Source: Cryobacterium arcticum (GTDB lineage Bacteria; Actinomycetota; Actinomycetes; Actinomycetales; Microbacteriaceae). Taken from it: 64,000 nt of DNA. Of this stretch, positions 1 to 64,000 are shown one piece after another. Under the pieces are notes generated by a model, which was not told the DNA's origin, did no database searches, and worked only from the letters and a program-made list of their open reading frames with translations. Each line of letters starts with the position of its first letter. Position 1 is the stretch's first letter. Position numbers and translations under genes: made by a program. The DNA is taken from the NCBI RefSeq assembly GCF_001679725.1, contig NZ_CP016282.1, forward strand, positions 1,054,001-1,118,000, in the 5' to 3' direction.

Positions 1-3
1 GGC

Positions 4-588
4 ATGGGGATCGTGGGCGGTAGACGACGAACAGTCGGGCGGATGGTGATGGCGGCCTGCGTGGGCAGCCTGCTGTTGGGTGCGGCGGGCTGTACGGCTC
101 CGTCCACGCCCACTCCAACGTCGAACCCGCCCACGGTCGCCCCGATCTTCGCCTCCGACGAGGAGGCCCTGGCCGCGGCCACTGAGGCCTACACGAATTA
201 CGTCGAAACGGCAGATTTGATCATCACCGAAGGGGGGATCGATCCAGAACGCATTGTGCAGTACACATCTGGCGATCTAGCGGAGACTGAGATGCAGTCG
301 TATCGGTCTCTCCAACAGCAGGGACTGCACGGTACCGGAAAGAGCGCGTACAGCAACTTTGCCGTCCAGGCCTTCACCCCCGATGCACCTGACGGTGAAG
401 GGATACTGACCGCATACGTTTGTTCGGACGTTTCGGGCACGGACATTGTCGACGCGGAAGGCCGTTCCACGCTTGCGGCTGAACGCCACCCAAGAACGCC
501 TTTCTTGATTGTTTTCGATCTCAATTCTGAGGGGAACCGGCTGCTCGTGTCGGCCGCCAATGTCTGGGATGGCGCGGGTGTCTGCTGA
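4..588 (+). CDS. Putative secreted lipoprotein
   Basis: The 194-residue product begins with an Arg-rich n-region and a hydrophobic stretch that ends in a lipobox-like Gly-Ala-Ala-Gly-Cys, with Cys30 as the likely lipidation site. A Thr/Pro-rich linker follows, then a domain of about 150 residues with a C-terminal Cys. It should therefore be exported and tethered to the outer face of the membrane. The start at base 4 supplies the positive n-region; an internal ATG at 43 would remove it, but the window begins too close upstream to judge a ribosome site. The stop overlaps the next start by one base (TGATG), so the two exported proteins are probably made together. I do not recognise the family and no function can be assigned. 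Confidence 0.7.
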   Translation: MGIVGGRRRTVGRMVMAACVGSLLLGAAGCTAPSTPTPTSNPPTVAPIFASDEEALAAATEAYTNYVETADLIITEGGIDPERIVQYTSGDLAETEMQSYRSLQQQGLHGTGKSAYSNFAVQAFTPDAPDGEGILTAYVCSDVSGTDIVDAEGRSTLAAERHPRTPFLIVFDLNSEGNRLLVSAANVWDGAGVC

Positions 589-1490
589 TGTATGGGGCAC
601 TTCGGACAGTGGCGCTCGTTGCAGCCTGCGTTGGTCTTCTGATCGCGGGTGCCCCCTTCGGCGCTGGTGCCGCAGTCCGAATGGAAGCCTGCAGCAGGCT
701 TGATGTGCGCCAGGACACCTGCTCACAGGTAGGCGCCTCGCCGGGCAACGGCGGTGTGGATGTCAGGGCGGGACGTGATGAAGTGAGGCCGGGTCGGCAG
801 GGCTCTGGCTCGGGTTCGGGTTCTGGCGGCGAACGCGGCGGAAGTGGTGGCAGCGGTCTGCCGAACGGGGTCAAGTTCGTTCCCGGCGGTGTCGCCGTGG
901 ACCAAGGTGATGCGGCGACCGCGCCGCTCGTCCCGCCGCGGCGGGGAACGGTGACAGCCCCGGTGGTCCCGGCCTGTCAGCCGCAGACGCCGTGCGACCC
1001 CGACCTGATCGTGCGGGTGAGCGACCTCGTCAGCATCCCCGCCGAACGTCCCACGCAGGGGATGGAACCCGACGGCTGGCTCGTCGTGGGAGTGCCGACC
1101 AACTTCTTTGCAACGGCTTCGTCCCACGTGCATGCGGGGCCGTTGCTCGGGGCACCGGCAGAGGTGAGATTCACGCCCGTGGAGTTCCGCTGGGACTACG
1201 GCGATGGAACATCGCGCACCTCCGCGACCGGCGGCGGGAGCTGGGCCAGCCTCGGCCTAGTGGAGTTCTCAGAAACCCCGACAAGCCATGTCTTCGACAA
1301 CACCGGCACGCTCTCGATCGGATTGACGGTGTCCTACGCTGCCGAATTCCGCTTCGCCGGCGGCGACTGGCGCCCGGTTCTCGGCCTGGTGGCCGTTCCG
1401 AGCGGGCCGATCAGTGCGATTGCGGACCGAGCCGGCACAGTGCTGGTCGCCGACAACTGTTCGGCAAATCCCCGGGGTCCCGGCTGCTGA
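588..1490 (+). CDS. Secreted protein with a PKD-like domain
   Basis: This 300-residue protein has an N-terminal signal peptide (about residues 1-29, ending in small residues) and a Gly/Ser-rich linker near residues 60-95. The C-terminal half contains a PKD-like beta-sandwich signature, Trp-Asp-Tyr-Gly-Asp-Gly, followed by a Ser-His-Val-Phe strand and a Leu-Thr-Val strand, as in PKD repeats. There is no membrane anchor or wall-sorting motif, so it is probably released or held by the lipoprotein encoded just upstream, with which it shares a TGATG overlap. PKD domains usually mediate protein or glycan contacts; which partner this one binds cannot be read from the sequence. Confidence 0.7.
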   Translation: MYGALRTVALVAACVGLLIAGAPFGAGAAVRMEACSRLDVRQDTCSQVGASPGNGGVDVRAGRDEVRPGRQGSGSGSGSGGERGGSGGSGLPNGVKFVPGGVAVDQGDAATAPLVPPRRGTVTAPVVPACQPQTPCDPDLIVRVSDLVSIPAERPTQGMEPDGWLVVGVPTNFFATASSHVHAGPLLGAPAEVRFTPVEFRWDYGDGTSRTSATGGGSWASLGLVEFSETPTSHVFDNTGTLSIGLTVSYAAEFRFAGGDWRPVLGLVAVPSGPISAIADRAGTVLVADNCSANPRGPGC

Positions 1491-1632
1491 GCGTCCCCGT
1501 CGGGCCCCGCCGGGATCCTGCACGAATCGGAGCCGGGCAAGGTCACGGCTTCATCATTGACTGCTCCCAGTCTGCGCATATCAAACGCTCAGCTTCAAGC
1601 GAGAAGCTATCTTCGCTTGGAAGGAGCACACC

Positions 1633-3342
1633 ATGACTGACAGCACTCAGAACTCGGGCAACACCCCCGACCAGCCCAACCAGCCGCACGACGCCACGCC
1701 CATCGAGGTGAACTCGACTGGTGAGGCCGTGACCGGGCACCCCACCGTCCCTACCGACAACTCGGCTCCGGAAGCCACGGCACCGCTGCCGCCGGCACCC
1801 GCTGCTGACACCACCGCCCACAACGTGGCCGCCGGCACCGCCGACAACTCCGCTCACAGCGCTGCCGCCGCGAGCGCAGCCGCTCACAGCGCTGCCACGC
1901 ACCCCGCTGCCGCGCACCAGGCCCAGCAGCCGCACCAGGCCCAGCAGACGCAGCCGACCCAGCCTTACGGTCAGCCCGCCGCCTACCCGGCCTACCCCAC
2001 GGATGCCTTCGGCCGCCCCATTCCGGGCCCCGACGGATCCACCCCGATTTACGCCCCCACTCCCGCTCAGCAGCAGGCCTACGCCAACGGCGCCGGCTAC
2101 CCCGCGCAGCCCATCAGCGGCGCCAAGCCGCCCAAGGACCCGAACCGCCGCAAGGGCAGCATGGCCTTGGTGGCTGCTCTGGCCATCGGCGCACTGGTCG
2201 GCGGCGCATCCGGTGCGGGCGCCTCGGCCTACTTCTACTCGACGCAGAACAACGGCACCCCCGCCAGCCAGGCTCAGGGTCCGAGCACCGTCGTCGTCAA
2301 CAACAAAGACAGCGTCAACGAGATCACCGCGGTGGCCGCCAAGGCCTCGCCCAGCGTTGTCACCATCGAGGTCGCCTCGGGCGAGTCCGGCGGAACCGGC
2401 TCCGGTGTCATCCTGAGCAAGGACGGCTACGTCCTCACCAACACCCACGTCGTCACCCTCGACGGTGCTGCGGCCGACGCAAAGATCCAGGTCAAGTCCA
2501 GCGACGGCAAGCTCTACACTGCCACGCTGATCGGCACCGACCCGGTCTCCGACCTCGCCGTGATCAAGCTCGACGACGCACAGGACCTCACGCCCATCGC
2601 CTGGGCCGACTCCAGCGACCTCAACGTCGGCGACACCGCCATCGCCATCGGCGCGCCGCTCGGCCTGTCCGGCACCGTCACCAACGGCATCGTCAGCGCC
2701 CTCAACCGCAGCATCACCGTGGCGTCCTCCGCGGCGCCCACGACGCCCGATGAGACCACCCCTGAGGGCGGCGACGGCAACTACTTCAACTACGACCTGC
2801 CGGGCAACACCCCCGACAGCCAGGCCGCTAAGAGCAGCATCTCGCTCTCGGTGATCCAGACGGATGCCGCCATCAACCCCGGCAACTCCGGCGGTGCCCT
2901 GCTCAACAGCAAGGGCGAGCTGATCGGCATCAACGTCGCCATCGCCAACGCCGGCGGCAGTTCCTCGTCGAGCGCGGCGGGCAGCATCGGGGTCGGCTTC
3001 TCGATCCCGGCCAACCTGGCCAAGCGTGTCTCCACCGAGATCATCGACAGCGGCTCTGCGTCACACGGCCTGCTCGGCGCCAGCGTCACCAGCGCGACCA
3101 GCACCGACAGCGCCACCGTCGGCGCCCTGATCAGCGAGGTCTCCTCTGGGGGAGCCGCCCAGAAGGCCGGACTGAAGGCCGGTGACGTCGTCACCAACTT
3201 CAACGGCGTGCCGATCACCGACGCCACCGATCTCACCGCCCAGGTGCGCACCCTCGCGGCCGGCGACACCGCCGACCTCACCTACGTGCGCGACGGCCAG
3301 TCGGTCACCGTGTCCGTCACGGTCGGCGAGCTCACCAGCTAG
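1633..3342 (+). CDS. S1C (HtrA/DegP-like) membrane-anchored serine protease
   Basis: A 569-residue HtrA-family protease. Residues 1-170 are a Pro/Ala/Gln-rich, probably disordered cytoplasmic region with many His-Ser-Ala repeats. Residues 177-202 form one membrane segment. The trypsin-like domain shows the triad as His272 (Thr-Asn-Thr-His), Asp307 (Ser-Asp-Leu-Ala) and Ser419 (Gly-Asn-Ser-Gly-Gly), and a PDZ domain occupies about 478-567. The long N-terminal tail and single anchor match the actinobacterial PepD/HtrA type, which degrades or refolds damaged proteins outside the membrane. A clear AAGGAG lies 7 bases before the ATG. A strong hairpin downstream ends the transcript before the glycopolymer genes. 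Confidence 0.93.
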   Translation: MTDSTQNSGNTPDQPNQPHDATPIEVNSTGEAVTGHPTVPTDNSAPEATAPLPPAPAADTTAHNVAAGTADNSAHSAAAASAAAHSAATHPAAAHQAQQPHQAQQTQPTQPYGQPAAYPAYPTDAFGRPIPGPDGSTPIYAPTPAQQQAYANGAGYPAQPISGAKPPKDPNRRKGSMALVAALAIGALVGGASGAGASAYFYSTQNNGTPASQAQGPSTVVVNNKDSVNEITAVAAKASPSVVTIEVASGESGGTGSGVILSKDGYVLTNTHVVTLDGAAADAKIQVKSSDGKLYTATLIGTDPVSDLAVIKLDDAQDLTPIAWADSSDLNVGDTAIAIGAPLGLSGTVTNGIVSALNRSITVASSAAPTTPDETTPEGGDGNYFNYDLPGNTPDSQAAKSSISLSVIQTDAAINPGNSGGALLNSKGELIGINVAIANAGGSSSSSAAGSIGVGFSIPANLAKRVSTEIIDSGSASHGLLGASVTSATSTDSATVGALISEVSSGGAAQKAGLKAGDVVTNFNGVPITDATDLTAQVRTLAAGDTADLTYVRDGQSVTVSVTVGELTS

Positions 3343-3362
3343 CCCTCCGCTGCTCCTTCCCG

Positions 3363-3394
3363 CTGCGCCGCCGGTTGTCAGACCGGCGGCGCAG
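3363..3394 (+). terminator. Intrinsic terminator-like hairpin after the HtrA-like gene
   Basis: Two perfectly complementary 13-base arms (CTGCGCCGCCGGT and its complement) enclose a 6-base loop and are followed by TGTCGTTT. It lies 20 bases after the protease stop codon, as expected of a transcription terminator. Confidence 0.75.
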
Positions 3395-3470
3395 TGTCGT
3401 TTAACGCCGGGGAGCGCCGGGCGGGAACCGGGTGAAAAGGCTCGGCTGCTAGGCTCAGGCGATTGTCCGA

Positions 3471-4544
3471 ATGAGTGGAAAGATGGCCAGCCCAGTGCAG
3501 GAGAGCGCAGACACAGAGCTGATCGGTGTCTCGTACATCATGCCGGTGCTCAACGAAGCCAGCCATGTGCGGGCAGCGGTGCACAGCCTGCTGGAGCAGG
3601 ACTACGACGGCCCGTTCGAGGTGACCCTGGCCCTCGGCCCGAGCATCGACGGCACCACCGAGCTTGTGGAAGAGATGGCAGCGGTCGACCCGCGCATCCG
3701 CGTCGTCGCCAACGAGGTCGGGTCGACACCCGCGGGCCTCAATATCGCCATCCGGGCCTCCCGCTACCCCGTCGTGATCCGCGTCGACGCGCACTCTGTG
3801 CTGCCCCGCGACTACGCCCGCATCGCCGTGGAGACCCTGCAGCGCACCGGCGCCGACAACGTCGGCGGCATCATGGATGCGCAGGGCACCGCCCCGTTCC
3901 AGCAGGCCGTTGCCCGCGCCTATGGCAGCAAGATCGGCCTGGGCGGCACCCCGCTGCACGTGGGTGGCGCCGAGGGCGAGGCCGAGACCGTGTACCTCGG
4001 CTGCTTCCGCCGCGACAGCCTGTTGCGCGTGGGCATGTTCGACGAGGGCATCAAGCGCGGCCAGGACTGGGAACTCAACCGGCGTCTGCGCGACAGCGGG
4101 GGTTCGGTGTGGTTCACGCCCCGGCTCAAGGTGATCTACCGGCCGCGCCCGAGCTTGTCCCGGCTGGCCCGGCAGATGACCTCCACCGGGTTGTGGCGCG
4201 GCGAGCTCGCCCGTCGGTACCCGGCGGCCAACGGCCTGCGGTACTTCGCACCGCCGGTGATGGTGCTCGGCGTCACGGTGGGCACGCTGCTCGGCCTGGT
4301 CGGTCTGGTGCAGACCCTGCTCGGCGCCCCGAGCTGGCTGCTGCTGGGCTTTGTCGCCCCGGCGGCCTACCTGCTGATCGTCCTGGTTGCCGCCGCGACG
4401 GCGACGCGGCCCGACGGGTTACGTGTCTCGCTCTGGTTTCTCGTAGTCTTGCCCTGCATTCACTTCTGCTGGGGTGTTGGTTTCCTGCTCGGGTACCTCA
4501 AGCTCACCACCAACATCTCGGCACACACGGGAAGACATCAATGA
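3471..4544 (+). CDS. Family 2 glycosyltransferase (ExoA-like)
   Basis: The 357-residue product has a GT-A fold at residues 17-250: a Met-Pro-Val-Leu-Asn-Glu nucleotide-binding strand, the metal-binding Asp in Val-Asp-Ala-His, and an acceptor-side Gln-Asp-Trp-Glu motif. It ends in about three membrane helices (residues 260-340). This layout resembles succinoglycan ExoA-type transferases, which extend lipid-linked glycans at the inner face of the membrane. A second ATG four codons in (3483) is possible. The gene overlaps the CDP-alcohol phosphotransferase by four bases (ATGA) and opens a glycopolymer locus, so a role in building the repeat or linkage unit is likely; the donor sugar is unknown. 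Confidence 0.85.
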   Translation: MSGKMASPVQESADTELIGVSYIMPVLNEASHVRAAVHSLLEQDYDGPFEVTLALGPSIDGTTELVEEMAAVDPRIRVVANEVGSTPAGLNIAIRASRYPVVIRVDAHSVLPRDYARIAVETLQRTGADNVGGIMDAQGTAPFQQAVARAYGSKIGLGGTPLHVGGAEGEAETVYLGCFRRDSLLRVGMFDEGIKRGQDWELNRRLRDSGGSVWFTPRLKVIYRPRPSLSRLARQMTSTGLWRGELARRYPAANGLRYFAPPVMVLGVTVGTLLGLVGLVQTLLGAPSWLLLGFVAPAAYLLIVLVAAATATRPDGLRVSLWFLVVLPCIHFCWGVGFLLGYLKLTTNISAHTGRHQ

Positions 4545-5353
4545 CGTCAGGTTCGCCCAACACGGCTCGGCCCTCTTCGATCGCCGAGCTTCGTGCCGTC
4601 GCGCAACCTCCCGAGGTGCGGATGCGCGCCAACGCCGAGCACTGGACGGCGTCGCTGTACCTGCGCGACCTGTCGCCGTACCTCACCTGGATGCTCCTGA
4701 AGACCCGGATCTCGGCCAACGGCGTCACCGGCCTGATGATCCTCGTCGGCTGGTCCACGGCCGCCGCCCTGCTGATCCCCGGGATCTGGGGCGCCCTGCT
4801 GGCCCTGATCCTCGGCCAGCTGCAGATGCTCGTGGACTGCTGCGACGGCGAGGTCGCCAGGTGGCGCAAGACCTCCTCCCCGGCCGGTGTGTTCCTCGAC
4901 AAGGTCGGGCACTACTCGACCGAAGCCCTGATCCCGATCGCCCTGGGCATCCGTGCGGCCGCCTACCCGTTCGAGGCCCCCGCCGACTTCCTGTTCACCA
5001 CCCTCGGACTGGCGCTGGCGCTACTGATCGTGCTCAACAAGGCCCTCAACGACATGGTGCACGTGGCCCGGGCCAACGCTGGCCTGCCCAAACTGGCCGA
5101 CAACAAGGGCGAGAAGGTTCCGCAGGCCGGCTTGATCGCCACCCTGCGCCGCCTCGCCCGGTTCCTGCCGTTCCACCGCCTGTACCACTCGGTGGAGATG
5201 ACCATGGTGATCTTCGTCGCCGCGGTGATCGGCCTCATCGCCGGCCAGCCCGCCACCGACCGGGTCTTCCTGGCCGTGCTCGTGCCGCTGGCCTTCCTCG
5301 CGCTCATCGGCCACTTCCTGGCGATCATGGCCTCGAAGCGCGTGCGCTCCTGA
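4541..5353 (+). CDS. CDP-alcohol phosphotransferase family membrane protein, variant active site
   Basis: The 270-residue product has about six membrane helices and the CDP-alcohol phosphotransferase motif: Asp99, Asp102, Gly103, Ala106, Arg107, eight residues, Gly116, Asp120. The fourth Asp of the canonical motif, expected at 124 and thought to act as base, is His here. Family members move a phospho-alcohol from a CDP carrier onto an acceptor lipid or sugar. The genes around it (two glycosyltransferases, a TagB-like polymerase, a nucleotidyltransferase) suggest it attaches a polyol phosphate to a wall-glycopolymer intermediate rather than making a bulk phospholipid. The ATG overlaps the preceding stop (ATGA). 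Whether the His substitution alters chemistry is open. Confidence 0.85.
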   Translation: MTSGSPNTARPSSIAELRAVAQPPEVRMRANAEHWTASLYLRDLSPYLTWMLLKTRISANGVTGLMILVGWSTAAALLIPGIWGALLALILGQLQMLVDCCDGEVARWRKTSSPAGVFLDKVGHYSTEALIPIALGIRAAAYPFEAPADFLFTTLGLALALLIVLNKALNDMVHVARANAGLPKLADNKGEKVPQAGLIATLRRLARFLPFHRLYHSVEMTMVIFVAAVIGLIAGQPATDRVFLAVLVPLAFLALIGHFLAIMASKRVRS

Positions 5354-5367
5354 GCCCGGACAGCCCG

Positions 5368-6255
5368 ATGCCCGCAGCATCCGCCTCGACGCCGCCCACG
5401 ATCGGCGTCGTCGTGCTCACCCAGGGCCGCCGTCCCGACGACCTCGACCGCGGCATCCGCAGCCTGCTCGCCCAACAGGACGTGCGGCTCGACATCGTCT
5501 GCGTCGGCAACGGCTGGCAGCCAACGGGCCTGCCCGACGGCGTCGCCGCGCTCGCGCTGCCCGAGAACCTGGGCATCCCCGCCGGCCGCAACCGCGGGGT
5601 CGAGCATGTCACCGGGGACTACCTCTTCTTCCTCGACGACGACGCCAGCCTGCCCGACCCGCGCTTCCTCATCGAGGCCGTCGGCATGCTGCGCGCCGAC
5701 CCGAGCATCGGCCTGCTGCAGCCGCAGGTCGTCGACCCCGCCGGCCTCACCGCCCCGCGCCGCTGGATCCCTCGCATCCGCAAGGGCGAAGCCACGCACT
5801 CCAGCGCCGTCTTCTCGGTGTGGGAGGGCGCCGTGCTGCTGCCGCGCCGCGTGTTCGACGCCACCGGCGGCTGGGCCGAACCGTTCTTCTATGCCCACGA
5901 AGGTATCGAACTCGCCTGGCGGGTCTGGGACCAGGGCCTGCGCACCTGGTACGCGGGCAACCTGGTGGCCAACCATCCGGTGATCCTGCCCACCAGGCAC
6001 GCGGACTTCTACCGGCTCAACGCCCGTAACCGGGTCTGGATCGCCCGGCGCAACCTTCCCGCGGTTCTGATGCCGTTCTATGTCGGCTCCTGGACGGCCA
6101 TCCAGGTGCTGCGCGGCGCCCGCAACCGGCCCGCACTAGCCGCCTGGTTCCGGGGTTGGCGGGAAGGCTGGGCCACCGATCCGGGTGAACGACGCCGCCT
6201 GCACGCCCGCACCATCTGGCGGATGACCCTCGCCGGCCGGCCGCCCGTCATCTGA
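5368..6255 (+). CDS. Family 2 glycosyltransferase
   Basis: A 295-residue soluble GT-A transferase. It has a Val-Val-Leu-Thr-Gln start strand, the Gly-Arg-Asn-Arg-Gly motif, a Leu-Asp-Asp-Asp-Ala metal site near residue 90, and a C-terminal region in which Tyr-Ala-His-Glu-Gly-Ile-Glu precedes Ala-Trp-Arg, typical of rhamnosyl- and galactofuranosyl-type enzymes. The start is set by the first ATG after the stop of the upstream gene; the long open frame further upstream is only a shadow. It is co-directional with its neighbours, 14 bases after the CDP-alcohol phosphotransferase, and probably adds a sugar to the same polymer. Confidence 0.85.
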   Translation: MPAASASTPPTIGVVVLTQGRRPDDLDRGIRSLLAQQDVRLDIVCVGNGWQPTGLPDGVAALALPENLGIPAGRNRGVEHVTGDYLFFLDDDASLPDPRFLIEAVGMLRADPSIGLLQPQVVDPAGLTAPRRWIPRIRKGEATHSSAVFSVWEGAVLLPRRVFDATGGWAEPFFYAHEGIELAWRVWDQGLRTWYAGNLVANHPVILPTRHADFYRLNARNRVWIARRNLPAVLMPFYVGSWTAIQVLRGARNRPALAAWFRGWREGWATDPGERRRLHARTIWRMTLAGRPPVI

Positions 6256-6324
6256 GCGCCTAACGATTGGCTACCGTTGCGTACCTCGATGGCGCCTGCA
6301 GGGCGTGGCCCCGATCTCGGTAGG

Positions 6325-6330
6325 TAGGCT
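6325..6330 (+). promoter_or_regulatory. -10-like hexamer of a probable leaderless mRNA
   Basis: TAGGCT ends 6 bases before the GTG at 6337, and no ribosome site is present. Transcription would begin at or next to the start codon. Confidence 0.45.
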
Positions 6331-6336
6331 GGAACA

Positions 6337-7617
6337 GTGGTAAGCAGCAAAGACATCCGACTCGCAGCAAAGCTGGTCAAGGATGTGCTCGGCTCTCGCA
6401 AGGCCCAGCGCCTACTGACCGAGCGCCTCTCGGCGCGTGGCCCCCTGCCGGCCCATCGTTTCAAGATCGCCGTGTACTTCGCGGATGGGCCGGTCAACCT
6501 CTACCAGATGCGCCAGTGGTACAAGCCCCTGGCCAAGCTGGCGGAGACCTGGCCCGTCGTGGTCCTCAGCCGCACCGCCGGCGGCACCCTCAAGCTTCTC
6601 GACGAGAGCCCCGTGCCGGTGGCCTACGTGCGCAAGATCGTCGACCTCGAGCGGTTGATCGCCGAGCAGGACATCCGCATCGTCCTCTACGTCAACCAGA
6701 ACTCCCGCAACTTCCAGATGATGCGCTACGGGCGCCGCTGGCATGTTTTCATCAACCATGGTGAGAGCGACAAGATGTACATGACGACCAACCAGTTCAA
6801 GGCCTACGACTACTCGTTCGTAGCCGGACGGGCGGCCGTGGCCCGGCTGGGCAAGGTGCTCTGGGACTACGACTTCGACAAGCGGGCGATCACGATCGGC
6901 CGGCCTCAGGCCGACCATTACTCGGGCCAGCTGCCGTACACCCCCGACGAACGCACCGTCGTGCTCTACGCCCCCACCTGGGAGGGCGACCGGGCGGCCG
7001 CCGCCTACGGGTCCGTCGCCACCCACGGAGTTTCCCTGGTCACCGCGCTGCTGCAGAGCCCGCGGCACCGGGTGATCTACCGTCCGCACCCGCGCAGCGG
7101 CGTGGTCGACCACGCGTACGGCCAAGCCAACAAGCAGATCATGGCCGCCATCACGGCAGCGAACGAGCGCGACGCCGGCGCCCAGCACATCATCGACACC
7201 GGCGCAGACCTGGGCTGGCAGCTGTCGGCCGCCGATGTGGCGATCGTCGACATCTCAGCGATGGTCTACGACCGGCTCGCCTCGGGCCGACCGCTCATGG
7301 TCACCCGTCCGCAGAACCCCCTGGCTGCCATCGACACCAGCGGCTACCTGTCCGATTGCGAGTGGCTCGCCACCGGCGACACCGCCGGCATCGTGGAGAC
7401 CCTCGACGAGCTCATGAGCGACGACACGGCCGAGGTGCGCCTGCGCGGCTGGGTCGAGCAGTACTTCGGTGATCCCACCCCCGGAGCGGCCACGGCCCGT
7501 TTCCACGGCGCGATCGGTCATCTGCTGGAGGAATGGGACCGGTTCGCCGCGTTGCACGCCGACGACGACGCGGGCCTGGCCGAGTTCGAGGACGTCAGCG
7601 AGATCGACGAGGTCTGA
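6337..7617 (+). CDS. TagB/TagF-type CDP-polyol phosphate transferase
   Basis: The 426-residue protein matches the CDP-glycerol glycerophosphotransferase family (PF04464). It has an N-terminal Rossmann-like half, then the family landmarks Asn-His-Gly-Glu-Ser-Asp-Lys (near residue 147), Tyr-Ala-Pro-Thr-Trp (near 212), a Tyr-Arg-Pro-His-Pro motif (near 249) and a Asp-Ile-Ser-Ala-Met stretch. Such enzymes transfer glycerol- or ribitol-phosphate from a CDP donor to prime or extend wall or lipoteichoic acid at the cytoplasmic membrane. It is the key sign that this locus makes a phosphodiester-linked glycopolymer. The GTG start is favoured because a -10-like hexamer sits 6 bases upstream. Confidence 0.88.
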   Translation: MVSSKDIRLAAKLVKDVLGSRKAQRLLTERLSARGPLPAHRFKIAVYFADGPVNLYQMRQWYKPLAKLAETWPVVVLSRTAGGTLKLLDESPVPVAYVRKIVDLERLIAEQDIRIVLYVNQNSRNFQMMRYGRRWHVFINHGESDKMYMTTNQFKAYDYSFVAGRAAVARLGKVLWDYDFDKRAITIGRPQADHYSGQLPYTPDERTVVLYAPTWEGDRAAAAYGSVATHGVSLVTALLQSPRHRVIYRPHPRSGVVDHAYGQANKQIMAAITAANERDAGAQHIIDTGADLGWQLSAADVAIVDISAMVYDRLASGRPLMVTRPQNPLAAIDTSGYLSDCEWLATGDTAGIVETLDELMSDDTAEVRLRGWVEQYFGDPTPGAATARFHGAIGHLLEEWDRFAALHADDDAGLAEFEDVSEIDEV

Positions 7618-7636
7618 TCGGCCGCAGGCGCCCGAC

Positions 7637-7655
7637 GGTCGAGCCTGTCGAGACC
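7637..7655 (+). repeat. 19-nt intergenic repeat, copy 1
   Basis: The 19-mer GGTCGAGCCTGTCGAGACC is repeated exactly at 7693. It is partly palindromic (GGTC...GACC, with internal TCGA) and lies between two convergent genes. Confidence 0.7.
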
Positions 7656-7692
7656 CTCGTGAGCTAGGTGTATGTGTTGTGCCCCATACGTT

Positions 7693-7711
7693 GGTCGAGC
7701 CTGTCGAGACC
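7693..7711 (+). repeat. 19-nt intergenic repeat, copy 2
   Basis: Identical to the 19-mer at 7637-7655, 56 bases downstream in the same orientation. The pair fills most of the convergent gap between the TagB-like and EcsC-like genes. Confidence 0.7.
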
Positions 7712-7744
7712 AGGTGAGCCGATCTCGACGGCGCGACCCGCGGT

Positions 7745-8641
7745 CTACTCGCCTGCCGGTGTGACCACTTCTGGTTCTGCAGCACCACTGGCCGGCCGGC
7801 GACGCAGCGGCCGGGGGAGGGCCCGCAGTGCGCCGTGGCCCAGCTGGGTCAGGCGATTGGCCGGAACGATCGCGCCGTCGCGCAGGGTGATGGTGTGGGC
7901 CCGCGGGTCGAGCTCAGGCCGGAACTGGGCGGGAGCTTGGCCGAACGCGAGCCGGGACGACCCGACGACACGCTTGCCCAGGATGTGGTTGCCCATGCCG
8001 CCGATCACGGCGCCGATACCGAACGGCACTGCCTTGCCGATCAGGCTGGCCCCGCCCTTCGCGGCGAACTGCCTGATGAACGACCGCTTGAGCTTGTCGG
8101 TCAGCGGCCCCATGATGGCGCGGGGAAGGCTGGTGGTCACGAGCTCGCCCCAGTATGCGGTGCGGGCGACGCCGCCGCCGGTGACCTGGCCGGCAAGCTG
8201 GCGTACGAGGTCGGAACCCTCGTGTCCGAGCATCATGGTCATCACCAGCGCGCGGGCCCGTTCGGGATCGTCGACCGTGATGCCGTGCACCTCGCTCACG
8301 GATTGCGAGAACAACGCCGTCGCCTCGAGGAACCCGGCCGTTTCCACGCCGGAGAGTGCGAGGGTAATTCCGGTGCCGACGCCGGGGATCACCGCGGTGG
8401 CGCCGACCGCCGCGCCGCCGCCCGTGACAGCGGCCAGGTAGCGGCGCTCCAGGATGCGTACGATCTGGTCGGGGGTGGCCTCCGGGTGACGGTGGCGGAT
8501 GCTGCGGATGTGCGCGAGCACCGCGGGGCGGTGGATCGCCATGACCCGGTCGAACCCTGTGGCCACGCTGGGCGGCAGCTGGCCGCCTCGTGGCATGCCG
8601 CCGGTGGGTGAGAGCAACGGTGTGGGCTTCTTCTTAGCCAT
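7745..8641 (-). CDS. EcsC-like hypothetical protein
   Basis: The 298-residue product has a basic N-terminus, a Gly/Ala-rich hydrophobic stretch near residues 75-105 and, near 190-225, a segment with Ala-Lys-Gly-Gly...Lys-Ala-Val-Pro-Phe-Gly-Ile-Gly-Ala-Val-Ile-Gly-Gly that resembles the C-terminal motif of EcsC-family proteins, which are membrane-associated and of unclear function. The start is set by AGGAGG about 7 bases before the ATG. An upstream in-frame codon at 8671 lacks such a site. It sits inside the glycopolymer locus, but on the opposite strand to the TagB-like gene. The family assignment is by eye and tentative. Confidence 0.6.
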   Translation of the reverse strand: MAKKKPTPLLSPTGGMPRGGQLPPSVATGFDRVMAIHRPAVLAHIRSIRHRHPEATPDQIVRILERRYLAAVTGGGAAVGATAVIPGVGTGITLALSGVETAGFLEATALFSQSVSEVHGITVDDPERARALVMTMMLGHEGSDLVRQLAGQVTGGGVARTAYWGELVTTSLPRAIMGPLTDKLKRSFIRQFAAKGGASLIGKAVPFGIGAVIGGMGNHILGKRVVGSSRLAFGQAPAQFRPELDPRAHTITLRDGAIVPANRLTQLGHGALRALPRPLRRRPASGAAEPEVVTPAGE

Positions 8642-8765
8642 GATGCAATCCTCCTCGGGTGCGCAAAGCACGAGTTTACGGGCCGAAACTGGGCATCCTC
8701 GAAGGAATTCCCAGCAGAACGGAGACCACGGGGCGTGACGAAACGGGGTCGGGTGACGTCACGAA

Positions 8766-9512
8766 TCAGGCCGGTTTGACGCCGTATTCGGCGTTGTACC
8801 GGTCGAGGACCTCGTCGATGGGACCATCGAGCACCAGCGCGCCCTTGTCCAGGTAGAGCCCCCGGGCGCAGAACCGGCGCAGGTCACGTTCGTTGTGCGA
8901 GACGAAGAAGAGGGTGCGGCCGCCGGCCAACAGCTCTTCGATGCGCCGGTAGCACTTCTCCCGGAAGGCCTTGTCGCCCACGGCCAGCACCTCGTCGACC
9001 AAGATGATCGGCTCTTCGAGCCGGGAGATCACGGCGAACGCGATGCGCACCTTCATGCCGCTGGAAAGGTGCTTGTACGGGGTGTCGACGAAGTCGGCGA
9101 TCTCCGCGAAGGTGATGATCTCATCGAAGCGCTCGTCGATCTGCTTGCGCGTCATGCCGTGCAGGCCGGCCGTGAGGTACACATTGTCGCGAACGGTGAG
9201 GTCGTCGACGAAGCCGCCGGTGATCTCGATCAGCGGCGCGACACCCTCGATGACGTCGACGGTGCCCTCGTCGGGCAGCACAACGCCGGTCACCAGTTTG
9301 AGCAGGGTGGACTTGCCCTGGCCGTTCCGCCCCACCACGCCGATGGCCTCGCCGCGCTGAACCGTGAACGACACGTGCTGCAACGCCCAGAACTCGCCAG
9401 GACGGCTGCGGCGGCGGCTGCCGGCGAACAGGTCCTTGAAGTTACGGCGACTGCGCCGGTTGCGGCGGAACCGGATGCCCACGTCGTCGAGGGAGATGAC
9501 AGTCTCGCTCAT
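8766..9512 (-). CDS. ABC exporter ATPase for a wall glycopolymer (TagH/Wzt type)
   Basis: A 248-residue ABC ATPase with Walker A Gly-Arg-Asn-Gly-Gln-Gly-Lys-Ser, signature Leu-Ser-Ser-Gly-Met, Walker B Ile-Ile-Leu-Val-Asp-Glu and the Val-Leu-Ala-Val-Gly-Asp stretch characteristic of polysaccharide and teichoic-acid exporters. A basic N-terminal insertion (Arg-rich, residues 14-37) precedes the nucleotide fold, as in TagH and Wzt. It lacks the C-terminal carbohydrate-binding domain of some Wzt proteins. It overlaps the permease gene by one base (TGATG) and would power flipping of the lipid-linked polymer. Confidence 0.92.
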   Translation of the reverse strand: MSETVISLDDVGIRFRRNRRSRRNFKDLFAGSRRRSRPGEFWALQHVSFTVQRGEAIGVVGRNGQGKSTLLKLVTGVVLPDEGTVDVIEGVAPLIEITGGFVDDLTVRDNVYLTAGLHGMTRKQIDERFDEIITFAEIADFVDTPYKHLSSGMKVRIAFAVISRLEEPIILVDEVLAVGDKAFREKCYRRIEELLAGGRTLFFVSHNERDLRRFCARGLYLDKGALVLDGPIDEVLDRYNAEYGVKPA

Positions 9513-10312
9513 CAGATCTCCTTCAGCACGGCGCGCTCGGTGCGGGTGAAGACCAGGAGACCGATCAAGAGGAAGGCCACCGACATGGCAGCGCCGACAC
9601 CCACGATGAACCAGTCCAGCTCGCCCGGGAAGAATGCGGCCCGGTACAGGCTGAAGATGCCGCTGAGCGGGTTGAACGCCGCCCAGAAGTGCAGTTCTTT
9701 CGGCAGGTCACTGGTGGCGTAGATGATGGGCGATGCGTAGAACAGGAAGCGCAGGATCAGCTTGACGGCACGTTCGAGGTCGCGGAAGAACACGACCAGG
9801 GGAGCCACGATGAGGCCGATACCAGCCGTGAGGATGGCCTGGATGAGGATGGCCAGCGGAAAGAAGACGGCATCCGCATTGATCGTTGCGCCGGAGAAAA
9901 TGGCGAAGAGCACGAGCACGGGAATGGCGGCGAGGAACTCGATGCCCTTGGACAGCACGAGCCGGTTCACCCAGATCGTGCGGGGAATCCGCGTGGAGCG
10001 GATGAGTTTGGCCTCGCGCAGGAACGCGCGGGTGCAGTCCGAGATGGCGCCGTTGAACCACATCCACGGCAGCAGGGCCGCGAGGAGGAAGACGATGTAC
10101 GGGTCTTCGCCGACGGACCGCTTGAACACGACCGTGAAGACGAACCAGTAGATGCCGGCCATCACCAGCGGATCGAGGATCGACCAGAAGTAACCGAGCA
10201 CCGATGTCGAGTAGCGCACTCGCAGGTCGCGCTGGGTCAACAGCCACAGCGAATGACGGTACCGCGCAAACGGGGTGCGCTGTTCAGGACGCACCTGAGC
10301 GTAACTACTCAC
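9512..10312 (-). CDS. ABC exporter permease for a wall glycopolymer (TagG/Wzm type)
   Basis: The 266-residue ABC-2 permease has an N-terminal Tyr-Arg...Leu-Leu-Thr-Gln-Arg-Asp-Leu-Arg-Val-Arg-Tyr amphipathic stretch, six membrane helices and a Pro-rich Phe-Asn-Pro-Leu-Ser-Gly loop, as in TagG/Wzm. It forms the membrane channel for the ATPase encoded immediately downstream. The start is GTG; a -10-like TACGAT ends 7 bases upstream, so the transcript may be leaderless and begin at the start codon. The pair sits between the polymer enzymes and the nucleotidyltransferase. Confidence 0.92.
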   Translation of the reverse strand: MSSYAQVRPEQRTPFARYRHSLWLLTQRDLRVRYSTSVLGYFWSILDPLVMAGIYWFVFTVVFKRSVGEDPYIVFLLAALLPWMWFNGAISDCTRAFLREAKLIRSTRIPRTIWVNRLVLSKGIEFLAAIPVLVLFAIFSGATINADAVFFPLAILIQAILTAGIGLIVAPLVVFFRDLERAVKLILRFLFYASPIIYATSDLPKELHFWAAFNPLSGIFSLYRAAFFPGELDWFIVGVGAAMSVAFLLIGLLVFTRTERAVLKEI

Positions 10313-10319
10313 GCGCTCT

Positions 10320-10325
10320 ATCGTA
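10320..10325 (-). promoter_or_regulatory. -10-like hexamer for the exporter operon
   Basis: On the minus strand TACGAT ends 7 bases before the permease GTG and there is no ribosome site, which fits a leaderless start for the permease-ATPase pair. Confidence 0.45.
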
Positions 10326-10337
10326 TGGGAGCAGATC

Positions 10338-10367
10338 GGGGCACGGCGCCACAGGCGACCGTGCCCC
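10338..10367 (-). terminator. Strong hairpin between nucleotidyltransferase and exporter genes
   Basis: GGGGCACGG and CCGTGCCCC enclose a second stem, CGCC and GGCG, with an ACA loop, giving 13 base pairs with one bulged A. It lies just after the nucleotidyltransferase stop. There is no T-run, so it may act as a terminator or as an mRNA-stabilising hairpin. Confidence 0.6.
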
Positions 10368-10382
10368 GCTCTCGAAGGTGGA

Positions 10383-11075
10383 TCAGACGAACAGGTTCGC
10401 GCGCTCGAGGTCCTCGGCGAAGTCGACCTCGACCGCGTAGAAGTCCGAGATGTCCACGGGCTCGACGAGCATGCGGTTCTTCTCGATCGCGAGCTCGATG
10501 CCGCGCTCGAAGTAGTCCTGGTCTTCGACCTTGCTCAGGTGGTGGATGAGCATCGCCTTGTCGGCGGCGGACACGTAGTTGATGCCGACGGCCTCGCCGA
10601 GACCGTTCTTGACGGTCTTCGACAGCTCCTTGATGTAGCCCTCGGCGCTGGTCGTGTACTTGACTTCTTCGTCGGACACCTTGGACGTGTTCACGGTCAC
10701 GAACGACTGGTCGCGCTTCATCATCGAAGCGGCGCGGTCGAGGATGGCCGGGTCGAACACGACATCGCCGTTCATCCACAGCACGCCGCCGGTGGCGGAG
10801 GCGCGCAGGGCGCGGAGCAGGCTCTTGGACGTGTTGGTCACGTCGTACTGCTCGTTGTAGACGAAGGATGCCTGCGGGAACGCCTCGATGATGTGCTCGA
10901 GCTTGTAACCGACGACGATCGTCACCTTGGTCTTCTTGCCGAAGGCGTGCTCGATGTTGTCGAACTGCTGCTGCATGATCGTGCGGCCGTCGTTGAGCTC
11001 GGTCAGGGGTTTGGGAAGCGAGCGGCCGAGTCGGCTGCCCATTCCTGCTGCAAGTATTACTACCTGGGTGGTCAC
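10383..11075 (-). CDS. Sugar/polyol-phosphate nucleotidyltransferase (LicC-like)
   Basis: The 230-residue protein opens with Leu-Ala-Ala-Gly-Met-Gly-Ser-Arg-Leu, then Leu-Pro-Lys-Pro-Leu, the nucleotide-binding signature of the NTP_transferase family. A Met-Asn-Gly-Asp-Val metal site follows near residue 103. Its length and layout are closest to CTP-using enzymes such as LicC, which make a CDP-activated headgroup. With a CDP-alcohol phosphotransferase and a TagB-like transferase nearby, it is a good candidate for the enzyme that makes the locus's CDP-linked donor, but substrate is inferred from context. GTG start with GAGGAG 6 bases upstream. The 295-base gap upstream holds the divergent promoters and no other feature I can support. 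Confidence 0.85.
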   Translation of the reverse strand: MTTQVVILAAGMGSRLGRSLPKPLTELNDGRTIMQQQFDNIEHAFGKKTKVTIVVGYKLEHIIEAFPQASFVYNEQYDVTNTSKSLLRALRASATGGVLWMNGDVVFDPAILDRAASMMKRDQSFVTVNTSKVSDEEVKYTTSAEGYIKELSKTVKNGLGEAVGINYVSAADKAMLIHHLSKVEDQDYFERGIELAIEKNRMLVEPVDISDFYAVEVDFAEDLERANLFV

Positions 11076-11358
11076 GAATATCTCCTCAGAAAGATCTGGG
11101 TGGCCCCGCTTGTGGCACTGAATTCAGTCGAATTTGCCTGCGGTTCACCCTTAAGTTCACGTATAGACACTTCGTTATGCCACCTTCAGACTAGCTGAAC
11201 ACCCCGTTCCGGGGGAAGGGACGTTCGCATGCGTGTCCGGATCGTGACGATTCGTGCCGTTTCGGCGACCCCGCACGGACCGGCGTGGTGGGGAAAAAAC
11301 TTTGGTGAGAATCCGCCGCCCACGGCGGTGAGCCTCAGCGAGGTCGGATGGTCCTTGG

Positions 11359-11364
11359 TAGGTT
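11359..11364 (+). promoter_or_regulatory. -10-like hexamer of a probable leaderless mRNA
   Basis: TAGGTT ends 6 bases before the GTG at 11371, and no ribosome site is visible. It supports the far-upstream start of the long-tailed ABC ATPase. Confidence 0.45.
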
Positions 11365-11370
11365 AGCGAG

Positions 11371-13782
11371 GTGACTCCTGTGCCTCCGAACTCCGAGCCA
11401 GACGAGCAGACTCCGGTCTTGCGCGTTCCCGATACGGAGCCGGAACGCGAGGGTATCGCCGTCGAAAGCGGCACCCCAGCGGACCGCCCCCCTCAGCCTG
11501 CTTCTGCTACCAGCGGCGCGCCGAAAATCGCGCCGAAGACCGCAGCGAAGCCACCCCGTAAGGCCCCCGTGCGCAAGCCGAGCACGCCCGATTCCGCGAC
11601 GGCGGCGTCCGGTTCGGCGACGTCCGACTCAGCGTCCGACGAGGCAGCCCCGGCCAAGCCCGTGCGGAGCACCACCCGCGCGCCGCGTAAGCCGGCCGCC
11701 CCGCGAGCCGGCACGGCCGCTCGCAGCTCGGCCGCCGCGAAGACCTCGACGGATGCAGCCCAGCCCAAGACCCCTGCCGCTGCAACGGCAGACTCTACGA
11801 CGAGCGACTCCGCAACTACGGACTCCGCAACGGGCGCATCTTCCGCCGCACCGGCCACCGCGGCCGAGCGCGTCTCCGTGACCCGCACCCCGGCCGCGCG
11901 CACGTCGCCGGTCGCCAAGGCCACCCGGCTGCCGGCAACCACCACGTCCACGGCCGACACCGCCGAGGCCGTCGCGGTCGCGGCCGCAGCCGCCGATGGT
12001 GACCCGGCGACGGCGTCCAGCGCCACGGCGGGGGAGTCCGCCGCCACGAAGCCCAAGACCACCCCGGCTCGCACCACCTCCGCCCGCACGGCGGCGTCGA
12101 AGGCCGCTGCCGCCAAGGCCGCGGCAGCGAAGACCGAGTCGGCGACCAAGGCCGGGGCTGCCCGCACCGCGGCGACCAAGGCCGCCGCGGCGAAGTCGGC
12201 TGCGGCGCGCGCCGCTGCCACCTCCGCTCGCACGGCTGCGGCCGCTGCCGCGCGTGCCGCCGCCGTTGCCGCTGCCAGTGCCGACGCCGAATCCGCCGAT
12301 CCCGCTGTCTCCGGCCAGGCGCCGACCGTGCCGGGCCAGGCCTCGACCGCCGCACCGGTCACCGACGCACCAGGCACCGACGCGCCTGCCGCTGTCGTTC
12401 CCGCCGCTGAGGTGTCCGCACCTGTCGTCACTGAACCCACCGCATCCGAAGCACCCGCTGCCGGCCAGTCCGCGCCCGTGCGCGACGCGGCCGTGACGGA
12501 CGACCCGCCGGTCTCCGACCTGGCCCAGGCCGACCCGCCCACGGTCGTGCTTTCCGACCTGACGGACCCGGCAACCGACGGCGACGAGGGCGCGACTCGC
12601 GTCCTCACCGTCACGGCCGACCCGGCCGACCTGGCCGACGAAGAAACCGTTGAAGCCGCACCAAAGCCCGTCGCCGCTACGGCTCCCGCCGCGCGGCGTC
12701 CGTTCTGGCGACTGCCGCGGTTGGGCGGCAGAGACGCTGCGGAGTCATCGGTCGCCGGCGCGGCCGTGGCATCTGCAGCTGCGGCCAATGCCTCGACCGC
12801 AGCGCCCGTGGCCGACAGCGCCGCCGTAGCCGCCGCCGACCCCTCGGCCGCCGCCGATGCTGCACCGGCGACCGGCGCCACCCCGGTGAGCCTGGTCGAC
12901 GCCGCAACCACGCCTGCTGAGAAGTCTGCAACGAAGCCTGCAACGACCACCCCGCGCATCGAGCCCGTGCTCCGTAAGCCCCTGCCGCCGCGCACCGGTG
13001 CCACGATCGTCAGCGACTCCGCCCCGGTGGAGATCGCTGTCAATGGCCTCAACAAGCGCTTCGGCCAGAACGTCGCCGTGGCGGGAGTCGACCTCGAGGT
13101 TCGATCGGGCTCGTTCTACGGCATCGTCGGCCCCAACGGGGCGGGCAAGACCACGACCCTGTCGATGATCACCGGACTGCTCCGGCCCGACTCGGGCTCC
13201 ATCCACGTGCACGGCATCGACGTGTGGGCCGACCCCGTCGCCGCCAAGCGCGCCATCGGCGTGCTGCCCGACCGCTTGCGTCTCTTCGACCGCCTCACCG
13301 GCGCCCAGTTGCTCTACTACGCCGGCGTGCTCCGCGGCCTGGAGAGCGAGACGGTGCGCACTCGCTCGGCCGACCTAGCTGCCGCTTTCGGCCTCGAGGG
13401 CGCTCTGAACCGTCTGGTGGCCGACTACTCGGCCGGCATGACCAAGAAGATCGCCCTGGCCTGCGCGATGATCCACTCGCCGCGCGTGCTGGTGCTCGAC
13501 GAGCCGTTCGAGTCGGTCGACCCGGTTTCCGCGGTCAACGTCACCGAGATCCTGCAGCGCTACGTCGCCGCAGGGGGCACGGTCATCCTCTCCAGCCACG
13601 GCATGGACCTCATCCAGCGGGTCTGTGACCACGTGGCCATCATCGTGCAGGGCTCGGTCCTCGCGTCGGGAACGATCGACGAGGTACGCGGAAACGTGTC
13701 GCTCGAAGAACGCTTCGTCGACCTGGCCGGCGGACGAAAGGTTGCGGAGGGCCTGGAGTGGTTGCACAATTTCTCGGACTGA
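11371..13782 (+). CDS. ABC transporter ATPase with a very long disordered N-terminal tail
   Basis: The 803-residue product is an ABC ATPase only at residues 553-803: Walker A Gly-Pro-Asn-Gly-Ala-Gly-Lys-Thr, signature Tyr-Ser-Ala-Gly-Met, Walker B Val-Leu-Val-Leu-Asp-Glu-Pro, then the switch His in Ser-Ser-His-Gly-Met. The first 550 residues are low-complexity Ala/Thr/Pro/Lys/Ser. Residues of about 235-305 are almost all Ala, Lys, Thr and Arg, like histone H1 or the HupB tail; after about residue 310 the tail turns acidic. Third-position base use is continuous with the ABC part, so the tail looks translated. It overlaps the permease gene by 25 bases and the two should form an exporter. What the tail does is unknown. 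Confidence 0.85.
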   Translation: MTPVPPNSEPDEQTPVLRVPDTEPEREGIAVESGTPADRPPQPASATSGAPKIAPKTAAKPPRKAPVRKPSTPDSATAASGSATSDSASDEAAPAKPVRSTTRAPRKPAAPRAGTAARSSAAAKTSTDAAQPKTPAAATADSTTSDSATTDSATGASSAAPATAAERVSVTRTPAARTSPVAKATRLPATTTSTADTAEAVAVAAAAADGDPATASSATAGESAATKPKTTPARTTSARTAASKAAAAKAAAAKTESATKAGAARTAATKAAAAKSAAARAAATSARTAAAAAARAAAVAAASADAESADPAVSGQAPTVPGQASTAAPVTDAPGTDAPAAVVPAAEVSAPVVTEPTASEAPAAGQSAPVRDAAVTDDPPVSDLAQADPPTVVLSDLTDPATDGDEGATRVLTVTADPADLADEETVEAAPKPVAATAPAARRPFWRLPRLGGRDAAESSVAGAAVASAAAANASTAAPVADSAAVAAADPSAAADAAPATGATPVSLVDAATTPAEKSATKPATTTPRIEPVLRKPLPPRTGATIVSDSAPVEIAVNGLNKRFGQNVAVAGVDLEVRSGSFYGIVGPNGAGKTTTLSMITGLLRPDSGSIHVHGIDVWADPVAAKRAIGVLPDRLRLFDRLTGAQLLYYAGVLRGLESETVRTRSADLAAAFGLEGALNRLVADYSAGMTKKIALACAMIHSPRVLVLDEPFESVDPVSAVNVTEILQRYVAAGGTVILSSHGMDLIQRVCDHVAIIVQGSVLASGTIDEVRGNVSLEERFVDLAGGRKVAEGLEWLHNFSD

Positions 13783-15332
13783 AACTGAGGCTCCTCGCCA
13801 ATCTCTTCCGGCGTAGCCCGTGGCAGGTCGTGGGGGTCGTGCTCGGCCTGATCTACGGATTGCTCGTGGCGGCGGCCCTGGTGGCCATGCTCATCGCGTT
13901 CCGTTTTGTCGACGATGTGGGCACCATCCGTGACGGGCTCATCGTGGTGGGCTCGATCGTCGTGCTCGGCTTCATCCTCGTGCCGCTGGTCTTCGGCGTC
14001 GACGACAGCATGGACCCGCGCAAGTTCTCCACCCTGGGCATCCCGACGAAGGACCTGTGCCTGGGCCTGGCCGTCTCGTCGCTGGTCGGCGTGCCCGCGG
14101 CCACCTTGACGCTGGTGCTTCTGGGCACCATCGTCACCTGGTCACGCGGTGTGGGGGAGACCCTGTTCGCGATCATCGCGGCGGCACTGCTGCTGGGCAC
14201 CTGCATGCTTGCATCGCGGGTGAGCACCTCCATCGCCGCCTTCCTGCTCTCCACCCGCCGCTCGCGGGAGTTCACCGGCATCGTCGGCATCCTGCTGATC
14301 GTCATGATCACGCCCGTCGTGGTGCTGCTGGTCAATGTGGACTGGAGCAAGTACGGCCTCGACCTGCTCGGCGGGTTCGCGGCCATCCTGGGTTGGACGC
14401 CGCTGGGCGCCGCCTGGGCCGTGCCGGGCGACGCAGCCGCCGGAGACTGGGGCACGTCATTCCTCCGCCTGTTGATCGCCGCAGGCACCCTGTACCTGCT
14501 TTGGCTGGCCTGGCAGGGTCTGGTGGCCCGGATGCTCGTGAGCCCCGGCCGGGAGGCTCAGGCGCGCGCCTACGGCGGTCTGGGCTGGTTCGACCGCATG
14601 CCGCACAACCCGGTCGGAGCCATCGCCGCCCGCAGCATCACCTACTGGGGACGCGACCCGCGCTACTGGGTGTCGCTGATCATGATTCCGATAGTGCCGG
14701 TGCTGGTGATCCTGCCGCTCGCGGTAGCCGGGATGCCCATCGAGTACTTGGCCCTGGTGCCGGTGCCGCTCATGTGCGTCTTCCTCGGTTGGACATTGCA
14801 CAACGACGTCGCCTACGACCACACCGCGATCTGGCTGCACGTGGTCTCCGGACCCCGCGGATTCGCCGACCGGGTCGGCCGGCTGGTACCCGCCTTCTTC
14901 GTCGGTATCCCGTTGATCGGGCTCGGCTCGGCCATCAGCGTCAGCGTCTACGGTGACTGGGCGGTCCTGCCCGGTGTGCTCGGCGTGAGCACCTGCATCC
15001 TTCTAGCGGGTCTTGGCTTCTCCAGCTACACCTCCGCCCGGTTCCCGTACCCGGCCACGAAGCCCGGCGACAGCCCCTTCGCGCAGCCGCAGTCCTCGGA
15101 CACGGCGGCCGCGGTCATCCAGTCGTTCACCTTCGTGGGATCGATCATCGTCGCGTTGCCCGCCATCGTCTGCGCGGTGCTGGGAATCTTCGTCGACCCG
15201 CTCTGGAACCTGCCCGCCCTGTACTGGGGTCTCGGTATCGGCTTCGTGGTGCTCGTCGGCGGCATCTGGCTCGGCTCGCGCACCTTCGAACGCCGTGGAC
15301 CGGAGATGCTCTCCTCCGCTTTGCGCGCGTAG
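13758..15332 (+). CDS. ABC exporter permease, large integral membrane protein
   Basis: A 524-residue protein with roughly twelve hydrophobic helices and few soluble segments, consistent with a fused ABC-2-like permease. The GTG start lies within the last 25 bases of the ATPase gene, so translation is coupled and the products almost certainly work together. Charged loops such as Gly-Val-Asp-Asp-Ser-Met-Asp-Pro-Arg-Lys-Phe occur early in similar actinobacterial exporters of unknown cargo. There is no accessory substrate-binding gene nearby, which also argues for export. Confidence 0.8.
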   Translation: MVAQFLGLKLRLLANLFRRSPWQVVGVVLGLIYGLLVAAALVAMLIAFRFVDDVGTIRDGLIVVGSIVVLGFILVPLVFGVDDSMDPRKFSTLGIPTKDLCLGLAVSSLVGVPAATLTLVLLGTIVTWSRGVGETLFAIIAAALLLGTCMLASRVSTSIAAFLLSTRRSREFTGIVGILLIVMITPVVVLLVNVDWSKYGLDLLGGFAAILGWTPLGAAWAVPGDAAAGDWGTSFLRLLIAAGTLYLLWLAWQGLVARMLVSPGREAQARAYGGLGWFDRMPHNPVGAIAARSITYWGRDPRYWVSLIMIPIVPVLVILPLAVAGMPIEYLALVPVPLMCVFLGWTLHNDVAYDHTAIWLHVVSGPRGFADRVGRLVPAFFVGIPLIGLGSAISVSVYGDWAVLPGVLGVSTCILLAGLGFSSYTSARFPYPATKPGDSPFAQPQSSDTAAAVIQSFTFVGSIIVALPAIVCAVLGIFVDPLWNLPALYWGLGIGFVVLVGGIWLGSRTFERRGPEMLSSALRA

Positions 15333-15337
15333 CTGCA

Positions 15338-15343
15338 TACACT
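15338..15343 (+). promoter_or_regulatory. -10-like hexamer of a probable leaderless mRNA
   Basis: TACACT ends 7 bases before the ATG at 15351, with no ribosome site. Confidence 0.4.
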
Positions 15344-15350
15344 TGATGGC

Positions 15351-15647
15351 ATGACACACGACATTCGAGCGAGCATCGCTGAGCCCGGCCGGGGCCCCGG
15401 AACCGGTGGCGGAACGTCCACCCTCGACCGTGAACTCGAGGAACTACTCAACCAGGACCAGATCGAGCCGGGTGACCACGAACGGTTCTCCCACTACGTG
15501 CCCAAGGACAAGATCCTCGAGTCCGCCATGACCGGCAAGCCGGTCAAGGCGCTGTGCGGCAAGAAGTGGCTGCCGGGGCGCGACCCGGAGAAGTTCCCGG
15601 TGTGCCCGACCTGCAAGTCCATCTACGAGAAGATGAAGCAGGACTGA
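15351..15647 (+). CDS. DUF3039 small protein with a zinc-ribbon-like motif
   Basis: A 98-residue protein recognised as DUF3039. The N-terminal third is Gly/Pro-rich. The conserved part reads His-Tyr-Val-Pro-Lys-Asp-Lys-Ile, then Ala-Leu-Cys-Gly-Lys-Lys-Trp, and ends with Cys-Pro-Thr-Cys near the C-terminus. The Cys-X2-Gly/Cys-X2-Cys spacing suggests a small metal-binding knuckle. The family is widespread in actinobacteria and has no known role. It stands alone between a membrane permease and the convergent pncB gene. Confidence 0.85.
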   Translation: MTHDIRASIAEPGRGPGTGGGTSTLDRELEELLNQDQIEPGDHERFSHYVPKDKILESAMTGKPVKALCGKKWLPGRDPEKFPVCPTCKSIYEKMKQD

Positions 15648-15669
15648 CCCTCCGCAGCTCAGCTGGTGA

Positions 15670-17007
15670 TCAGGCGAAGACCGTCGGGATCACCGCGTCG
15701 CCGCGGCCCAGCCGGAATGCGTCCACGGGCAGTTCCCGCATGGCGGCAGCGTTCTGCTCGCGGGCCAGCCGGGTGCCGGATGGGCCCAGGTACCGTTCGT
15801 CCACCACTCCGGCCTGCATGAGCGGCACCAGGAGCGAACGCTCCGTGGCGCTGCCGGGCTGGGCGGCGGCATCCGTCGCCGCGGCGACCGCGGGGCCGTC
15901 GTCGTCCACCAGCACCACCTCTTCCTGGGCGATGCCGGCCGCGTCCAGGCGGCGCAAGGCGTTCTTGCGTCCGCCGACCGAGGCCTTCGACGCGGATGTC
16001 TTGGCCACCGACACCCATTGGTCCGCGTCGTCCTTGTGCGCCACGAGCTTGTAGACCATGCCGGCCGCCGGGGCGCCGGATCCGGTCACGAGCGAGGTGC
16101 CCACCCCGAACGCATCGACGGGGGACGCCGACAGGGCGGCAATCGAGTACTCGTCGAGGTCGCTGGTCACGGTGATGCGGGTGTTCACGGCGCCCAGAGA
16201 GTCCAGCTGCGCGCGCGCGGCGGCCGCGACGGTGGGCAGGTCGCCGGAGTCGATCCGGATCGAGCCCAGGCCGGTGCCTGCCACGGCCACAGCGAGCTCG
16301 ATACCCCGCTCGATGTTGTAGGTGTCCACCAGCAGGGTGGTGGACGTGCCGAAGGCGTCCACCTGGGCGCGGAAGGCATCCTCTTCGCTGTCGTGCAGCA
16401 GAGTGAAGGAGTGCGCGGCCGTGCCCATGGTGGGGATGCCCCAGCTGCGGCCCGCCTCGAGGTTGCTGGTGGCGGCGAATCCGGCGATGTACGCGGCGCG
16501 GGCGGCGGCCACAGCGGAGTATTCGCCGGTGCGGCGCGAACCCATCTCGGCCAGCGGGCGGCCCAGGCTCACCGACACCATCCGGGCGGCGGCGCTGGCG
16601 ACGGCACTGTCGTAGTTGAGCACGCTGAGGATGAGCGTCTCGAGCACCACGCACTCGGCGAAGGTGCCGTCGACCTGGATCAGCGGGGAGCCGGGGAAGT
16701 ACGCGTCGCCCTCGCGGTAGCCCCAGATGTTGCCGCTGAAGGAGTAGTCCGCCAGCCAGTCGAGGGTGGGCGGGCGCACCACGTCATTGGCGCGCAGCCA
16801 GTCGAGCTCGGCGTCGCCGAAGCGGAAGTCCCGGATCAGATCGAGCAGCCGGCCGGTGCCGGCCACGATGCCGTAGCGCCGGCCCGAGGGCAGCCGCCGG
16901 GCGAAGGCCTCGAACATGCACTCCCGGTTGGCGGTGCCGCTCTGGATGGCGGCATCCACCATGGTGAGTTCGTAGCGGTCGGTTCGTAGCGCAGAAGACT
17001 CGGTCAC
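15670..17007 (-). CDS. pncB: Nicotinate phosphoribosyltransferase
   Basis: The 445-residue product matches nicotinate phosphoribosyltransferase, which joins nicotinate to PRPP in NAD salvage. It has the N-terminal Thr-Asp-Arg-Tyr-Glu-Leu-Thr-Met motif, the Gly-Thr-Ala-Ala-His-Ser phosphate loop region with the family His (near residue 192), Val-Asp-Thr-Tyr-Asn, and Ile-Arg-Ile-Asp-Ser-Gly-Asp-Leu, all family hallmarks. The GTG start gives a family-typical length; a much longer upstream open frame is rejected. TAGGCT ends 7 bases upstream of the GTG, suggesting a leaderless mRNA. Confidence 0.95.
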   Translation of the reverse strand: MTESSALRTDRYELTMVDAAIQSGTANRECMFEAFARRLPSGRRYGIVAGTGRLLDLIRDFRFGDAELDWLRANDVVRPPTLDWLADYSFSGNIWGYREGDAYFPGSPLIQVDGTFAECVVLETLILSVLNYDSAVASAAARMVSVSLGRPLAEMGSRRTGEYSAVAAARAAYIAGFAATSNLEAGRSWGIPTMGTAAHSFTLLHDSEEDAFRAQVDAFGTSTTLLVDTYNIERGIELAVAVAGTGLGSIRIDSGDLPTVAAAARAQLDSLGAVNTRITVTSDLDEYSIAALSASPVDAFGVGTSLVTGSGAPAAGMVYKLVAHKDDADQWVSVAKTSASKASVGGRKNALRRLDAAGIAQEEVVLVDDDGPAVAAATDAAAQPGSATERSLLVPLMQAGVVDERYLGPSGTRLAREQNAAAMRELPVDAFRLGRGDAVIPTVFA

Positions 17008-17014
17008 GCGGGCA

Positions 17015-17020
17015 AGCCTA
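17015..17020 (-). promoter_or_regulatory. -10-like hexamer for pncB
   Basis: On the minus strand TAGGCT ends 7 bases before the GTG of pncB. No ribosome site is present. Confidence 0.45.
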
Positions 17021-17056
17021 GCCGCCCGGCCTGTCCGGCCGCGGTCCGCAGGCCGA

Positions 17057-17088
17057 GCTGTCTGCCGGTCGGGCTGTCCGCCGGTCGG
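17057..17088 (+). repeat. Tandem repeat, two 16-base units
   Basis: GCTGTCTGCCGGTCGG is followed directly by GCTGTCCGCCGGTCGG, one mismatch apart, in the pncB-fabF gap. No function is apparent. Confidence 0.6.
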
Positions 17089-17165
17089 CCGGACTGTTTG
17101 GTGAGATGCCCGCGCGTCACCCGGGCCGCCCGGAGTGGGCGGCTGCAGGGTGACTCGGGGAAGGC

Positions 17166-18398
17166 CTACAGGGCGCCGAAGGCGACGATGCAGTTCTGGC
17201 CGCCGAAGCCGAACGCGTTCACCAGGGCGTGCTTGATCGGCTGGATCCGCGCGGTGAGCGGCGTGTAGTCCAGGCCGCACTCCGGGTCGGGGGTGCGCAG
17301 GTTGATGGTGGGCGGCACGATGCCGTTCTTGATCGACAGGGCGCCGATCAGGGCGGACAGCGCCCCAGCCGCACCGATCATGTGCCCGGTCATCGACTTG
17401 GGCGCCGTGATAGAGATCTTGTCGGCGAAGTGCCGCAACGACTGACGGATGGCCAGCGTCTCAGCCTTGTCGTTCGCCTGGGTGGACGTGCCGTGGGCCA
17501 CGATCATGTCGATGTCGGCCGGGTTGAGCTTGCTCCGGTCGAGGGCCCGGGTGATCGCCTGGCTGGCGTACTGGCCGGACGGGTCGGGGGCCACGATGCT
17601 GAAGCCGTCGCTGGTGAGGGCGCCGCCGAGCACCTCGGCGTAGACACGGGCTCCGCGGGCCTTGGCGTGCGAGAGCAGCTCCATGACGAACACCACGGCG
17701 CCCTCGCCGAAGACGAGACCGTTGCGGTTGGCGTCGAACGGGCGGCTGGCCTCGGCAGGCACCTCGTTGTGGGTGGACGCCGCGTGCATGGCGTTGAGGC
17801 CGGCGAACATCACCGGGGTGATGGCCGCTTCGACGCCGCCGGCGATGACGACGTCGGCGTCGCCCATCACGAGCATGGTGCGGGCCTCGAGCAGCGCGTA
17901 TGCGCCGCTGGCGCAGGCCAGGGCGCTCGCGTTGACCGGGCCGTGCACGCCCAGATCAATGGCGATCTCACAGGCGGCCATGTTCATCAGGGATGACGGC
18001 ACGAAGCGGGGAGAGATACGTCGGGGGCTGCCGGCGTTGACGTGCTCGGTCGCATCTTGGATTTCGGCGTAGCCGGAGACCGCACTGTTGACGATGACGG
18101 CCGTGTGGATGCCCTCCATCGACGGACCGAAGCCGGCGTCGGCGACGGCCTCGCGGGCCGCGGCGATGGCCATCTGCGAGGCGCGGGAGGCGCGCTTGGC
18201 CTGCTTGACCGACATGCGGGTGACGGGGTCGAACCCCTTGACCTCGCCGGCGATCTGAGTGGGCAGGTCCGTGGCGTCGAACTGCGTAATGCGAGCCACT
18301 CCGCTGCGGCCGTTGGTGAGGCCGTCCCAGGTCTCGGTCCACGAATTACCGAGCGGTGTGAGGGCCCCGAGTCCGGTGATTACGACGCGATCAGTCAT
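17166..18398 (-). CDS. fabF: Beta-ketoacyl-ACP synthase II (KAS II)
   Basis: A 410-residue thiolase-fold condensing enzyme that elongates acyl-ACP with malonyl-ACP in fatty-acid synthesis. The catalytic triad is visible: Cys162 in Ala-Cys-Ala-Ser-Gly, His302 in Ala-His-Gly-Thr-Ser-Thr, and His339 in Met-Thr-Gly-His. The closing Gly-Phe-Gly-Gly-Gln-Asn replaces the more usual Gly-Gly-His/Thr-Asn. The ATG at 18398 has GAGGAG 9 bases upstream; an ATG three codons earlier abuts that site and is unlikely. No other fatty-acid genes are nearby, so this may be an extra copy outside the main fab cluster. Confidence 0.92.
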   Translation of the reverse strand: MTDRVVITGLGALTPLGNSWTETWDGLTNGRSGVARITQFDATDLPTQIAGEVKGFDPVTRMSVKQAKRASRASQMAIAAAREAVADAGFGPSMEGIHTAVIVNSAVSGYAEIQDATEHVNAGSPRRISPRFVPSSLMNMAACEIAIDLGVHGPVNASALACASGAYALLEARTMLVMGDADVVIAGGVEAAITPVMFAGLNAMHAASTHNEVPAEASRPFDANRNGLVFGEGAVVFVMELLSHAKARGARVYAEVLGGALTSDGFSIVAPDPSGQYASQAITRALDRSKLNPADIDMIVAHGTSTQANDKAETLAIRQSLRHFADKISITAPKSMTGHMIGAAGALSALIGALSIKNGIVPPTINLRTPDPECGLDYTPLTARIQPIKHALVNAFGFGGQNCIVAFGAL

Positions 18399-18464
18399 GA
18401 CGATCATCTCCTCAGACGGCACGAGGGACGTCTTACGGTGCGGCTCTGCCTGGTTGGCCTGGCC

Positions 18465-18528
18465 CATATGCCGAGTGTAGTTACGGGTATATGCAGCCCC
18501 ACGTACGTTGGAGCGTTCTGGGCATATG
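18465..18528. promoter_or_regulatory. Inverted CATATGCC / GGCATATG pair between fabF and murI
   Basis: CATATGCC at 18465-18472 and its exact complement at 18521-18528 flank a 48-base segment in the divergent fabF-murI gap. Each contains the palindrome CATATG. The spacing and position suggest a regulator site or overlapping promoters, but nothing identifies the protein. Confidence 0.35.
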
Positions 18529-18562
18529 GCGGTGTCACGCCAGGTGAAATGCCGAACCCGGT

Positions 18563-18568
18563 TAGGCT
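18563..18568 (+). promoter_or_regulatory. -10-like hexamer of a probable leaderless mRNA
   Basis: TAGGCT ends 8 bases before the GTG of murI, with no ribosome site. Confidence 0.45.
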
Positions 18569-18576
18569 TGATTGTT

Positions 18577-19449
18577 GTGACGGATGCACCGATTGGGATT
18601 TTCGACTCCGGCGTCGGCGGGCTCACCGTCGCCCGGGCCATCAAGGACCAACTGCCCAACGAATCCATTCTGTATATCGGTGACACGGCGCATTCGCCGT
18701 ACGGGCCGAAGAAGATCGCCGACGTGCGCGAGTACGCGCTCGAGGTGCTCGACGACCTGGTGGCCCAAGATGTGAAGTTGCTGGTAATCGCCTGCAACAC
18801 CGCTTCGGCCGCCGTGTTGCGCGATGCCCGGGAGCGGTACAGCGTCCCCGTGATCGAGGTGATCCAGCCCGCGGTGCGCCGTGCGGTCGGCACCACGCGC
18901 AACAAGAGGGTGGGCGTGGTCGGCACCGCCGGAACCGTGAACTCACGCGCGTACAACGACGCGTTCGCCGCGGCCACCGACATCCAGCTGTTCTCGCAGG
19001 CCTGCCCGCGCTTCGTCGAGTTCGTCGAATCCGGGGTGACCACCGGAGCCGAGGTGCTGCGGGTCGCCGAGGAGTACCTCGCCCCGCTCAAGGCCGCCGA
19101 CGTGGACACGCTCGTGCTCGGCTGCACCCACTACCCGTTCCTGCGCGGCGTGATCTCCTACGTCATGGGCGACGCAGTGACCCTGGTCTCCAGCCACACC
19201 GAGACCGCGAACGATGTCTACCGCACCCTGGTGGGCCAGCACCTCGAACGGGTCGAAACCGCACCCCCCAGCTACCGCTACGAAGCCACCGGCGACAGCG
19301 CCGACGACTTCCTGCGGCTCGCCCATCGCCTGCTCGGCCCGGAGATCTCCCGGGTCGACCTGGTTGCCACGGGCACCATCAGTCTCAGCGAGGTGGCCAG
19401 ACTGGCCGCATCGTCCACCACCCCGCGTCTTTTCAAGGAGAACCCGTGA
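18577..19449 (+). CDS. murI: Glutamate racemase
   Basis: The 290-residue enzyme interconverts L- and D-glutamate for peptidoglycan. It shows Phe-Asp10-Ser-Gly-Val-Gly-Gly at the N-terminus, the catalytic Cys73 in Ala-Cys-Asn-Thr-Ala, and the second catalytic Cys183 in Gly-Cys-Thr-His-Tyr-Pro. The GTG start aligns with the family N-terminus and has a -10-like hexamer 8 bases upstream. It overlaps rph by four bases (GTGA), forming the murI-rph-rdgB operon common in actinobacteria. Confidence 0.96.
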
Positions 19450-20180
19450 CCGACATCCTGCGTGCCGACGGCCGTACCAACGACCAGCTGCGTCCCGTGA
19501 CCATCGAACGCGGCTGGAGCGAGCAAGCCGAAGGCTCCGCCCTCATCTCGTTCGGCCGCACCAAGGTGCTCGCCACGGCCTCGTTCACCAACGGTGTGCC
19601 CCGCTGGATGGCCGGCAAGGGCAAGGGCTGGGTGACCGCCGAGTACTCGATGCTGCCCCGCTCCACGAACTCCCGCATGGACCGCGAATCGGTCAAGGGC
19701 CGCATCGGCGGCCGCACCCACGAGATCAGCCGTCTGATCGGTCGCAGCCTCCGCGCCGTGGTGGACATGAAGGCCCTCGGCGAGAACACCATCGTCATCG
19801 ACTGCGACGTGCTGCAGGCGGATGGCGGCACCCGCACCGCCGCGATCACCGGAGCGTACGTGGCCCTGGCCGACGCCCTCGAATGGGGCCGCGAGAAGAA
19901 GTTCATCGCCCAGAAGGCTCAGCCGCTCACCGACAGCGTCGCCGCCGTCTCGGTGGGCATCATCGCCGGAGTGCCGATGCTCGACCTGGCGTACACCGAA
20001 GACGTGCGCGCCGAGACCGACATGAACGTCGTCGTCACCGGCCGGGGCAAGTTCATCGAGGTGCAGGGCACCGCCGAGGGCGCTCCGTTCGACCGCAGCG
20101 AGCTCGACTCCCTGCTGGACCTCGCCCTCGGCGGAGCCATCACGCTCACCGACCTGCAGAAGACCACGCTGGGCCGCTGA
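19446..20180 (+). CDS. rph: Ribonuclease PH
   Basis: A 244-residue phosphate-dependent 3'-5' exoribonuclease that trims tRNA 3' ends. Family landmarks include Arg-Ala-Asp-Gly-Arg near the start, the Arg-Ser-Thr-Asn-Ser-Arg stretch, [12 protein letters not shown] for phosphate binding, and [11 protein letters not shown]. It begins with GTG inside the murI stop and its own stop overlaps rdgB by one base (TGATG). Confidence 0.96.
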
Positions 20181-20767
20181 TGCGCGTCGTTCTCGCCACC
20201 CACAACGCCCACAAGGTCGAGGAGCTGCGCCGGATCCTCGCGCCCATGCTGCCGGGCCTGGAGGTTCTGGCCTACGACGGGCCGGAGCCGGTCGAGAACG
20301 GCGCCACCTTCACCGAGAACGCACTGATCAAGGCGCGGGCCGCCGCCGCGCACACGGGGTTGCCGGCCATCGCCGACGACTCGGGCATCTGCGTGGACGT
20401 GCTGGGCGGCGCCCCCGGCATCTTCTCCGCGCGTTGGGGCGGCCCCGCCCGGGACTCAGAGGAAAACCTGCGCCTACTGCTCTGGCAGATCAGCGATATG
20501 GCCGACGAACACCGCGCGGGGCACTTCACCTGCGTGGCCGCGTTGGCCCTGCCGAGCGGCGAGGAACGCGCCGTCACGGGGGAGTGGCCTGGCCGCATCC
20601 TGCACGCCCCGGCCGGCGCCGGCGGGTTCGGTTACGACCCGATCTTCCAGCCCGACGGGCACGATGTCTCGGCGGCCGAGCTGCCCGCCGAGGTGAAGAA
20701 TGCCCAGAGTCACCGAGCCATCGCGTTTGCCGCGCTCGGCCCCGTGTTGACGGAGCTTTTGGGCTGA
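20180..20767 (+). CDS. rdgB: dITP/XTP pyrophosphatase
   Basis: The 195-residue HAM1/RdgB-type enzyme removes non-canonical purine nucleotides such as dITP and XTP. It starts with Val-Leu-Ala-Thr-His-Asn-Ala-His-Lys, the family nucleotide-binding motif, and has Thr-Phe-Thr-Glu-Asn-Ala, Ala-Asp-Asp-Ser-Gly with the catalytic Asp, Gly-Gly-Phe-Gly-Tyr-Asp-Pro-Ile-Phe, and Ser-His-Arg near the end. It is the last gene of the murI-rph-rdgB operon. Confidence 0.95.
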   Translation: MRVVLATHNAHKVEELRRILAPMLPGLEVLAYDGPEPVENGATFTENALIKARAAAAHTGLPAIADDSGICVDVLGGAPGIFSARWGGPARDSEENLRLLLWQISDMADEHRAGHFTCVAALALPSGEERAVTGEWPGRILHAPAGAGGFGYDPIFQPDGHDVSAAELPAEVKNAQSHRAIAFAALGPVLTELLG

Positions 20768-20870
20768 TCAGAACCGTAGTCGGCTCAAGGGTGCCGGCGG
20801 CAGCACGCCAGCTGAGAACGGCACTCATTCCCAACTAGCGGCGGGGCTCGCTTTCGCCCCGGCAGGCTCG

Positions 20871-20876
20871 TACCGT
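20871..20876 (+). promoter_or_regulatory. -10-like hexamer before the CDF transporter
   Basis: TACCGT ends 6 bases before the ATG at 20883. The intervening GGAGGC could also act as a very close ribosome site, so the leaderless reading is not exclusive. Confidence 0.35.
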
Positions 20877-20882
20877 GGAGGC

Positions 20883-21803
20883 ATGGGCCACGATCACGCA
20901 TCCTCGTCAACGCGCAATCGGTCGCGTCTGTCGATCGTGATCGGCATCGTCGCGGTGGTTCTCGTCGCCGAGGTCATCGGCGCGTGGATCACCGGCTCCC
21001 TGGCCCTGCTGGCCGATGCCGGGCACATGTTCTCCGACCTCGCCGGCCTCATCATCGCGCTCACGGCCACGGTCGTCGCGGCCCGCCCGGCGACCGACCG
21101 GCAGACGTTCGGCTACCAGCGCGCCGAGGTGTTCGGGGCCATGCTGAACGGTCTCATCCTGCTCGTGGTGGCGGGGTTCGTGGTCTTCGGCGCGGTGAAC
21201 CGGCTGGTGCAAGCAGACCCGCCCGAGGTGTTGGCGATGCCGATGCTCGTCGTCGCCGTGATCGGCCTGCTCGCCAATGTGGTGGGCATCCTGCTGCTGC
21301 GCCCGGCGGCCGCCGGCTCCATCAACATGCGCGGCGCCTATCTCGAGGTGCTGGGGGATGCGTTGGGCTCGGTGGCCGTGATCGTCGCGGCCGTGCTCAT
21401 TCTCACCACGGGATTCGCGCAGGCCGACTCCATCGCCTCGCTCGTGATCGCCGCGATGATCGTGCCGCGGGCCATCGGCCTGCTACGCGACGTGGTGCGT
21501 GTGTTCAGCGAGTCGACGCCCGCCGACACGGACGTGCAGGAGATCCGGCAGCACCTGCAGGACACCCCGGGGGTCGTAGCCGTGCACGACGTGCACGTCT
21601 GGGCCATCACGTCGGGCTCGCACGTCTTCAGCGCTCACGTGGTCGTCGAGCCGGAGTTGCTGGCCTCAGGCCGGGCGGGAGAGCTGCTGAGTGAGCTGTC
21701 TGAATGCCTGTCGCATCATTTCGACGTGGAGCACTCCACGTTCCAACTCGAACCGGCCGACCATGCGGCGGATGCCGGTCACACGCTGCACTCGCACCGC
21801 TGA
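20883..21803 (+). CDS. Cation diffusion facilitator (metal efflux) transporter
   Basis: A 306-residue CDF protein with six membrane helices and a cytoplasmic C-terminal domain. Helix 2 has the metal site Asp45-Ala-Gly-His48-Met-Phe-Ser-Asp52. In helix 5 the usual His-X3-Asp appears as Glu-Val-Leu-Gly-Asp, a substitution that could shift metal choice. Both termini are His-rich, as in zinc or cobalt exporters. It exchanges a divalent metal, probably Zn, for protons across the cytoplasmic membrane. It stands alone, so no regulator points to the metal. Confidence 0.9.
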   Translation: MGHDHASSSTRNRSRLSIVIGIVAVVLVAEVIGAWITGSLALLADAGHMFSDLAGLIIALTATVVAARPATDRQTFGYQRAEVFGAMLNGLILLVVAGFVVFGAVNRLVQADPPEVLAMPMLVVAVIGLLANVVGILLLRPAAAGSINMRGAYLEVLGDALGSVAVIVAAVLILTTGFAQADSIASLVIAAMIVPRAIGLLRDVVRVFSESTPADTDVQEIRQHLQDTPGVVAVHDVHVWAITSGSHVFSAHVVVEPELLASGRAGELLSELSECLSHHFDVEHSTFQLEPADHAADAGHTLHSHR

Positions 21804-21818
21804 CCCGCGCGTCGGGCC

Positions 21819-22550
21819 TTACGCCTCGTGCTTGCCGTCCTTGTTGGTGTCAAAGGTCTCGGGGTCGAGCACGAGCTTCTTGCCGTCGACGACCCCGGCG
21901 CGGGCCTCGCGGCGGGCCTTCACCATCGACTGCACGTAGTGGTAGATGGTGGGCAGCAGGGTGAGCACCACGGCGCCGAGCAGGATCAGGTCGATGTAGG
22001 CGCGTACGAAGTCCGCCAGCGGCGGGATGTACCCCAGGAAGTAGCCGAAGAAGGTGAGCCCGGCGCCCCAGATCATGGCGCCGATGAAGTTGTACAGGCT
22101 GTACTTGCGGTAGTCCATGTGCCCGACGCCGGCGGCGACCGGGGCGAAGGTGCGCACGATCGGCACGAAGCGGGCGGCGATCACGGCGAAGCCGCCGAAG
22201 CGCACGAAGAAGGCGTTGGTGCGTTGCACGTTCTTGACGCTGAAAAGCCCGGATTCCTTGCGTTCGAACACTCGCGGGCCGAGGCGGTGGCCGATCAGAT
22301 AGCCCACCTCGCCGCCGAGGAAGGCGGCGGCCCCGATGGCCAGGGCGACCCACCAGATATCGATCTTGATGATGTCGAAGAAGACGAACAGGCCGGTGAT
22401 CACCAGCAGGGTGTCGCCGGGCAGCAGGAATCCGATCAGGAGGCCCGTCTCGGCGAAGACGATCGCGCAGACGCCCAACAGAGCCCAGGGTCCGAATCCG
22501 TTGATAAGGATCTCCGGGTCGAGCCACGGGATGAGTGCGGTGTTAATCAC
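21819..22550 (-). CDS. DedA family membrane protein
   Basis: The 243-residue protein has the DedA/SNARE-associated domain: hydrophobic helices, a Glu-Thr-Gly-Leu-Leu-Ile-Gly-Phe-Leu-Leu-Pro-Gly-Asp re-entrant motif, and the family Ala-Arg-Phe-Val-Pro-Ile-Val-Arg-Thr-Phe motif with conserved Arg residues. DedA proteins act in lipid-carrier flipping, including undecaprenyl phosphate, and in membrane homeostasis. The charged C-terminal tail is cytoplasmic. It follows a second DedA gene and heme oxygenase on the same strand. Confidence 0.88.
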   Translation of the reverse strand: MINTALIPWLDPEILINGFGPWALLGVCAIVFAETGLLIGFLLPGDTLLVITGLFVFFDIIKIDIWWVALAIGAAAFLGGEVGYLIGHRLGPRVFERKESGLFSVKNVQRTNAFFVRFGGFAVIAARFVPIVRTFAPVAAGVGHMDYRKYSLYNFIGAMIWGAGLTFFGYFLGYIPPLADFVRAYIDLILLGAVVLTLLPTIYHYVQSMVKARREARAGVVDGKKLVLDPETFDTNKDGKHEA

Positions 22551-22658
22551 GAAGAAAACTCCAGTCGTCGGCGGCTAGATCGGCCAGTCGGCGGTGATCG
22601 CGTGCGTCGCTACAGGTTATCGCGTAAACCGGGCCGGAAACCCTGATCAAGGGGTGGG

Positions 22659-23336
22659 CTAACCCCCCAAAGTGTTGTGAGGACCGGTGCTGGTCTGCGC
22701 CTCGAGCCGGGTCTGGGCGCGGTCGGCCAGCCAGGTGCGCAGGCCGAAGACGATCGACGCAGTGATGAAGAACGCGGCGATCACGTATGCCGCGCTCTTG
22801 ACGCCGGGGATCGCGGCGGCGTAATAGCCGGTCAGGGTGATGCCCACGCCCCAAGCCAGGGCTCCGACCACGTTGCTGGAGAGGAACTTGTAGTAGTTCA
22901 TCCGTCCGACGCCCGCCACGACGGGCACGAACACCCGCGCCCAGGGCATGAACCGGGCCACGACAACGGCCCACCAGCCGTACTTGAGGTAGAACGACTC
23001 GGTTTTCACGATGGCCAGCTGGGTGCGGCGTCCGCCGCGCCGGTCCAGGTAGCCCCGGCCGTAGCGGCGGCCGAGCAGGAATCCCACCTGGTCGCCGAGG
23101 AAGGCGGCGATGCCGATGCCGACCGCGAGGACGACGATGTTGAGGTTCGAACTCGACGCGGCGACCAGCCCGGACCCGAAGAGCAGGGAGTCGCCCGTGA
23201 TGAACGGGATGAAGACGCCCAGGAACAGAGCGGTGCCCGCGAACACGAGCGCCCAGACCAGCAGGTAGAACAACACAACGCCGGTGCTCGCGAGGAAATC
23301 GCTGAGCTGGCCGTCGAGTGCCGCCGTGCGCAGCAT
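22659..23336 (-). CDS. DedA family membrane protein, second copy
   Basis: A 225-residue DedA paralogue with Phe-Leu-Gly-Val-Phe-Ile-Pro-Phe-Ile-Thr-Gly-Asp and Ala-Arg-Phe-Met-Pro-Trp-Ala-Arg-Val-Phe motifs. It differs widely from its neighbour, so the pair is an old duplication. Its start lies 3 bases after the heme oxygenase stop, so the two are probably co-translated and may share iron-dependent expression. Transport of a lipid carrier is the best family-based guess. Confidence 0.87.
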   Translation of the reverse strand: MLRTAALDGQLSDFLASTGVVLFYLLVWALVFAGTALFLGVFIPFITGDSLLFGSGLVAASSSNLNIVVLAVGIGIAAFLGDQVGFLLGRRYGRGYLDRRGGRRTQLAIVKTESFYLKYGWWAVVVARFMPWARVFVPVVAGVGRMNYYKFLSSNVVGALAWGVGITLTGYYAAAIPGVKSAAYVIAAFFITASIVFGLRTWLADRAQTRLEAQTSTGPHNTLGG

Positions 23337-23339
23337 CGG

Positions 23340-24002
23340 CTAGTTCGCCAACCCGTCGAAGACTGCACCGTTGTAGGTGAATGCCGCATCGACCTCGGCG
23401 ACGAGAGTGTCCACGTCGGTGGGTGCCAGCGAGAGGGCGTTGAGCCGGTCCCGGTACGCGCGCTTGTACTGCACGATGTTGTTGATCGCGTCGAACCTGT
23501 AGAAGCCGAGCTGCTCGGGCTCCGCACCGTAGTGACGGGCCACGAGCGAGGCGATCGCCTGGCCGCCGGAGAGGTCGCCGAGGTAGCGCGTGTAATGGTG
23601 CGCCAGGCAGCGCACGCTGTCGGCGTTGGTGAGCGACTGCAGGTGTTCGATGTACGCGGTGGTGGCGGGCAGCGGCGGGTGCTCGTGGCGCCAGTCCTGC
23701 ACGCCGAGCGCGGCGAGGTCGCTCTCGATGGCGGGCAATCGCTCCAGGTCGGGATCGAAGAGGTCAAGATGGTCGATCTGGGACACCCGGTCGACGAGTT
23801 GTTCGAGGGCCTCGTAAACCCAGGCGTACTGACCGAGGTAGCGCGTGTAGTCCTCGAGCGAGAGGTGGCCGCTCATCAACTCGGTGATGAAGGACCGGGT
23901 CTCGGTGTCGCGGTGCTGGCCACTGGAACTTGCCCGAAGGTACTCGGCCAGGCTCGGCTGCTGGTCCAGGGTGTGCGGGGTGGTGCCGTGGGTCGCGGTC
24001 AT
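23340..24002 (-). CDS. Biliverdin-producing heme oxygenase
   Basis: The 220-residue enzyme opens heme to biliverdin, CO and Fe(II), releasing iron from host or environmental heme. It has the proximal His30 in Gly-Gln-His-Arg-Asp and the distal-helix Leu-Gly-Asp-Leu-Ser-Gly-Gly (141-147), whose flexible Gly residues let substrate bind. The ATG at 24002 is chosen over an upstream TTG because an iron box covers the TTG. No heme uptake genes are adjacent; two DedA genes follow. Confidence 0.92.
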   Translation of the reverse strand: MTATHGTTPHTLDQQPSLAEYLRASSSGQHRDTETRSFITELMSGHLSLEDYTRYLGQYAWVYEALEQLVDRVSQIDHLDLFDPDLERLPAIESDLAALGVQDWRHEHPPLPATTAYIEHLQSLTNADSVRCLAHHYTRYLGDLSGGQAIASLVARHYGAEPEQLGFYRFDAINNIVQYKRAYRDRLNALSLAPTDVDTLVAEVDAAFTYNGAVFDGLAN

Positions 24003-24027
24003 GGGAACCGATCTGCTGGGGGACGGG

Positions 24028-24046
24028 TAAGGCAATCCTAACCTAA
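24028..24046 (-). promoter_or_regulatory. DtxR/IdeR iron box before heme oxygenase
   Basis: The minus-strand 19-mer TTAGGTTAGGATTGCCTTA matches the DtxR/IdeR consensus TTAGGTTAGSCTAACCTAA at 15 of 19 positions, with a perfect left half. It ends 25 bases upstream of the heme oxygenase ATG, where an iron-loaded repressor would block transcription. Confidence 0.8.
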
Positions 24047-24132
24047 GCAGAATCCAGTGGCCAGAATTGAGAGAAGTTCTCTGTGGCAGCGGAGTCGGTC
24101 AGCTTCTGTGTGCTGACGCCGACGCCCGTCGG

Positions 24133-24214
24133 TGCGGGAGAAGGGACTTGAACCCTCACGCCTTCCGGCACAGGTACCTAAAACCTGCGTGTATACCAAT
24201 TTCACCACTCCCGC
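24133..24214 (-). tRNA. tRNA-Leu (anticodon TAG)
   Basis: A class II tRNA of 82 bases with a 7-bp acceptor stem (GCGGGAG/CTCCCGC), an anticodon stem CAGGT/ACCTG with loop TTTAGGT and anticodon TAG, a long variable arm (TGCCGGAAGGCGT) and a GAGGGTTCAAGTCCCTT T-arm. The 3' CCA is not encoded. It reads CUA-type leucine codons. Confidence 0.96.
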
Positions 24215-24314
24215 GGGTGCGGCTCCAGTCTAGAGTGCCCGCTGTTTCGGTGCCGAAAACGGCCCCTGTGGATAACTCCCACGCGCCGTGGGGCTTCTGC
24301 AGCAGGATGCCTAC

Positions 24315-25547
24315 ATGAGCGAGGCCGTGCGGATCATCACCGAGCAGGTGCGGCTGCGTGTGCGCCGGGACGGCGTCGACCTGGCCGGCGACGGCACCCT
24401 GACCGACCAGTACGTGCGCGACGAGGTGCGCCGGTACAGCGAACGCGCCCTCGGCGGGTCCGCGCCGCTGCTCGCCGACGAGTTCCAGGCCGCCCGCGAG
24501 GTGGTCGCCGCCCTCACCGGGTTCGGGGCGCTGCAGCCGTTCCTGGACGACCCCGATATCGAGGAGATCTGGATCAACGCGCCCAGCCGGGTGTTCGTGG
24601 CCCGCGACGGCGTGCCGGAGCTGACGACCATGGTGCTCACCGAACGCGAGGTGCGCGACCTCGTCGAACGGATGCTGCAGGCCTCCGGCCGCCGTGTCGA
24701 CCTGTCCTCCCCGTTCGTCGACGCCTCCCTGCCCGATGGGTCGCGACTGCACGTGGTGATCCCCGACATCACCCAGCGGTTCTGGTCGGTGAACATCCGC
24801 AAGTTCACCCGGCGCATCCGGGATCTCACCCAGCTTGTGGCGCTCGGGGCGCTCACCCAGCCGGCCGCCGACTTCCTGCGGGTGTGCGTGCGGGGCGGGC
24901 AGAACATCCTGGTCTGCGGGGCGACGCAGACCGGGAAGACCACCCTGCTCAACGCGCTGCTCTCGGCGGCCCCGCGCACCGAACGCATCATCACGGTGGA
25001 GGAGACCTTCGAGCTGAGCGTGGCCGGCCGGGACGTCGTGGCGATGCAGTGCCGACAGCCCAGCCTGGAGGGCACCGGAGAGATCACCCTGCGCCGCCTG
25101 ATCAAGGAGTCGCTGCGGATGCGACCCGACCGGCTCGTGGTGGGCGAGGTGCGGGAGGCCGAGAGCCTGGACCTGCTCATCGCACTGAACAGTGGACTGC
25201 CGGGCATGTGCTCCATCCACGCCAACAGCGCCAGGGACGCGCTCGCCAAGCTGTCGACATTGCCGCTGCTTGCGGGCCGCAACATCGACTCGTCGTTCGT
25301 GCTGCCCACTGTGGCCGGCTGCATCGACATCGTCGTGCACTGTGAGATGGATCGGCACGGCCGGCGTCGGGTGACCGAGATCATTGCGCCGAGTGGCCAG
25401 CTCACCGGCGCCACGATCGAGGCCAGTCCACTGTTCCTGATGAACAACGGCGTCCTCGAGCACACCGGCGGCTTCCCCACCAAGCTCGCCAAGTTCCGCG
25501 CCGCCGGGCTTGACCCCGCCGACGTGCTGCGGAGGGGAGCGGCATGA
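24315..25547 (+). CDS. Tad pilus assembly ATPase (TadA/CpaF)
   Basis: The 410-residue secretion ATPase has an N-terminal domain with Glu-Ile-Trp-Ile-Asn, a Walker A motif Gly-Ala-Thr-Gln-Thr-Gly-Lys-Thr near residue 200, an Asp/Glu box Val-Glu-Glu-Thr, and Ser-Ile-His-Ala-Asn-Ser, all typical of TadA/CpaF. It would power pilus assembly or export at the inner membrane. ATG 24315 is preferred; a GTG nine codons upstream is possible. The Mycobacterium Rv3659c-Rv3654c set has the same order, with a TadZ-like gene (Rv3660c) before it. Here the place of that gene is taken by tRNA-Leu. Confidence 0.92.
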   Translation: MSEAVRIITEQVRLRVRRDGVDLAGDGTLTDQYVRDEVRRYSERALGGSAPLLADEFQAAREVVAALTGFGALQPFLDDPDIEEIWINAPSRVFVARDGVPELTTMVLTEREVRDLVERMLQASGRRVDLSSPFVDASLPDGSRLHVVIPDITQRFWSVNIRKFTRRIRDLTQLVALGALTQPAADFLRVCVRGGQNILVCGATQTGKTTLLNALLSAAPRTERIITVEETFELSVAGRDVVAMQCRQPSLEGTGEITLRRLIKESLRMRPDRLVVGEVREAESLDLLIALNSGLPGMCSIHANSARDALAKLSTLPLLAGRNIDSSFVLPTVAGCIDIVVHCEMDRHGRRRVTEIIAPSGQLTGATIEASPLFLMNNGVLEHTGGFPTKLAKFRAAGLDPADVLRRGAA

Positions 25548-26404
25548 CGCTTGTGCTGGGCAGTCTCCTGGGCGCCGGGCTGGTGCTGCTCAGCGCGCCG
25601 TTCCTCTGGCCGTCCAGCCGTTCCGGCCGCCGCGGCAGCCGGTTGACGGATGGCTGGCGTGCGCGCCTCGCCCAGGCCGGCATGGGTGGGCTGCCGCTGT
25701 CGGTGTTCGCAACGGTCTCCTGGGTGCTGGCGGTGGCGGCCGCGGCGCTCGCCGAGGCGATCCTCGGAGTACGGGCGCTGACCGTGGTGGCCGGGGTGCT
25801 CTGGCTGATCCTGCCCAGCCTCATCGTGCTGTGGCGGGCCCGCGCCCGACGTCGGCTCAATCGCACGGTGTGGCCTGACGTCGTGGACCATCTGGTCTCC
25901 GCCGTGCGCTCGGGTCTCGCTCTGCCCGACGCGGTGAGCAGCCTGGCGCAGTCGGGTCCGGTGCTGACCCGGGTGTCGTTCGCCGAGTTCGAACGCGACT
26001 ACCGCGCCACCGGCAATTTCGGTTACAGCGTCGACAAGCTCAAGAGCTCCCTGGCCGACCCGTTCGCCGACCGACTGCTGGAGACCCTCCGCATGGCGCG
26101 GGAGGTGGGCGGCAGCGACCTCACCGTGGTGTTGCGCAGCCTGTCCAGTTGGCTGCGGCAGGATGCGGCGGTGCGCGCCGAGGTGGAGGCCAAACAGTCC
26201 TGGGTGGTCAACGCCGCCCGCCTCGGGGTCGCCGCCCCCTGGATCGTGCTCGTGCTCATCAGCACCCGGCCCGAGGCGGCGCAGGCGTTCAACACCGCGG
26301 CGGGCACCGTCGTGATCCTCGGCGGCCTCACGGTCTCCGTGCTGGCCTACCGGGTGATGCTCGCCCTGGGCCGGTTGCCCGAGGAACGCCGGTGGTTCCA
26401 GTGA
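25544..26404 (+). CDS. Tad pilus inner-membrane platform protein TadB (type II secretion F-like)
   Basis: A 286-residue membrane protein with two N-terminal helices, a cytoplasmic loop containing Ala-Val-Arg-Ser-Gly-Leu-Ala-Leu-Pro-Asp-Ala, and C-terminal helices, the layout of type II secretion F-domain proteins in Tad systems. It anchors the ATPase and moves pilin subunits. The ATG overlaps the TadA stop by 4 bases, and its own stop overlaps the TadC GTG. Confidence 0.88.
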   Translation: MTLVLGSLLGAGLVLLSAPFLWPSSRSGRRGSRLTDGWRARLAQAGMGGLPLSVFATVSWVLAVAAAALAEAILGVRALTVVAGVLWLILPSLIVLWRARARRRLNRTVWPDVVDHLVSAVRSGLALPDAVSSLAQSGPVLTRVSFAEFERDYRATGNFGYSVDKLKSSLADPFADRLLETLRMAREVGGSDLTVVLRSLSSWLRQDAAVRAEVEAKQSWVVNAARLGVAAPWIVLVLISTRPEAAQAFNTAAGTVVILGGLTVSVLAYRVMLALGRLPEERRWFQ

Positions 26405-27336
26405 CCGCGCTGGCCTGGGGTGCGTTCTTCGGCGCGGTGCTCGGCATCGGGCTGTGGTCATTGGTGAGCCTCACCCCGCGATTGAGCCGGCCCCGGCTGG
26501 CGAACCGGTTGGCGCCATACCTGTTGGACGTCTCCGGGGAGGCCCGGGTGTTCGTCGGCCGTCGCTCCATCGACCCCATCCCCGTGCTGGGCACGCTGTT
26601 CTCGCCCGTGTTCGAGTCGCTCGCGCAGGCCCTCGCCAGCGCGCTGGGCGGCGCCGAGGCCGTGGACCGCCGGCTGCGGCAATCCGGGTCCACCCGCACG
26701 GTCGAGGCGTTCCGCTCGGAGCAACTCGCCTGGGCGTTGATCGCCGCCGCGACCGCGCTGCTCGTGGTGATCGGCACACCCCTTGGCCGCGGGTGGCCGC
26801 TCATCGTGCAGGTCGCCGCGCCCGTCACGGCAGCGGCGGCCGGTGTGGTGCTGCGCGACACGGTGCTCAAACGGGCCGCCACGGCGCGGCTGGACCGCAT
26901 CGACAGCGAACTGCCCACCATCCTCGAGTTCCTCATGTTGTCCCTGGCCGCCGGCGAGGGCATCCTCGACGCTCTCCGCCGGGTGTCCGGCAGCACGTCG
27001 GGGGAGCTGTCGCGGGAGTTCGCCGGGTTGATCCACGACGTGCACGCTGGAGCGTCCGTCACGACCGCGCTCACCGAACTGTCCCGGCGGATGCGGCTGA
27101 CCTCGCTGACCCGCTTCGTGGACCAGGTCGTCGGCGCGATCGACCGGGGGTCTCCACTGGCCGAGGTGCTGCGGGCGCAGGCCCAGGACGGCCGCGAGGA
27201 AGCCAAGCGCACCCTGCTCGAGGCCGCCGGGAAGAAGGAGATGGCCATGATGGTGCCGCTGGTCTTCCTGATCCTGCCGATGACCATCCTGTTCGCGATC
27301 TTCCCCGGCCTGTTCGTGCTGCAGGCCGGGTTCTAG
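26401..27336 (+). CDS. Tad pilus inner-membrane platform protein TadC (type II secretion F-like)
   Basis: The 311-residue product is the second F-domain protein. After an N-terminal helix and an insertion with Leu-Arg-Gln-Ser-Gly, it has Glu-Phe-Leu-Met-Leu-Ser-Leu-Ala-Ala-Gly-Glu-Gly, the conserved F-domain helix, and three C-terminal membrane segments. With TadB it forms the membrane platform. The GTG start overlaps the TadB stop (GTGA). Confidence 0.87.
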   Translation: MTALAWGAFFGAVLGIGLWSLVSLTPRLSRPRLANRLAPYLLDVSGEARVFVGRRSIDPIPVLGTLFSPVFESLAQALASALGGAEAVDRRLRQSGSTRTVEAFRSEQLAWALIAAATALLVVIGTPLGRGWPLIVQVAAPVTAAAAGVVLRDTVLKRAATARLDRIDSELPTILEFLMLSLAAGEGILDALRRVSGSTSGELSREFAGLIHDVHAGASVTTALTELSRRMRLTSLTRFVDQVVGAIDRGSPLAEVLRAQAQDGREEAKRTLLEAAGKKEMAMMVPLVFLILPMTILFAIFPGLFVLQAGF

Positions 27337-27394
27337 GTCTTTTGCCCGAACCATCCTGTTCCACCGTGCACCACCCCAGAGAAAGCAGGACACC

Positions 27395-27580
27395 GTGAGT
27401 CTCACCACCCAGCTGTACAACCGTTTCCGCGCCGGGCTGCACGATGACCGGGGCGATGTGCCCGGATGGGTCTTGATCACGTTGATGACGGCAGGCCTCG
27501 TGATGATCATCTGGGGCCTGGCCGGACCCGCGCTCAGCGGCATCTTCGAGCAGGCCATCAACCGGGTCAGCGGCATCTGA
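27395..27580 (+). CDS. Flp-like pilin, short
   Basis: A 61-residue protein with a charged N-terminal half, then one helix of about 21 residues. Position, size and the Asp-Arg-Gly-Asp-Val-Pro-Gly-Trp-Val stretch before the helix fit the small Flp-like pilin found between TadC and TadE in actinobacteria. The usual Gly-Glu cleavage site is not evident; Gly-Asp-Val-Pro-Gly is the nearest equivalent. A GCAGGA ribosome site lies about 5 bases before the GTG. Confidence 0.75.
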   Translation: MSLTTQLYNRFRAGLHDDRGDVPGWVLITLMTAGLVMIIWGLAGPALSGIFEQAINRVSGI

Positions 27581-27588
27581 CCGTCGTC

Positions 27589-28017
27589 ATGAGCCTGCGC
27601 CGCAGCATCCGGGGCAGCGTCGTCAGAGTCCGGTGGGGCGACGCCGAGCGTGGCACGGCGGTGGCCGAATTCGTGATGGTGGCCGCCCTCCTCACCGGCC
27701 TCACCCTGGCGGTGCTGCAGCTGGCGTTGGCGCTGCACATCCGCAACACCGTGCTGGATGCCGCCGCCGAGGGTGCCCGGTATGCCGCCCTGGCGGACAG
27801 CGGCCTCGGCCAGGGCGCCGAGCGCAGCCGGGACCTCATCACGGCGGCGCTCGGCCCGGCCTACGCTGCCGACGTGACGGCCGACTACACGGCGGTGGCG
27901 GGGCAGCCAGGAGTGCGGGTGCGGGTCGTGGCCCCGCTGCCGCTGTTCGGGCTGTTCGGTGTGGCCGACGGGCTGGAGGTGGAGGGGCATGCCGTCGTGG
28001 AGGGGTCAGTGGGCTGA
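27589..28017 (+). CDS. TadE-like pseudopilin
   Basis: The 142-residue product has an Arg-rich N-terminus, the TadE entry motif Arg-Gly-Thr-Ala-Val-Ala-Glu-Phe followed by a hydrophobic helix, then Asn-Thr-Val-Leu-Asp-Ala-Ala-Ala-Glu-Gly-Ala-Arg. These minor pilins are cleaved and shape the pilus base. The ATG lies 8 bases after the Flp-like stop. Confidence 0.82.
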   Translation: MSLRRSIRGSVVRVRWGDAERGTAVAEFVMVAALLTGLTLAVLQLALALHIRNTVLDAAAEGARYAALADSGLGQGAERSRDLITAALGPAYAADVTADYTAVAGQPGVRVRVVAPLPLFGLFGVADGLEVEGHAVVEGSVG

Positions 28018-28027
28018 ACGCCGGTCG

Positions 28028-28462
28028 ATGCTGACGGGCGAGACCGGATCGGCCTCGCTGGAGTTCATCACCGTCGGGCTGATCCTGCTCGTTCCTCTGG
28101 TCTACCTGATTCTGGCCATGTCGGTGCTGCAGGGCGGCGCGCTCGCGGTGGAGGGCGCCGCCCGGCAAGCCGCCCGCGTGTACGTGCTGGCGCCCAATTC
28201 CGCCGACGCCGAGGCCCGAGCCGAGCGGGCCGTCCTGGTGGGTTTGGCCGACTACGGAATTGACGCCGACGCCGCCGAGGTGAGCATCACCTGCGCTGGC
28301 GGGGGAGCCTGCCTGAGCCGGCGCAGCGTGGTGACCGTGACCGTTCGGCTGCAGGTGGCCCTGCCGTTCGTGCCCGGGGTCCTCACCCAGTCCCACGGCG
28401 GGAGCATCCCGCTGCAGTCGTCGGCGACCCAGACCGTGTCCCGGTTCTGGCACGAGGGGTGA
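28028..28462 (+). CDS. TadE-like pseudopilin, second copy
   Basis: A 144-residue protein with Glu-Thr-Gly-Ser-Ala-Ser-Leu-Glu-Phe before its hydrophobic helix, then Gly-Ala-Ala-Arg-Gln-Ala-Ala-Arg. A Cys pair (Cys-Ala-Gly-Gly-Gly-Ala-Cys) in the C-terminal domain could form a disulfide outside the cell. The start chosen is the first ATG after the preceding stop. Its stop overlaps the next start by 4 bases. Confidence 0.8.
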   Translation: MLTGETGSASLEFITVGLILLVPLVYLILAMSVLQGGALAVEGAARQAARVYVLAPNSADAEARAERAVLVGLADYGIDADAAEVSITCAGGGACLSRRSVVTVTVRLQVALPFVPGVLTQSHGGSIPLQSSATQTVSRFWHEG

Positions 28463-28926
28463 GGCCGGTGCGGCGACCGTGGGCACGACGCATCCGTGGT
28501 GAGCACGGCGACGAGGGTTCCACGCTGCTGCTGACGATCTTCTACGGCTTCCTCGCCCTGGTGGTGGTGCTGATCGTGGTGGCCGCGACCAGCCTCTACC
28601 TCGAGCGCAAGCAGCTCTTCACCCTCGCGGATGGCGCGGCGCTCGCCGCAGCTGAATCGTTCCGGCTCGACGCGGTCGCGATCGACTCCGGGCAGTTGCA
28701 CGCCGCACTGACCACCCCGGAGATCCGGGCTGCCGCGACCGGATACCTCGCCGCCGCCCGCCACCCCGGGCTGGAAGACTTGACGCTGACCCGCGCCGAC
28801 ACCGTGGACGGCCAGAGCGCCACCATCACCCTGCAAGCCTGGTGGCGCCCGCCCGTGCTCACCCTGTTCGTGCCCGACGGCCTGCCTGTGCAGGTGACCG
28901 CGGTCGCGCGGTCGGTCTTCGGCTGA
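28459..28926 (+). CDS. TadG-like pilus protein
   Basis: The 155-residue product has one N-terminal membrane helix preceded by Asp-Glu-Gly-Ser-Thr-Leu-Leu, and then [10 protein letters not shown], the motif of Tad helicase/secretion-neighbourhood and TadG-related proteins. It lacks the C-terminal von Willebrand domain of full TadG, as in mycobacterial Rv3654c. It closes the operon. The window has no prepilin peptidase, so one must be supplied from elsewhere. Confidence 0.75.
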
Positions 28927-29080
28927 CCCGTGTCTGGTCGTTCGCCGGGCTCCCGCACGAGCGGGCTTCGTGTGCTGTTCACCGTCGGTTCAGGTCCCGT
29001 CCCCGTCGCCCGTGTTCTCTTGTAGGCGTTGCTTCCGTCCGGAAAGTAACGCTGAGACACCTAGTCCAGGGGGAAACGCC

Positions 29081-31015
29081 GTGTTCCGTGCGTCCAAGTC
29101 ATCCAATCACCGGCCCGGGCGCACCGCGCTCATGGCCGCCGCGACCGGCCTCATCGCCGGCGCCAGCATCCTCGCGCCGCTCGGCGCATACGCTGCCACC
29201 GACGATCACGGTGGAGCCGCTCGCAACAACGGCGACAAGACCTCAGCGATTCGCGAGTCCATCGTCGATGGGCCGGCGAAGAACGTCATCCTGCTGATCG
29301 GCGACGGCATGGGTGACAGCGAGATCACCGTGGCCCGTAACTATGCGGAGGGTGCGGCCGGTGAGTTCGCCGGTATCGACGCGCTGCCGTTGACCGGCCA
29401 GTACACGACCTACGCCCTCAACAAAGACGGCACCCCGAACTACGCGTCGGAATCGGCGTCGACCGCCAGCGGCTGGTCGACCGGGACGAAGACGAGCAAC
29501 GGCGCCCTCTCGGTGGACATCTCCGGTAAGCCCCAGTCGACGCTTCTCGAACTGGCCAAGGCCAACGGCCTCCGCACCGGAAACGTGTCGACAGCGGAAA
29601 TTCAGGATGCCACCCCCGGCGCGCAGATCGCCCACATCTCGGCCCGTGGTTGCTACGGACCCGTGAAGACCACGGCGAACTGCGCCAGCGAGTCGCTCGA
29701 GAAGGGCGGACTGGGCTCCATCTCCGAACAACTGCTCAACCTGCGCCCCGATGTGGTTCTCGGCGGCGGCTCGGCGACCTTCACCGAGAAGGCCGTGGCG
29801 GGCGACTGGGCCGGCAAGACGCTCTTCGAACAGGCCACCGCCCGCGGCTACCAACTGGTAGACAGCGCCGCCGGCCTCGACACGGTCACCGCCGCCGACC
29901 AGAGCGCACCGGTGCTCGGACTCTTCACCAAGGGCAACTTCCCCACCCGCTGGGTCGGCCCCGCAGCCACAGTCGGCGGCGGAAACCTCGCCCCGGTCTC
30001 GTGCACCGAGAACCCGGCGCGACTGAACACAGGGCTCTCCCTCGCCTCCCTGACCGACAAGGCCATCGACCTCCTGTCCGCCGACAGCGACCAGGGTTTC
30101 TTCCTCCAGGTCGAAGGCGCCAGCATCGACAAGCAGGACCACGCCGCGGATGCCTGCGGCCAGATCGGTGAGACCGTCGACCTCGACGAGGCCGTGCAGT
30201 CGGCCCTCGCGTTCGCCAAGGCCGACGGCAACACCCTGGTCGTGGTGACCGCCGACCACGCGCACACCAGCCAGATCGTGGGATCGACCCCGCCCGGCCT
30301 GAGCGTTGCGCTGACCACCGAAGAAGGATCGACCATGCTCGTGAGCTACGGCACCGCGAACGCCGGTGAGTCCCAGCAGCACACGGGATCCCAGGTGCGG
30401 ATCGCCGGCTACGGCCCTGGAGCGGCGAACGTGCTCGGCCTGACCGACCAGACCGACCTGTTCTTCACGTCGTCCAACGCCCTGGCCCTGAACACCGACC
30501 TCCGATCGCTGAGCGCCGCAGCCACACTCACCCTGGACCAGCCCACCGTCGCCCCGGGCGCCGCATTCACCGGCACCGGCGCAGGGCTGAACGCAGACTG
30601 GCGGGTCGCCGGCAAGATCAGCACGTCCGGTTCCGCCGACCCACTGGGCACGGTTGACGTGATCGATGGCCAGGCCCTCATCACGGGAACCGCGCCGACG
30701 ACTCCCGGGCAGTACACCGTCACCGCAACCGGTGCGCAAACCGGCGTATCCGTGTCGGCCCAGTTGACGGTTGCGGCAGCGGGAACGACACCGACGCCCA
30801 CGGCCACGCCGACCCCGACGACCACCCCGGCCGCCGTCCTGCCCGGTGGCTCCACGAATGGTGGGGTGGGCGGGGTTGCCGCTGCCGTCGGCGCAGTTCT
30901 GGCCGCCACCGGTACGCAGGTGGCTCCGCTGATGGGAGCCGCCGCGCTGTTGCTGGCTGCGGGCGGGGCGCTCGTCTGGTTCCGTCGTCGCCGTCACGGC
31001 CTGACCGAGTCGTAG
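29081..31015 (+). CDS. Alkaline phosphatase (PhoA type) with sortase anchor
   Basis: The 644-residue exported enzyme hydrolyses phosphomonoesters. A signal peptide (1-37) leads into a PhoA domain close to that of E. coli: nucleophile Ser125, metal ligands Glu345, Asp350 and His354, Asp392-His393 and His434, and the Arg of Ala-Arg-Gly-Cys-Tyr-Gly-Pro. The residue before the nucleophile is Glu124, where E. coli has Asp101. After about residue 475 come an Ig-like segment, a Thr/Pro linker, and a sorting signal: Leu-Ala-Ala-Thr-Gly (607-611), a hydrophobic helix and Arg-Arg-Arg-Arg. This is the LAxTG type used by class E sortases, so the enzyme should be wall-linked. The GTG follows an AGGGGGA site. 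Confidence 0.93.
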
Positions 31016-31049
31016 ACACCGCCGTCGACCTGTCGACACGCCGCACCGA

Positions 31050-31078
31050 CGAAGGCCGCCCCTCCAGGGCGGCCTTCG
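31050..31078 (+). terminator. Hairpin terminator after the alkaline phosphatase gene
   Basis: A perfect 12-bp stem (CGAAGGCCGCCC and its complement) with a 5-base loop lies 34 bases after the stop codon. There is no long T-run. Confidence 0.7.
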
Positions 31079-31168
31079 CCGCTGCTGGCGTGGCGTGGCA
31101 CGCGGTCACGTGCCGGCGACCGGCCGGTATTCTCGTCAGAGTGCCGCATCCGGCGGCGGGGGAGAACT

Positions 31169-32053
31169 GTGACAGCCAAGCGTGACCGCCTCACCGGCGC
31201 CGGAGCCCAACTCGTCACCGAGGTGAGCATCAACTACGGCTCGTCCCTGGCCGGGCTGCTCATCCCCATGGTCGGGTCCCCGGTCGTCGTGGCCGTGCGC
31301 CAGCTCGTGATGGCCGTGGCCGTGCTTCCGTTCTACCGGCCGAAGTTCGTCACCTTCACCTGGGCTCGGCTCTGGCCGGCGCTCGCCCTCGGTGTGGTGC
31401 TCGCGGTGATGAACCTCACCTTCTACGAGTCGGTCGCCCGGCTCGGCCTCGGCGTGGCCGCCACCATCGAGTTCCTCGGCCCGTTCGCGGTGGCTCTCGC
31501 CGCTTCCCGCCGGGCGCTCGACTTCGTCTGCGCCGCGGCCGCCGCCGGCGGGGTGTTCCTGCTCACCTGGTCGGATGGCACGCTCGACCCGTTCGGCATC
31601 GCCCTGGCACTCACCGCCGCCGCGGCCTGGGCCGGCTACATCCTGCTGACCCGCCGGGTGGCCACCCAGCTGCCCGGCTTGGAAGGCATCACCATCGCCA
31701 GCCTCGTCAGCCTGGTGCTGCTCGTTCCGGTGGCTCTCGTCACCGTCGACTACGCGAAGCTCAACTGGGGCATCATCGGGCTGCTCGTCGCGGTGGGGCT
31801 GCTGTCGTCGGCGTTCCCGTACACGCTGGACACCTACATCCTCCGGCGCATCACCCCGAGGCTGTACGCGATCATCACGAGCTTCGGTCCCGTCGTCGCG
31901 GCGATCTTCGGTGTGCTGGTGCTCGGCGAGGTTCTCCTGTTCCAGCAGCAGCTGGCGATCCTCGTGGTGTGCGGCGCGGCCGGCGCCGCGATCGCCACGC
32001 AGCGCGAGCAACCGGTCTCCGACATCGAGCGCACCGCGCGCGCCATCCCGTAG
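31169..32053 (+). CDS. EamA/RhtA-type drug-metabolite transporter
   Basis: A 294-residue membrane protein with ten helices made of two EamA repeats; the second begins near residue 155. It resembles RhtA-type exporters of amino acids or their analogues, with Phe-Leu-Gly-Pro-Phe-Ala-Val-Ala in helix 4 and Phe-Pro-Tyr-Thr-Leu-Asp later. GTG start with GGGGGAG 5 bases upstream. It is convergent with rmuC; the gap holds palindromic repeats. Confidence 0.85.
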   Translation: MTAKRDRLTGAGAQLVTEVSINYGSSLAGLLIPMVGSPVVVAVRQLVMAVAVLPFYRPKFVTFTWARLWPALALGVVLAVMNLTFYESVARLGLGVAATIEFLGPFAVALAASRRALDFVCAAAAAGGVFLLTWSDGTLDPFGIALALTAAAAWAGYILLTRRVATQLPGLEGITIASLVSLVLLVPVALVTVDYAKLNWGIIGLLVAVGLLSSAFPYTLDTYILRRITPRLYAIITSFGPVVAAIFGVLVLGEVLLFQQQLAILVVCGAAGAAIATQREQPVSDIERTARAIP

Positions 32054-32127
32054 CGGCTCATCCAGTGATGGCCTCGTAGCGGCGCAACTCTGGGCTGGGC
32101 CCGTCGTTCGAGGGACAGCTCAGCGCC

Positions 32128-32182
32128 GAGTTGCCGCACAGGTCCCCTTCGCGGCTTCTGAAGGGGCGCTTTGTGGCGACTC
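32128..32182. repeat. 55-nt palindromic element, unit A1
   Basis: Starts GAGTTGCCGC and ends GTGGCGACTC. Its two 23-base arms pair at 18 positions plus two G.T wobbles around a 9-base loop, with a CCCCTTC/GAAGGGG core. It has the same 55-base length and end sequences as the units at 46.8-47.7 kb, and lies between convergent genes. Confidence 0.75.
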
Positions 32183-32198
32183 GTGAGGGCGTTCCTCG

Positions 32199-32257
32199 GC
32201 GATTCGCGGCAAGGTGCCCCTTCCGGGCGGCGGAGAGGGCACGTCGAGGCAACTCGC
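32199..32257. repeat. Degenerate palindromic element, unit A2
   Basis: Begins GCGATTCGCGG and ends GGCAACTCGC, with an imperfect stem around TGCCCCTTC and GAGAGGGCA. It looks like a decayed member of the 55-nt family, 16 bases after unit A1 and just past the rmuC stop. Confidence 0.5.
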
Positions 32258-32270
32258 GACGTCGAGCGGC

Positions 32271-33596
32271 TCAGTCCCGGGTGGGGATCGCTTCCAGGGC
32301 GTCGGTCTCCAGCGCAGCCACGAACTCGTAGGCCACGAGCTCCCGGGGCGCCTCCTCGATGCCGACGAGCGGCGCGAGCACCTTCGACTCGTCGAGAGCG
32401 TTGAGCTTGCGGGCGGTGGGCAGCACCTGGCGTTCCATCGAGCCGACGAAGCCGTTGTAGTCCTTCACGGTGCGCTCGATGGCGCGACCGAGCTTCTCGA
32501 TGTGCGTGGCGGTGGTGGCCAGCCGCGAGTAGAGCTCGCGGCTGAGGTCGAAGAGCACCTGCGCGTCGTGGGTGAGCACATCCTGCTGCCAGCTGAACGC
32601 CACGGTCTTCAGCACCGACCAGAGCGTGACGGGGGAAGCCAGGGCGACGCGCTTGCTGAACGCGAACTCCATCAGCGACGGGTCGGCCTCGAGCGCCGAC
32701 GAGACCAGCGATTCGCTGGGAATGAAGGCGATCACGAGTTCGGGGGAGGCATCGAGGCCTTGCCAGTAGGCCTTGCTGCCCAGCGCCGTGACGTGGTCCC
32801 GCACGGCCTTGACGTGCGCCTTCATGAAGACGGCCCGCTGGGCGCCATCGGAACCCGTGGCCGTGGCGGGGATCTGGCTGGCCTCCAGGAACGCGGTGAA
32901 GGGCACCTTCGCGTCCACGGCGATGTTCTTGCCGCCGGGCAGGTGCACGACCATGTCGGGCCGGCCGGCGCCGGCATCCGAGTGGATGCTCGACTGCACA
33001 TCGAAGTCGACGCGCTCGATGAGCCCGGCCGCCTCGACCACGCTGCGCAGCTGGGTCTCGCCCCAGACGCCGCGGGTGTTGTTGGCGCGCAGGGCGGAGG
33101 CGAGGGATTCGGCGGTGCTGCGCAGTCGCTCCTCGGATTCGGTGGCAGAGCGCAGCTGCTCGGTGAGCTCACCGTGCTGCAGGCTGCGCTGCTGCTCGAG
33201 CTCGGCGACTTTCTGCTGCATGGTCACCAGGCTGTCCTTGACCGGGGCGAGGGCCTGTAGTACCTGGCTCTCCTGCCGGTCCCGTTCGGTGCGGGCGGCC
33301 TGATCATCGCGCTGCCGGTCGACGATGTCACGGTACTGCCGCTTCTGGTCGGCGATCTGGTCGCGCAGCCCGTCGGCGGTGGCCTGCATCGACGCGAGTT
33401 CTTCGCGGAGCAGCGACTGCACGGCAGCCTCCCGGGCGCGCGTCTCGGCGAGCACCACCTGGTGCCGGGCGTCGAGAACGGCGGGATCCTCGCCCGTCGG
33501 GGTTGTCGACCGGCGGCGCTGGAGGAGCACGGCGCTGACCAGGGCGCCGACAACCGCACCGATGACAAGACCGAGGAGAAGCGCGAGGGGATCCAT
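32271..33596 (-). CDS. rmuC: DNA recombination protein RmuC
   Basis: The 441-residue protein has an N-terminal membrane helix (residues 4-26), a coiled coil (about 40-150) and the C-terminal RmuC nuclease-like domain with Gly-Val-Trp-Gly-Glu-Thr-Gln-Leu, Arg-Pro-Asp-Met-Val-Val and Val-Asp-Ala-Lys, the PD-(D/E)XK core. RmuC limits inversions at short inverted repeats. The ATG chosen is preceded by GAGGAGAA; the frame stays open far upstream but that part is not coding. It is notable that a gene acting on inverted repeats lies beside two palindromes, though this may be chance. Confidence 0.92.
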   Translation of the reverse strand: MDPLALLLGLVIGAVVGALVSAVLLQRRRSTTPTGEDPAVLDARHQVVLAETRAREAAVQSLLREELASMQATADGLRDQIADQKRQYRDIVDRQRDDQAARTERDRQESQVLQALAPVKDSLVTMQQKVAELEQQRSLQHGELTEQLRSATESEERLRSTAESLASALRANNTRGVWGETQLRSVVEAAGLIERVDFDVQSSIHSDAGAGRPDMVVHLPGGKNIAVDAKVPFTAFLEASQIPATATGSDGAQRAVFMKAHVKAVRDHVTALGSKAYWQGLDASPELVIAFIPSESLVSSALEADPSLMEFAFSKRVALASPVTLWSVLKTVAFSWQQDVLTHDAQVLFDLSRELYSRLATTATHIEKLGRAIERTVKDYNGFVGSMERQVLPTARKLNALDESKVLAPLVGIEEAPRELVAYEFVAALETDALEAIPTRD

Positions 33597-33697
33597 GCGG
33601 CCAGTCTGACAGCGGCCACCGACACGGCTGTGAAGCGGTGCGCGCGTCGCCGGGTGAGTCGTGCCGGGCGACGTGCGGTGGCGGATGCGGGGTGAGG

Positions 33698-34315
33698 CTA
33701 GTTCAGCGCCATCGGGCCGTGCGTGGCGCGGTGCTCCTGGGTGGCGACCGGGCCGATCACGCCCATGTTGACGCCGCAGATGCGGGCCAGGTCCTCGATG
33801 GTATCCGCTCCGTGCCTGTCGGCGGCGTGGATCATGATCGCGGCGCAGGCCTCGGAGTCCGCGAGCGCGTTGTGGTGCGAGAAGTCCTCGAACCCCGCGG
33901 CCATGGCGGCGACCGGCAAACGGTAGGAGTCCAGGTGGTAGGTCTTGCGCGCCACCTGCAGGCTGCACACGTAGCGGAAGTCGGGCACCGTCATCCCGGT
34001 GATCGTCGAGGCTGTCTTGATGACGCCCAGGTCGAAGCCCGCGTTGTGCGCCACGAGCACGTCGCCGTCGGCGAAGTCCACCAGATCGGGCAGCTGCTCC
34101 GACCAGCTCAGCGCATCCACGACCTGCTCGGGGTAGATGCCGTGGATCCGGATGTTCCACTCCAGGAACGCGTCGTGACCCAGCGGCGGGCGGATGAACC
34201 AGCCGATCTTGTCGACGACGACGCCGTCGCGCACCTTCACCAACCCCACGGAGCAGGCCGAGGCGGCCGAGGAGTTGGCGGTTTCGAAATCGATGGCGGT
34301 GAAGTTGACAGGCAC
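33698..34315 (-). CDS. DnaQ-like 3'-5' exonuclease
   Basis: A 205-residue DEDDh exonuclease: Asp-Phe-Glu-Thr in motif I (residue 9), His-Asn-Ala-Gly-Phe-Asp in motif II (near 92) and His-Asn-Ala-Leu-Ala-Asp in motif III (near 149). It resembles the epsilon subunit of DNA polymerase III but stands alone, so it may act in repair or RNA/DNA trimming. It is divergent from ychF. Confidence 0.9.
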   Translation of the reverse strand: MPVNFTAIDFETANSSAASACSVGLVKVRDGVVVDKIGWFIRPPLGHDAFLEWNIRIHGIYPEQVVDALSWSEQLPDLVDFADGDVLVAHNAGFDLGVIKTASTITGMTVPDFRYVCSLQVARKTYHLDSYRLPVAAMAAGFEDFSHHNALADSEACAAIMIHAADRHGADTIEDLARICGVNMGVIGPVATQEHRATHGPMALN

Positions 34316-34464
34316 GCCTCATGTTCTCACGCGCCACCGACGCTGCCGGGCGGGCAGGGCGGGGTGCCGTGGAACGTGTGCCGTCCGCTCGGCGCCGGGC
34401 GGCGCATCCGCACACCGGTTGTGCCGCGAAAACATGCGGCAGAACGGCACACAGGCAGAGCCGG

Positions 34465-34470
34465 TACGAT
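34465..34470 (+). promoter_or_regulatory. -10-like hexamer of a probable leaderless mRNA
   Basis: TACGAT ends 8 bases before the GTG at 34479 and only 2 bases before the in-frame ATG at 34473, which favours the GTG as start of ychF. Confidence 0.5.
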
Positions 34471-34478
34471 GGATGCTC

Positions 34479-35552
34479 GTGGCTCTTACTATTGCAATCG
34501 TCGGACTGCCCAATGTTGGCAAGTCCACCCTCTTCAACGCGTTGACCAAGAACAACGTGCTCGCGGCGAACTACCCGTTCGCCACCATCGAGCCCAACGT
34601 TGGCATCGTCAACCTGCCGGACTCCCGCCTCGCCAAGCTGGCTGAGGTGTTCGGTAGCGAGCGCCTGCTGCCTGCTCCGGTGTCGTTCGTCGACATCGCC
34701 GGCATCGTGCGCGGCGCCAGCGAGGGTGAGGGCCTGGGCAACAAGTTCCTCGCCAACATCCGCGAGGCCGACGCCATCGCGCAGGTCATCCGCGGATTCG
34801 CCGACCCCGACGTGGTGCACGTCGACGGTGCGGTCAACCCGGCCGGCGACATGGAGACCATCAACACCGAGCTGGTGCTCGCCGACCTGCAGACGCTGGA
34901 GAAGGCGATCGTGCGGTACGAGAAGGAGACCAAGGGTCGCAAGCTCGACCCGAGCGTGCTCAAGACCGCACTCGAGGCGCAGACCTTCCTCGACACCGGT
35001 AAGCCGCTGTCGGCGTCGAAGATCGACGTCGAGCCCATCCGCGAACTCGGCCTGCTCACCACCAAGCCGTTCATCTACGTCTTCAACGTCGACGAGGCCG
35101 TGCTGCAGGATGCCGAGAAGCTCGCCGTGCTGGCCGCCCTTGTCGCCCCGGCGCAGGCCGTGTTCCTCGACGCGAAGCTCGAATCCGAACTCGCCGAACT
35201 CGACGAAGAAGACGCCGCCGAGATGCTGGCCTCCACCGGCCAGGAGGAGAGCGGGTTGAACCAGCTCGCCCGCATCGGCTTCGACACCCTCGGCCTGCAG
35301 ACCTACCTCACCGCCGGCCCCAAGGAAACGCGGGCCTGGACCATCCACAAGGGCTGGACCGCCCCGCAGGCCGCCGGAGTCATCCACACCGACTTCCAGA
35401 AGGGCTTCATCAAGGCCGAGGTCTTCGCGTTCCAGGACCTCATCGACGCCGGCTCAGTCGTCGAAGCTCGCGCCAAGGGCAAGGCCCGCATCGAGGGCAA
35501 GGAATACGTCATGCAGGACGGCGACGTCGTGGAGTTCCGCTTCAACGTGTAG
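34479..35552 (+). CDS. ychF: Redox-regulated ATPase/GTPase YchF
   Basis: The 357-residue OBG-family ATPase associates with ribosomes and the proteasome and modulates the oxidative stress response. It shows the P-loop Gly-Leu-Pro-Asn-Val-Gly-Lys-Ser, switch Asn-Tyr-Pro-Phe-Ala-Thr-Ile, Asp-Ile-Ala-Gly, and a Asn-Val-Asp-Glu motif in place of NKxD, which makes it ATP-specific. The C-terminal 85 residues are the TGS domain. The GTG start gives Met-Ala-Leu-Thr-Ile, the usual actinobacterial N-terminus. Confidence 0.96.
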   Translation: MALTIAIVGLPNVGKSTLFNALTKNNVLAANYPFATIEPNVGIVNLPDSRLAKLAEVFGSERLLPAPVSFVDIAGIVRGASEGEGLGNKFLANIREADAIAQVIRGFADPDVVHVDGAVNPAGDMETINTELVLADLQTLEKAIVRYEKETKGRKLDPSVLKTALEAQTFLDTGKPLSASKIDVEPIRELGLLTTKPFIYVFNVDEAVLQDAEKLAVLAALVAPAQAVFLDAKLESELAELDEEDAAEMLASTGQEESGLNQLARIGFDTLGLQTYLTAGPKETRAWTIHKGWTAPQAAGVIHTDFQKGFIKAEVFAFQDLIDAGSVVEARAKGKARIEGKEYVMQDGDVVEFRFNV

Positions 35553-35569
35553 TTCTTGCTGGACACCAA

Positions 35570-35602
35570 CGCAGCGTAGCCGGTCACTTCGGCTGCGCTG
35601 CG
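35570..35602 (+). terminator. Rho-independent terminator of ychF
   Basis: CGCAGCGTAGCCG and CGGCTGCGCTGCG form a 13-bp stem with one mismatch and a GTCACTT loop. TTCTTCTTT follows, a good U-run. Confidence 0.85.
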
Positions 35603-35611
35603 TTCTTCTTT

Positions 35612-35884
35612 AACCGCACCACCGAGAGTCCGTGTCCGAGTCGCCACAGCCAGGCACGTGACCTTGAGAAACGATGTCTGTGGTTCGTGGCACGGTTTCC
35701 GCATGGAACGCACATCGATCACCGAACAGGCCGAGCGGATCCTTCACGATGTCGCCTCGACGTAGCTCGTGGCTATCATGGAGAGCTTGAACAATCACAT
35801 GCCGACGGCAGTCATGCATGTCTCAGGTGCACTTCATCCGGCTAGGGGGATGCGGCGGACCTACACGAAAATCGGATCACACAC
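35612..35884. other. Intergenic region before the peptidase-membrane-HTH operon
   Basis: No gene can be supported. A 20-codon open frame at 35703-35765 may be a remnant or chance. The segment is visibly richer in A and T than the flanking chromosome and probably holds the promoter of the next operon. A TATCAT hexamer at 35773-35778 is the clearest -10-like string; no ribosome site stands out before the GTG at 35885. Confidence 0.5.
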
Positions 35885-36379
35885 GTGGACTACGCATCCA
35901 GGCAACACCGCGCTCAACAACTTGTCGAGGCGATAGACCTTCCACGCCCCCTGAATTCAGAACTCCTTCACCACCACATGGAGCGGCTCCGTGAGAAGAA
36001 GATTCTCATCATGCAAGCGCCTCAGGGAATGATCGATAGAGGAATTTGTGCCCTCTGGCTCGAGGTGTCGGGTGAAGGATTCGAGCGGATCCACTACGCA
36101 CCAACAGACTCGGCCGTGCACCGGCAGCAGTTCGTGAATCATGAATTCGGACACATGATCCTCAACCACAAGAAGATGATCATGCCGGCGGACCGGGTCG
36201 CACTTCTCGCCCCCCTCATCCCCATGAACGCCATCGTCTCCGCGCTGTCCAGAAGCAGCTTCACCGATGAAGAAGAAGCACTCGCGGAAGCTATCGGGGA
36301 CGAGCTTGCGACGATCCTTCGCAAGGACGCAGCCCTGAGCAGGCGCGAAGCCGAGACCGGATTCGGGCAGATCCTCTGA
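35885..36379 (+). CDS. ImmA/IrrE-like metallopeptidase
   Basis: A 164-residue single-domain protein with a zinc-binding His86-Glu-Phe-Gly-His90 motif in Asn-His-Glu-Phe-Gly-His-Met-Ile-Leu-Asn-His. A helix-rich C-terminal part carries Glu-Glu-Glu-Ala-Leu-Ala-Glu-Ala-Ile-Gly-Asp-Glu, which places a third ligand (Glu) on a downstream helix as in ImmA/IrrE peptidases. Those enzymes cleave a partner repressor to induce a mobile element or stress regulon. No DNA-binding domain is fused to it. The stop overlaps the membrane gene start (TGATG), and an HTH gene closes the operon, so a regulator is available as a substrate. The target is inferred. Confidence 0.8.
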   Translation: MDYASRQHRAQQLVEAIDLPRPLNSELLHHHMERLREKKILIMQAPQGMIDRGICALWLEVSGEGFERIHYAPTDSAVHRQQFVNHEFGHMILNHKKMIMPADRVALLAPLIPMNAIVSALSRSSFTDEEEALAEAIGDELATILRKDAALSRREAETGFGQIL

Positions 36380-37413
36380 TGTTCACACTGGTTGAATACG
36401 CGGTGTTCTCGGCCCTGTGGGGCACGACTCTGCTCCTTGTCCCCAGTGTGCTCCGCGGAAGACGACGTCTGCTTTTCTGGTTCATGCTGGCCTTCGCCAT
36501 CACAATGTCGTTGATCTCCGACGGACCGTATGCGCTCGTCGATGAACTCTTGGGTGGAGTCGGCATAACGTATTTCATCTTCCACGCGACCGCGATCATC
36601 TGTGTGGCGTTGTTCGACTCCCTCATCCAGACGGCTGTCTCAAAATCCGGGCTCACTCCGACGAGAAAGCGAATCGCCTTGTGGGGAGCGACCGGACTGA
36701 TCATTCTCCAGGCTTGCCTCTTCTTCGCCAACAACTGGGACATTGACAACGTCCAGTTCATCGGCGCCGGCGACTGGAGTCAGCTGGTCTACAGCTTCAC
36801 GACCTGGATCGCTCTGATCGTTCTGGCCATCTCGACAATCGTCGCGTGTGCGACGGACTTCAGGCGTCAGTCGGACACAACGCTCAAGATCGCGCTCGTG
36901 ATGGTCTCTGCCGGGTGCGTGCTGGTGTCGCTCTATGTCGTGATCCAAATGGGTGTAGCGATCAACCGGGCAACGGGCGGCATCGGTGTCAGCGCCACAG
37001 TCAACTTCTTGTCGGTGGGATGCACGCTCCTCGCCCCCGTTCTCCTGTCGGTCGGCCTGGGTCTCCGCCTATTGATCGGAGCTTCCCGAAACCTGAGGGA
37101 CGCAGCCAGGAGCCGGCGGCTGCTGTGGAAGGTCACGCCACTCTGGGAGCGGCTGCTTGCCGACCGGCCTGAGCTCAGCATCGAAGCGCCGATGTCACGC
37201 ATAGCACTCTGCCTTCAGGGGAACCACGCCGTGCACCTCTACCGCCGCTACGTCGAGGTTCGCGACTGTCTCCTTCTGTACCCCGTCCAATCTCTCTCAG
37301 CTCGGGAGGCCAAGCTCATCCAGAGAATCGAAGAGCATATTCGTCAGGCATCGGATGCATATCGCGGAACCACAAACGACTCGAGGACCGATGAGTACCA
37401 AAATGCCCGGTGA
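36379..37413 (+). CDS. Seven-helix membrane protein with a DUF6545-like tail (MAB_1171c type)
   Basis: The 344-residue protein has seven predicted membrane helices (roughly residues 3-25, 33-50, 57-82, 95-112, 127-148, 160-184, 195-223) and a cytoplasmic tail of about 115 residues. The tail contains Leu-Trp-Lys-Val-Thr-Pro-Leu-Trp-Glu-Arg-Leu and Tyr-Arg-Arg-Tyr-Val-Glu-Val-Arg-Asp, which I recognise as the DUF6545 pattern of actinobacterial MAB_1171c-type putative transporters. The tail probably contacts a soluble partner, most simply the peptidase made from the same mRNA. The 23-base overlap with the HTH gene shows tight coupling. It may sense a membrane or envelope signal; no ligand is known. 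Confidence 0.78.
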   Translation: MFTLVEYAVFSALWGTTLLLVPSVLRGRRRLLFWFMLAFAITMSLISDGPYALVDELLGGVGITYFIFHATAIICVALFDSLIQTAVSKSGLTPTRKRIALWGATGLIILQACLFFANNWDIDNVQFIGAGDWSQLVYSFTTWIALIVLAISTIVACATDFRRQSDTTLKIALVMVSAGCVLVSLYVVIQMGVAINRATGGIGVSATVNFLSVGCTLLAPVLLSVGLGLRLLIGASRNLRDAARSRRLLWKVTPLWERLLADRPELSIEAPMSRIALCLQGNHAVHLYRRYVEVRDCLLLYPVQSLSAREAKLIQRIEEHIRQASDAYRGTTNDSRTDEYQNAR

Positions 37414-37861
37414 AGCGGATGGGACAGCGTCCCCGCTGCCCACTCCACAAATGGAGCTTGCACGCAAGCTGAATCTGCTGCTCGACGTCGTCGTGGCCGA
37501 AGGAAACACCCCGTACACCTACCGTGAGATCGCCGCCGGTCTCAAAGCCAAGAAGGTTTCGCTTTCGCGGGCGCGATGGCAGTACATGGTCAGGGGCGAA
37601 GGCCCGCTGGTCAGTGATGCCCTGCTTCTGACTGAGATCGCGAATTTCTTCGGGATCGCACCGGAGTACCTGCTCGGGTCCGATGACGACCTGCCGGAGC
37701 GCATCGACTCTCAGCTGGAATTGGTCCGGATGATCCGGGTCAAGCGAGTCATCAACTTCGCGGCCCGAACTCTCGGGGACACATCGCCAGAAGCTCTCCG
37801 AGAGATCACGAAGCTTCTCGAGGACGGGTTGCCCGGCGGCTCAGACCAGACCGACCGGTAG
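37391..37861 (+). CDS. EspR-like helix-turn-helix regulator
   Basis: A 156-residue protein. After a short tail (1-25), an HTH domain spans about 28-90 (Tyr-Thr-Tyr-Arg-Glu-Ile-Ala-Ala-Gly-Leu...Leu-Ser-Arg-Ala-Arg-Trp-Gln), followed by Ile-Ala-Asn-Phe-Phe-Gly-Ile-Ala-Pro-Glu-Tyr-Leu-Leu. The second half is helical and likely dimerises. By eye it resembles mycobacterial EspR and SinR-like XRE proteins. The ATG at 37391 has GAGGA 3 bases upstream, inside the membrane protein gene. As the last gene of the operon it is the best candidate substrate for the peptidase and the repressor of its own promoter. Confidence 0.8.
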   Translation: MSTKMPGEADGTASPLPTPQMELARKLNLLLDVVVAEGNTPYTYREIAAGLKAKKVSLSRARWQYMVRGEGPLVSDALLLTEIANFFGIAPEYLLGSDDDLPERIDSQLELVRMIRVKRVINFAARTLGDTSPEALREITKLLEDGLPGGSDQTDR

Positions 37862-38047
37862 CACGTTGCACGGCACCGCGGCGGGTGCGCAGCCGAGCGG
37901 GTGGCCCCCGGGTGGTGTTTTCCGCCCCGAAAGAGGTAGGCTTAGACATGTCCAACGGGGGACACGGACAGAGGTGCACCGGGACCAGGGGACAGGATTC
38001 TGGGGGGCCGGGGCGCTTTTTTCACGGTTTTGAGATGGATTCGTCCA

Positions 38048-38125
38048 TCCAAAAACGTCCCGCCGCGTGGGGGGACGCGGCGGGACGCAACGTGACCCAG
38101 GCGTGGGGGGACGCCTCAGGTCGCG
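38048..38125 (-). ncRNA. 6C small RNA
   Basis: On the minus strand two hairpins each display six cytosines in the loop: first AGGCGT-CCCCCC-ACGCCT (38099-38116), then a 13-bp stem CGTCCCGCCGCGT with loop CCCCCC (38056-38087). The second hairpin is followed by GTTTTTGG, a terminator tail. Two C6-loop hairpins in this order define the actinobacterial 6C RNA family (RF01066), a conserved trans-acting regulatory RNA. Ends are estimated from the -10 and the T-run. The rest of the 37862-38317 gap holds no gene I can support. Confidence 0.92.
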
Positions 38126-38130
38126 AACTA

Positions 38131-38136
38131 ATTCTA
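38131..38136 (-). promoter_or_regulatory. -10 element of the 6C RNA
   Basis: On the minus strand TAGAAT lies about 15 bases before the first C6 hairpin, close to the TATAAT consensus. Initiation would be near 38122-38125. A clear -35 is not evident. Confidence 0.6.
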
Positions 38137-38317
38137 TCGGCGACCGCACAAGTCACCAGCCAATCTGTGCGTCGGATTCTCCGGCGTGCCGTGTCGGCGG
38201 CGTGCGACACCGGCTCAGACCCCGGAGCTTGGGCCATCGACAGGCTCCTACGCCGGTAATACGCTGGCGATCCTGGTGAGCAGTGTTCGGGAACTCCGGC
38301 GAAAGGCGGCGTACCTG

Positions 38318-38803
38318 GTGGAGACGAGCAGCGGTTCGACGGAAGCGAGCGGACGTACGCCGCGCCTCCAGCCCCGATGGTTCATTGTGCTCTTCTGGAA
38401 GGTGCACCGGGCGTTCGTTCGGATCGCCGGCGGGCGCGGCGGGCTGTGGCGCCCCCGTGATCAGAGTTGGGGCACGCTGCGGCTGACCACGGTCGGCCGA
38501 CGCAGCGGCCAGGAGCGATCGGTGATTGTCGGGTATTACGAGGACGGTCCCAATCTGGTGACCATGGCGATGAACGGATGGGGTGCGGCCGAGCCCGCGT
38601 GGTGGCTGAACCTGCAGGCGCATCCGGAGGCGCGGGTGCAGCTTGCCGGCCGCACGGGGCACGCCGTCGTCGCCCACGCCGCGGAGGGGGCGGAAAGGGA
38701 GCGACTGTGGGACCGATGGCGGCTGCTGGACACGGACCTGGACGGGTACGCCAGCCGGCGGCCGATGCAGACGGCCGTAGTAGTCCTCGAACCGGCGACC
38801 TGA
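38318..38803 (+). CDS. Ddn-family deazaflavin-dependent reductase
   Basis: The 161-residue product belongs to the deazaflavin (F420)-dependent nitroreductase family (PF04075): Arg-Leu-Thr-Thr-Val-Gly-Arg-Arg-Ser-Gly near residue 55, then Ala-Trp-Trp-Leu-Asn-Leu-Gln-Ala-His-Pro. Members reduce quinones or aromatic compounds with reduced F420 and may limit oxidative stress. The start is uncertain: GTG 38318 has a weak GAAAGGCGG upstream, and GTG 38276 in frame is the alternative. It is 28 bases upstream of the photolyase-like gene. Confidence 0.8.
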   Translation: METSSGSTEASGRTPRLQPRWFIVLFWKVHRAFVRIAGGRGGLWRPRDQSWGTLRLTTVGRRSGQERSVIVGYYEDGPNLVTMAMNGWGAAEPAWWLNLQAHPEARVQLAGRTGHAVVAHAAEGAERERLWDRWRLLDTDLDGYASRRPMQTAVVVLEPAT

Positions 38804-38819
38804 GGTCCTGGGGTCCGTC

Positions 38820-38825
38820 TATCGT
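38820..38825 (+). promoter_or_regulatory. -10-like hexamer before the photolyase-like gene
   Basis: TATCGT ends 6 bases before the ATG at 38832. GAGGG lies too close to be a normal ribosome site, so a leaderless start is likely. Confidence 0.4.
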
Positions 38826-38831
38826 GAGGGT

Positions 38832-40394
38832 ATGAGTCCCGGCCCGAGTGTGCGCCTCGTGCTGCCGCACCAGCTCTTCGAGCAACACCTCGACGTCGCC
38901 GCCGGAACCGTATTCGTGTTCATCGAGCACGACCTGCTCTTTCGCCAGTACCGGTTCCACTCCCACAAGCTGGTGTTGCATCGCGCGTCGATGACCCGGT
39001 TCTCCGGTCGCCTGCGCGAGCAGGGGCACGAGGTCGTCGAGCTGCGGAGTGATGCGGAACGTAGCTCCCACGACCAGCTCGCAGAATTCGCGCGCACCCG
39101 AAAGCCGGCACGGGTGACCTGGTTCGACGTGGTCGACGACTGGCTCGAGCGGGACCTGCACGCCGCGCTCGGCGACGGCGGGTACCGGATGCGGCCGCAC
39201 GACGTGCTGGAGACCCCGAACTTTCTCACCGACCGGGCCCAGATCGATGACTGGTTCGCGCACAACGGCTCCCGCATGCAGGACTTCTACGCGTGGCAAC
39301 GCCGCCGGCTGGACATCCTCGTCGACGACGGCAAGCCGGTCGGCGGCAAGTGGTCGTTCGACACGGAGAATCGCAAGAAGCTGCCGCGCGGGTACACACC
39401 CCCGGCGGTCGGCCTGTTCGCGGGCCACCCCGCCGTCCAGCGGGAGGGAACCTTCGACTTCGATGCGCTCATGGACGAGACCGACCAGACCCCGGTGCCG
39501 CCCGATGTCGAGCGTGCGATCGAATGGGTCAGCGCCGAGTTCCCGGATGCTCCGGGCGACCCGCACCTGTTCGCCTGGCCGACGAGCGGCGCCGAGGCCC
39601 GGGCGCACCTGCGGGAGTTCGTGCGGGAGCGCCTGCACGACTTCGGCCCCTACGAGGATGCGATCTCGAGCACGCATCCGTTCATCAATCACGGCCTGCT
39701 CACCGCGGCGCTGAACATCGGCCTGCTGGACCCGCGTGAGGTCGTGCAGGCGGTGCTCGACGGCGCCGGCCAGGAGACCCCGCTGGCCTCCGTTGAGGGG
39801 TTCGTGCGCCAGGTGATCGGCTGGCGCGAGTACATGCGGGCCACCTACCGAACCAGTGGGCGGCGGATGCGCACCGCCAACCGGCTCGACCACCAGCGCG
39901 CACTCGGCGACGGCTGGTGGGACGCGAGCACCGGACTTGCGCCGGTGGACGTGGTCATCTCTCGCGTCCTGGACACCGGGTATGCGCATCACATCGAACG
40001 GCTGATGGTTCTCGGCAACGCGATGGCGCTGCTGCGGATCCACCCGGACGCGGTCTACGAGTGGTTCATGGAGATGTTCATCGACGCGTACGACTGGGTG
40101 ATGGTGCCCAACGTCTACGCGATGAGCCAGTTCGCGGCGGGAGACGAGATCACCACCAAGCCCTACGTGTCGGGCAGCAACTACCTGCGCAAGATGTCGG
40201 ACCTGCCTGCCGGCGAGTGGACGGCGGACTGGGACGGTCTGTACTGGACGTTCATCGACGACCACCGGGCGGTGTTCTCGGCCAACCCGCGCACAAGGAT
40301 GGTCACCTCCCTGCTGGACAACATGGACCCCGGCACCCTGGACGCGCACCGGCGTCGGGCGGCGGTGCTGCTCGCCGGCGGACGCTCCCGCTGA
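38832..40394 (+). CDS. Cryptochrome/photolyase of the Fe-S bacterial (6-4) photolyase lineage, lacking cysteines
   Basis: The 520-residue protein has the family's N-terminal Leu-Val-Leu-Pro-His-Gln-Leu, the FAD-binding region with Val-Ile-Gly-Trp-Arg-Glu-Tyr-Met-Arg, Asn-Ala-Met-Ala-Leu-Leu, and Met-Val-Pro-Asn-Val-Tyr-Ala-Met-Ser-Gln-Phe-Ala. It therefore groups with the prokaryotic (6-4) photolyases (FeS-BCP, PhrB-like), which repair UV photoproducts with FADH and light. It contains no cysteine at all, so the four ligands of the 4Fe-4S cluster are missing. Where others read Met-Ser-Asp-Tyr-Cys-X2-Cys it has Met-Ser-Asp-Leu-Pro-Ala-Gly-Glu. Length is family-normal, so this is a cluster-free variant rather than a fragment. 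Confidence 0.9.
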   Translation: MSPGPSVRLVLPHQLFEQHLDVAAGTVFVFIEHDLLFRQYRFHSHKLVLHRASMTRFSGRLREQGHEVVELRSDAERSSHDQLAEFARTRKPARVTWFDVVDDWLERDLHAALGDGGYRMRPHDVLETPNFLTDRAQIDDWFAHNGSRMQDFYAWQRRRLDILVDDGKPVGGKWSFDTENRKKLPRGYTPPAVGLFAGHPAVQREGTFDFDALMDETDQTPVPPDVERAIEWVSAEFPDAPGDPHLFAWPTSGAEARAHLREFVRERLHDFGPYEDAISSTHPFINHGLLTAALNIGLLDPREVVQAVLDGAGQETPLASVEGFVRQVIGWREYMRATYRTSGRRMRTANRLDHQRALGDGWWDASTGLAPVDVVISRVLDTGYAHHIERLMVLGNAMALLRIHPDAVYEWFMEMFIDAYDWVMVPNVYAMSQFAAGDEITTKPYVSGSNYLRKMSDLPAGEWTADWDGLYWTFIDDHRAVFSANPRTRMVTSLLDNMDPGTLDAHRRRAAVLLAGGRSR

Positions 40395-40477
40395 CACGCG
40401 GTCCACGTCGTTCGATGCCGCAGAGGCGGGGATTACCCTGGAGCCGGGTCCGGTCGGGACGCATTGGGGGAGAACGC

Positions 40478-41134
40478 ATGCGCAAGGCTGTTGTGGCACG
40501 GCGCCGCACTCTGGGAACCGTCGCCGCCCTGGCGGGCCTCCTCCTGTTCACCGGATGCGCCGGCACGGCCGCGGAAACACCGACCGCCAGCCCGACCCCG
40601 ACCGCCACCCCGACGCCAGCCACGAGCACCCCCACACCGACCCGCACGCCCACGCCGGCGGCGCTGAGCCTGGATGATCCGACCACCTGGGTGATCGGGT
40701 TCACCGGCATCGGGCCGCTGAGTGTCGGCGACAACATCGACGATGCCGCCGCGTCGATGACCGCCTTCACCAGCACCGTCTACGACGGCTGTCCCGCGGT
40801 GGTCGCCTACGGCCGCACCGGATTCCCCACGGTCTTGATCCCGGACCGGCTCGGCACCGGCGTCGTGGAACAGCTGGTGCTGCAGGGCGGCGCGGACTTC
40901 ACGACTCTGGCCGGAGCCTCGCCGCACACCGACGCGGGCATCGGCATCGGCTCCACGCTCGACGACCTCTTGACGGCCTACCCTGCGGTCACCTTCCAGG
41001 ACGACCCGTTCACGGCGCACTACGCGCTCCCCGACGACAACGGCAACTGGATCAACTTCGTGCTGTCCGACGATGTGGTCAAGGACATCGTCGTGCGGGC
41101 GAGCCCGGTCGTGGCCAAGGAGTACTGCGGCTAG
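40478..41134 (+). CDS. Secreted lipoprotein of unknown function
   Basis: The 218-residue protein starts with Met-Arg-Lys and a signal peptide ending in the lipobox Phe-Thr-Gly-Cys27. A Thr/Pro-rich linker of about 35 residues leads to a globular domain of about 150 residues with two further Cys, near residue 105 and at the penultimate position. Repeated Thr-Pro-Thr units resemble other actinobacterial surface lipoproteins. GGGGGAGA precedes the ATG by 5 bases. The fold is not recognised. Confidence 0.8.
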   Translation: MRKAVVARRRTLGTVAALAGLLLFTGCAGTAAETPTASPTPTATPTPATSTPTPTRTPTPAALSLDDPTTWVIGFTGIGPLSVGDNIDDAAASMTAFTSTVYDGCPAVVAYGRTGFPTVLIPDRLGTGVVEQLVLQGGADFTTLAGASPHTDAGIGIGSTLDDLLTAYPAVTFQDDPFTAHYALPDDNGNWINFVLSDDVVKDIVVRASPVVAKEYCG

Positions 41135-41172
41135 ATCGCGACCCGGCGCATCCGCCCGACATCGAGCGGGGG

Positions 41173-42288
41173 TCAGTCCGAGGCCGGCACGGAGGCCGCC
41201 TCGAGCGCGCTCAGCTCGGCGCCCCGGGCTTCGACAGCCGCCCGCTCGCCCTGCGCGGCGCTGACGGATGCGTCCAGTTCCGCCTGCCGGCCGGCCAGCT
41301 CGGACTCCGCCGCCGTGATCTCGCTGGTCCTGCGCAAGAGATAGTCTCCCCACGCTTCGTCGCCCGGTGTGCCGTCGGCATCCACCACGACCAGCCGGGA
41401 CTGTTCCTCTGCGCTCAACGCGTTGTACTCGCTCACCTGATCGTTGTGCCGGGTGAGCTCGGCCTCCAGCTGCGCCCGGTCGGCCTGCGCCTGCGCGGCC
41501 GCATCGGCGTTGGCCTGCTCGTGCCCGACGAGGGTGTCCGCCTGGGCCTGATAGTCGGCCCACAGCCCGGTCCACAGGGAGTCCAGGGCGCCGTCGATCG
41601 CCACGAGAGCCTGCCGGTCGGTGAAGTACGGCGCGTAGAACGCCTCCAACGCCGGGTCGCCCGCATCCGCGATCTCTGTGCCGAGATAGGCGAACTGCTC
41701 GGTCGACCGGTTCTCGCCGGCCGTGCCGACCGACGAGGCCAGGCTGGTCTGCACCGGATCGTCGGCGGGAATCGACGACCAGCGTGCCTCCAGCAACGGA
41801 TCGAGCCGGTCCCGCTCGTCGGTGTCGAGCATGGCGTACGCGGCGTGCAGAAACTCGTGGGCAGCCGTGACGACGACCTGATCGGCAAGGCGTTCGTCGC
41901 CGGGGCGGAAGATCGCCACCCGGCCGGATTCGCCGCCCATCCCGTAGTAACAGCCGACCACCGCCCAGCGACCGTCCTCGGAGGTTTCGGAAGTGCTGCC
42001 GCAAGCCTCGCGAAAATCGGCGCTGTCCAGCAACTCCGGCCGCGTATCGGTGAAGATGGCCTGACCCTCGTCGGTGAGCCCGATCCGGTCGCTCACCTGC
42101 TCCATCTCTGCCGACAACCTCGTTGCCGCCGGGTCCCACGGCGGTCCGGCGGGCAGGAGCGTCAGAGCGAGCAGCCCGGCGGCCGCCAGCGTCGGCAAGA
42201 GGATGATCCAGGTCACGGCCGAGCGCCGCGCCAGAACGCGGGTGCGCGGCGGGCGCGGTTCGCCGTGCTCGGATTCGAAGAGCGTCAC
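41173..42288 (-). CDS. Membrane-anchored putative metallopeptidase with coiled coil
   Basis: The 371-residue protein has one membrane helix (about 26-47), so most of it lies outside the cell. The external part shows His-Glu-Phe-Leu-His (residues 143-147) in Thr-Ala-Ala-His-Glu-Phe-Leu-His-Ala-Ala-Tyr-Ala-Met-Leu, a zinc-peptidase motif. A later Thr-Glu-Gln-Phe-Ala-Tyr could give the third ligand. Residues of about 255-365 form an Ala/Glu-rich coiled coil. I do not recognise a named family; peptidase activity is inferred from the motif. It lies beside a lipoprotein gene transcribed toward it. Confidence 0.75.
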   Translation of the reverse strand: MTLFESEHGEPRPPRTRVLARRSAVTWIILLPTLAAAGLLALTLLPAGPPWDPAATRLSAEMEQVSDRIGLTDEGQAIFTDTRPELLDSADFREACGSTSETSEDGRWAVVGCYYGMGGESGRVAIFRPGDERLADQVVVTAAHEFLHAAYAMLDTDERDRLDPLLEARWSSIPADDPVQTSLASSVGTAGENRSTEQFAYLGTEIADAGDPALEAFYAPYFTDRQALVAIDGALDSLWTGLWADYQAQADTLVGHEQANADAAAQAQADRAQLEAELTRHNDQVSEYNALSAEEQSRLVVVDADGTPGDEAWGDYLLRRTSEITAAESELAGRQAELDASVSAAQGERAAVEARGAELSALEAASVPASD

Positions 42289-42503
42289 CGGCGAAGTATG
42301 ACACGGGCGGGCGCCCGCTGCGTGGCGCCTCCGGGCGAACTCCGGTCTACCGCAGGCTCAGTGTTCCCCCTTGCGCCGAGCCTAACGCTGGGGTGCGCAA
42401 GACGGGCGGTCAACCGGCCAGCTGGTCTTCCCAATCCGGGGGTACGCGGCCGGCCAGCGGCCTGTCGCGTTCGGAGGAACGGTGGGAGGGATGCCCGGTG
42501 TGC

Positions 42504-43109
42504 TTATGCTCCCGATTTTTCAGAGGGTGACGAGAGGTCAAGCATCCGTCGCATCAGGATGCGCGGAAAACCGCCGGATACGGACGTGGTGTCGGCCGCC
42601 TTGGTGAATCCGGCCCGCTCGAACATGGCGCGGGTACCCACGAAGGCCATGGTGAGGTCCACGTGCTGCCCGGCGTTGTCCACGGGATAGCTCTCCACCG
42701 CCGGCGCCCCAGAGACACGCGCGTAGTCCACCGCGCCGCCGATGAGCGCCGCGGTGATGCCCCGTTTGCGGAAGCCCGGGCGTACCCGCAGGCACCACAG
42801 CGACCAGACCGGCAGGTCATCGATGTGCGGGATCTTGCGGGACGTGGCGAACGGATGCAGCTCGGCCCGTGGGGCGATGCCGGCCCAGCCGGCCACTTCC
42901 CCGTCCAGGTGGGCGAGAACGCCCGGCGCGAGCGGGCGGGCACAGAGCTCGCGCATCGCCTCGGCCCGCTGCGTGCCCGTCAACGCCCGGTTCTCGGTGG
43001 AGCTCAGCCGCCAGGACAGGCACCAGCACACCGATGACTCCGGGTTCCTCGGCGCGAACATCGTGGCGACGTCGTCGAAGTCGTGCGCCGGAACCACCTC
43101 GAGTGCCAT
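42504..43109 (-). CDS. GNAT family N-acetyltransferase
   Basis: The 201-residue enzyme carries a GNAT core at about 85-165, with Leu-Arg-Val-Arg-Pro-Gly-Phe-Arg-Lys-Arg-Gly-Ile as the acetyl-CoA-binding P-loop (Arg-X2-Gly-Ile) and Arg-Ala-Met-Phe-Glu-Arg-Ala-Gly-Phe as the closing motif. The N-terminal Cys-Trp-Cys-Leu-Ser-Trp stretch occurs in many actinobacterial members. GGAGG lies 5 bases before the ATG, ruling out an upstream frame. The acceptor is unknown. The gap of about 215 bases downstream holds nothing I can support. Confidence 0.85.
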   Translation of the reverse strand: MALEVVPAHDFDDVATMFAPRNPESSVCWCLSWRLSSTENRALTGTQRAEAMRELCARPLAPGVLAHLDGEVAGWAGIAPRAELHPFATSRKIPHIDDLPVWSLWCLRVRPGFRKRGITAALIGGAVDYARVSGAPAVESYPVDNAGQHVDLTMAFVGTRAMFERAGFTKAADTTSVSGGFPRILMRRMLDLSSPSEKSGA

Positions 43110-43278
43110 GTGAACCTCCGTGGCTGAAGGATAGGCAGCTGTCGCCACCCGCCACAAGGGCATCCGCAGGCCAACTGGTGCCCGATCGGATAAGTGCGCC
43201 CGGCGCACCGGGACCATGAGTCCGTTCCGGGAACAGTCGCTGCGATTGGGACCCGGTGCGGGCAGCGGGGTGCGCGGG

Positions 43279-44157
43279 CTACTCGCCGGAGAGGGCCAGG
43301 TTGACGAAGGCGCGCACGGCGGCGGAGGCCCGGCGTTTGCGTGACGCGGCGAGGTACACCGTGAAGTCGGGCACATGAGCCACGGGGATGCGGCGCACAC
43401 TGAGGGCGTCGTGCGCCGCGAACTCGGGCAGCAGCGCCACTCCCAGCCCGTTGGTCACGTATTCGGCGGCGGTGCCGATGTCGGACACCTCGATCATCAC
43501 CCGGCGTTCCACCCCGGCGGCGGCGAACGCGTCGTCCACGATCTGCCGGCTCGCGTAGCCCGGCGGCAGGTCGATGAACTCCTCCCCGTCCAGGGCAGCG
43601 AGGTCCACGGTGGGCGAGGCGGCCAGCGGATGCCCGGCCGGAACCACGAGCACCATCGGCGAGGAGGCGATCGGCACAGCCGAGAGTGTGGCGGGCACGG
43701 GGCCGCTGAGCGCCAGGAACGCCAGGTCCAGCTCGCCGCTGGCGAGCTCCTCGACGAGGTCGGCCGATCCGCGCCGGGCCGCGCGCAGCCGCACACCCAC
43801 CCCGGGGTGACCGCTGCGGTAGAGCCCGAGCAACCGCGGCACGTTCACGAGCGTGACCGAGGTCATCAGGCCGATCACGATGGAACCCGTGATGGCCTGG
43901 GTGGACTGTTGCGCCACATCCCGCACCTCGTTCACGGCATCGAGGGCCTCGCGCACCCTCGGCAGCAGCAACTCACCGGTGGAGGTGAGCCGGATCTGCC
44001 GACGGCTGCGGTCGAACAGCTCGACACCGAGCTCGCTCTCGAGGGAGCGCACCCCGGCCGACACCGCAGATTGCGCGATCGTGAGCCGCTCAGCCGCCCG
44101 GGTGAAGTTGAGCTCGCCGGCGACGGCGCTGAAGAATTCGAGCTGCCTGAGATCCAT
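43279..44157 (-). CDS. LysR-type regulator, probable acetoin-pathway activator (AlsR-like)
   Basis: The 292-residue LTTR has an N-terminal winged HTH (1-60, Phe-Thr-Arg-Ala-Ala-Glu-Arg-Leu...Gln-Ser-Ala-Val-Ser) and a two-lobe effector domain (90-290). It is divergent from alsS-alsD with a perfect T-N11-A box between them, the layout of AlsR, which activates acetoin synthesis in response to acetate or low pH. GGGAGGA precedes the ATG by 7 bases. The role is inferred from context, since LTTR effectors cannot be read from sequence. Confidence 0.88.
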
Positions 44158-44177
44158 TCGTCTATCCTCCCATTACC

Positions 44178-44194
44178 CATCTCAGAAACAGATG
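44178..44194. promoter_or_regulatory. LysR-type T-N11-A operator
   Basis: The 17-mer CATCTCAGAAACAGATG is a perfect inverted repeat (CATCT/AGATG) with T at 44180 and A at 44192, the LTTR T-N11-A pattern. It lies 20 bases before the LysR gene and about 105 bases before alsS, so it could serve both. Confidence 0.7.
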
Positions 44195-44298
44195 ATTGGC
44201 ATCCGGTATCGGCGTTGTTCGGTATCGGTCGAGCGGGCAGGCTAGAAGCAGACGCCGGTTCGGCACACGGCGCGCACACGCATTCCTGGAGGTACGGC

Positions 44299-46023
44299 AT
44301 GGCTCAGAATTCATCGGTCCTGGATGAGAAGGTCGGCGCCTTCGGCTCCGGCGCGCTGGGCTCGCCCCGCCGGTCGGCCGACCGGGTCGTCGAGTGCCTC
44401 GAGGCCTACGGCGTCAAGTGGATCTTCGGGGTGCCCGGCGCCAAGATCGATCCCGTCTACGACGCCCTGCTCGACGGCGGCCCCCAGATGATCGTGGTGC
44501 GCCACGAGCAGAACGCCGCGTTCATGGCCGCCGCAGTCGGCCGCCTCACCGGCGAACCCGGCGTGGTGCTCGTCACCAGCGGGCCCGGCACCGCCAACCT
44601 CGCCACCGGGTTGCTCACCGCCACCACCGAGGGCGACCCGATGGTCGCCATCTGCGGTGCCGTCTCGCGCGGCGACCGGCTCAAGCGCACCCACCAGTCG
44701 ATGGACGCCGTCGGCATGCTCTCCGCCGTCGCCAAGTCCGCCGGCGAGGTCAGCGTCGCCGACAACGTGCCGGAGGCCATCGCCAACGCCTTCCGCCAGG
44801 CGGTGCAGGAGCCCAAGGGCGCCGCCGCCGTGGTGCTGCCCTACGACGTTCTCACCGACTCGACCACGGTGTCGATGACCACCCCGCACTGGGTGCCGCA
44901 GCTCGGTGCCGCCCCGGCCGCGAGCATCCGCGAGGCCGCCGACCTGCTCCGCACCGCCCAGTTCCCGGTGATCCTCGCCGGCGCCCGGTCCGGCTCGGAC
45001 CGGGCCGTCGCGGCGCTGCACCGGCTGCTCGGCGCCGCCAAGCTCCCCGTGGTCGAGACCTTCCAGGCCGCGGGTGTCATCTCCCACGACCTCGAGGAGC
45101 ACTACCTCGGCCGGGTCGGCTTGTTCCGCAACCAGCCGGGCGACGTGCTGCTGCACAAGGCCGACCTGATCCTGGCCATCGGCTACGACTTCGTCGAATA
45201 CGAGCCGTCCAAGTGGAACAAGGACCACCTGCGCCGCATCATCCACCTCGACGAACTGTCGGCCGACCTGGACGACTACTACCGCCCCACCGTCGAGCTG
45301 CGCGGCGACGTGGCCGAGACGATGGATGCGCTCGCCCGCGAGATCGACGGCCTCACCCTGTCGGCATCCGCGTCGGCCGTGGTCGCCACCGAGCGTGCGC
45401 GTCTGGCCGAGGCCGACCAGCCGATTCACCGCGACGACGAGTCCGAGGGGGTGCACCCGGCCGAACTGACCCTGGCGATGCGCGCCCTGCTGCCCGACGA
45501 CACCACCGTGCTCTGCGATGTGGGCTCGCATTACATTTACATGGCCCGGCACTTCCGCACTTACCACCCGCGCACACTGCTGTTCTCCAACGGCCAGCAG
45601 ACCCTCGGGGTGGCCCTGCCCTGGGCGATCGCGGCAACCCTGGTGCGCCCCGGCACCCCGGTGGTCTCGGTGTCCGGCGACGGCGGGTTCCTCTACTCCG
45701 CGATGGAGCTGGAGACCGCCGTGCGGCTCGGCTCCAAGTTCACCCACATCATCTTCAACGACGGCACCTACGACATGGTCGCGTTCCAGCAGCAGGGCAA
45801 GTACGGCCGTACCTCCGGTGTGCAGCTGGGCGACTACGACGCCGTGCAGTACGCCGAATCGTTTGGCGCGCACGGCTACCGGGTCACCCACCTGGACGAC
45901 TTCGCGGCGGTGCTCGAGCAGGCCATGAACGATGACGGCCCGAGCATCATCGACGTGCGGGTGGACTACCGCAACAACCGCGACGAATTGATGGCCGACC
46001 TGGAAAGCGACGTGCTCCTGTGA
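44299..46023 (+). CDS. alsS: Catabolic acetolactate synthase
   Basis: The 574-residue ThDP enzyme joins two pyruvates to 2-acetolactate and CO2. It has the N-terminal Gly-Val-Pro-Gly-Ala-Lys-Ile-Asp-Pro, catalytic Glu in Val-Arg-His-Glu-Gln-Asn, and the ThDP motif Gly-Asp-Gly-Gly-Phe to Asn-Asp-Gly-Thr-Tyr. It lacks an FAD-type regulatory subunit gene nearby, as expected for the catabolic AlsS type. A GGAGG site lies 7 bases before the ATG. It shares a GTGA overlap with alsD, so the pair makes acetoin. Confidence 0.93.
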
Positions 46024-46766
46024 ACGCCATTCCCGCACCCGCCTTCACGGTGACCCGGCACGAGATCTTCCAGACCAGCCTGATGAGCGCCCTGCTCGAC
46101 GGCGTCTACGAGGGCGAGATGACGGTGCGCGACCTGCTCGGCCACGGCAGTTTCGGCATCGGTACCTTCAACGGGCTCGACGGCGAGATGCTCATCGTCG
46201 ACGGCAAGTGCTACCAGCTCCGCGCCGACGGCGGGGTCACCAAGGCCGACCTCGGCGCCTACACGCCGTACGCCGTCGTGACGAACTTCGTTCCGCACAT
46301 CGAGAGCCAGCTGCCCGACAACGTGGTGCGCTCCGAGGCCTCGGCCTTCATCGACCACATGACGGCCTCCGAGAACTACATGTATGCGCTGCGCATCGAC
46401 GGCGACTTCGAGTGGATCCGGATGCGCACCGTGGTCAAGCAGCAGAAGCCGTACCGGCCGATGGTGGAGGCCACTGACGAGGACGCCATCGTCGAGCTCC
46501 ACGACGTCTCCGGTTCTTTGGTGGGCTTCCGCACCCCGCTGTACGAGCAGGGCATCGGCGTGCCCGGCTGCCACACCCACTTCATCACCGACGACCGCAC
46601 CGGCGGCGGCCACGTGCTCGACTTCAAGCTCAAGTCGGGCAGCGCGGCGCTCTGCCTCGGCACAGACCTTCGCCTACAGCTGCCGCTGACGGATGCATTC
46701 CGTGACGCCAATCTCTCCCCGGACGACCTGGCGCGGCAGCTGGCGAAGACGGAGCAACACGCCTGA
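46020..46766 (+). CDS. alsD: Acetolactate decarboxylase
   Basis: The 248-residue zinc enzyme converts 2-acetolactate to acetoin, a fermentation overflow route that spares acid. The metal site is seen as Gly-Cys-His-Thr-His-Phe with a third His in Gly-Gly-Gly-His-Val-Leu. Tyr-Thr-Pro-Tyr-Ala-Val-Val-Thr and [11 protein letters not shown] are family motifs. GTG start overlaps alsS. A diverged copy of its last 26 codons lies 200 bases downstream, beyond two palindromic repeats. Confidence 0.94.
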
Positions 46767-46831
46767 TTGGTCGCGCGAAAGAGCTCGCCGGGGTCGCTCC
46801 AGAGGCCCCGGCGCAGGCGACTCGCACGGGC

Positions 46832-46886
46832 GAGATGCCGCAAAGTGCCCCTTCGAATGCGTCGAAGGGGCGTCTTGCGGCAAGTC
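46832..46886. repeat. 55-nt palindromic element, unit B1
   Basis: Begins GAGATGCCGCAAAG and ends TTGCGGCAAGTC. Its 25-base arms pair at 20 positions plus two wobbles round a 5-base loop. With B2 it forms a 128-nt block repeated at 47551-47678. Confidence 0.8.
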
Positions 46887-46904
46887 AGCGTTGGGTCTCG
46901 TTGT

Positions 46905-46959
46905 GAGTTGACGCAAAGCGCCCCTTCACGGTCCGTGAAGGGGCAGTTGGCGGCAAGTC
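46905..46959. repeat. 55-nt palindromic element, unit B2
   Basis: Begins GAGTTGACGCAAAGC and ends GGCGGCAAGTC. 26-base arms, 21 paired, with a 3-base loop and a perfect GCCCCTTCACG core. It is separated from B1 by an 18-base spacer (AGCGTTGGGTCTCGTTGT) that recurs unchanged between C1 and C2. Confidence 0.8.
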
Positions 46960-46966
46960 AGGGTGC

Positions 46967-47041
46967 GACGGATGCGTTCCGCGATGCCTGTCGCCGGACG
47001 ACCTGGCCCGGCAGCTGACCAAGACCGGGCAGCACGCCTGA
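46967..47041 (+). pseudogene. Ghost copy of the alsD 3' end
   Basis: These 75 bases align with the last 79 bases of alsD (46688-46766) through to the same stop codon. They differ at scattered sites and lack 4 bases, which breaks the frame. It has no start or promoter of its own. Its differences from the intact alsD tail suggest it comes from a diverged allele rather than a recent tandem duplication. Confidence 0.85.
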
Positions 47042-47055
47042 GGGGTTCGGTGCGG

Positions 47056-47415
47056 CTACGGCGCCGGGTTGTAGAAGTGCAAGCCGACGAGCACGCCGGC
47101 CGGGTCGGTGATGTAGCAGGCGCTTCCCATGGTGCCCAGTGCAAACGGTTCAACGACCACCTGGCCCCCGTTGGCCTGCACCCCGGCCAGGGCCTCGTCG
47201 AGGTTCCCGACCCGGATTATGGGGACGGTGCGGGGTGCGCCGTCGCGCGAGGGCAGGATGGCCGTGTCCACGCCCGCGCCCGACCCGTGGCTTGAGACGA
47301 GGTAGTCGGGTGCGGCGAACGGCTGTGGATCCCAGCCGAACACCGCCCGGAAGAACGCCGCCGATGCTGAATGGTCGGGGCTGTTGAGCTCTACGAAATA
47401 CACGGGTTCGGTCAT
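47056..47415 (-). CDS. VOC/glyoxalase-superfamily protein
   Basis: A 119-residue single-domain protein of the vicinal-oxygen-chelate fold, with paired beta-alpha-beta-beta-beta modules: Tyr-Phe-Val-Glu-Leu-Asn at the start, Phe-Gly-Trp-Asp-Pro, and Ile-Thr-Asp-Pro-Ala-Gly-Val near the end. Metal ligands are only partly evident. Relatives include glyoxalase, dioxygenase and antibiotic-binding proteins, so substrate cannot be fixed. AGGGA lies about 9 bases before the ATG. The gene is enclosed by two 128-nt direct repeats together with the alsD ghost. Confidence 0.82.
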   Translation of the reverse strand: MTEPVYFVELNSPDHSASAAFFRAVFGWDPQPFAAPDYLVSSHGSGAGVDTAILPSRDGAPRTVPIIRVGNLDEALAGVQANGGQVVVEPFALGTMGSACYITDPAGVLVGLHFYNPAP

Positions 47416-47550
47416 GACATCAATTCCCTCGCGAAGGGTGGAGGTTGATCCACCGGTCTTGCAATCAGGGTAGCCCCGCCAGCGAAAGCCTTGGCCACCC
47501 ACGCCGGGACGGCCGGGTTCTCCCCGCCGTAGGTGGATATCGCACCGCGC

Positions 47551-47605
47551 GAGATGCCGCAAAGCGCCCCTTCGCACGCGTCGAAGAGGCGTTCAGCGGC
47601 AAGTC
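47551..47605. repeat. 55-nt palindromic element, unit C1
   Basis: Same start (GAGATGCCGCAAAG) and end (GCGGCAAGTC) as B1, with about eight differences, mostly in the loop and right arm. First half of the second 128-nt block. Confidence 0.8.
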
Positions 47606-47623
47606 AGCGTTGGGTCTCGTTGT

Positions 47624-47678
47624 GAGTTGACGCAAAGCGCCCCTTCATGGTGCGTGAAGGGGCAGTTTGCGGCAAGTC
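47624..47678. repeat. 55-nt palindromic element, unit C2
   Basis: Differs from B2 at three positions. Its last bases (GTC) overlap the stop codon of the CocE-type gene on the minus strand, so the element ends exactly at the gene's 3' end. Confidence 0.8.
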
Positions 47679-49449
47679 AGTCCTGGTCCACCGCGTAGAC
47701 CTCGATCCAGCTCTCGCCGCCGAAGTGCACGGTGTTCCGGCACAGGTACGGCGGAACCGGTAAGTCGAACTGGGCGTACCCGTCGGCGGGGCTCATCCGC
47801 AAGAGGTCGCTGCGGCTGGCGATGTCCAGCCGCAGCGTTTCGCCGGGGCCCAGCAGGGTGGGGCCAGGCGTGAGGCTGAACCGCAGCGTCACCGGTTCGC
47901 CGGGCACGAGCGCCTGCCGGCCGGAATCGATGGCGATCTCGTTCCGCGTGGAGCGCTCCGGATCTTCGGTGCGCGCCGCCGGGCGGATGGCGCCCATCGA
48001 GAGCTGATGCCGGGTGCCGTCCCCGGCGATCCGCGAGAGCCGGGCGATCAGGTAGGAATCGATCTCGTTACAGCTGAACCGCAGGTGCGCGGTGACCGGC
48101 CCGGCCAGGAGCAGGGACCGGTCGATCGGGAACTCGAACCCCAGACGCTGTGCGGCGACGTCGTCGAGACCGCCGAGGGTGGGCAGGCCGAGCGGCACGG
48201 ACACCCAGGTATTGGATCCCGCCGCAGAAGGTTCGGCACTCAGCCGGTGGGTCGCGTCGTCTGCACCGCTTGAGGCGAGGTGTAGCCGCAGCACCGAGCC
48301 GTCGGGCGGGGGAAACGATGGGGCGGAGCCGAAACGCTCGGCGCCGTCGATCCAGTACCGCACCCGGGGCTGCCGTCGGTACCCGTTGTCCAGACCGTGC
48401 AGCAGCGAATCGAAGAACGCGAGCGCCTCCTCCTGCCAGGAGTAGACGGGCAGGTCGAACTGCGGGGCACCGAGAATCAGCCAGCGATCCTCCGCCGGTG
48501 TCCCCGCGTTCTCGAATAGGTCGTAGCTGCCGTATTGGTGCAGGTTGAAATAGCCGAGGTTCTGCACCACCACGAACGGCACCTCGATGTCGCCGAGCAG
48601 CCCCGTGGAACCTTCCGGAATCGTCGATGTCTGCCGAGTCTTGCCGTCGAAGATCCAGTTGGTGTACATCCGTCGCACCGCCTCGACCGGCGTCTGGGCC
48701 ATGAACGAATCGAACATGCGGGTCACGTTGCGGTGCACCACCTTTTCGAGCAGCGGGTGCAGCGCACTGTTGGTCACGTGGCTGATCAGGGCGCGCCGGT
48801 CGGGGGAGACCCGCTCGTCGTACTGCCGTTCGGTGAAATTCGCCCCCATCCAGAGGTTGAGGAAGAACAGGGCGGGAACCCCGCCGAACGCCACGAGGTG
48901 ACGATAGAAGTCGGTGCACATCTCGTTCGCGAAGAAGCCCCGCAACGCCGGCGGACGGCGAGCCGCCACGAGTGGCTGGGTCATCCCGTAGTACGACGTG
49001 CCGAAGAGTACGACGTCCCCGTTGCACCATGGTTGCTCGGCGGCCCAGGCGATGACCCGCTCGTGATCGGTGACGTCTTGCGGGTCGAAGAACACCACTT
49101 GTTCGCCGGTGGAGCGGCCCATCCCGCGTCGCTCGACGATCACGGGGCAGTATCCGCGGTCGGTGAAGACCGGCGGAGAGCCGATCTCATTGGAGCCGGT
49201 CGGGATGCCGGCCGTGTGTTCTTCGGTGCTGTACCCCGCAAAGGACACCACCGCCGGGTACCGGCCTGGGGCCCGCGGCAGGTACACGTCAGCGTGCAGT
49301 TGCACGCCGTCGGCGACCGGGATGAACTGGTCGGGAAGGGTGCGCGATCCGAGCCCCTCGAACGCGCGGGCGGTGGGCGTCCATCCGGCGTACTGCCTGC
49401 CGTAGGTCGAGCCTTTCAGGGGGATGTGCGGGTGATCGCGCCTGTCCAC
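47677..49449 (-). CDS. CocE/NonD family hydrolase (X-Pro dipeptidyl-peptidase S15 type)
   Basis: The 590-residue protein is an alpha/beta hydrolase followed by a C-terminal jelly-roll. Landmarks are the Pro-Val-Ile-Val-Glu-Arg-Arg-Gly-Met-Gly-Arg-Ser oxyanion region, the nucleophile in Gly-Thr-Ser-Tyr-Tyr-Gly (near residue 165) and an S15 C-terminal domain from about 400. Members cleave esters, amides or X-Pro peptides. No signal peptide is seen, so it is cytoplasmic. The GTG has GGAGG 6 bases upstream, which sets the start and rules out the longer frame. Confidence 0.87.
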   Translation of the reverse strand: MDRRDHPHIPLKGSTYGRQYAGWTPTARAFEGLGSRTLPDQFIPVADGVQLHADVYLPRAPGRYPAVVSFAGYSTEEHTAGIPTGSNEIGSPPVFTDRGYCPVIVERRGMGRSTGEQVVFFDPQDVTDHERVIAWAAEQPWCNGDVVLFGTSYYGMTQPLVAARRPPALRGFFANEMCTDFYRHLVAFGGVPALFFLNLWMGANFTERQYDERVSPDRRALISHVTNSALHPLLEKVVHRNVTRMFDSFMAQTPVEAVRRMYTNWIFDGKTRQTSTIPEGSTGLLGDIEVPFVVVQNLGYFNLHQYGSYDLFENAGTPAEDRWLILGAPQFDLPVYSWQEEALAFFDSLLHGLDNGYRRQPRVRYWIDGAERFGSAPSFPPPDGSVLRLHLASSGADDATHRLSAEPSAAGSNTWVSVPLGLPTLGGLDDVAAQRLGFEFPIDRSLLLAGPVTAHLRFSCNEIDSYLIARLSRIAGDGTRHQLSMGAIRPAARTEDPERSTRNEIAIDSGRQALVPGEPVTLRFSLTPGPTLLGPGETLRLDIASRSDLLRMSPADGYAQFDLPVPPYLCRNTVHFGGESWIEVYAVDQD

Positions 49450-49572
49450 AGAAGACCTCCCCGAGTGCGTCGGTGCTAGGCATGCTAGCCGGATGGGCGC
49501 CGCCTGGGGAGCGCTGGCTCGTGGGTGATCCGGGCGTCGCGCTGCCGGCGGCAGGTCGGGCACGCGACTCTG

Positions 49573-49643
49573 ACGCGATGGCGGGAATCGAACCCGCGTA
49601 CACAGCTTTGCAGGCTGCTCCCTGGCCTCTCGGGCACACCGCG
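49573..49643 (-). tRNA. tRNA-Cys (anticodon GCA)
   Basis: A 71-base tRNA: 7-bp acceptor stem CGCGGTG/CATCGCG with one G.T pair, short D-arm, anticodon stem GCAGC/GCTGT with loop CTGCAAA (anticodon GCA), and a perfect GCGGG/CCCGC T-arm with loop TTCGATT. CCA is not encoded. The flanks hold no integrase or att repeat. Confidence 0.94.
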
Positions 49644-49829
49644 ATGGGGTGGTTCACACGAGGCGATCGGCTCGTGCTGAGAGCCAGTCTGACAACCCGT
49701 CGACCGGTCGACGGGTATGTGACGAAGGAAGACGAGATCGCGCCCGGTGGCCCACGCCAAGGGCGAAAGACGGGCCCGGCGGCTTTGTTGCGCTTCCTAA
49801 CACTTCGCGACGCCGCATGACCTGAGTGA

Positions 49830-49881
49830 TGTTCGGCACCGGCCGAGGGTGCCTATATTCGGACCCACCCCGTGCCGAACA
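49830..49881 (+). promoter_or_regulatory. Promoter flanked by a 10-bp inverted repeat
   Basis: TGTTCGGCAC (49830-49839) and its exact complement GTGCCGAACA (49872-49881) enclose 32 bases containing TATATT at 49854-49859, a good -10. This would be the promoter and operator of the transport-monooxygenase operon that starts at 49914. Confidence 0.65.
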
Positions 49882-49913
49882 GGCGCAGCCGTCACCGAGG
49901 AGTCCCGTCTTTC

Positions 49914-51548
49914 ATGTCTCGTACCCGCAGCACAACAACAGCCCTGATCACGCTGGGCGTGGTGTCCGCCCTCAGCCTGTCGGCCTGCGCATCCGCCGCG
50001 CCCACCAGCACGGCCACCCGCGTCGACGGCGGCACCATCGTCTACGGCCACCAGCAGGAACCGGCCTGCGTCTTCGGCGGCTGGATCGAGCAGGCCTACC
50101 TGTCGTCCCAGGTGCTCGACAACCTGGTCTCGCTCGACGAGAACCATCAGGTCGTGCCGTGGCTGGCCGACTCCTGGAGCGTCTCGGACGACCAGCTCAC
50201 CTGGACCTTCACGCTCAAGGACGGCGTCACCTTCACCGACGGCACCCCGCTCACGGCCGCGGTGGTGGCGTACAACTTCGACTACTGGCTCGCCGGCGGC
50301 AACAGCACCGCCAGCGTCTGGCTGGCCGGCTACTACGCCTCCGCCCAAGCCGTTGACGACCGCACCCTCACCGTGAACCTCTCCGCGCCCTACCCGCGCC
50401 TGGCCGACAACCTCACCCAGGGCTACTTCGGTATCCAGTCGCAGCAGGCCCTCGAGACCCGCACCGATGAGGAGAACTGCGAGGCGCCGATCGGCTCTGG
50501 CGCGTTCGTCGTGGACCACTGGAACCGGGGCGAGGAGATCGTGCTGGTGCGAAACGAGGACTACACCTCGCCGCCGGCCAACGCCAAGCACACCGGCGCC
50601 GCCTATGTCGATCAGATCGACTGGAAGTTCGTGGCCGATCCCACCACCCGGGCCGCCTCGCTCAGCGCGGGCGAGACCGACGTCATCTACGACGTGCCCG
50701 CCGTGGCCTGGAAGACCCTGGAGAGCGCGGGCTTCCAGCTGGAGAAATACGTCACCCCCGGCCGGCCGCAGCAGCTCACCTTCAACACCTCGACCGGACC
50801 GTTCGTCGACGAGAAGGTGCGGCAGGCGTTCGCCTACAGCCTCGACCGCAAGTCGCTCGTCGAGACCATCGGGCAGGGCGTGATCCCCTACGAGGGCAAC
50901 GGCGGCGTCAGCCAGGCCACCCCCGGTTACAGCCAGACGGCCGCGGACCTCTACAGCCTCGACACCGACACGGCCGACAGCCTGCTGGACGCCGCGGGCT
51001 GGACCGGTCGAGACGCCGACGGCTACCGCACGAAGGGCGGGGAGACGCTCGACGTCGTGCTGCCCTACGGCGCCGGCTCGATCGTGAACGCCGACGGCGC
51101 GTCCATCCTGCAGGGCCTGCAGGAGCAGGCCAAGGCCACCGGCTTCAAGGTCGAACTGATCCCGGTGCCGCAGAGCGCCCTGTTTGCGGGCGAGTACTCC
51201 CAGCCCGACGAGAAAGACATCTCGGTGGGCTACTGGACCGCCGTGACCAGCGGCATCCTCGCCATCAACTGGAAACAGGGCACCCCGGAGGCACCGAACT
51301 ACAACAACGCGTCCTTCACCAACTACCCCGAGCTCGAGAGCATCATCCTCGAGGCCAACTCCACCCTCGACACGGATGCGCAAAACGCCCTCTACGAGAA
51401 GGCCCAGGAGTACGTCGCCGAGCACGCCCTGGCGATCGGGGTCTACGACCGGCTGAGCACCCTGGCCGTGTCGCCGACGCTCAAGGACGTCTGGCAGGAA
51501 AACGCACAGGGAGGACCGATCTTCTATGACGCGTACTTCGTCGAGTAG
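49914..51548 (+). CDS. ABC importer substrate-binding lipoprotein (family 5)
   Basis: The 544-residue protein has a signal peptide with lipobox Leu-Ser-Ala-Cys25, then an extracytoplasmic SBP_bac_5 domain. Family marks include Leu-Asp-Asn-Leu-Val-Ser-Leu, Trp-Ser-Val-Ser-Asp-Asp-Gln-Leu-Thr-Trp-Thr-Phe-Thr-Leu-Lys-Asp-Gly-Val and Val-Arg-Gln-Ala-Phe. It captures oligopeptides, nickel complexes or similar solutes. Here the operon's monooxygenases suggest an organosulfur or amino-carboxylate ligand. GAGGAG lies about 12 bases before the ATG. Confidence 0.9.
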   Translation: MSRTRSTTTALITLGVVSALSLSACASAAPTSTATRVDGGTIVYGHQQEPACVFGGWIEQAYLSSQVLDNLVSLDENHQVVPWLADSWSVSDDQLTWTFTLKDGVTFTDGTPLTAAVVAYNFDYWLAGGNSTASVWLAGYYASAQAVDDRTLTVNLSAPYPRLADNLTQGYFGIQSQQALETRTDEENCEAPIGSGAFVVDHWNRGEEIVLVRNEDYTSPPANAKHTGAAYVDQIDWKFVADPTTRAASLSAGETDVIYDVPAVAWKTLESAGFQLEKYVTPGRPQQLTFNTSTGPFVDEKVRQAFAYSLDRKSLVETIGQGVIPYEGNGGVSQATPGYSQTAADLYSLDTDTADSLLDAAGWTGRDADGYRTKGGETLDVVLPYGAGSIVNADGASILQGLQEQAKATGFKVELIPVPQSALFAGEYSQPDEKDISVGYWTAVTSGILAINWKQGTPEAPNYNNASFTNYPELESIILEANSTLDTDAQNALYEKAQEYVAEHALAIGVYDRLSTLAVSPTLKDVWQENAQGGPIFYDAYFVE

Positions 51549-52557
51549 CCCGCCCCGCCCGGCTCCGGCCACTGGCCCGGCCGCGCCCACCCCGCGACGG
51601 GCGCCCACGCTCACCGGGCCCCGGCTGCGCCGGATCGTCGAGAAGATCGGCGGCGCCGTGGTGGTGCTCTTCGGGGCGGCCACGGCCGCGTTCGCCGCCC
51701 AGGCCGCCCTGCCGGGGGACCGGGCCACGGTGATCCTCAACATTCGCGCCGGCCAGGCCATCGAGCGCACCCCGGCGGAACTGGCGCAGATCAATGAGCA
51801 GTACGGCCTGCAGAACCCCCTGGTCGTGCAGTACCTCGACTACATCCGCGGACTCCTCGTCGGTGACCTCGGTATTTCGTATCAGCAGTTCAAGCCGGTC
51901 AGCGAGGTGATCCTGCAGCAGATCGGCCCGACCGTGGCGCTCACACTCACCGCGATCGTGCTGTCCTGGCTGATCATGATCACCTGGGTCACCCTCACGG
52001 CCGGCCGCACCGGGCGGCTGGCCGGGGCGGGGGCCGTGGTCGACACCACCGCGGCCGGGCTGCCGCACTACTGGCTGGGCATCATCCTGCTGCTCGTCTT
52101 CTCGCTCGGCCTGGGGTGGTTCCCCGTGATCAGCGGACCCTCGGCTATCGGGATCGTGCTGCCGGCCCTCACCCTGGCGATCCCGCTGGCCGGGTTCATG
52201 GGGCAGGCCACCCGCACCGAGTTCGAGCGGTCGCTGGAGCAGCCGTTCGTGATCTCGGCGCGGATGCGAGGCATGGGCGACACCGGCGTACGGCTGCGGC
52301 ACGTGCTACGGCACTCCGTGCTCCCGGCGATCACCCTGTCGGGTTGGGCGCTGGGCGCCACGATCTCCGGCGCCGTGGTCGTGGAGACCGTGTTCTCCCG
52401 GCCCGGCATCGGCAAGGTGCTCGTCGGCGCCGTCAACTCCCAGGACCTGCCCGTCGTCACCGGCATCGTCATCCTCATCGCGGCCCTGTACGTCATGGCC
52501 AACCTGCTGGTCGACGTGGCGTACACCCTCGTCGACCCGAGATTGAAGAGCGCATGA
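51526..52557 (+). CDS. ABC importer permease (DppB-like)
   Basis: The 343-residue permease has a Pro-rich cytoplasmic tail (1-30) and about six helices with the EAA-type coupling motif Arg-Gly-Met-Gly-Asp-Thr-Gly-Val-Arg-Leu-Arg-His near residue 245. Pro-Gly-Asp-Arg-Ala near the start of the first loop is typical of the Dpp/Opp B subunits. Its start overlaps the binding-protein gene by 23 bases. Confidence 0.9.
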   Translation: MTRTSSSSPPRPAPATGPAAPTPRRAPTLTGPRLRRIVEKIGGAVVVLFGAATAAFAAQAALPGDRATVILNIRAGQAIERTPAELAQINEQYGLQNPLVVQYLDYIRGLLVGDLGISYQQFKPVSEVILQQIGPTVALTLTAIVLSWLIMITWVTLTAGRTGRLAGAGAVVDTTAAGLPHYWLGIILLLVFSLGLGWFPVISGPSAIGIVLPALTLAIPLAGFMGQATRTEFERSLEQPFVISARMRGMGDTGVRLRHVLRHSVLPAITLSGWALGATISGAVVVETVFSRPGIGKVLVGAVNSQDLPVVTGIVILIAALYVMANLLVDVAYTLVDPRLKSA

Positions 52558-53426
52558 GCACCATCGAACGCCAGACCCCGCCCACCGCAGCCGTTCAGAC
52601 CCCGCGAGCCAAGAGACGCGCCGCCCCGCCGGCGGGCCTGATCGTTGCCAGCGGCGCCCTGCTGCTCTTCGCCACCGCCCTGGTCGCGCCGGGCCTGCTC
52701 GCCACCCACGACCCGTATGCGCTGAATCTGGCGGATGCGCTGCACGCGCCGTCGCCGGAGTACTGGTTCGGCACCGACGAGGCCGGCCGCGACCTCTACA
52801 GCCGCGTCGTCTACGGCACCCGGGAATCCCTGGTGATCGGGCTCGGGGCCACGGCCGTGAGCCTCACCCTCGCGCTGGTCCTCGGAGCGCTGGCAGCGCT
52901 CGGCGGCCGGTTTACCGCCGGAACCGTGAACCGGGTGATCGAGGTGCTCCTGGCCTTCCCGACCCTGCTGTTCGCGCTGCTGCTGGTGGCCATCACGGGC
53001 CCGTCGGCGCTGTCGCAGGTGTTCGCGGTGGGCGTGGGCAGCGCGCCCGGCTACGCCCGCATCATCCGGGGCCAGATCCTCTCGGCCAAGAACAGCGGCT
53101 ACGTCGAGGCGGCCGTGGCCCTCGGCCACAGCGACGGCCGGATCCTGCGGCAGCACATCGTGCCCAACGCCGTTCGGCCGCTCGTGGCGATCATCGCCCT
53201 GTCGGTCGGCCAGTCGATCGTCTGGGCGTCCAGTCTGTCGTTCCTCGGGCTCGGCGTCGCCCCGCCCTCGCCGGAATGGGGCGCGCTGCTCGACGCCGGC
53301 CGGGTCTACATCACCCAGGCCTGGTGGCTCACCGTCATCCCCGGACTCGTGATCGTGGCCCTGGCGCTCGCGGCCACCACCCTCGGCAAGCACATCCAGA
53401 ACACCTTGGAGAAAGGCGACAAATGA
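52554..53426 (+). CDS. ABC importer permease (DppC-like)
   Basis: A 290-residue partner permease with the OppC/DppC N-terminal Gly-Thr-Asp-Glu-Ala-Gly-Arg-Asp motif and the coupling loop Ala-Ala-Val-Ala-Leu-Gly-His-Ser-Asp. It overlaps the DppB-like stop by 4 bases (ATGA) and is followed in the same manner by the ATPase gene, so subunits are made in equal steps. Confidence 0.9.
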   Translation: MSTIERQTPPTAAVQTPRAKRRAAPPAGLIVASGALLLFATALVAPGLLATHDPYALNLADALHAPSPEYWFGTDEAGRDLYSRVVYGTRESLVIGLGATAVSLTLALVLGALAALGGRFTAGTVNRVIEVLLAFPTLLFALLLVAITGPSALSQVFAVGVGSAPGYARIIRGQILSAKNSGYVEAAVALGHSDGRILRQHIVPNAVRPLVAIIALSVGQSIVWASSLSFLGLGVAPPSPEWGALLDAGRVYITQAWWLTVIPGLVIVALALAATTLGKHIQNTLEKGDK

Positions 53427-55141
53427 CCTCCACGATCGACAGTGTGCAGGCCCCGGCCGCGCGCACCCCGACGCCAAGGGCGGATGCCCCGGCGCCGAAA
53501 CGCGGGCGTCTGAGCGTCGCCAACCTCTCCGTCGGTTTCCGGCGGAACGGCATCCTGCACCAGGTGGTGCACGACGTGAGCTTCAGCCTCGAACCGGGGC
53601 AGTGCGTGGCCATCGTGGGCGAGTCCGGCTCGGGTAAGAGCGTCACCGCGCGGAGCATCGTGGGGCTGACCGGCAAGAACTCGGTCGTCGACGCCCAGTC
53701 GATCCTGCTCGATGGCGATGACCTGCGCGCCGCGACCAACCGGCAGTGGCGGCAGATCCGCGGCCGGCGCATCGGCTTCATCCTGCAGGACGCCCTCGTC
53801 TCTCTCGACCCGTTGCGCCCGGTGGGCAAGGAGATCGCCGAGGCCCTCGCGCTGCACCGCTGGGGCACCCGGCGGCAGCGGGCCGCGAAGGTCGTCGACC
53901 TGCTGCGCGCCGTGGGGGTTCCCTCGCCGGAGAACCGGGCCCGACAACGACCGGACGAACTCTCCGGGGGCCTGCGCCAGCGCGCGCTGATCGCCTCCGC
54001 CCTCGCCCTTGACCCGGAGATCATCATCGCCGACGAGCCCACCACGGCCCTCGACGTGACCGTGCAGGCACAGGTGCTCGCGCTGCTCGCCGAGACCAAG
54101 GAACGTGGGGTATCGGTGATCCTGATCAGCCACGACCTCTCGGTGGTGGCGCACCTGGCCGACCACATCCTGGTGATGAAGGGCGGCCGGGTGGTGGAAA
54201 GCGGCAGCGCCGACCAGGTGCTCAACGACCCGCGGCACGAGTACACCCGGAGCCTCATCAACGCGGTGCCCAGCGAGGCGACCCGTGGCAAGCGCCTCGG
54301 CCCGCAGACGCACGCACCGGTGCCTGCCGCCGCGTCCGCTCTCGAGCCCCGCGGTTACAGCGGCCCGGTGCTGCAGGCGGTGGACCTGGTCAAGCGATTC
54401 ACCACCCCGGACGGCACCGTCACCACGGCCGTCGACCACGTCTCGTTCAGCCTGGAGCGGGGCACCACCCTCGGCATCGTGGGGGAGTCCGGCTCGGGCA
54501 AGAGCACCACCGCCCGGCTCGCGCTGGCGCTGTCGTCGCTGGACTCCGGCACCGTCACCCTGCTCGGCCAGGACTGGTCGAGCCTGCCCGAGCCCCGCCG
54601 CCGGGCGCTGCGGCGGGAGATCTCGGTGGTCTACCAGGACCCGCTGAGCTCGTTCGACCCGCGCTGGAACGCGGAGCGGATCCTCCTCGACAGCCTCACC
54701 GAGGCCGCCGGTCTGTCCACAGCAGAGAAAAAGGCCCGGGTCGCCGAGCTCGCCCGCCAGGTGGGCCTGCCACAGGAGATCCTGCAGCGTTTTCCGCTCA
54801 ACCTCTCCGGCGGCCAACGCCAGCGCATCGCCATCGCCAGGGCGCTCGCCCCGAACCCGTCGGTGATCGTGCTCGACGAGGCCGTGTCGGCGCTCGACGT
54901 GTCGATCCAGGCGCAGATCCTCGACCTGCTCGTCGACCTGCAGAAACAACGCGGGCTGAGCTACCTCTTCATCTCGCACGACCTCGGCGTCATCAACCAC
55001 CTCAGCGACCAGGTGCTCGTGATGAAAGACGGCGTCGTCGTCGAACGCGGCACCCCGGACGACATCTTCAACCGGCCGGCGCATCCGTACACCCGCGAAC
55101 TCATCAGCTCGCTGCCCGATCACCCCAGGAGAACCCCATGA
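53423..55141 (+). CDS. ABC importer ATPase, two nucleotide-binding domains fused (DppD-DppF type)
   Basis: The 572-residue protein has two complete ABC domains: residues about 30-290 (Walker A Gly-Glu-Ser-Gly-Ser-Gly-Lys-Ser; signature Leu-Ser-Gly-Gly-Leu; Walker B Ile-Ile-Ile-Ala-Asp-Glu) and 310-565 (second Walker A, Leu-Ser-Gly-Gly-Gln, Val-Ile-Val-Leu-Asp-Glu). Each domain ends with the Opp/Dpp His-X-Tyr-Thr-Arg extension. The fusion replaces the usual separate D and F subunits. It overlaps the gene before and after by 4 bases. Confidence 0.92.
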   Translation: MTSTIDSVQAPAARTPTPRADAPAPKRGRLSVANLSVGFRRNGILHQVVHDVSFSLEPGQCVAIVGESGSGKSVTARSIVGLTGKNSVVDAQSILLDGDDLRAATNRQWRQIRGRRIGFILQDALVSLDPLRPVGKEIAEALALHRWGTRRQRAAKVVDLLRAVGVPSPENRARQRPDELSGGLRQRALIASALALDPEIIIADEPTTALDVTVQAQVLALLAETKERGVSVILISHDLSVVAHLADHILVMKGGRVVESGSADQVLNDPRHEYTRSLINAVPSEATRGKRLGPQTHAPVPAAASALEPRGYSGPVLQAVDLVKRFTTPDGTVTTAVDHVSFSLERGTTLGIVGESGSGKSTTARLALALSSLDSGTVTLLGQDWSSLPEPRRRALRREISVVYQDPLSSFDPRWNAERILLDSLTEAAGLSTAEKKARVAELARQVGLPQEILQRFPLNLSGGQRQRIAIARALAPNPSVIVLDEAVSALDVSIQAQILDLLVDLQKQRGLSYLFISHDLGVINHLSDQVLVMKDGVVVERGTPDDIFNRPAHPYTRELISSLPDHPRRTP

Positions 55142-56538
55142 GCCAGAACCCCGCCGCACAGAACCCGGCCCGCAAGGTCCTGCATTTCAACGCCTTCGTG
55201 ATGAACACCACCTCGCACATCCACCACGGCCAGTGGCGCCGGCCCGACGCCGGCCAGGTCGACTTCAACGACGTGCAGCTGTGGATCGACCTGGCCCGCC
55301 TGCTCGAGGAGGCCAAGTTCGACGGCATGTTCTTCGCCGATGTCAGCGGCCTCTACGGAGACTCGGATGCCAACTTCGACGTGTACGTGAAGGAGGGCCT
55401 GCAGATCCCCAGCAACGATCCCACCGTGCTGCTCAGCGCACTGGCGGTGAGCACCTCGCACATCGGCCTCGCGCTCACCTCGAACGTCGTGCAGAGCCAC
55501 CCGTTCCACTTCGCCCGGCAGATCTCCACCCTCGACCACATCTCGAACGGGCGGATCGCCTGGAACATCGTGACCGGCGTGCAGGACAACGGCGCCCGCA
55601 ACTTCGGCCTGCCGCAGCTGACCGACCACGCCGAACGCTACGAATGGGCCGAGGAATACGTCGACGTCACCTACAAGCTCTGGGAGGGGTCATGGGACGA
55701 GGGCGCGCTGCTGCAGGACAAGGCGGCCGGCGTCTACGCGGACACCGGCAAGATCCACAAGATCCACCACGCGGGCAAGCGCTACACGGTGGAGGGGCCG
55801 CACCTGCCGTCGCCGTCACCGCAGCGCACCCCGGTGCTCTACCAGGCCGGGTCGTCGGCATCCGGTCGGGCGTTCGCGGCGAAGAACGCCGAGGCCACCT
55901 TCATCATCGCGCCGAGCCCCGCCGTCGCCGCGGAGCAGATCGCGCAGACCCGGGCCCTGGCCGTGTCGTTCGGGCGCAACCCCGACGACATCAAGTTCTT
56001 CCAGGGGCTCAGCTTCGTGATCGGCGACACCCAGGAGGAGGCCGAGGCGAAGGCCGCAGAGTACGAGTCCTACGTGAGCGTGGACGGCTATCTCGCCCAC
56101 GCGGCTATCGTCGACAAGCAGGGGCGGGTGTACCCGCCGGAGACTCTCGTGCGGGATGTCGAGACGAACACCATGAAGGGGTTCCTGGAGTGGATCTCGC
56201 AGTACATCACCGACCGGGAACCGGTGGTGGGTGACCTGGCCCTGCTGCAGTCCCGGAGCACCCGCATCGTGGGCACCCCCGATCAGATCGCCGACGAGAT
56301 CGAGCGCTGGCAGGACGCCGGGGTTGACGGTATCAACGTGATCAACTGGGTGATCCCCGGATCGTTCGCCGAGTTCGCCGACAAGGTGCTGCCGGTGTTG
56401 CGCGACCGGGGCCTGGCCCAGCGGGAGTACGCCGACGGGCCGCTGCGGCAGAAACTCTTCGGCCGGCCGCGGCTGAACGAGCGCCACCCGGCCGCCCGAT
56501 ACCGCGGCGCCTTCGCGGATGCGCCGGTGCCCGCATGA
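55138..56538 (+). CDS. LLM flavin-dependent monooxygenase (NtaA/SnaA/DszA type), first
   Basis: The 466-residue bacterial-luciferase-like protein carries Met-Asn-Thr-Thr-Ser-His-Ile-His-His-Gly-Gln-Trp-Arg at the start, Gly-Leu-Gln-Ile-Pro-Ser-Asn-Asp-Pro near residue 85, and Gly-Arg-Ile-Ala-Trp-Asn-Ile-Val-Thr near 140. These match NtaA/SnaA/DszA/DmoA enzymes, which oxidise nitrilotriacetate, sulfones or dimethyl sulfide with FMNH2 from a separate reductase. No reductase gene is in the operon. The substrate is inferred from family only. ATG overlaps the ATPase stop. Confidence 0.88.
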   Translation: MSQNPAAQNPARKVLHFNAFVMNTTSHIHHGQWRRPDAGQVDFNDVQLWIDLARLLEEAKFDGMFFADVSGLYGDSDANFDVYVKEGLQIPSNDPTVLLSALAVSTSHIGLALTSNVVQSHPFHFARQISTLDHISNGRIAWNIVTGVQDNGARNFGLPQLTDHAERYEWAEEYVDVTYKLWEGSWDEGALLQDKAAGVYADTGKIHKIHHAGKRYTVEGPHLPSPSPQRTPVLYQAGSSASGRAFAAKNAEATFIIAPSPAVAAEQIAQTRALAVSFGRNPDDIKFFQGLSFVIGDTQEEAEAKAAEYESYVSVDGYLAHAAIVDKQGRVYPPETLVRDVETNTMKGFLEWISQYITDREPVVGDLALLQSRSTRIVGTPDQIADEIERWQDAGVDGINVINWVIPGSFAEFADKVLPVLRDRGLAQREYADGPLRQKLFGRPRLNERHPAARYRGAFADAPVPA

Positions 56539-57947
56539 GCGCGGCGCCCAAGCGGCTCATCCTCAACCTGTTCGAGATGAACTGCGTCAGCCACATCACC
56601 CACGGGCTGTGGCGGCTGCCCGGCAACAACCGGCAGCGGTTCAACGACATCGACTACTGGATCGAGTTGGCGCAGCTGCTCGAGGCCGGCGGTTTCGACG
56701 CTGTGTTCCTCGCCGACGTCATCGGCGCCTACGACGTGTTCCGGGACGGACCGGAGACGGCGCTGCGGGAGGGGCTGCAGATCCCGAGCAACGACCCGCT
56801 GCTGGTGATCCCCGCGATGGCGGCGGTCACCAAGCACCTCGGCTTCGGCGTCACCTTCTCCACCAGCTATGAGCCGCCGTTCGCGTTCGCCCGCCGGATG
56901 AGTACCCTCGACCACCTCACCAAGGGGCGGGTGGGATGGAACATCGTCACCTCCTACCTGCCCAACGCCGCGCGCAACTTCGGGCACGCCGACCAGATCG
57001 CGCACGACCACCGCTACGAGATCGCCGACGAGTACCTCGACGTGCTCTACAAGCTCTGGGAGGGATCCTGGGACGACGACGCCGTGGTGGCGGATGCCGA
57101 GAACCTCGTCTACACCGACCCGGCGAAGGTGCGCTACATCAACCATGTCGGCGAGCACTTCTCGGTGGCCGGGCCGCATCTCTCCGAACCGTCGCTGCAG
57201 CGCACCCCGGTGCTCTTCCAAGCCACGGCGTCGAAGGCCGGCACCGCCTTCGCCGGCAAGCACGCCGAGGTGGTGTTCACGGGCGGCCCTACACCGGCCG
57301 GTGTGCTGGCGGGTATCCAGGCGATGCGGGATTCGGCCGTCGAGCAGGGTCGCGCGGCCGGCGACATCAAGTTCATCGTGCAGGCCGGTGTGGTGGTGGG
57401 GCGCACCGAGGAGGAGGCGGCCGAGAAGCTGCGGGCCTACCGGGAGCTGGCCAGCGTGGAGGGCCGGCTCGCGCACGCGTCGCTGCCCTTCGACCCCACG
57501 GCCCACCCGCGCGACATCACGGTGCGTGAGGCCCTGGCCCGCGAGGGCAAGTCCGATGCCCCCGGAGCGGCCTACCTGCCCCAGGACCAGAGCGTGGGCG
57601 AGTTCCTCGACGCCATCGCGACGTCGTGGGACGAGCAGTTCTTCGTGGTGGGCACGCCCGCCGTCGTCGCTGACGCCATCGAGAGTTGGCTGGACGACGT
57701 CGGCATCGACGGGATCAACCTGCGCCAGTACCACTCCTTCGGCACGGCGCAGGATTTCATCGAATTGGTGGTGCCGGAGCTCCGCCGCCGCGGCCGGCTG
57801 CGGGAGGCGTATGTCGACGGGGAGACCCTGCGGGAGCGTATCTTCGGCGGGCCGGCACGGCTGCAGCCCCCGCACGTGGCGACCCGCTATCGCAACGGGC
57901 AGAACCTCGACGCATCCGCCCTGCTCGAGACCACGTCCAGGGTGTGA
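56535..57947 (+). CDS. LLM flavin-dependent monooxygenase (NtaA/SnaA/DszA type), second
   Basis: A 470-residue paralogue of its neighbour with the same motifs (His-Ile-Thr-His-Gly-Leu-Trp-Arg; Leu-Gln-Ile-Pro-Ser-Asn-Asp-Pro; Gly-Arg-Val-Gly-Trp-Asn-Ile-Val-Thr-Ser), but clearly diverged elsewhere. Two such enzymes behind one importer suggest successive oxidations of one solute, or two related substrates. It overlaps the first monooxygenase by 4 bases. Confidence 0.88.
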   Translation: MSAAPKRLILNLFEMNCVSHITHGLWRLPGNNRQRFNDIDYWIELAQLLEAGGFDAVFLADVIGAYDVFRDGPETALREGLQIPSNDPLLVIPAMAAVTKHLGFGVTFSTSYEPPFAFARRMSTLDHLTKGRVGWNIVTSYLPNAARNFGHADQIAHDHRYEIADEYLDVLYKLWEGSWDDDAVVADAENLVYTDPAKVRYINHVGEHFSVAGPHLSEPSLQRTPVLFQATASKAGTAFAGKHAEVVFTGGPTPAGVLAGIQAMRDSAVEQGRAAGDIKFIVQAGVVVGRTEEEAAEKLRAYRELASVEGRLAHASLPFDPTAHPRDITVREALAREGKSDAPGAAYLPQDQSVGEFLDAIATSWDEQFFVVGTPAVVADAIESWLDDVGIDGINLRQYHSFGTAQDFIELVVPELRRRGRLREAYVDGETLRERIFGGPARLQPPHVATRYRNGQNLDASALLETTSRV

Positions 57948-57948
57948 C

Positions 57949-58482
57949 ATGGACTGGGCAGGGGGCGCGGCAGGTGGGGGTCACGACAGAGACGAGGTAA
58001 GGGGGTTCGGTTTCTTCGTGCGCCTCGACGGCGACGCCGCTCCACGGGAGGCGCTCGCCGTGGCGCTGACCGACGTCGTGGCACGGCTGGCCCCGGATGC
58101 CCAGGTGCACGTCGAGCCGGAGCCCGGAACCGGCGCGGCTGCCGACGGCGAGGCGGCTACCGGTGGCGTCCCGGCTGCAGACAAAGGCATCGTCATCGAC
58201 GTCGGCCGCCAACTGCTGCTCGTCGACGGACTGCCCGTGCAACTCAGCTACCGCGAGTTCCGGTTCCTCTGCTACCTGGTTCTGCGCCCGGGCGTCACGG
58301 TGGGTCGGGCCGAACTGATCGACGCCCAGCGCACCTGGTCACGGGTCACCAGCCCGCGCACCATCGACGTGCACATCCAACGCCTGCGCGTGAAGCTCGG
58401 CGGCTACGGCGACATCCTGCGCACCGACCGCGGAACGGGGTACCGATACGACGCGCACGCTGACGTGCGCATCCGGCGCTGA
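57949..58482 (+). CDS. Receiver-less OmpR-type winged-helix regulator
   Basis: The 177-residue protein has a short N-terminal domain with Gly-Phe-Gly-Phe-Phe-Val-Arg-Leu, an Ala/Gly-rich linker, and a C-terminal Trans_reg_C winged helix (about 78-170; Leu-Ser-Tyr-Arg-Glu-Phe-Arg-Phe-Leu, Arg-Thr-Ile-Asp-Val-His-Ile-Gln-Arg-Leu-Arg-Val-Lys-Leu, Arg-Gly-Thr-Gly-Tyr-Arg). It lacks a phosphorylatable receiver. It starts 1 base after the second monooxygenase stop, so it may control this operon, perhaps at the 49830-49881 inverted repeat. Confidence 0.82.
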   Translation: MDWAGGAAGGGHDRDEVRGFGFFVRLDGDAAPREALAVALTDVVARLAPDAQVHVEPEPGTGAAADGEAATGGVPAADKGIVIDVGRQLLLVDGLPVQLSYREFRFLCYLVLRPGVTVGRAELIDAQRTWSRVTSPRTIDVHIQRLRVKLGGYGDILRTDRGTGYRYDAHADVRIRR

Positions 58483-58488
58483 GCGGGT

Positions 58489-58494
58489 TACCGT
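58489..58494 (+). promoter_or_regulatory. -10-like hexamer of a probable leaderless mRNA
   Basis: TACCGT ends 6 bases before the ATG at 58501; GGGGGC between them is not a normal ribosome site. Confidence 0.4.
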
Positions 58495-58500
58495 GGGGGC

Positions 58501-58983
58501 ATGAGCTCAGACGACGACAGGGCTGACCCGGCCGCGGATGACGCGGTACGCGCCCATCTCGACACCGTGACCGGCGCGACCCGGCGGCGGGACGCGGAGA
58601 CACTGCTGGGGATGTTCGGGCGCATCACCACTGAGCCGGCGCGGCTGTGGCCCGGGTCGATCATCGGGTTCGGCCGGTACCACTACAGGTACGAAAGCGG
58701 ACGCGAGGGCGACGCCGCAGCGGCCGGCTTCTCGCCGCGCAAGGCGTCGATGTCGATCTACTTCGCCGACGGGCTGGGCGCCTATGCCGACGAACTCGCC
58801 CGGCTCGGCCCGCACAAGACCGGTGTGGGCTGCCTGTACATCGCCGACCTCGCGAAGGTGGACCTCGCCGTGCTCGAGCAGATGGTGTCGGCGTCGTACC
58901 GGGCTGTGACCGCCGGCGACTACTACGGGCACCGCGCCCGAGAGTCTGAGGGCGGCCGCCCGGAACCGCGCGAGCCGGAGTAG
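58501..58983 (+). CDS. DUF1801-family protein
   Basis: The 160-residue product matches DUF1801: Gly-Phe-Gly-Arg-Tyr-His-Tyr-Arg-Tyr-Glu-Ser-Gly-Arg-Glu-Gly-Asp, then Gly-Phe-Ser-Pro-Arg-Lys and His-Lys-Thr-Gly-Val-Gly-Cys-Leu-Tyr-Ile. The family is cytoplasmic, common in soil bacteria, and has no established function. It is convergent with the metallo-hydrolase gene; a 66-nt palindrome lies between. Confidence 0.85.
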   Translation: MSSDDDRADPAADDAVRAHLDTVTGATRRRDAETLLGMFGRITTEPARLWPGSIIGFGRYHYRYESGREGDAAAAGFSPRKASMSIYFADGLGAYADELARLGPHKTGVGCLYIADLAKVDLAVLEQMVSASYRAVTAGDYYGHRARESEGGRPEPREPE

Positions 58984-58996
58984 GCCGTTCCTTCGC

Positions 58997-59062
58997 GAGT
59001 TGCCCCTGTGCGGACGAGTTGCCCCACCGTAGTTGGGCGACTCGTCCGCACGGGGGCAAGTC
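58997..59062. repeat. 66-nt nested palindrome related to the 55-nt family
   Basis: Starts GAGTTGCCCC and ends GGGGGCAAGTC, like the 55-nt elements. 25-base arms pair fully, counting two G.T wobbles, round a 10-base loop, and a second GAGTTGCCC/GGGCGACTC pair is nested inside. It lies in a convergent gap, where a strong RNA hairpin could end both transcripts. Confidence 0.75.
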
Positions 59063-59086
59063 GGTGCGTGTCTTATCTGTGCAAGG

Positions 59087-59716
59087 TCAGTGCCCGCGGG
59101 CGAGCCAGTCCGGCAGGTCGGGTGCCTCGGCGCCGATCGTGGTGGACTCGCCGTGCCCGGTGTTCACGACCGTGTCGGCCGGCAGGGTGAGCAGCTTGCC
59201 CGTGATCGACTCGATGATGGTGGGGAAGTCGCTGTACGAGCGTCCGGTGGCGCCCGGCCCGCCGTGGAACAGCGTGTCGCCACTGAACAGCGTGCCGAAG
59301 GTGGGTGCGTACAGGCAGACCGAGCCCGGGGAGTGCCCCGGGGTGTGGATCACCTGGAGTTCGATCCCGGCCACGGCGATGCGCTGCCCGTCGGCGAGGT
59401 CTCGGCCCGGCGCGGCGTCGGGGTACACGACCTCCCAGAGCATCCGGTCATCCGGGTGCAGGTAGACCGGCGCACCCGTCGCGGCGGCAACGGCGCCGGC
59501 AGCGCCGATGTGGTCGTTGTGCGCGTGAGTGCTGAGGATGCCGAGCAGCGTGCGGTCGCCGACCGCCGTGAGGATCGCCTCGGCGTTGTGGGCGGCGTCG
59601 ATGACGACGCACTCCGTGTCGTCGCCGACGATCCAGACGTTGTTCTCCAACGCCCAGCTGCCGCCGTCGAGGTCGAAGGTGCCCTCGGTGACGAGGTGTT
59701 CGATGCGCGCGTTCAT
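59087..59716 (-). CDS. Metallo-beta-lactamase-fold hydrolase, partner of the mycothiol dehydrogenase
   Basis: The 209-residue MBL hydrolase has Thr-His-Ala-His-Asn-Asp-His (near residue 63), His at Gly-His-Ser-Pro-Gly (near 131), Ser-Gly-Asp-Thr-Leu and a final Gly-His-Gly metal ligand. In actinobacteria a gene of this type commonly follows mscR and may hydrolyse S-formylmycothiol or a similar thioester. It shares a TGATG overlap with the dehydrogenase gene. Confidence 0.88.
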   Translation of the reverse strand: MNARIEHLVTEGTFDLDGGSWALENNVWIVGDDTECVVIDAAHNAEAILTAVGDRTLLGILSTHAHNDHIGAAGAVAAATGAPVYLHPDDRMLWEVVYPDAAPGRDLADGQRIAVAGIELQVIHTPGHSPGSVCLYAPTFGTLFSGDTLFHGGPGATGRSYSDFPTIIESITGKLLTLPADTVVNTGHGESTTIGAEAPDLPDWLARGH

Positions 59717-60810
59717 CAGAGCACCACCACCGAGCGCAGCACGTCGCCCGAGGCCATCTTGGCGAACGCCGCCTCGATCTCGTCGATACGGATGCGTTCG
59801 CTCACGAACTCCGCCAGCGGCAAGCGGCCCTGCAGGTAGAGCTCGGTGAGCATCGGGAAGTCCCGTTCGGGCAGGCAGTCGCCGTACCAGGAACTCTTGA
59901 GCGAGCCTCCCCGGCCGAAGACATCCAGCAGCGGGATCTCGAGCATCATCTCGGGCGTCGGCACGCCGACGAGCACCACGGTGCCGGCCAGGTCGCGGGC
60001 GTAGAACGCCTGCCTCCAGGTCTCGGGGCGGCCGACCGCGTCGATGACGACGTCCGCGCCGAAGCCGCCGGTGAGCGCCTGAACGGCCGCGACGACGCCG
60101 TCTTCGTCGAGGTTCGAGGAGTCGACGGTGTGTGTGGCGCCGAACTCGGTGGCCTTGGCCAGCTTCTTGGGATCCCGGTCGATGGCGATGATCGTGGACG
60201 CCCCGGCCAGCTTCGACCCGACCACCGCAGCGTCGCCGACACCGCCGCAGCCGATCACGGCCACGGAGTTGCCGGGTGAGACGTTGCCGGTGTTCATGGC
60301 GGCGCCGATGCCGGCCATGATGCCGCAACCGAGCAGTCCGACCGCGGCCGGATCGGCATCCGGGTTCACCTTCGTGCACTGGCGCTCGTGCACGAGGGTC
60401 TTCTCGGCGAACGCGCCGATACCCAACGCAGGGCTGAGCTCGGTGCCGTCGACCAGGGTCATCTTCTGAGTCGCGTTGAAGGTGTTGAAGCAGTACCAGG
60501 GCTCGGCGCGGGTGCAGGCGCGGCACTCGCCGCAGACGGCCCGCCAGTTGAGCACGACGAAGTCGCCGACGGCCACATGGGTGACGCCCTGACCGATCAC
60601 GCTGACCCGGCCGGCGGCCTCGTGGCCGAGCAGGAACGGGAAGTCATCGTTGATTCCGCCTTCCTTGTAGTGGAAGTCGGTGTGACAGACACCGCAGGTC
60701 TCGATGTCGACGACAACCTCTCCGGGCCCCGGGTCGGGGATGACGATGTCGGTGAGCTCCACAGGAGCCCCCTTCGAGCGGGCGATCGCGCCTGTGACGG
60801 TGATGGGCAT
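59716..60810 (-). CDS. S-(hydroxymethyl)mycothiol dehydrogenase
   Basis: The 364-residue zinc alcohol dehydrogenase has the catalytic-zinc motif Cys-Gly-Val-Cys-His-Thr-Asp, the structural-zinc set Cys-Gly-Glu-Cys-Arg-Ala-Cys...Tyr-Cys, and an NAD fold Gly-Cys-Gly-Gly-Val-Gly. Sequence and MBL partner identify the MscR/AdhE2 type, which oxidises the formaldehyde-mycothiol adduct to a formyl thioester. It would detoxify formaldehyde. It lies about 2 kb from monooxygenases that, if DmoA-like, release formaldehyde. Confidence 0.93.
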
Positions 60811-60917
60811 GGAGCTCCTCGTGAGTTGCCGGGGCAGCCGATGTGGCCGGAATCCAACCTATCGAAGCATCCTGACCGGGTGCAGGGGCCGGTCTGCCCG
60901 GGCGTGGCGGCGGATGC

Positions 60918-61937
60918 TCAGAGACCCGCGTGCGACCAGTCCAGCAGCCTGTCGACGGGCCAGGTGGTCACGATGCGGTCGGGCGGCACCCCCGCGGCGG
61001 CGGCCCGCTCGGCGCCATAGGAGAGGAAGTCGAGGTGGCCGGGGGCGTGCGCGTCGGTGTCGATGCTGAACAGGCAGCCGGCCTCGACAGCCTGCCTGAT
61101 CAGGTCGTCGGGCGGGTCCTGGCGTTCCGGCCGGGAGTTGATCTCCACGGCGACGTCGTTCTCGGCGCAGGCGGCGAACACCCGTGCGGCGTCGAATGTC
61201 GACGGCGGGCGGGTGCCGCGGGATCCGGAGACCAGGCGCCCGGTGCAGTGGCCGAGCACGTTCGTGTGCGGGTCGCGGATGCCTGCCAGCATCCGTCTGG
61301 TCATGGCGATCGAGTCCTCGCGCAGCTTGGAGTGCACGCTGGCGACGACGACGTCGAGCCGGTCCAGCAGTTCGGGGGTCTGGTCCAGCCGGCCGTCCTC
61401 GAGGATGTCGACCTCGATGCCGGCCAGCAGCCGAAAGTCGTCGTCGGCCGCAGTGTTCACCCCGGCGACCACGTCGAGCTGCTCCCGCAGCCGGTCGGCG
61501 CTGAGCCCCTGCGCCACGGTGAGGGAGGGGGAGTGGTCGGTCAGCGCCAGGTAGTCGCGGCCGAGCATCCGCGCCGTCGACACCATGAGATCGATGGGAG
61601 TCGTGCCATCGGACCATTCGCTGTGACTGTGCAGGTCGCCGCGCAACGCCACGAGCAGGTCGTGGCCGCCGGCCGCGAGCGGCTGCCGGCCCTGCTGCCG
61701 GAGATTGTCGAGGTAGTCGGGCAGACCGTACAGCGACTGGCCGATCACCTCGGCCGTGCGGCCACCAATGCCCTTCATGGCCCGCAGCCTGCCGTCGTGC
61801 ACCCGGTCGGCCAGCTCGGCGGCGTCCAGGCCCGCAATGAGCGTGGCGGCCCGTCGGAAGGCCTGCACCTTGAAGGTGGGGGCCAGGTCGCGCTCCAGCC
61901 AGAAGGCGATCTCGGAGAGGGCATCGACGGCATCCAT
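60918..61937 (-). CDS. PHP-domain phosphoesterase with helix-hairpin-helix region
   Basis: The 339-residue protein has an N-terminal helical domain with Ile-Gly-Gly-Arg-Thr-Ala-Glu-Val-Ile-Gly (an HhH motif, near residue 56) and a PHP domain from about 97: Asp-Leu-His-Ser-His-Ser-Glu, Leu-Thr-Asp-His-Ser, His-Cys-Thr-Gly and Asp-Thr-Asp-Ala-His. It resembles the C-terminal half of PolX without the polymerase palm, so a metal-dependent phosphoesterase or nuclease role is likely. Confidence 0.87.
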   Translation of the reverse strand: MDAVDALSEIAFWLERDLAPTFKVQAFRRAATLIAGLDAAELADRVHDGRLRAMKGIGGRTAEVIGQSLYGLPDYLDNLRQQGRQPLAAGGHDLLVALRGDLHSHSEWSDGTTPIDLMVSTARMLGRDYLALTDHSPSLTVAQGLSADRLREQLDVVAGVNTAADDDFRLLAGIEVDILEDGRLDQTPELLDRLDVVVASVHSKLREDSIAMTRRMLAGIRDPHTNVLGHCTGRLVSGSRGTRPPSTFDAARVFAACAENDVAVEINSRPERQDPPDDLIRQAVEAGCLFSIDTDAHAPGHLDFLSYGAERAAAAGVPPDRIVTTWPVDRLLDWSHAGL

Positions 61938-61987
61938 ACCGCCATGATCGGCCTGGACGGGTGAAAAGGGGAGGGGGATGCGGCGTG

Positions 61988-62308
61988 TCAGGCCACGTCG
62001 AAGTGCGCCGCGGTGAGCTCCCGGTCGATCAGGAACTGGTCGTCGGCCGGGTAGAACACTGCCATCTCGATGTCCTCACCGGCGAAAGACACGATGTCGG
62101 CGTGGGTGCGCCAGAACGAGATGGTGCGCACCTCGCAGCGGCCGTCCGGCAGGTCGCGGAAGACCGTCGCGGCACCGAGGTTGCCGTGGGTGGACCGGTA
62201 GTCGGCCAGCCCGGTGCGTTCGAGGTACGCGGTGTACGCGCCGCGGTCCTCCGGCCGGATCCAGCCGGTCCAGCTGCGCATCACGCTGCCCGCAGGCACA
62301 TCGAACAT
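61988..62308 (-). CDS. ABM-like small enzyme or heme/stress protein
   Basis: A 106-residue dimeric ferredoxin-like fold protein. Trp-Thr-Gly-Trp-Ile-Arg, Tyr-Arg-Ser-Thr-His-Gly-Asn-Leu-Gly-Ala and Phe-Trp-Arg-Thr-His-Ala-Asp-Ile resemble antibiotic-biosynthesis-monooxygenase-type proteins. GGAGGAGG lies about 6 bases before the ATG, so the longer upstream frame is not used. Function is not known. Confidence 0.75.
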   Translation of the reverse strand: MFDVPAGSVMRSWTGWIRPEDRGAYTAYLERTGLADYRSTHGNLGAATVFRDLPDGRCEVRTISFWRTHADIVSFAGEDIEMAVFYPADDQFLIDRELTAAHFDVA

Positions 62309-62473
62309 GACGGTCCTCCTCCCTCGCCGGTCACCCGGTCGCCGGGTTACCACCGCTTATCTGTTCCCGTTCCGGACTTCTGCGCCCGGTGTGCCGGGTG
62401 CAGATGTCCGTTGCGGGCACAGTAGCGCGCCGGCGAGCCTGCGGGGGAGGGCCGCCGGTGCGAGAATGGGCCG

Positions 62474-63067
62474 ATGACGCTGCACCTCACCGGCGATACC
62501 GCCGCAGACTCCCTTCTCAGCGACGACCCGTTCGCGCTCCTCGTCGGCATGCTGCTCGACCAGCAGATCCCCATGGAGACCGCCTTCGCCGGCCCGGCGA
62601 AGATCCGCGACCGGCTGGGCACCCTCGACCCGGCTGTCATCGCCCAGTACGATCCCACCGAGTTCGTCGAGGTTTTCAAGCAGACTCCCGCGGTACACCG
62701 GTTCCCCGGCTCGATGGCCGGCCGGGTGCAGACCCTGGCCGCGGTGGTCGCCGAGGACTGGCACGGCGAGGCCGCCGCGATCTGGTCCGCCCCGGATGCC
62801 GATGGCACGGCCCCGGACGGAGCCGAGGTGCTGCGCCGGCTGAAGGCGCTGCCGGGCTTCGGCGAGCAGAAGGCCAAGATCTTCCTGGCTCTGCTCGGCA
62901 AACGACTCGGGGTCGAGGCCGCGGGGTGGCGGGAGGCATCCGCCCCCTACGGCGAGGAGGGGTCCCTGCGGTCGGTGGCCGACATCGTCGACCCGGAGTC
63001 CCTGGCCAAGGTGCGCGAGAGCAAGCGGGCAGCGAAGGCCGCGGCCAAGGAATCCGCCACGACCTAG
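62474..63067 (+). CDS. HhH-GPD base-excision DNA repair protein
   Basis: The 197-residue protein has Leu-Leu-Asp-Gln-Gln-Ile-Pro-Met near residue 28, a helix-hairpin-helix with Leu-Pro-Gly-Phe-Gly-Glu-Gln-Lys-Ala near 125, and a Lys-rich tail. It resembles actinobacterial small HhH-GPD proteins that may excise damaged bases. The catalytic Asp expected after the HhH is not clearly present, so activity is uncertain. Confidence 0.83.
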   Translation: MTLHLTGDTAADSLLSDDPFALLVGMLLDQQIPMETAFAGPAKIRDRLGTLDPAVIAQYDPTEFVEVFKQTPAVHRFPGSMAGRVQTLAAVVAEDWHGEAAAIWSAPDADGTAPDGAEVLRRLKALPGFGEQKAKIFLALLGKRLGVEAAGWREASAPYGEEGSLRSVADIVDPESLAKVRESKRAAKAAAKESATT

Positions 63068-63218
63068 CGGTGCGCCCGGTGCCCGTAGCCGGCTCCCGGG
63101 GTCGGGTTTAGCATGGCCGCGTTCGCCCCAAGGATGCGCGGAGGAGCCTGAGTGCCACCACGGGGCAGCCGCGGGACAATGGATGCACGCGACGACGAGC
63201 GCGAGACAGAAAGAGAGC

Positions 63219-63953
63219 GTGCGGGTGGGCCCCCATTTCAGCGAGCAGACCTTCGACTTCCTCGAAGAACTTGAGCACCGCAACAACCGTGAGTGGTTCG
63301 AAGAGCACAAACCCACCTACGAACTCGAACTCAAGGCGCGGATGCTCGAAGTCATCGAGGCGATCAACGTCCGGTTGGAGACTTTCGCGCCCGAGCACCT
63401 CAGACCCGCGCCCAAGGCCATGCTGCGGATCTACCGCGACGTGCGGTTCTCCAACGACAAGACGCCGTACAAGACCCACCTCGCGGCGAACTGGCCGCGG
63501 CAGGGCCTGGAGAAGACCGGGGGAGCCGGGTTCTTCCTGCAGGTGGGTGTGCACGGGGTGATGGTGGCCGCCGGCGCCTGGTCGCCCGGTTCGCCCCAGC
63601 TCCGGGCCATTCGCGAGTATCTCCTCGATCACCACGACGAACTGCGGCAGCTGCTCGCCGCCGAGCCGGTGACCCGGTTGGCCGAGCCGCTGGACGGGCG
63701 CCCGCTCCTCCGGGCGCCCCAGGGGTTCCCGGCCGAGCACCCCGCGGCCGATCTGCTACGGGTGCGCAGCTGGGCGCTGATCTCCCGGCTCCCCGGGGAC
63801 GCAGCCCTCGGCGACGACTTCGTCGACGCCGTGGCCGAACGGTTCCAGGCGCTGGCTCCGCTGGTCGACTTCCTCAACGTGCCGCTGTCGACGGTCACCC
63901 CGCTCGAGCGGGAGGCATCCGCTGGTCGCCGGAACGTCACGGTCGGCCGGTAG
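63219..63953 (+). CDS. DUF2461 domain protein
   Basis: A 244-residue protein: Phe-Asp-Phe-Leu-Glu-Glu-Leu, Asn-Asn-Arg-Glu-Trp-Phe-Glu-Glu-His-Lys, Ile-Tyr-Arg-Asp-Val-Arg-Phe-Ser-Asn-Asp-Lys-Thr-Pro-Tyr-Lys-Thr, and a Gly-Phe-Phe-Leu-Gln-Val core are the DUF2461 pattern. The role is unknown. The GTG at 63219 follows AAAGAGAG; an ATG 12 codons upstream (63183) is the alternative. Confidence 0.85.
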   Translation: MRVGPHFSEQTFDFLEELEHRNNREWFEEHKPTYELELKARMLEVIEAINVRLETFAPEHLRPAPKAMLRIYRDVRFSNDKTPYKTHLAANWPRQGLEKTGGAGFFLQVGVHGVMVAAGAWSPGSPQLRAIREYLLDHHDELRQLLAAEPVTRLAEPLDGRPLLRAPQGFPAEHPAADLLRVRSWALISRLPGDAALGDDFVDAVAERFQALAPLVDFLNVPLSTVTPLEREASAGRRNVTVGR

Positions 63954-64000
63954 GCCGCCGCAGCGGCGCCCGCCGTTACCCGACCGTGCCCTGGGGAGCC

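Follow-up and report, generated by a model that had tools for sequence, protein, structure and literature searches.

Three same-direction, overlapping genes, in the order P-M-H, lie at positions 35885-37861 (plus strand) of the window, by which we mean the whole 64,000-nucleotide stretch of Cryobacterium arcticum DNA that was analyzed. P (35885-36379, +; 164 aa, GTG start) encodes a small HEFGH metallopeptidase resembling the ImmA/IrrE (M78) family, M (36379-37413, +; 344 aa) a seven-helix membrane protein with a cytoplasmic DUF6545 tail and similarity to MAB_1171c, and H (37391-37861, +; 156 aa, ATG start) an EspR-like helix-turn-helix protein that is probably a repressor. The ORF coordinates agree with the operon structure described in the first-pass annotation, with a 1-base overlap between P and M (TGATG) and a 23-base overlap between M and H, and the raised A/T content remarked on there is evident in a GC content of 59.7% across the trio compared with 67.8% and 69.2% on its two sides. 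A terminator-like hairpin follows ychF (35568-35604, +), which makes a separate promoter for the trio probable; a search for a sigma-70-type promoter for the trio found none. No enzyme gene is present within the window's operon.

P contains the HExxH motif (HEFGH, at 36140-36154, +, from the ORF translation) and the downstream glutamate metal ligand that define M78/ImmA-IrrE peptidases, with either E131 or E135 as the candidate third ligand. H86, E87, H90, E131, and E135 are invariant in all 46 rows of an alignment picked by homology from 88 relatives, which is the set to which this conservation of the metal site applies, although the match of P to Pfam Peptidase_M78 (PF06114; 15.7 bits) is below the cut-off of 22. 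The predicted structure of P has a pLDDT of 77, and a PDB sequence search with P gave no match. Among the plasmid copies (6/34 plasmid records examined), two relatives of P are annotated by NCBI as ImmA/IrrE family members and one copy is named 'toxin'.

M has seven hydrophobic segments, and the positive-inside pattern in 66 sequences predicts an N-out/C-in topology. In the AlphaFold2 model (mean pLDDT 82) a long helix (residues 206-260) extends TM7 into the cytoplasm, and the DUF6545 (PF20182) match to the tail (residues 243-302; 37105-37284, +) is on the cytoplasmic side and exceeds its cut-off (30.1 bits vs 24.4, E 7.6e-7). Residues 9-299 also align with most of the NCBIfam MAB_1171c model (NF042915), at 92.3 bits, under the cut-off of 100. 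M thus resembles the MAB_1171c/DUF6545 family of putative transporters, but these family names cover a membrane protein alone, unlike the P-M-H trio. A PDB sequence search with M returned one match at chance level (E 0.41), and literature searches found no paper for DUF6545 or for the NCBI family name, and only work on other matters for MAB_1171c.

H is the sole DNA-binding protein recognized among the trio members and aligns over residues 23-132 with the solved EspR of Mycobacterium tuberculosis (E 2.6e-8), though a Pfam search of H reports no HTH domain; there is also a weak match to capH (E 5e-4). The identities given to the three genes in the first-pass annotation (an HEFGH peptidase, a DUF6545 protein with seven hydrophobic segments and a cytoplasmic tail, and an EspR-like HTH protein) are therefore upheld. 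EspR is reported to autorepress, perhaps via a loop joining two sites (PMC3315491).

The three genes are associated well beyond this locus. Across 57 Cryobacterium genomes the clusters, all of them same-strand, comprise 41 with the order P-M-H and 23 with H-P-M, and the presence of the P-M-H order in 41 of the 57 genomes indicates that the trio is more than a chance arrangement. A wider sample of 60 loci was reduced to 58 by dropping two (L039 and L147) in which M was not clearly called; at 55 of the 58 an adjacent same-strand HExxH ORF is present beside the DUF6545 gene, compared to none of 105 control genes, which were included because P of the wider sample was picked by its HExxH motif. Many of these loci are related and the counts are not independent (e.g. 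L032, L148-L150, and L152 are one genomic site), and co-occurrence of the three families, which had been proposed as a check across actinobacterial genomes, is supported. In 15 genomes of another genus at least 25 of 28 EspR-like genes have a DUF6545 gene no more than 2.5 kb away, and protein distances co-vary over 36 loci (Mantel r of 0.90 for P-M, 0.79 for P-H, and 0.80 for M-H). DUF6545 is found in at least 98 of 121 sampled genomes of genus g9, presumably Streptomyces; there are up to 11 matches per genome among the matches listed, and in two plasmid records the window's M has a distant match.

Departures from the trio are also seen. P and M occur without a detected EspR-like H at 13 of the 58 wider loci, which leaves M or another protein as a possible target of P, and 12 of the 57 genomes of the genus lack H. 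P and H are found without M only twice in the genus, once with M located 590 kb away (G417) and once as a remnant (G416). A type-A H stands alone in G408, an internal stop interrupts M in G402 and G425, and G428 has a split P. A literature search for the P-M-H trio found no paper, and one for 'ParH' turned up only plasmid-segregation work.

A palindrome newly identified in this analysis, TTAGACATGTCTAA, marks the P-M-H operon. Allowing one mismatch, there are 39 sites in 36 of the 57 genomes, with 35 of the 39 flanking the operon, and the reversed control pattern has four matches across all 57 genomes. None of the 14 genomes lacking a type-A P carries such a site, and 8 of the 43 genomes with a type-A P have none nearby. 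With up to two mismatches, a site is present in all 25 examined type-A loci having both P and M; two examined type-A loci without M have no site. The sister subfamily has a different palindrome, TTGAGCATGCTCAA, with all 14 perfect sites positioned 123-149 bp upstream of the sister-type H.

In the window the predicted H operator, TTAGACATGTCCAA, differs by one mismatch from TTAGACATGTCTAA and is located after H (37942-37955, no strand assigned). A degenerate operator-like sequence, TCATGCATGTCTCA, is situated upstream of P within a conserved block (35812-35825, no strand assigned), near the position of the operators in other clades; it has four mismatches in the window and three to four in seven of eight close relatives, with none within four mismatches in L083. 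The window's clade is thus characterized by a strong site 3' of H and an upstream site with three to four mismatches. The window's 4.35-Mb genome contains a single site with up to one mismatch to TTAGACATGTCTAA, adjoining the operon, and the nine matches within three mismatches are fewer than the 22 for the reversed control. Given the concentration of the predicted sites at the operon, H is most likely a local autorepressor instead of a regulator acting on distant genes. The first-pass annotation made binding at the operon promoter one of its tests, and the flanking palindromes give a strong comparative prediction of an operator at the operon. Its suggestion of a sensor for genes elsewhere is not supported by the genome scan with up to three mismatches, on which we reject a distant regulon.

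The basis of operator choice is less simple. A Ser-Arg-Ala to Ser-Arg-Trp change in the recognition helix of H is contradicted as the key by L206 and L208, which have LSRSRW as in the sister type and yet have a CTGGACATGTCCAG site; L103 and L107 have LSRSRW but lack a perfect site. A post hoc correlate is the residue after the Trp, where Gln or Ala accompanies GACATGTC cores and Thr accompanies GAGCATGCTC, with L103, L107, L209, L089, and L097 either not fitting or lacking a site; operators of LSRARW-type B loci were read in three of seven. We also considered a short leaderless peptide whose start would fall within the operator, and rejected it because the frame stops after five codons in the relative L081.

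Next to the operator is a 6C-like C-rich two-hairpin RNA (38051-38125, minus strand), whose membership in the module is uncertain. It is found in 9 of the 57 genomes, all of the window's clade, with the usual 6C match elsewhere, and we reject the idea that it belongs to the module generally. The trio adjoins the same photolyase-related gene in eight of the nine species of this clade, so that here it is inherited rather than mobile. Neighbors differ between the Cryobacterium clades, for which reason a constant enzyme partner is rejected for the window, and the operons of other lineages include an alpha/beta-hydrolase, a PAP2-like phosphatase, a P450, an FAD oxidoreductase, an amidase, or an SDR. 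These enzymes vary among loci while M is constant.

Our preferred interpretation, to which we give slightly less than an even chance, is that P-M-H is a self-contained, self-regulating, membrane-gated derepression switch of the ImmA/IrrE type, with lipid or small-molecule enzymes that differ between lineages as its cargo. H would repress its own operon through the palindromic operators beside it, acting in the window's clade at the degenerate operator before P and the strong operator after H. M, with its outside N-terminus, seven helices, and cytoplasmic helical tail, would respond to a signal, either from the envelope or a hydrophobic small molecule, and control P. Active P would then cleave H and so induce the operon, in the manner of ImmA acting on ImmR and PprI on DdrO. 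The output would be M and P, together with the operon enzyme in other lineages, which probably produces or clears the molecule that is sensed. The gene set, its linkage, the palindromes, the intact metal site, and the predicted topology are computed, and from these we infer DNA binding and repression by H, its cleavage, sensing by M, and the nature of the signal. Proteolysis has been reported in the ImmA-ImmR (PMC2701414), PprI-DdrO, and CapP-CapH (PMC10904395) systems.

M could instead be the output rather than the sensor, with P and H forming a cytosolic switch of the ImmA-ImmR type and M being the transporter or membrane effector that is switched. NCBIfam names the family a putative transporter, a predicted operator is present at the operon containing M, and a Mycobacterium abscessus MAB_1171c mutant forms about half the biofilm, the gene being listed as an integral membrane transporter (PMC8707978), with no transport assay for it reported in the available portion of that paper. 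We regard this as a serious contender but an unlikely one, because the constant partner of P is M (P-M pairs without H at 13 of 58 loci vs the two cases of P-H without M), the enzymes vary while M stays, the closest co-variation is that between P and M, and the modeled helix prolonging TM7 into the cytoplasm would fit signal transfer. P-M pairs lacking an EspR-like H, which lie beside kinase/response-regulator genes in L117 and ABC-transporter genes in L118-L120, point to another reading, in which P is held or activated by M and cuts the M tail or some other protein, leaving H as an uncleaved autoregulator of the cassette. Since the HTH partner is the substrate of the ImmA/IrrE-type peptidase in the precedents (PMC2701414, PMC10904395), we consider this improbable.

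A role for H as a nucleoid-type global regulator tuned by the P-M pair would accord with its EspR-like sequence and the hundreds of sites bound by EspR (PMC3315491), but it is hardly credible given the lone operon-adjoining site in 4.35 Mb, the shortfall of looser matches relative to the reversed control, and the absence of H from 12 genomes of the genus. The first-pass annotation also raised the possibility of a defense regulon, noting the absence of a toxin or nuclease, and indeed no toxin or nuclease domain is recognized in P, M, or H. PADLOC shows no enrichment, matching 3 families among 36 operon neighbors of relatives and 11 among 36 control genes; the neighbors are 36 of 38, the other two being long genes that precede P-M (L149:1212-3677 and L032:7967-10525), and the controls are 36 of 163 distant genes. 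Neither the window's M nor that of L141 matches any of 50,697 phage records. The defense regulon is thus not supported, and we reject a defense or toxin-antitoxin module. The toxin-antitoxin or anti-phage variant with P as the toxin draws on the single plasmid copy named 'toxin', an earlier proposal that COG2856-Xre pairs are toxin-antitoxin-like (PMC2701414), and the weak capH match of H; set against these findings, and against the inheritance of the trio beside the photolyase-related gene, it is very unlikely.

A broader reading, which we advance as doubtful, is that these loci form a new class of bacterial membrane signaling, in which seven-helix receptors each have their own soluble M78-type protease and mostly their own EspR-type repressor. 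They would be orthogonal, self-resetting switches, each tuned to its own small or lipid-like molecule, and in many lineages the operon itself would carry the enzyme acting on that molecule. In the window's clade the switch may also be tied to the second, clade-specific 6C-like small RNA next to the strong operator. With the predicted operators, what was a vague hypothesis becomes directly testable, and the enzyme travelling with each operon offers a route to the signal.

The trio has likenesses to several known systems. ImmR-ImmA of ICEBs1 and the COG2856-Xre pairs combine a small HExxH peptidase with an HTH repressor and are derepressed by proteolysis (PMC2701414); the putative repressor H is likewise encoded beside P, as in HTH-ImmA/IrrE modules, but the trio differs in the constant seven-helix partner of its peptidase, its EspR-type HTH protein, and its nature as a chromosomal cassette in the window's clade. 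In Deinococcus, PprI/IrrE-DdrO similarly pairs an M78-type peptidase with a repressor cleaved by PprI (PMC10904395), although PprI carries HTH and GAF-like domains and is activated by ssDNA, whereas P is a stand-alone protein of 164 aa encoded next to a membrane protein. The CapH-CapP pair of CBASS is also a protease and HTH repressor pair (PMC10904395), but no CBASS protein is recognized in the trio and defense genes are not enriched among the operon neighbors of its relatives. While EspR has the motif TTTGC[TC][GA] and hundreds of genomic sites, the predicted site of H is a CATG-centered 14-bp palindrome at its own operon. In BlaR1/MecR1-BlaI/MecI a membrane sensor and the zinc protease by which the repressor is removed are linked in one protein; in the trio the candidate sensor and the protease are two genes, M and P. 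The ImmA/IrrE-type switches described in the cited papers respond to DNA damage or govern a conjugative element, working from within the cell (PMC2701414, PMC10904395). The trio couples a protease of this type to a dedicated seven-helix membrane protein, which suggests a widespread, undescribed kind of membrane-to-DNA switch.

The trio at 35885–37861 on the forward strand is separated from the upstream ychF by a terminator-like hairpin. The first-pass annotation had described three overlapping genes in an A/T-rich stretch, and these are real and lie where it placed them: a 164-residue peptidase with HEFGH (P; 35885–36379), a 344-residue protein with seven hydrophobic segments (M; 36379–37413), and a 156-residue HTH protein (H; 37391–37861), the end of P and start of M sharing TGATG, M and H overlapping by 23 bases, and the GC content being 59.7% against 67.8% and 69.2% in the flanks. 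The window covers C1:1054001–1118000 of its genome, and the closest named relatives are Cryobacterium proteins. P scores below the Pfam cut-off for M78, but none of its five candidate metal-site residues varies over the 46 rows of the alignment; in its model (pLDDT 77) HEFGH lies within one helix and both glutamates on a later one. M matches DUF6545 in its C-terminal part and scores narrowly under the MAB_1171c family model cut-off; AlphaFold2 predicts seven membrane helices (mean pLDDT 82), the seventh prolonged by ~55 residues (206–260) into a helical tail. Across 66 aligned sequences the inside-assigned loops average 3.8, 3.8, 4.0, and 5.5 Lys+Arg and the outside-assigned loops 0, 0.5, 1.5, and 0.4, and because of this concentration M probably has its N-terminus outside and its tail inside. 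H matches the solved EspR (E 2.6e-8).

Co-occurrence of the three families had been proposed as a check, and it is borne out among 57 genomes of the genus, in which H, P, and M have matches in 45, 45, and 46 genomes, by 41 P-M-H clusters (type A); there are also 23 H-P-M clusters (type B) spread over 21 genomes, four P-M clusters, and a few remnants. In all multi-gene clusters the genes share one strand. In G417 M lies 590 kb from a retained P-H pair, G416 has a P-H remnant, and G408 a type-A H alone; decaying copies include internal stops in M (G402 and G425) and a split P (G428).

DUF6545 is present in 18 of 396 genomes of a phylum sample and in 98 of 121 genomes of a genus taken to be Streptomyces, with up to 11 matches per genome. 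The gene order at 58 DUF6545 loci is H-P-M (26), P-M (13), M-H-P (7), P-M with H on the opposite strand (7), or other (5). P is paired with M at nearly every locus, and an HExxH gene adjoins M at 55 of the 58 versus none of 105 control genes; conversely, at least 25 of the 28 EspR-like genes in 15 genomes of the presumed Streptomyces genus have a DUF6545 match within 2.5 kb. Protein distance matrices over 36 loci are correlated, most strongly for P-M (r 0.90; others 0.79 and 0.80), with common inheritance of the cassette adding to these values. In other genera of the order, 14 regions from 13 genomes match H, arranged as P-M-H (L206, L208), H-P-M (L209, L210, L211, L213), P-M-(6-TM protein)-H (L214, L217, and L218, the M of the last assigned by position only), or less regularly, and there are lone H genes (L205, L207). 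The lone H of L205, L207, and L208, from another family of the order, is close to the window's H (E ~1e-73 to 1e-77), and that of L208 sits 1.5 kb from a complete trio.

A palindrome, TTAGACATGTCTAA, recurs ahead of the Cryobacterium operons. When no more than one mismatch is allowed, 36 of the 57 genomes contain it, at 39 sites in total, compared with four matches to the reversed control pattern: 26 sites lie 44–159 bp upstream of a P match, nine 46–109 bp past an H match, and four in other places (a single one in G422 and three in G446). Such a site is absent from all 14 genomes lacking type-A P, and eight of the 43 with type-A P have none near it; site and type-A P are associated with a Fisher p of 4e-8, which ignores kinship among the 57 genomes. 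Detailed reading of 27 type-A loci shows a site within two mismatches at each of the 25 that carry P and M together, six of these loci having pairs 36 bp apart; L089 and L097, the two loci in which M is missing, show no site at up to three mismatches. The strong predicted operator of the window (37942–37955) lies 3′ of H, as in the rest of its clade, and is the only site in its genome with at most one mismatch; one site has two mismatches and seven have three, and the reversed control gives 22 matches within three. A degenerate copy 70–74 bp before P, near the operator position of other clades, is found in the window and seven of eight relatives. Three TTAGGCATGTCTAA copies ~52 kb apart lie away from the trio in G446 (C1:841064, 893373, and 945671), and L213, from the same family but another genus, has a type-A-like operator TTAGACATGTCCAA (841–854) ~1.1 kb past the M end of its H-P-M operon.

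The type-B motif is TTGAGCATGCTCAA, often with extra copies every 22 bp. All 14 perfect copies in the 57 genomes lie 123–149 bp upstream of a type-B H, and the 56 one-mismatch copies divide into 24 upstream of type-B H and 32 that are not, fewer than the 41 control-pattern matches. The presumed recognition helix, whose position we take from EspR, reads LSRSRWTY in all nine H proteins read of the 14 with a perfect TTGAGCATGCTCAA, and also in L103 and L107, which have no perfect site. Three closely related type-B loci with LSRARWSY, all those read, have sites resembling CTAGGCATGTCCAG, which differ from the type-A palindrome at four positions. Of twelve loci from other genera, two have CTGGACATGTCCAG without mismatch upstream of P and two have TTGAGCATGCTCAA without mismatch ahead of the H start as called, or right at it; the others are L212 with CGGAACATGTTCCG just within the called P, L209 and L216 with one-mismatch forms, and five lacking a CATG palindrome of the operator kind. 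Both CTGGACATGTCCAG loci have LSRSRWAY in H; the helix's Ala/Ser change therefore does not set the operator on its own. We name H as the putative binder since it is the only recognized DNA-binding protein of the set and the palindrome moves with the set between locations and varies with H subfamily; the helix argument for H as binder is weakened by the LSRSRWAY loci.

Beyond the operator, a 6C-like RNA on the reverse strand (38051–38125) has two hairpins with CCCCCC loops, a T-rich tail, and a fold z-score of −4.6, and scores 32.2 bits, below the Rfam cut-off of 47. It occurs in nine of the 57 genomes, each time beside the trio; the main 6C match of the window's genome is separate (C1:590204–590278; 42 bits, also under the cut-off). 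Between operator and RNA, a conserved noncoding block of ~95 bases with G-runs (37925–38020, forward strand) is kept in eight of nine species and mostly missing from L086. In the window the operon is neighbored by a photolyase-related gene and an F420H2-dependent quinone-reductase-like gene, both outside it; the former is present in eight of nine species of the window's clade and at none of 12 other loci examined.

Enzymes accompany the trio elsewhere. An alpha/beta-hydrolase with one or two membrane segments was recognized in all three Cryobacterium operons tested, one behind a P-M pair; type-B L101 and L104 and the P-M pair L117 run on into such a hydrolase of ~395 residues. Families recurring among 36 operon neighbors in the wider sample of DUF6545 loci are SDR (4), P450, TetR-type regulators, HAD hydrolases, and PAP2 (3 each; PAP2 neighbors examined singly fall narrowly under the Pfam cut-off), and amidase, amidohydrolase, and FAD oxidoreductase (2 each); for 36 control genes, HTH_67 and Mrr_cat alone recur, twice each, among the first 25 of 39 families listed. 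Annotated plasmids agree with enzyme-bearing operons: Streptomyces sp. 769 (HTH, ImmA/IrrE, MAB_1171c, P450), Streptomyces sp. NBC_01278 (HTH, 'toxin', MAB_1171c, P450), and pFRL6 (two hypothetical genes, MAB_1171c, amidase, adjoining a divergent DUF6545-ImmA/IrrE pair). The P of a Streptomyces clavuligerus plasmid (L223) bears the annotation 'ParH-like protein' and comes after the gene of a RiPP leader; in L219 the trio is preceded, at ~2 kb, by lantibiotic genes. Among P-M pairs without an EspR-like H (L117–L120), L117 adjoins a histidine kinase and a response-regulator-like gene, and L118–L120 adjoin ABC-transporter-like genes, the L118 permease tested being of FtsX type. In several genomes of the presumed Streptomyces genus (L032, L148–L150, L152) P-M pairs with no H detected share a conserved chromosomal site downstream of a common ~830-residue gene.

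The best overall explanation, held tentatively and at slightly under an even chance, is that the trio is a self-regulating membrane switch. H would repress its own operon and P would likely remove H; P may have a substrate other than H at some loci, as P-M pairs occur without H. M is the likely gate on P because it, and not H, is the constant partner of P, and because it is exposed on both membrane sides. M may instead be a transporter or effector, and one study describes a MAB_1171c mutant in which biofilm was roughly halved and the MICs of two of three drugs were reduced (PMC8707978). For the self-regulating switch, the expected output is the operon, since this is the only strong target found, and would include an enzyme in other lineages.

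Each of the parts belongs to a family that already has a name, and pairs of an HTH protein with a peptidase are of a known kind; what appears new is the dedicated 7-TM partner, the breadth of distribution, and the predicted operators, none of which appears in the literature searched, whose scope left out most subscription papers and bioRxiv. By analogy, removal of H by P would resemble ImmA-ImmR, PprI-DdrO, and CapP-CapH, which are reported precedents for protease removal of an HTH repressor (PMC2701414, PMC10904395). EspR is reported to repress its own gene, perhaps by bridging two sites through a loop (PMC3315491); speculatively, operators at both ends of the window's operon would permit EspR-like looping.
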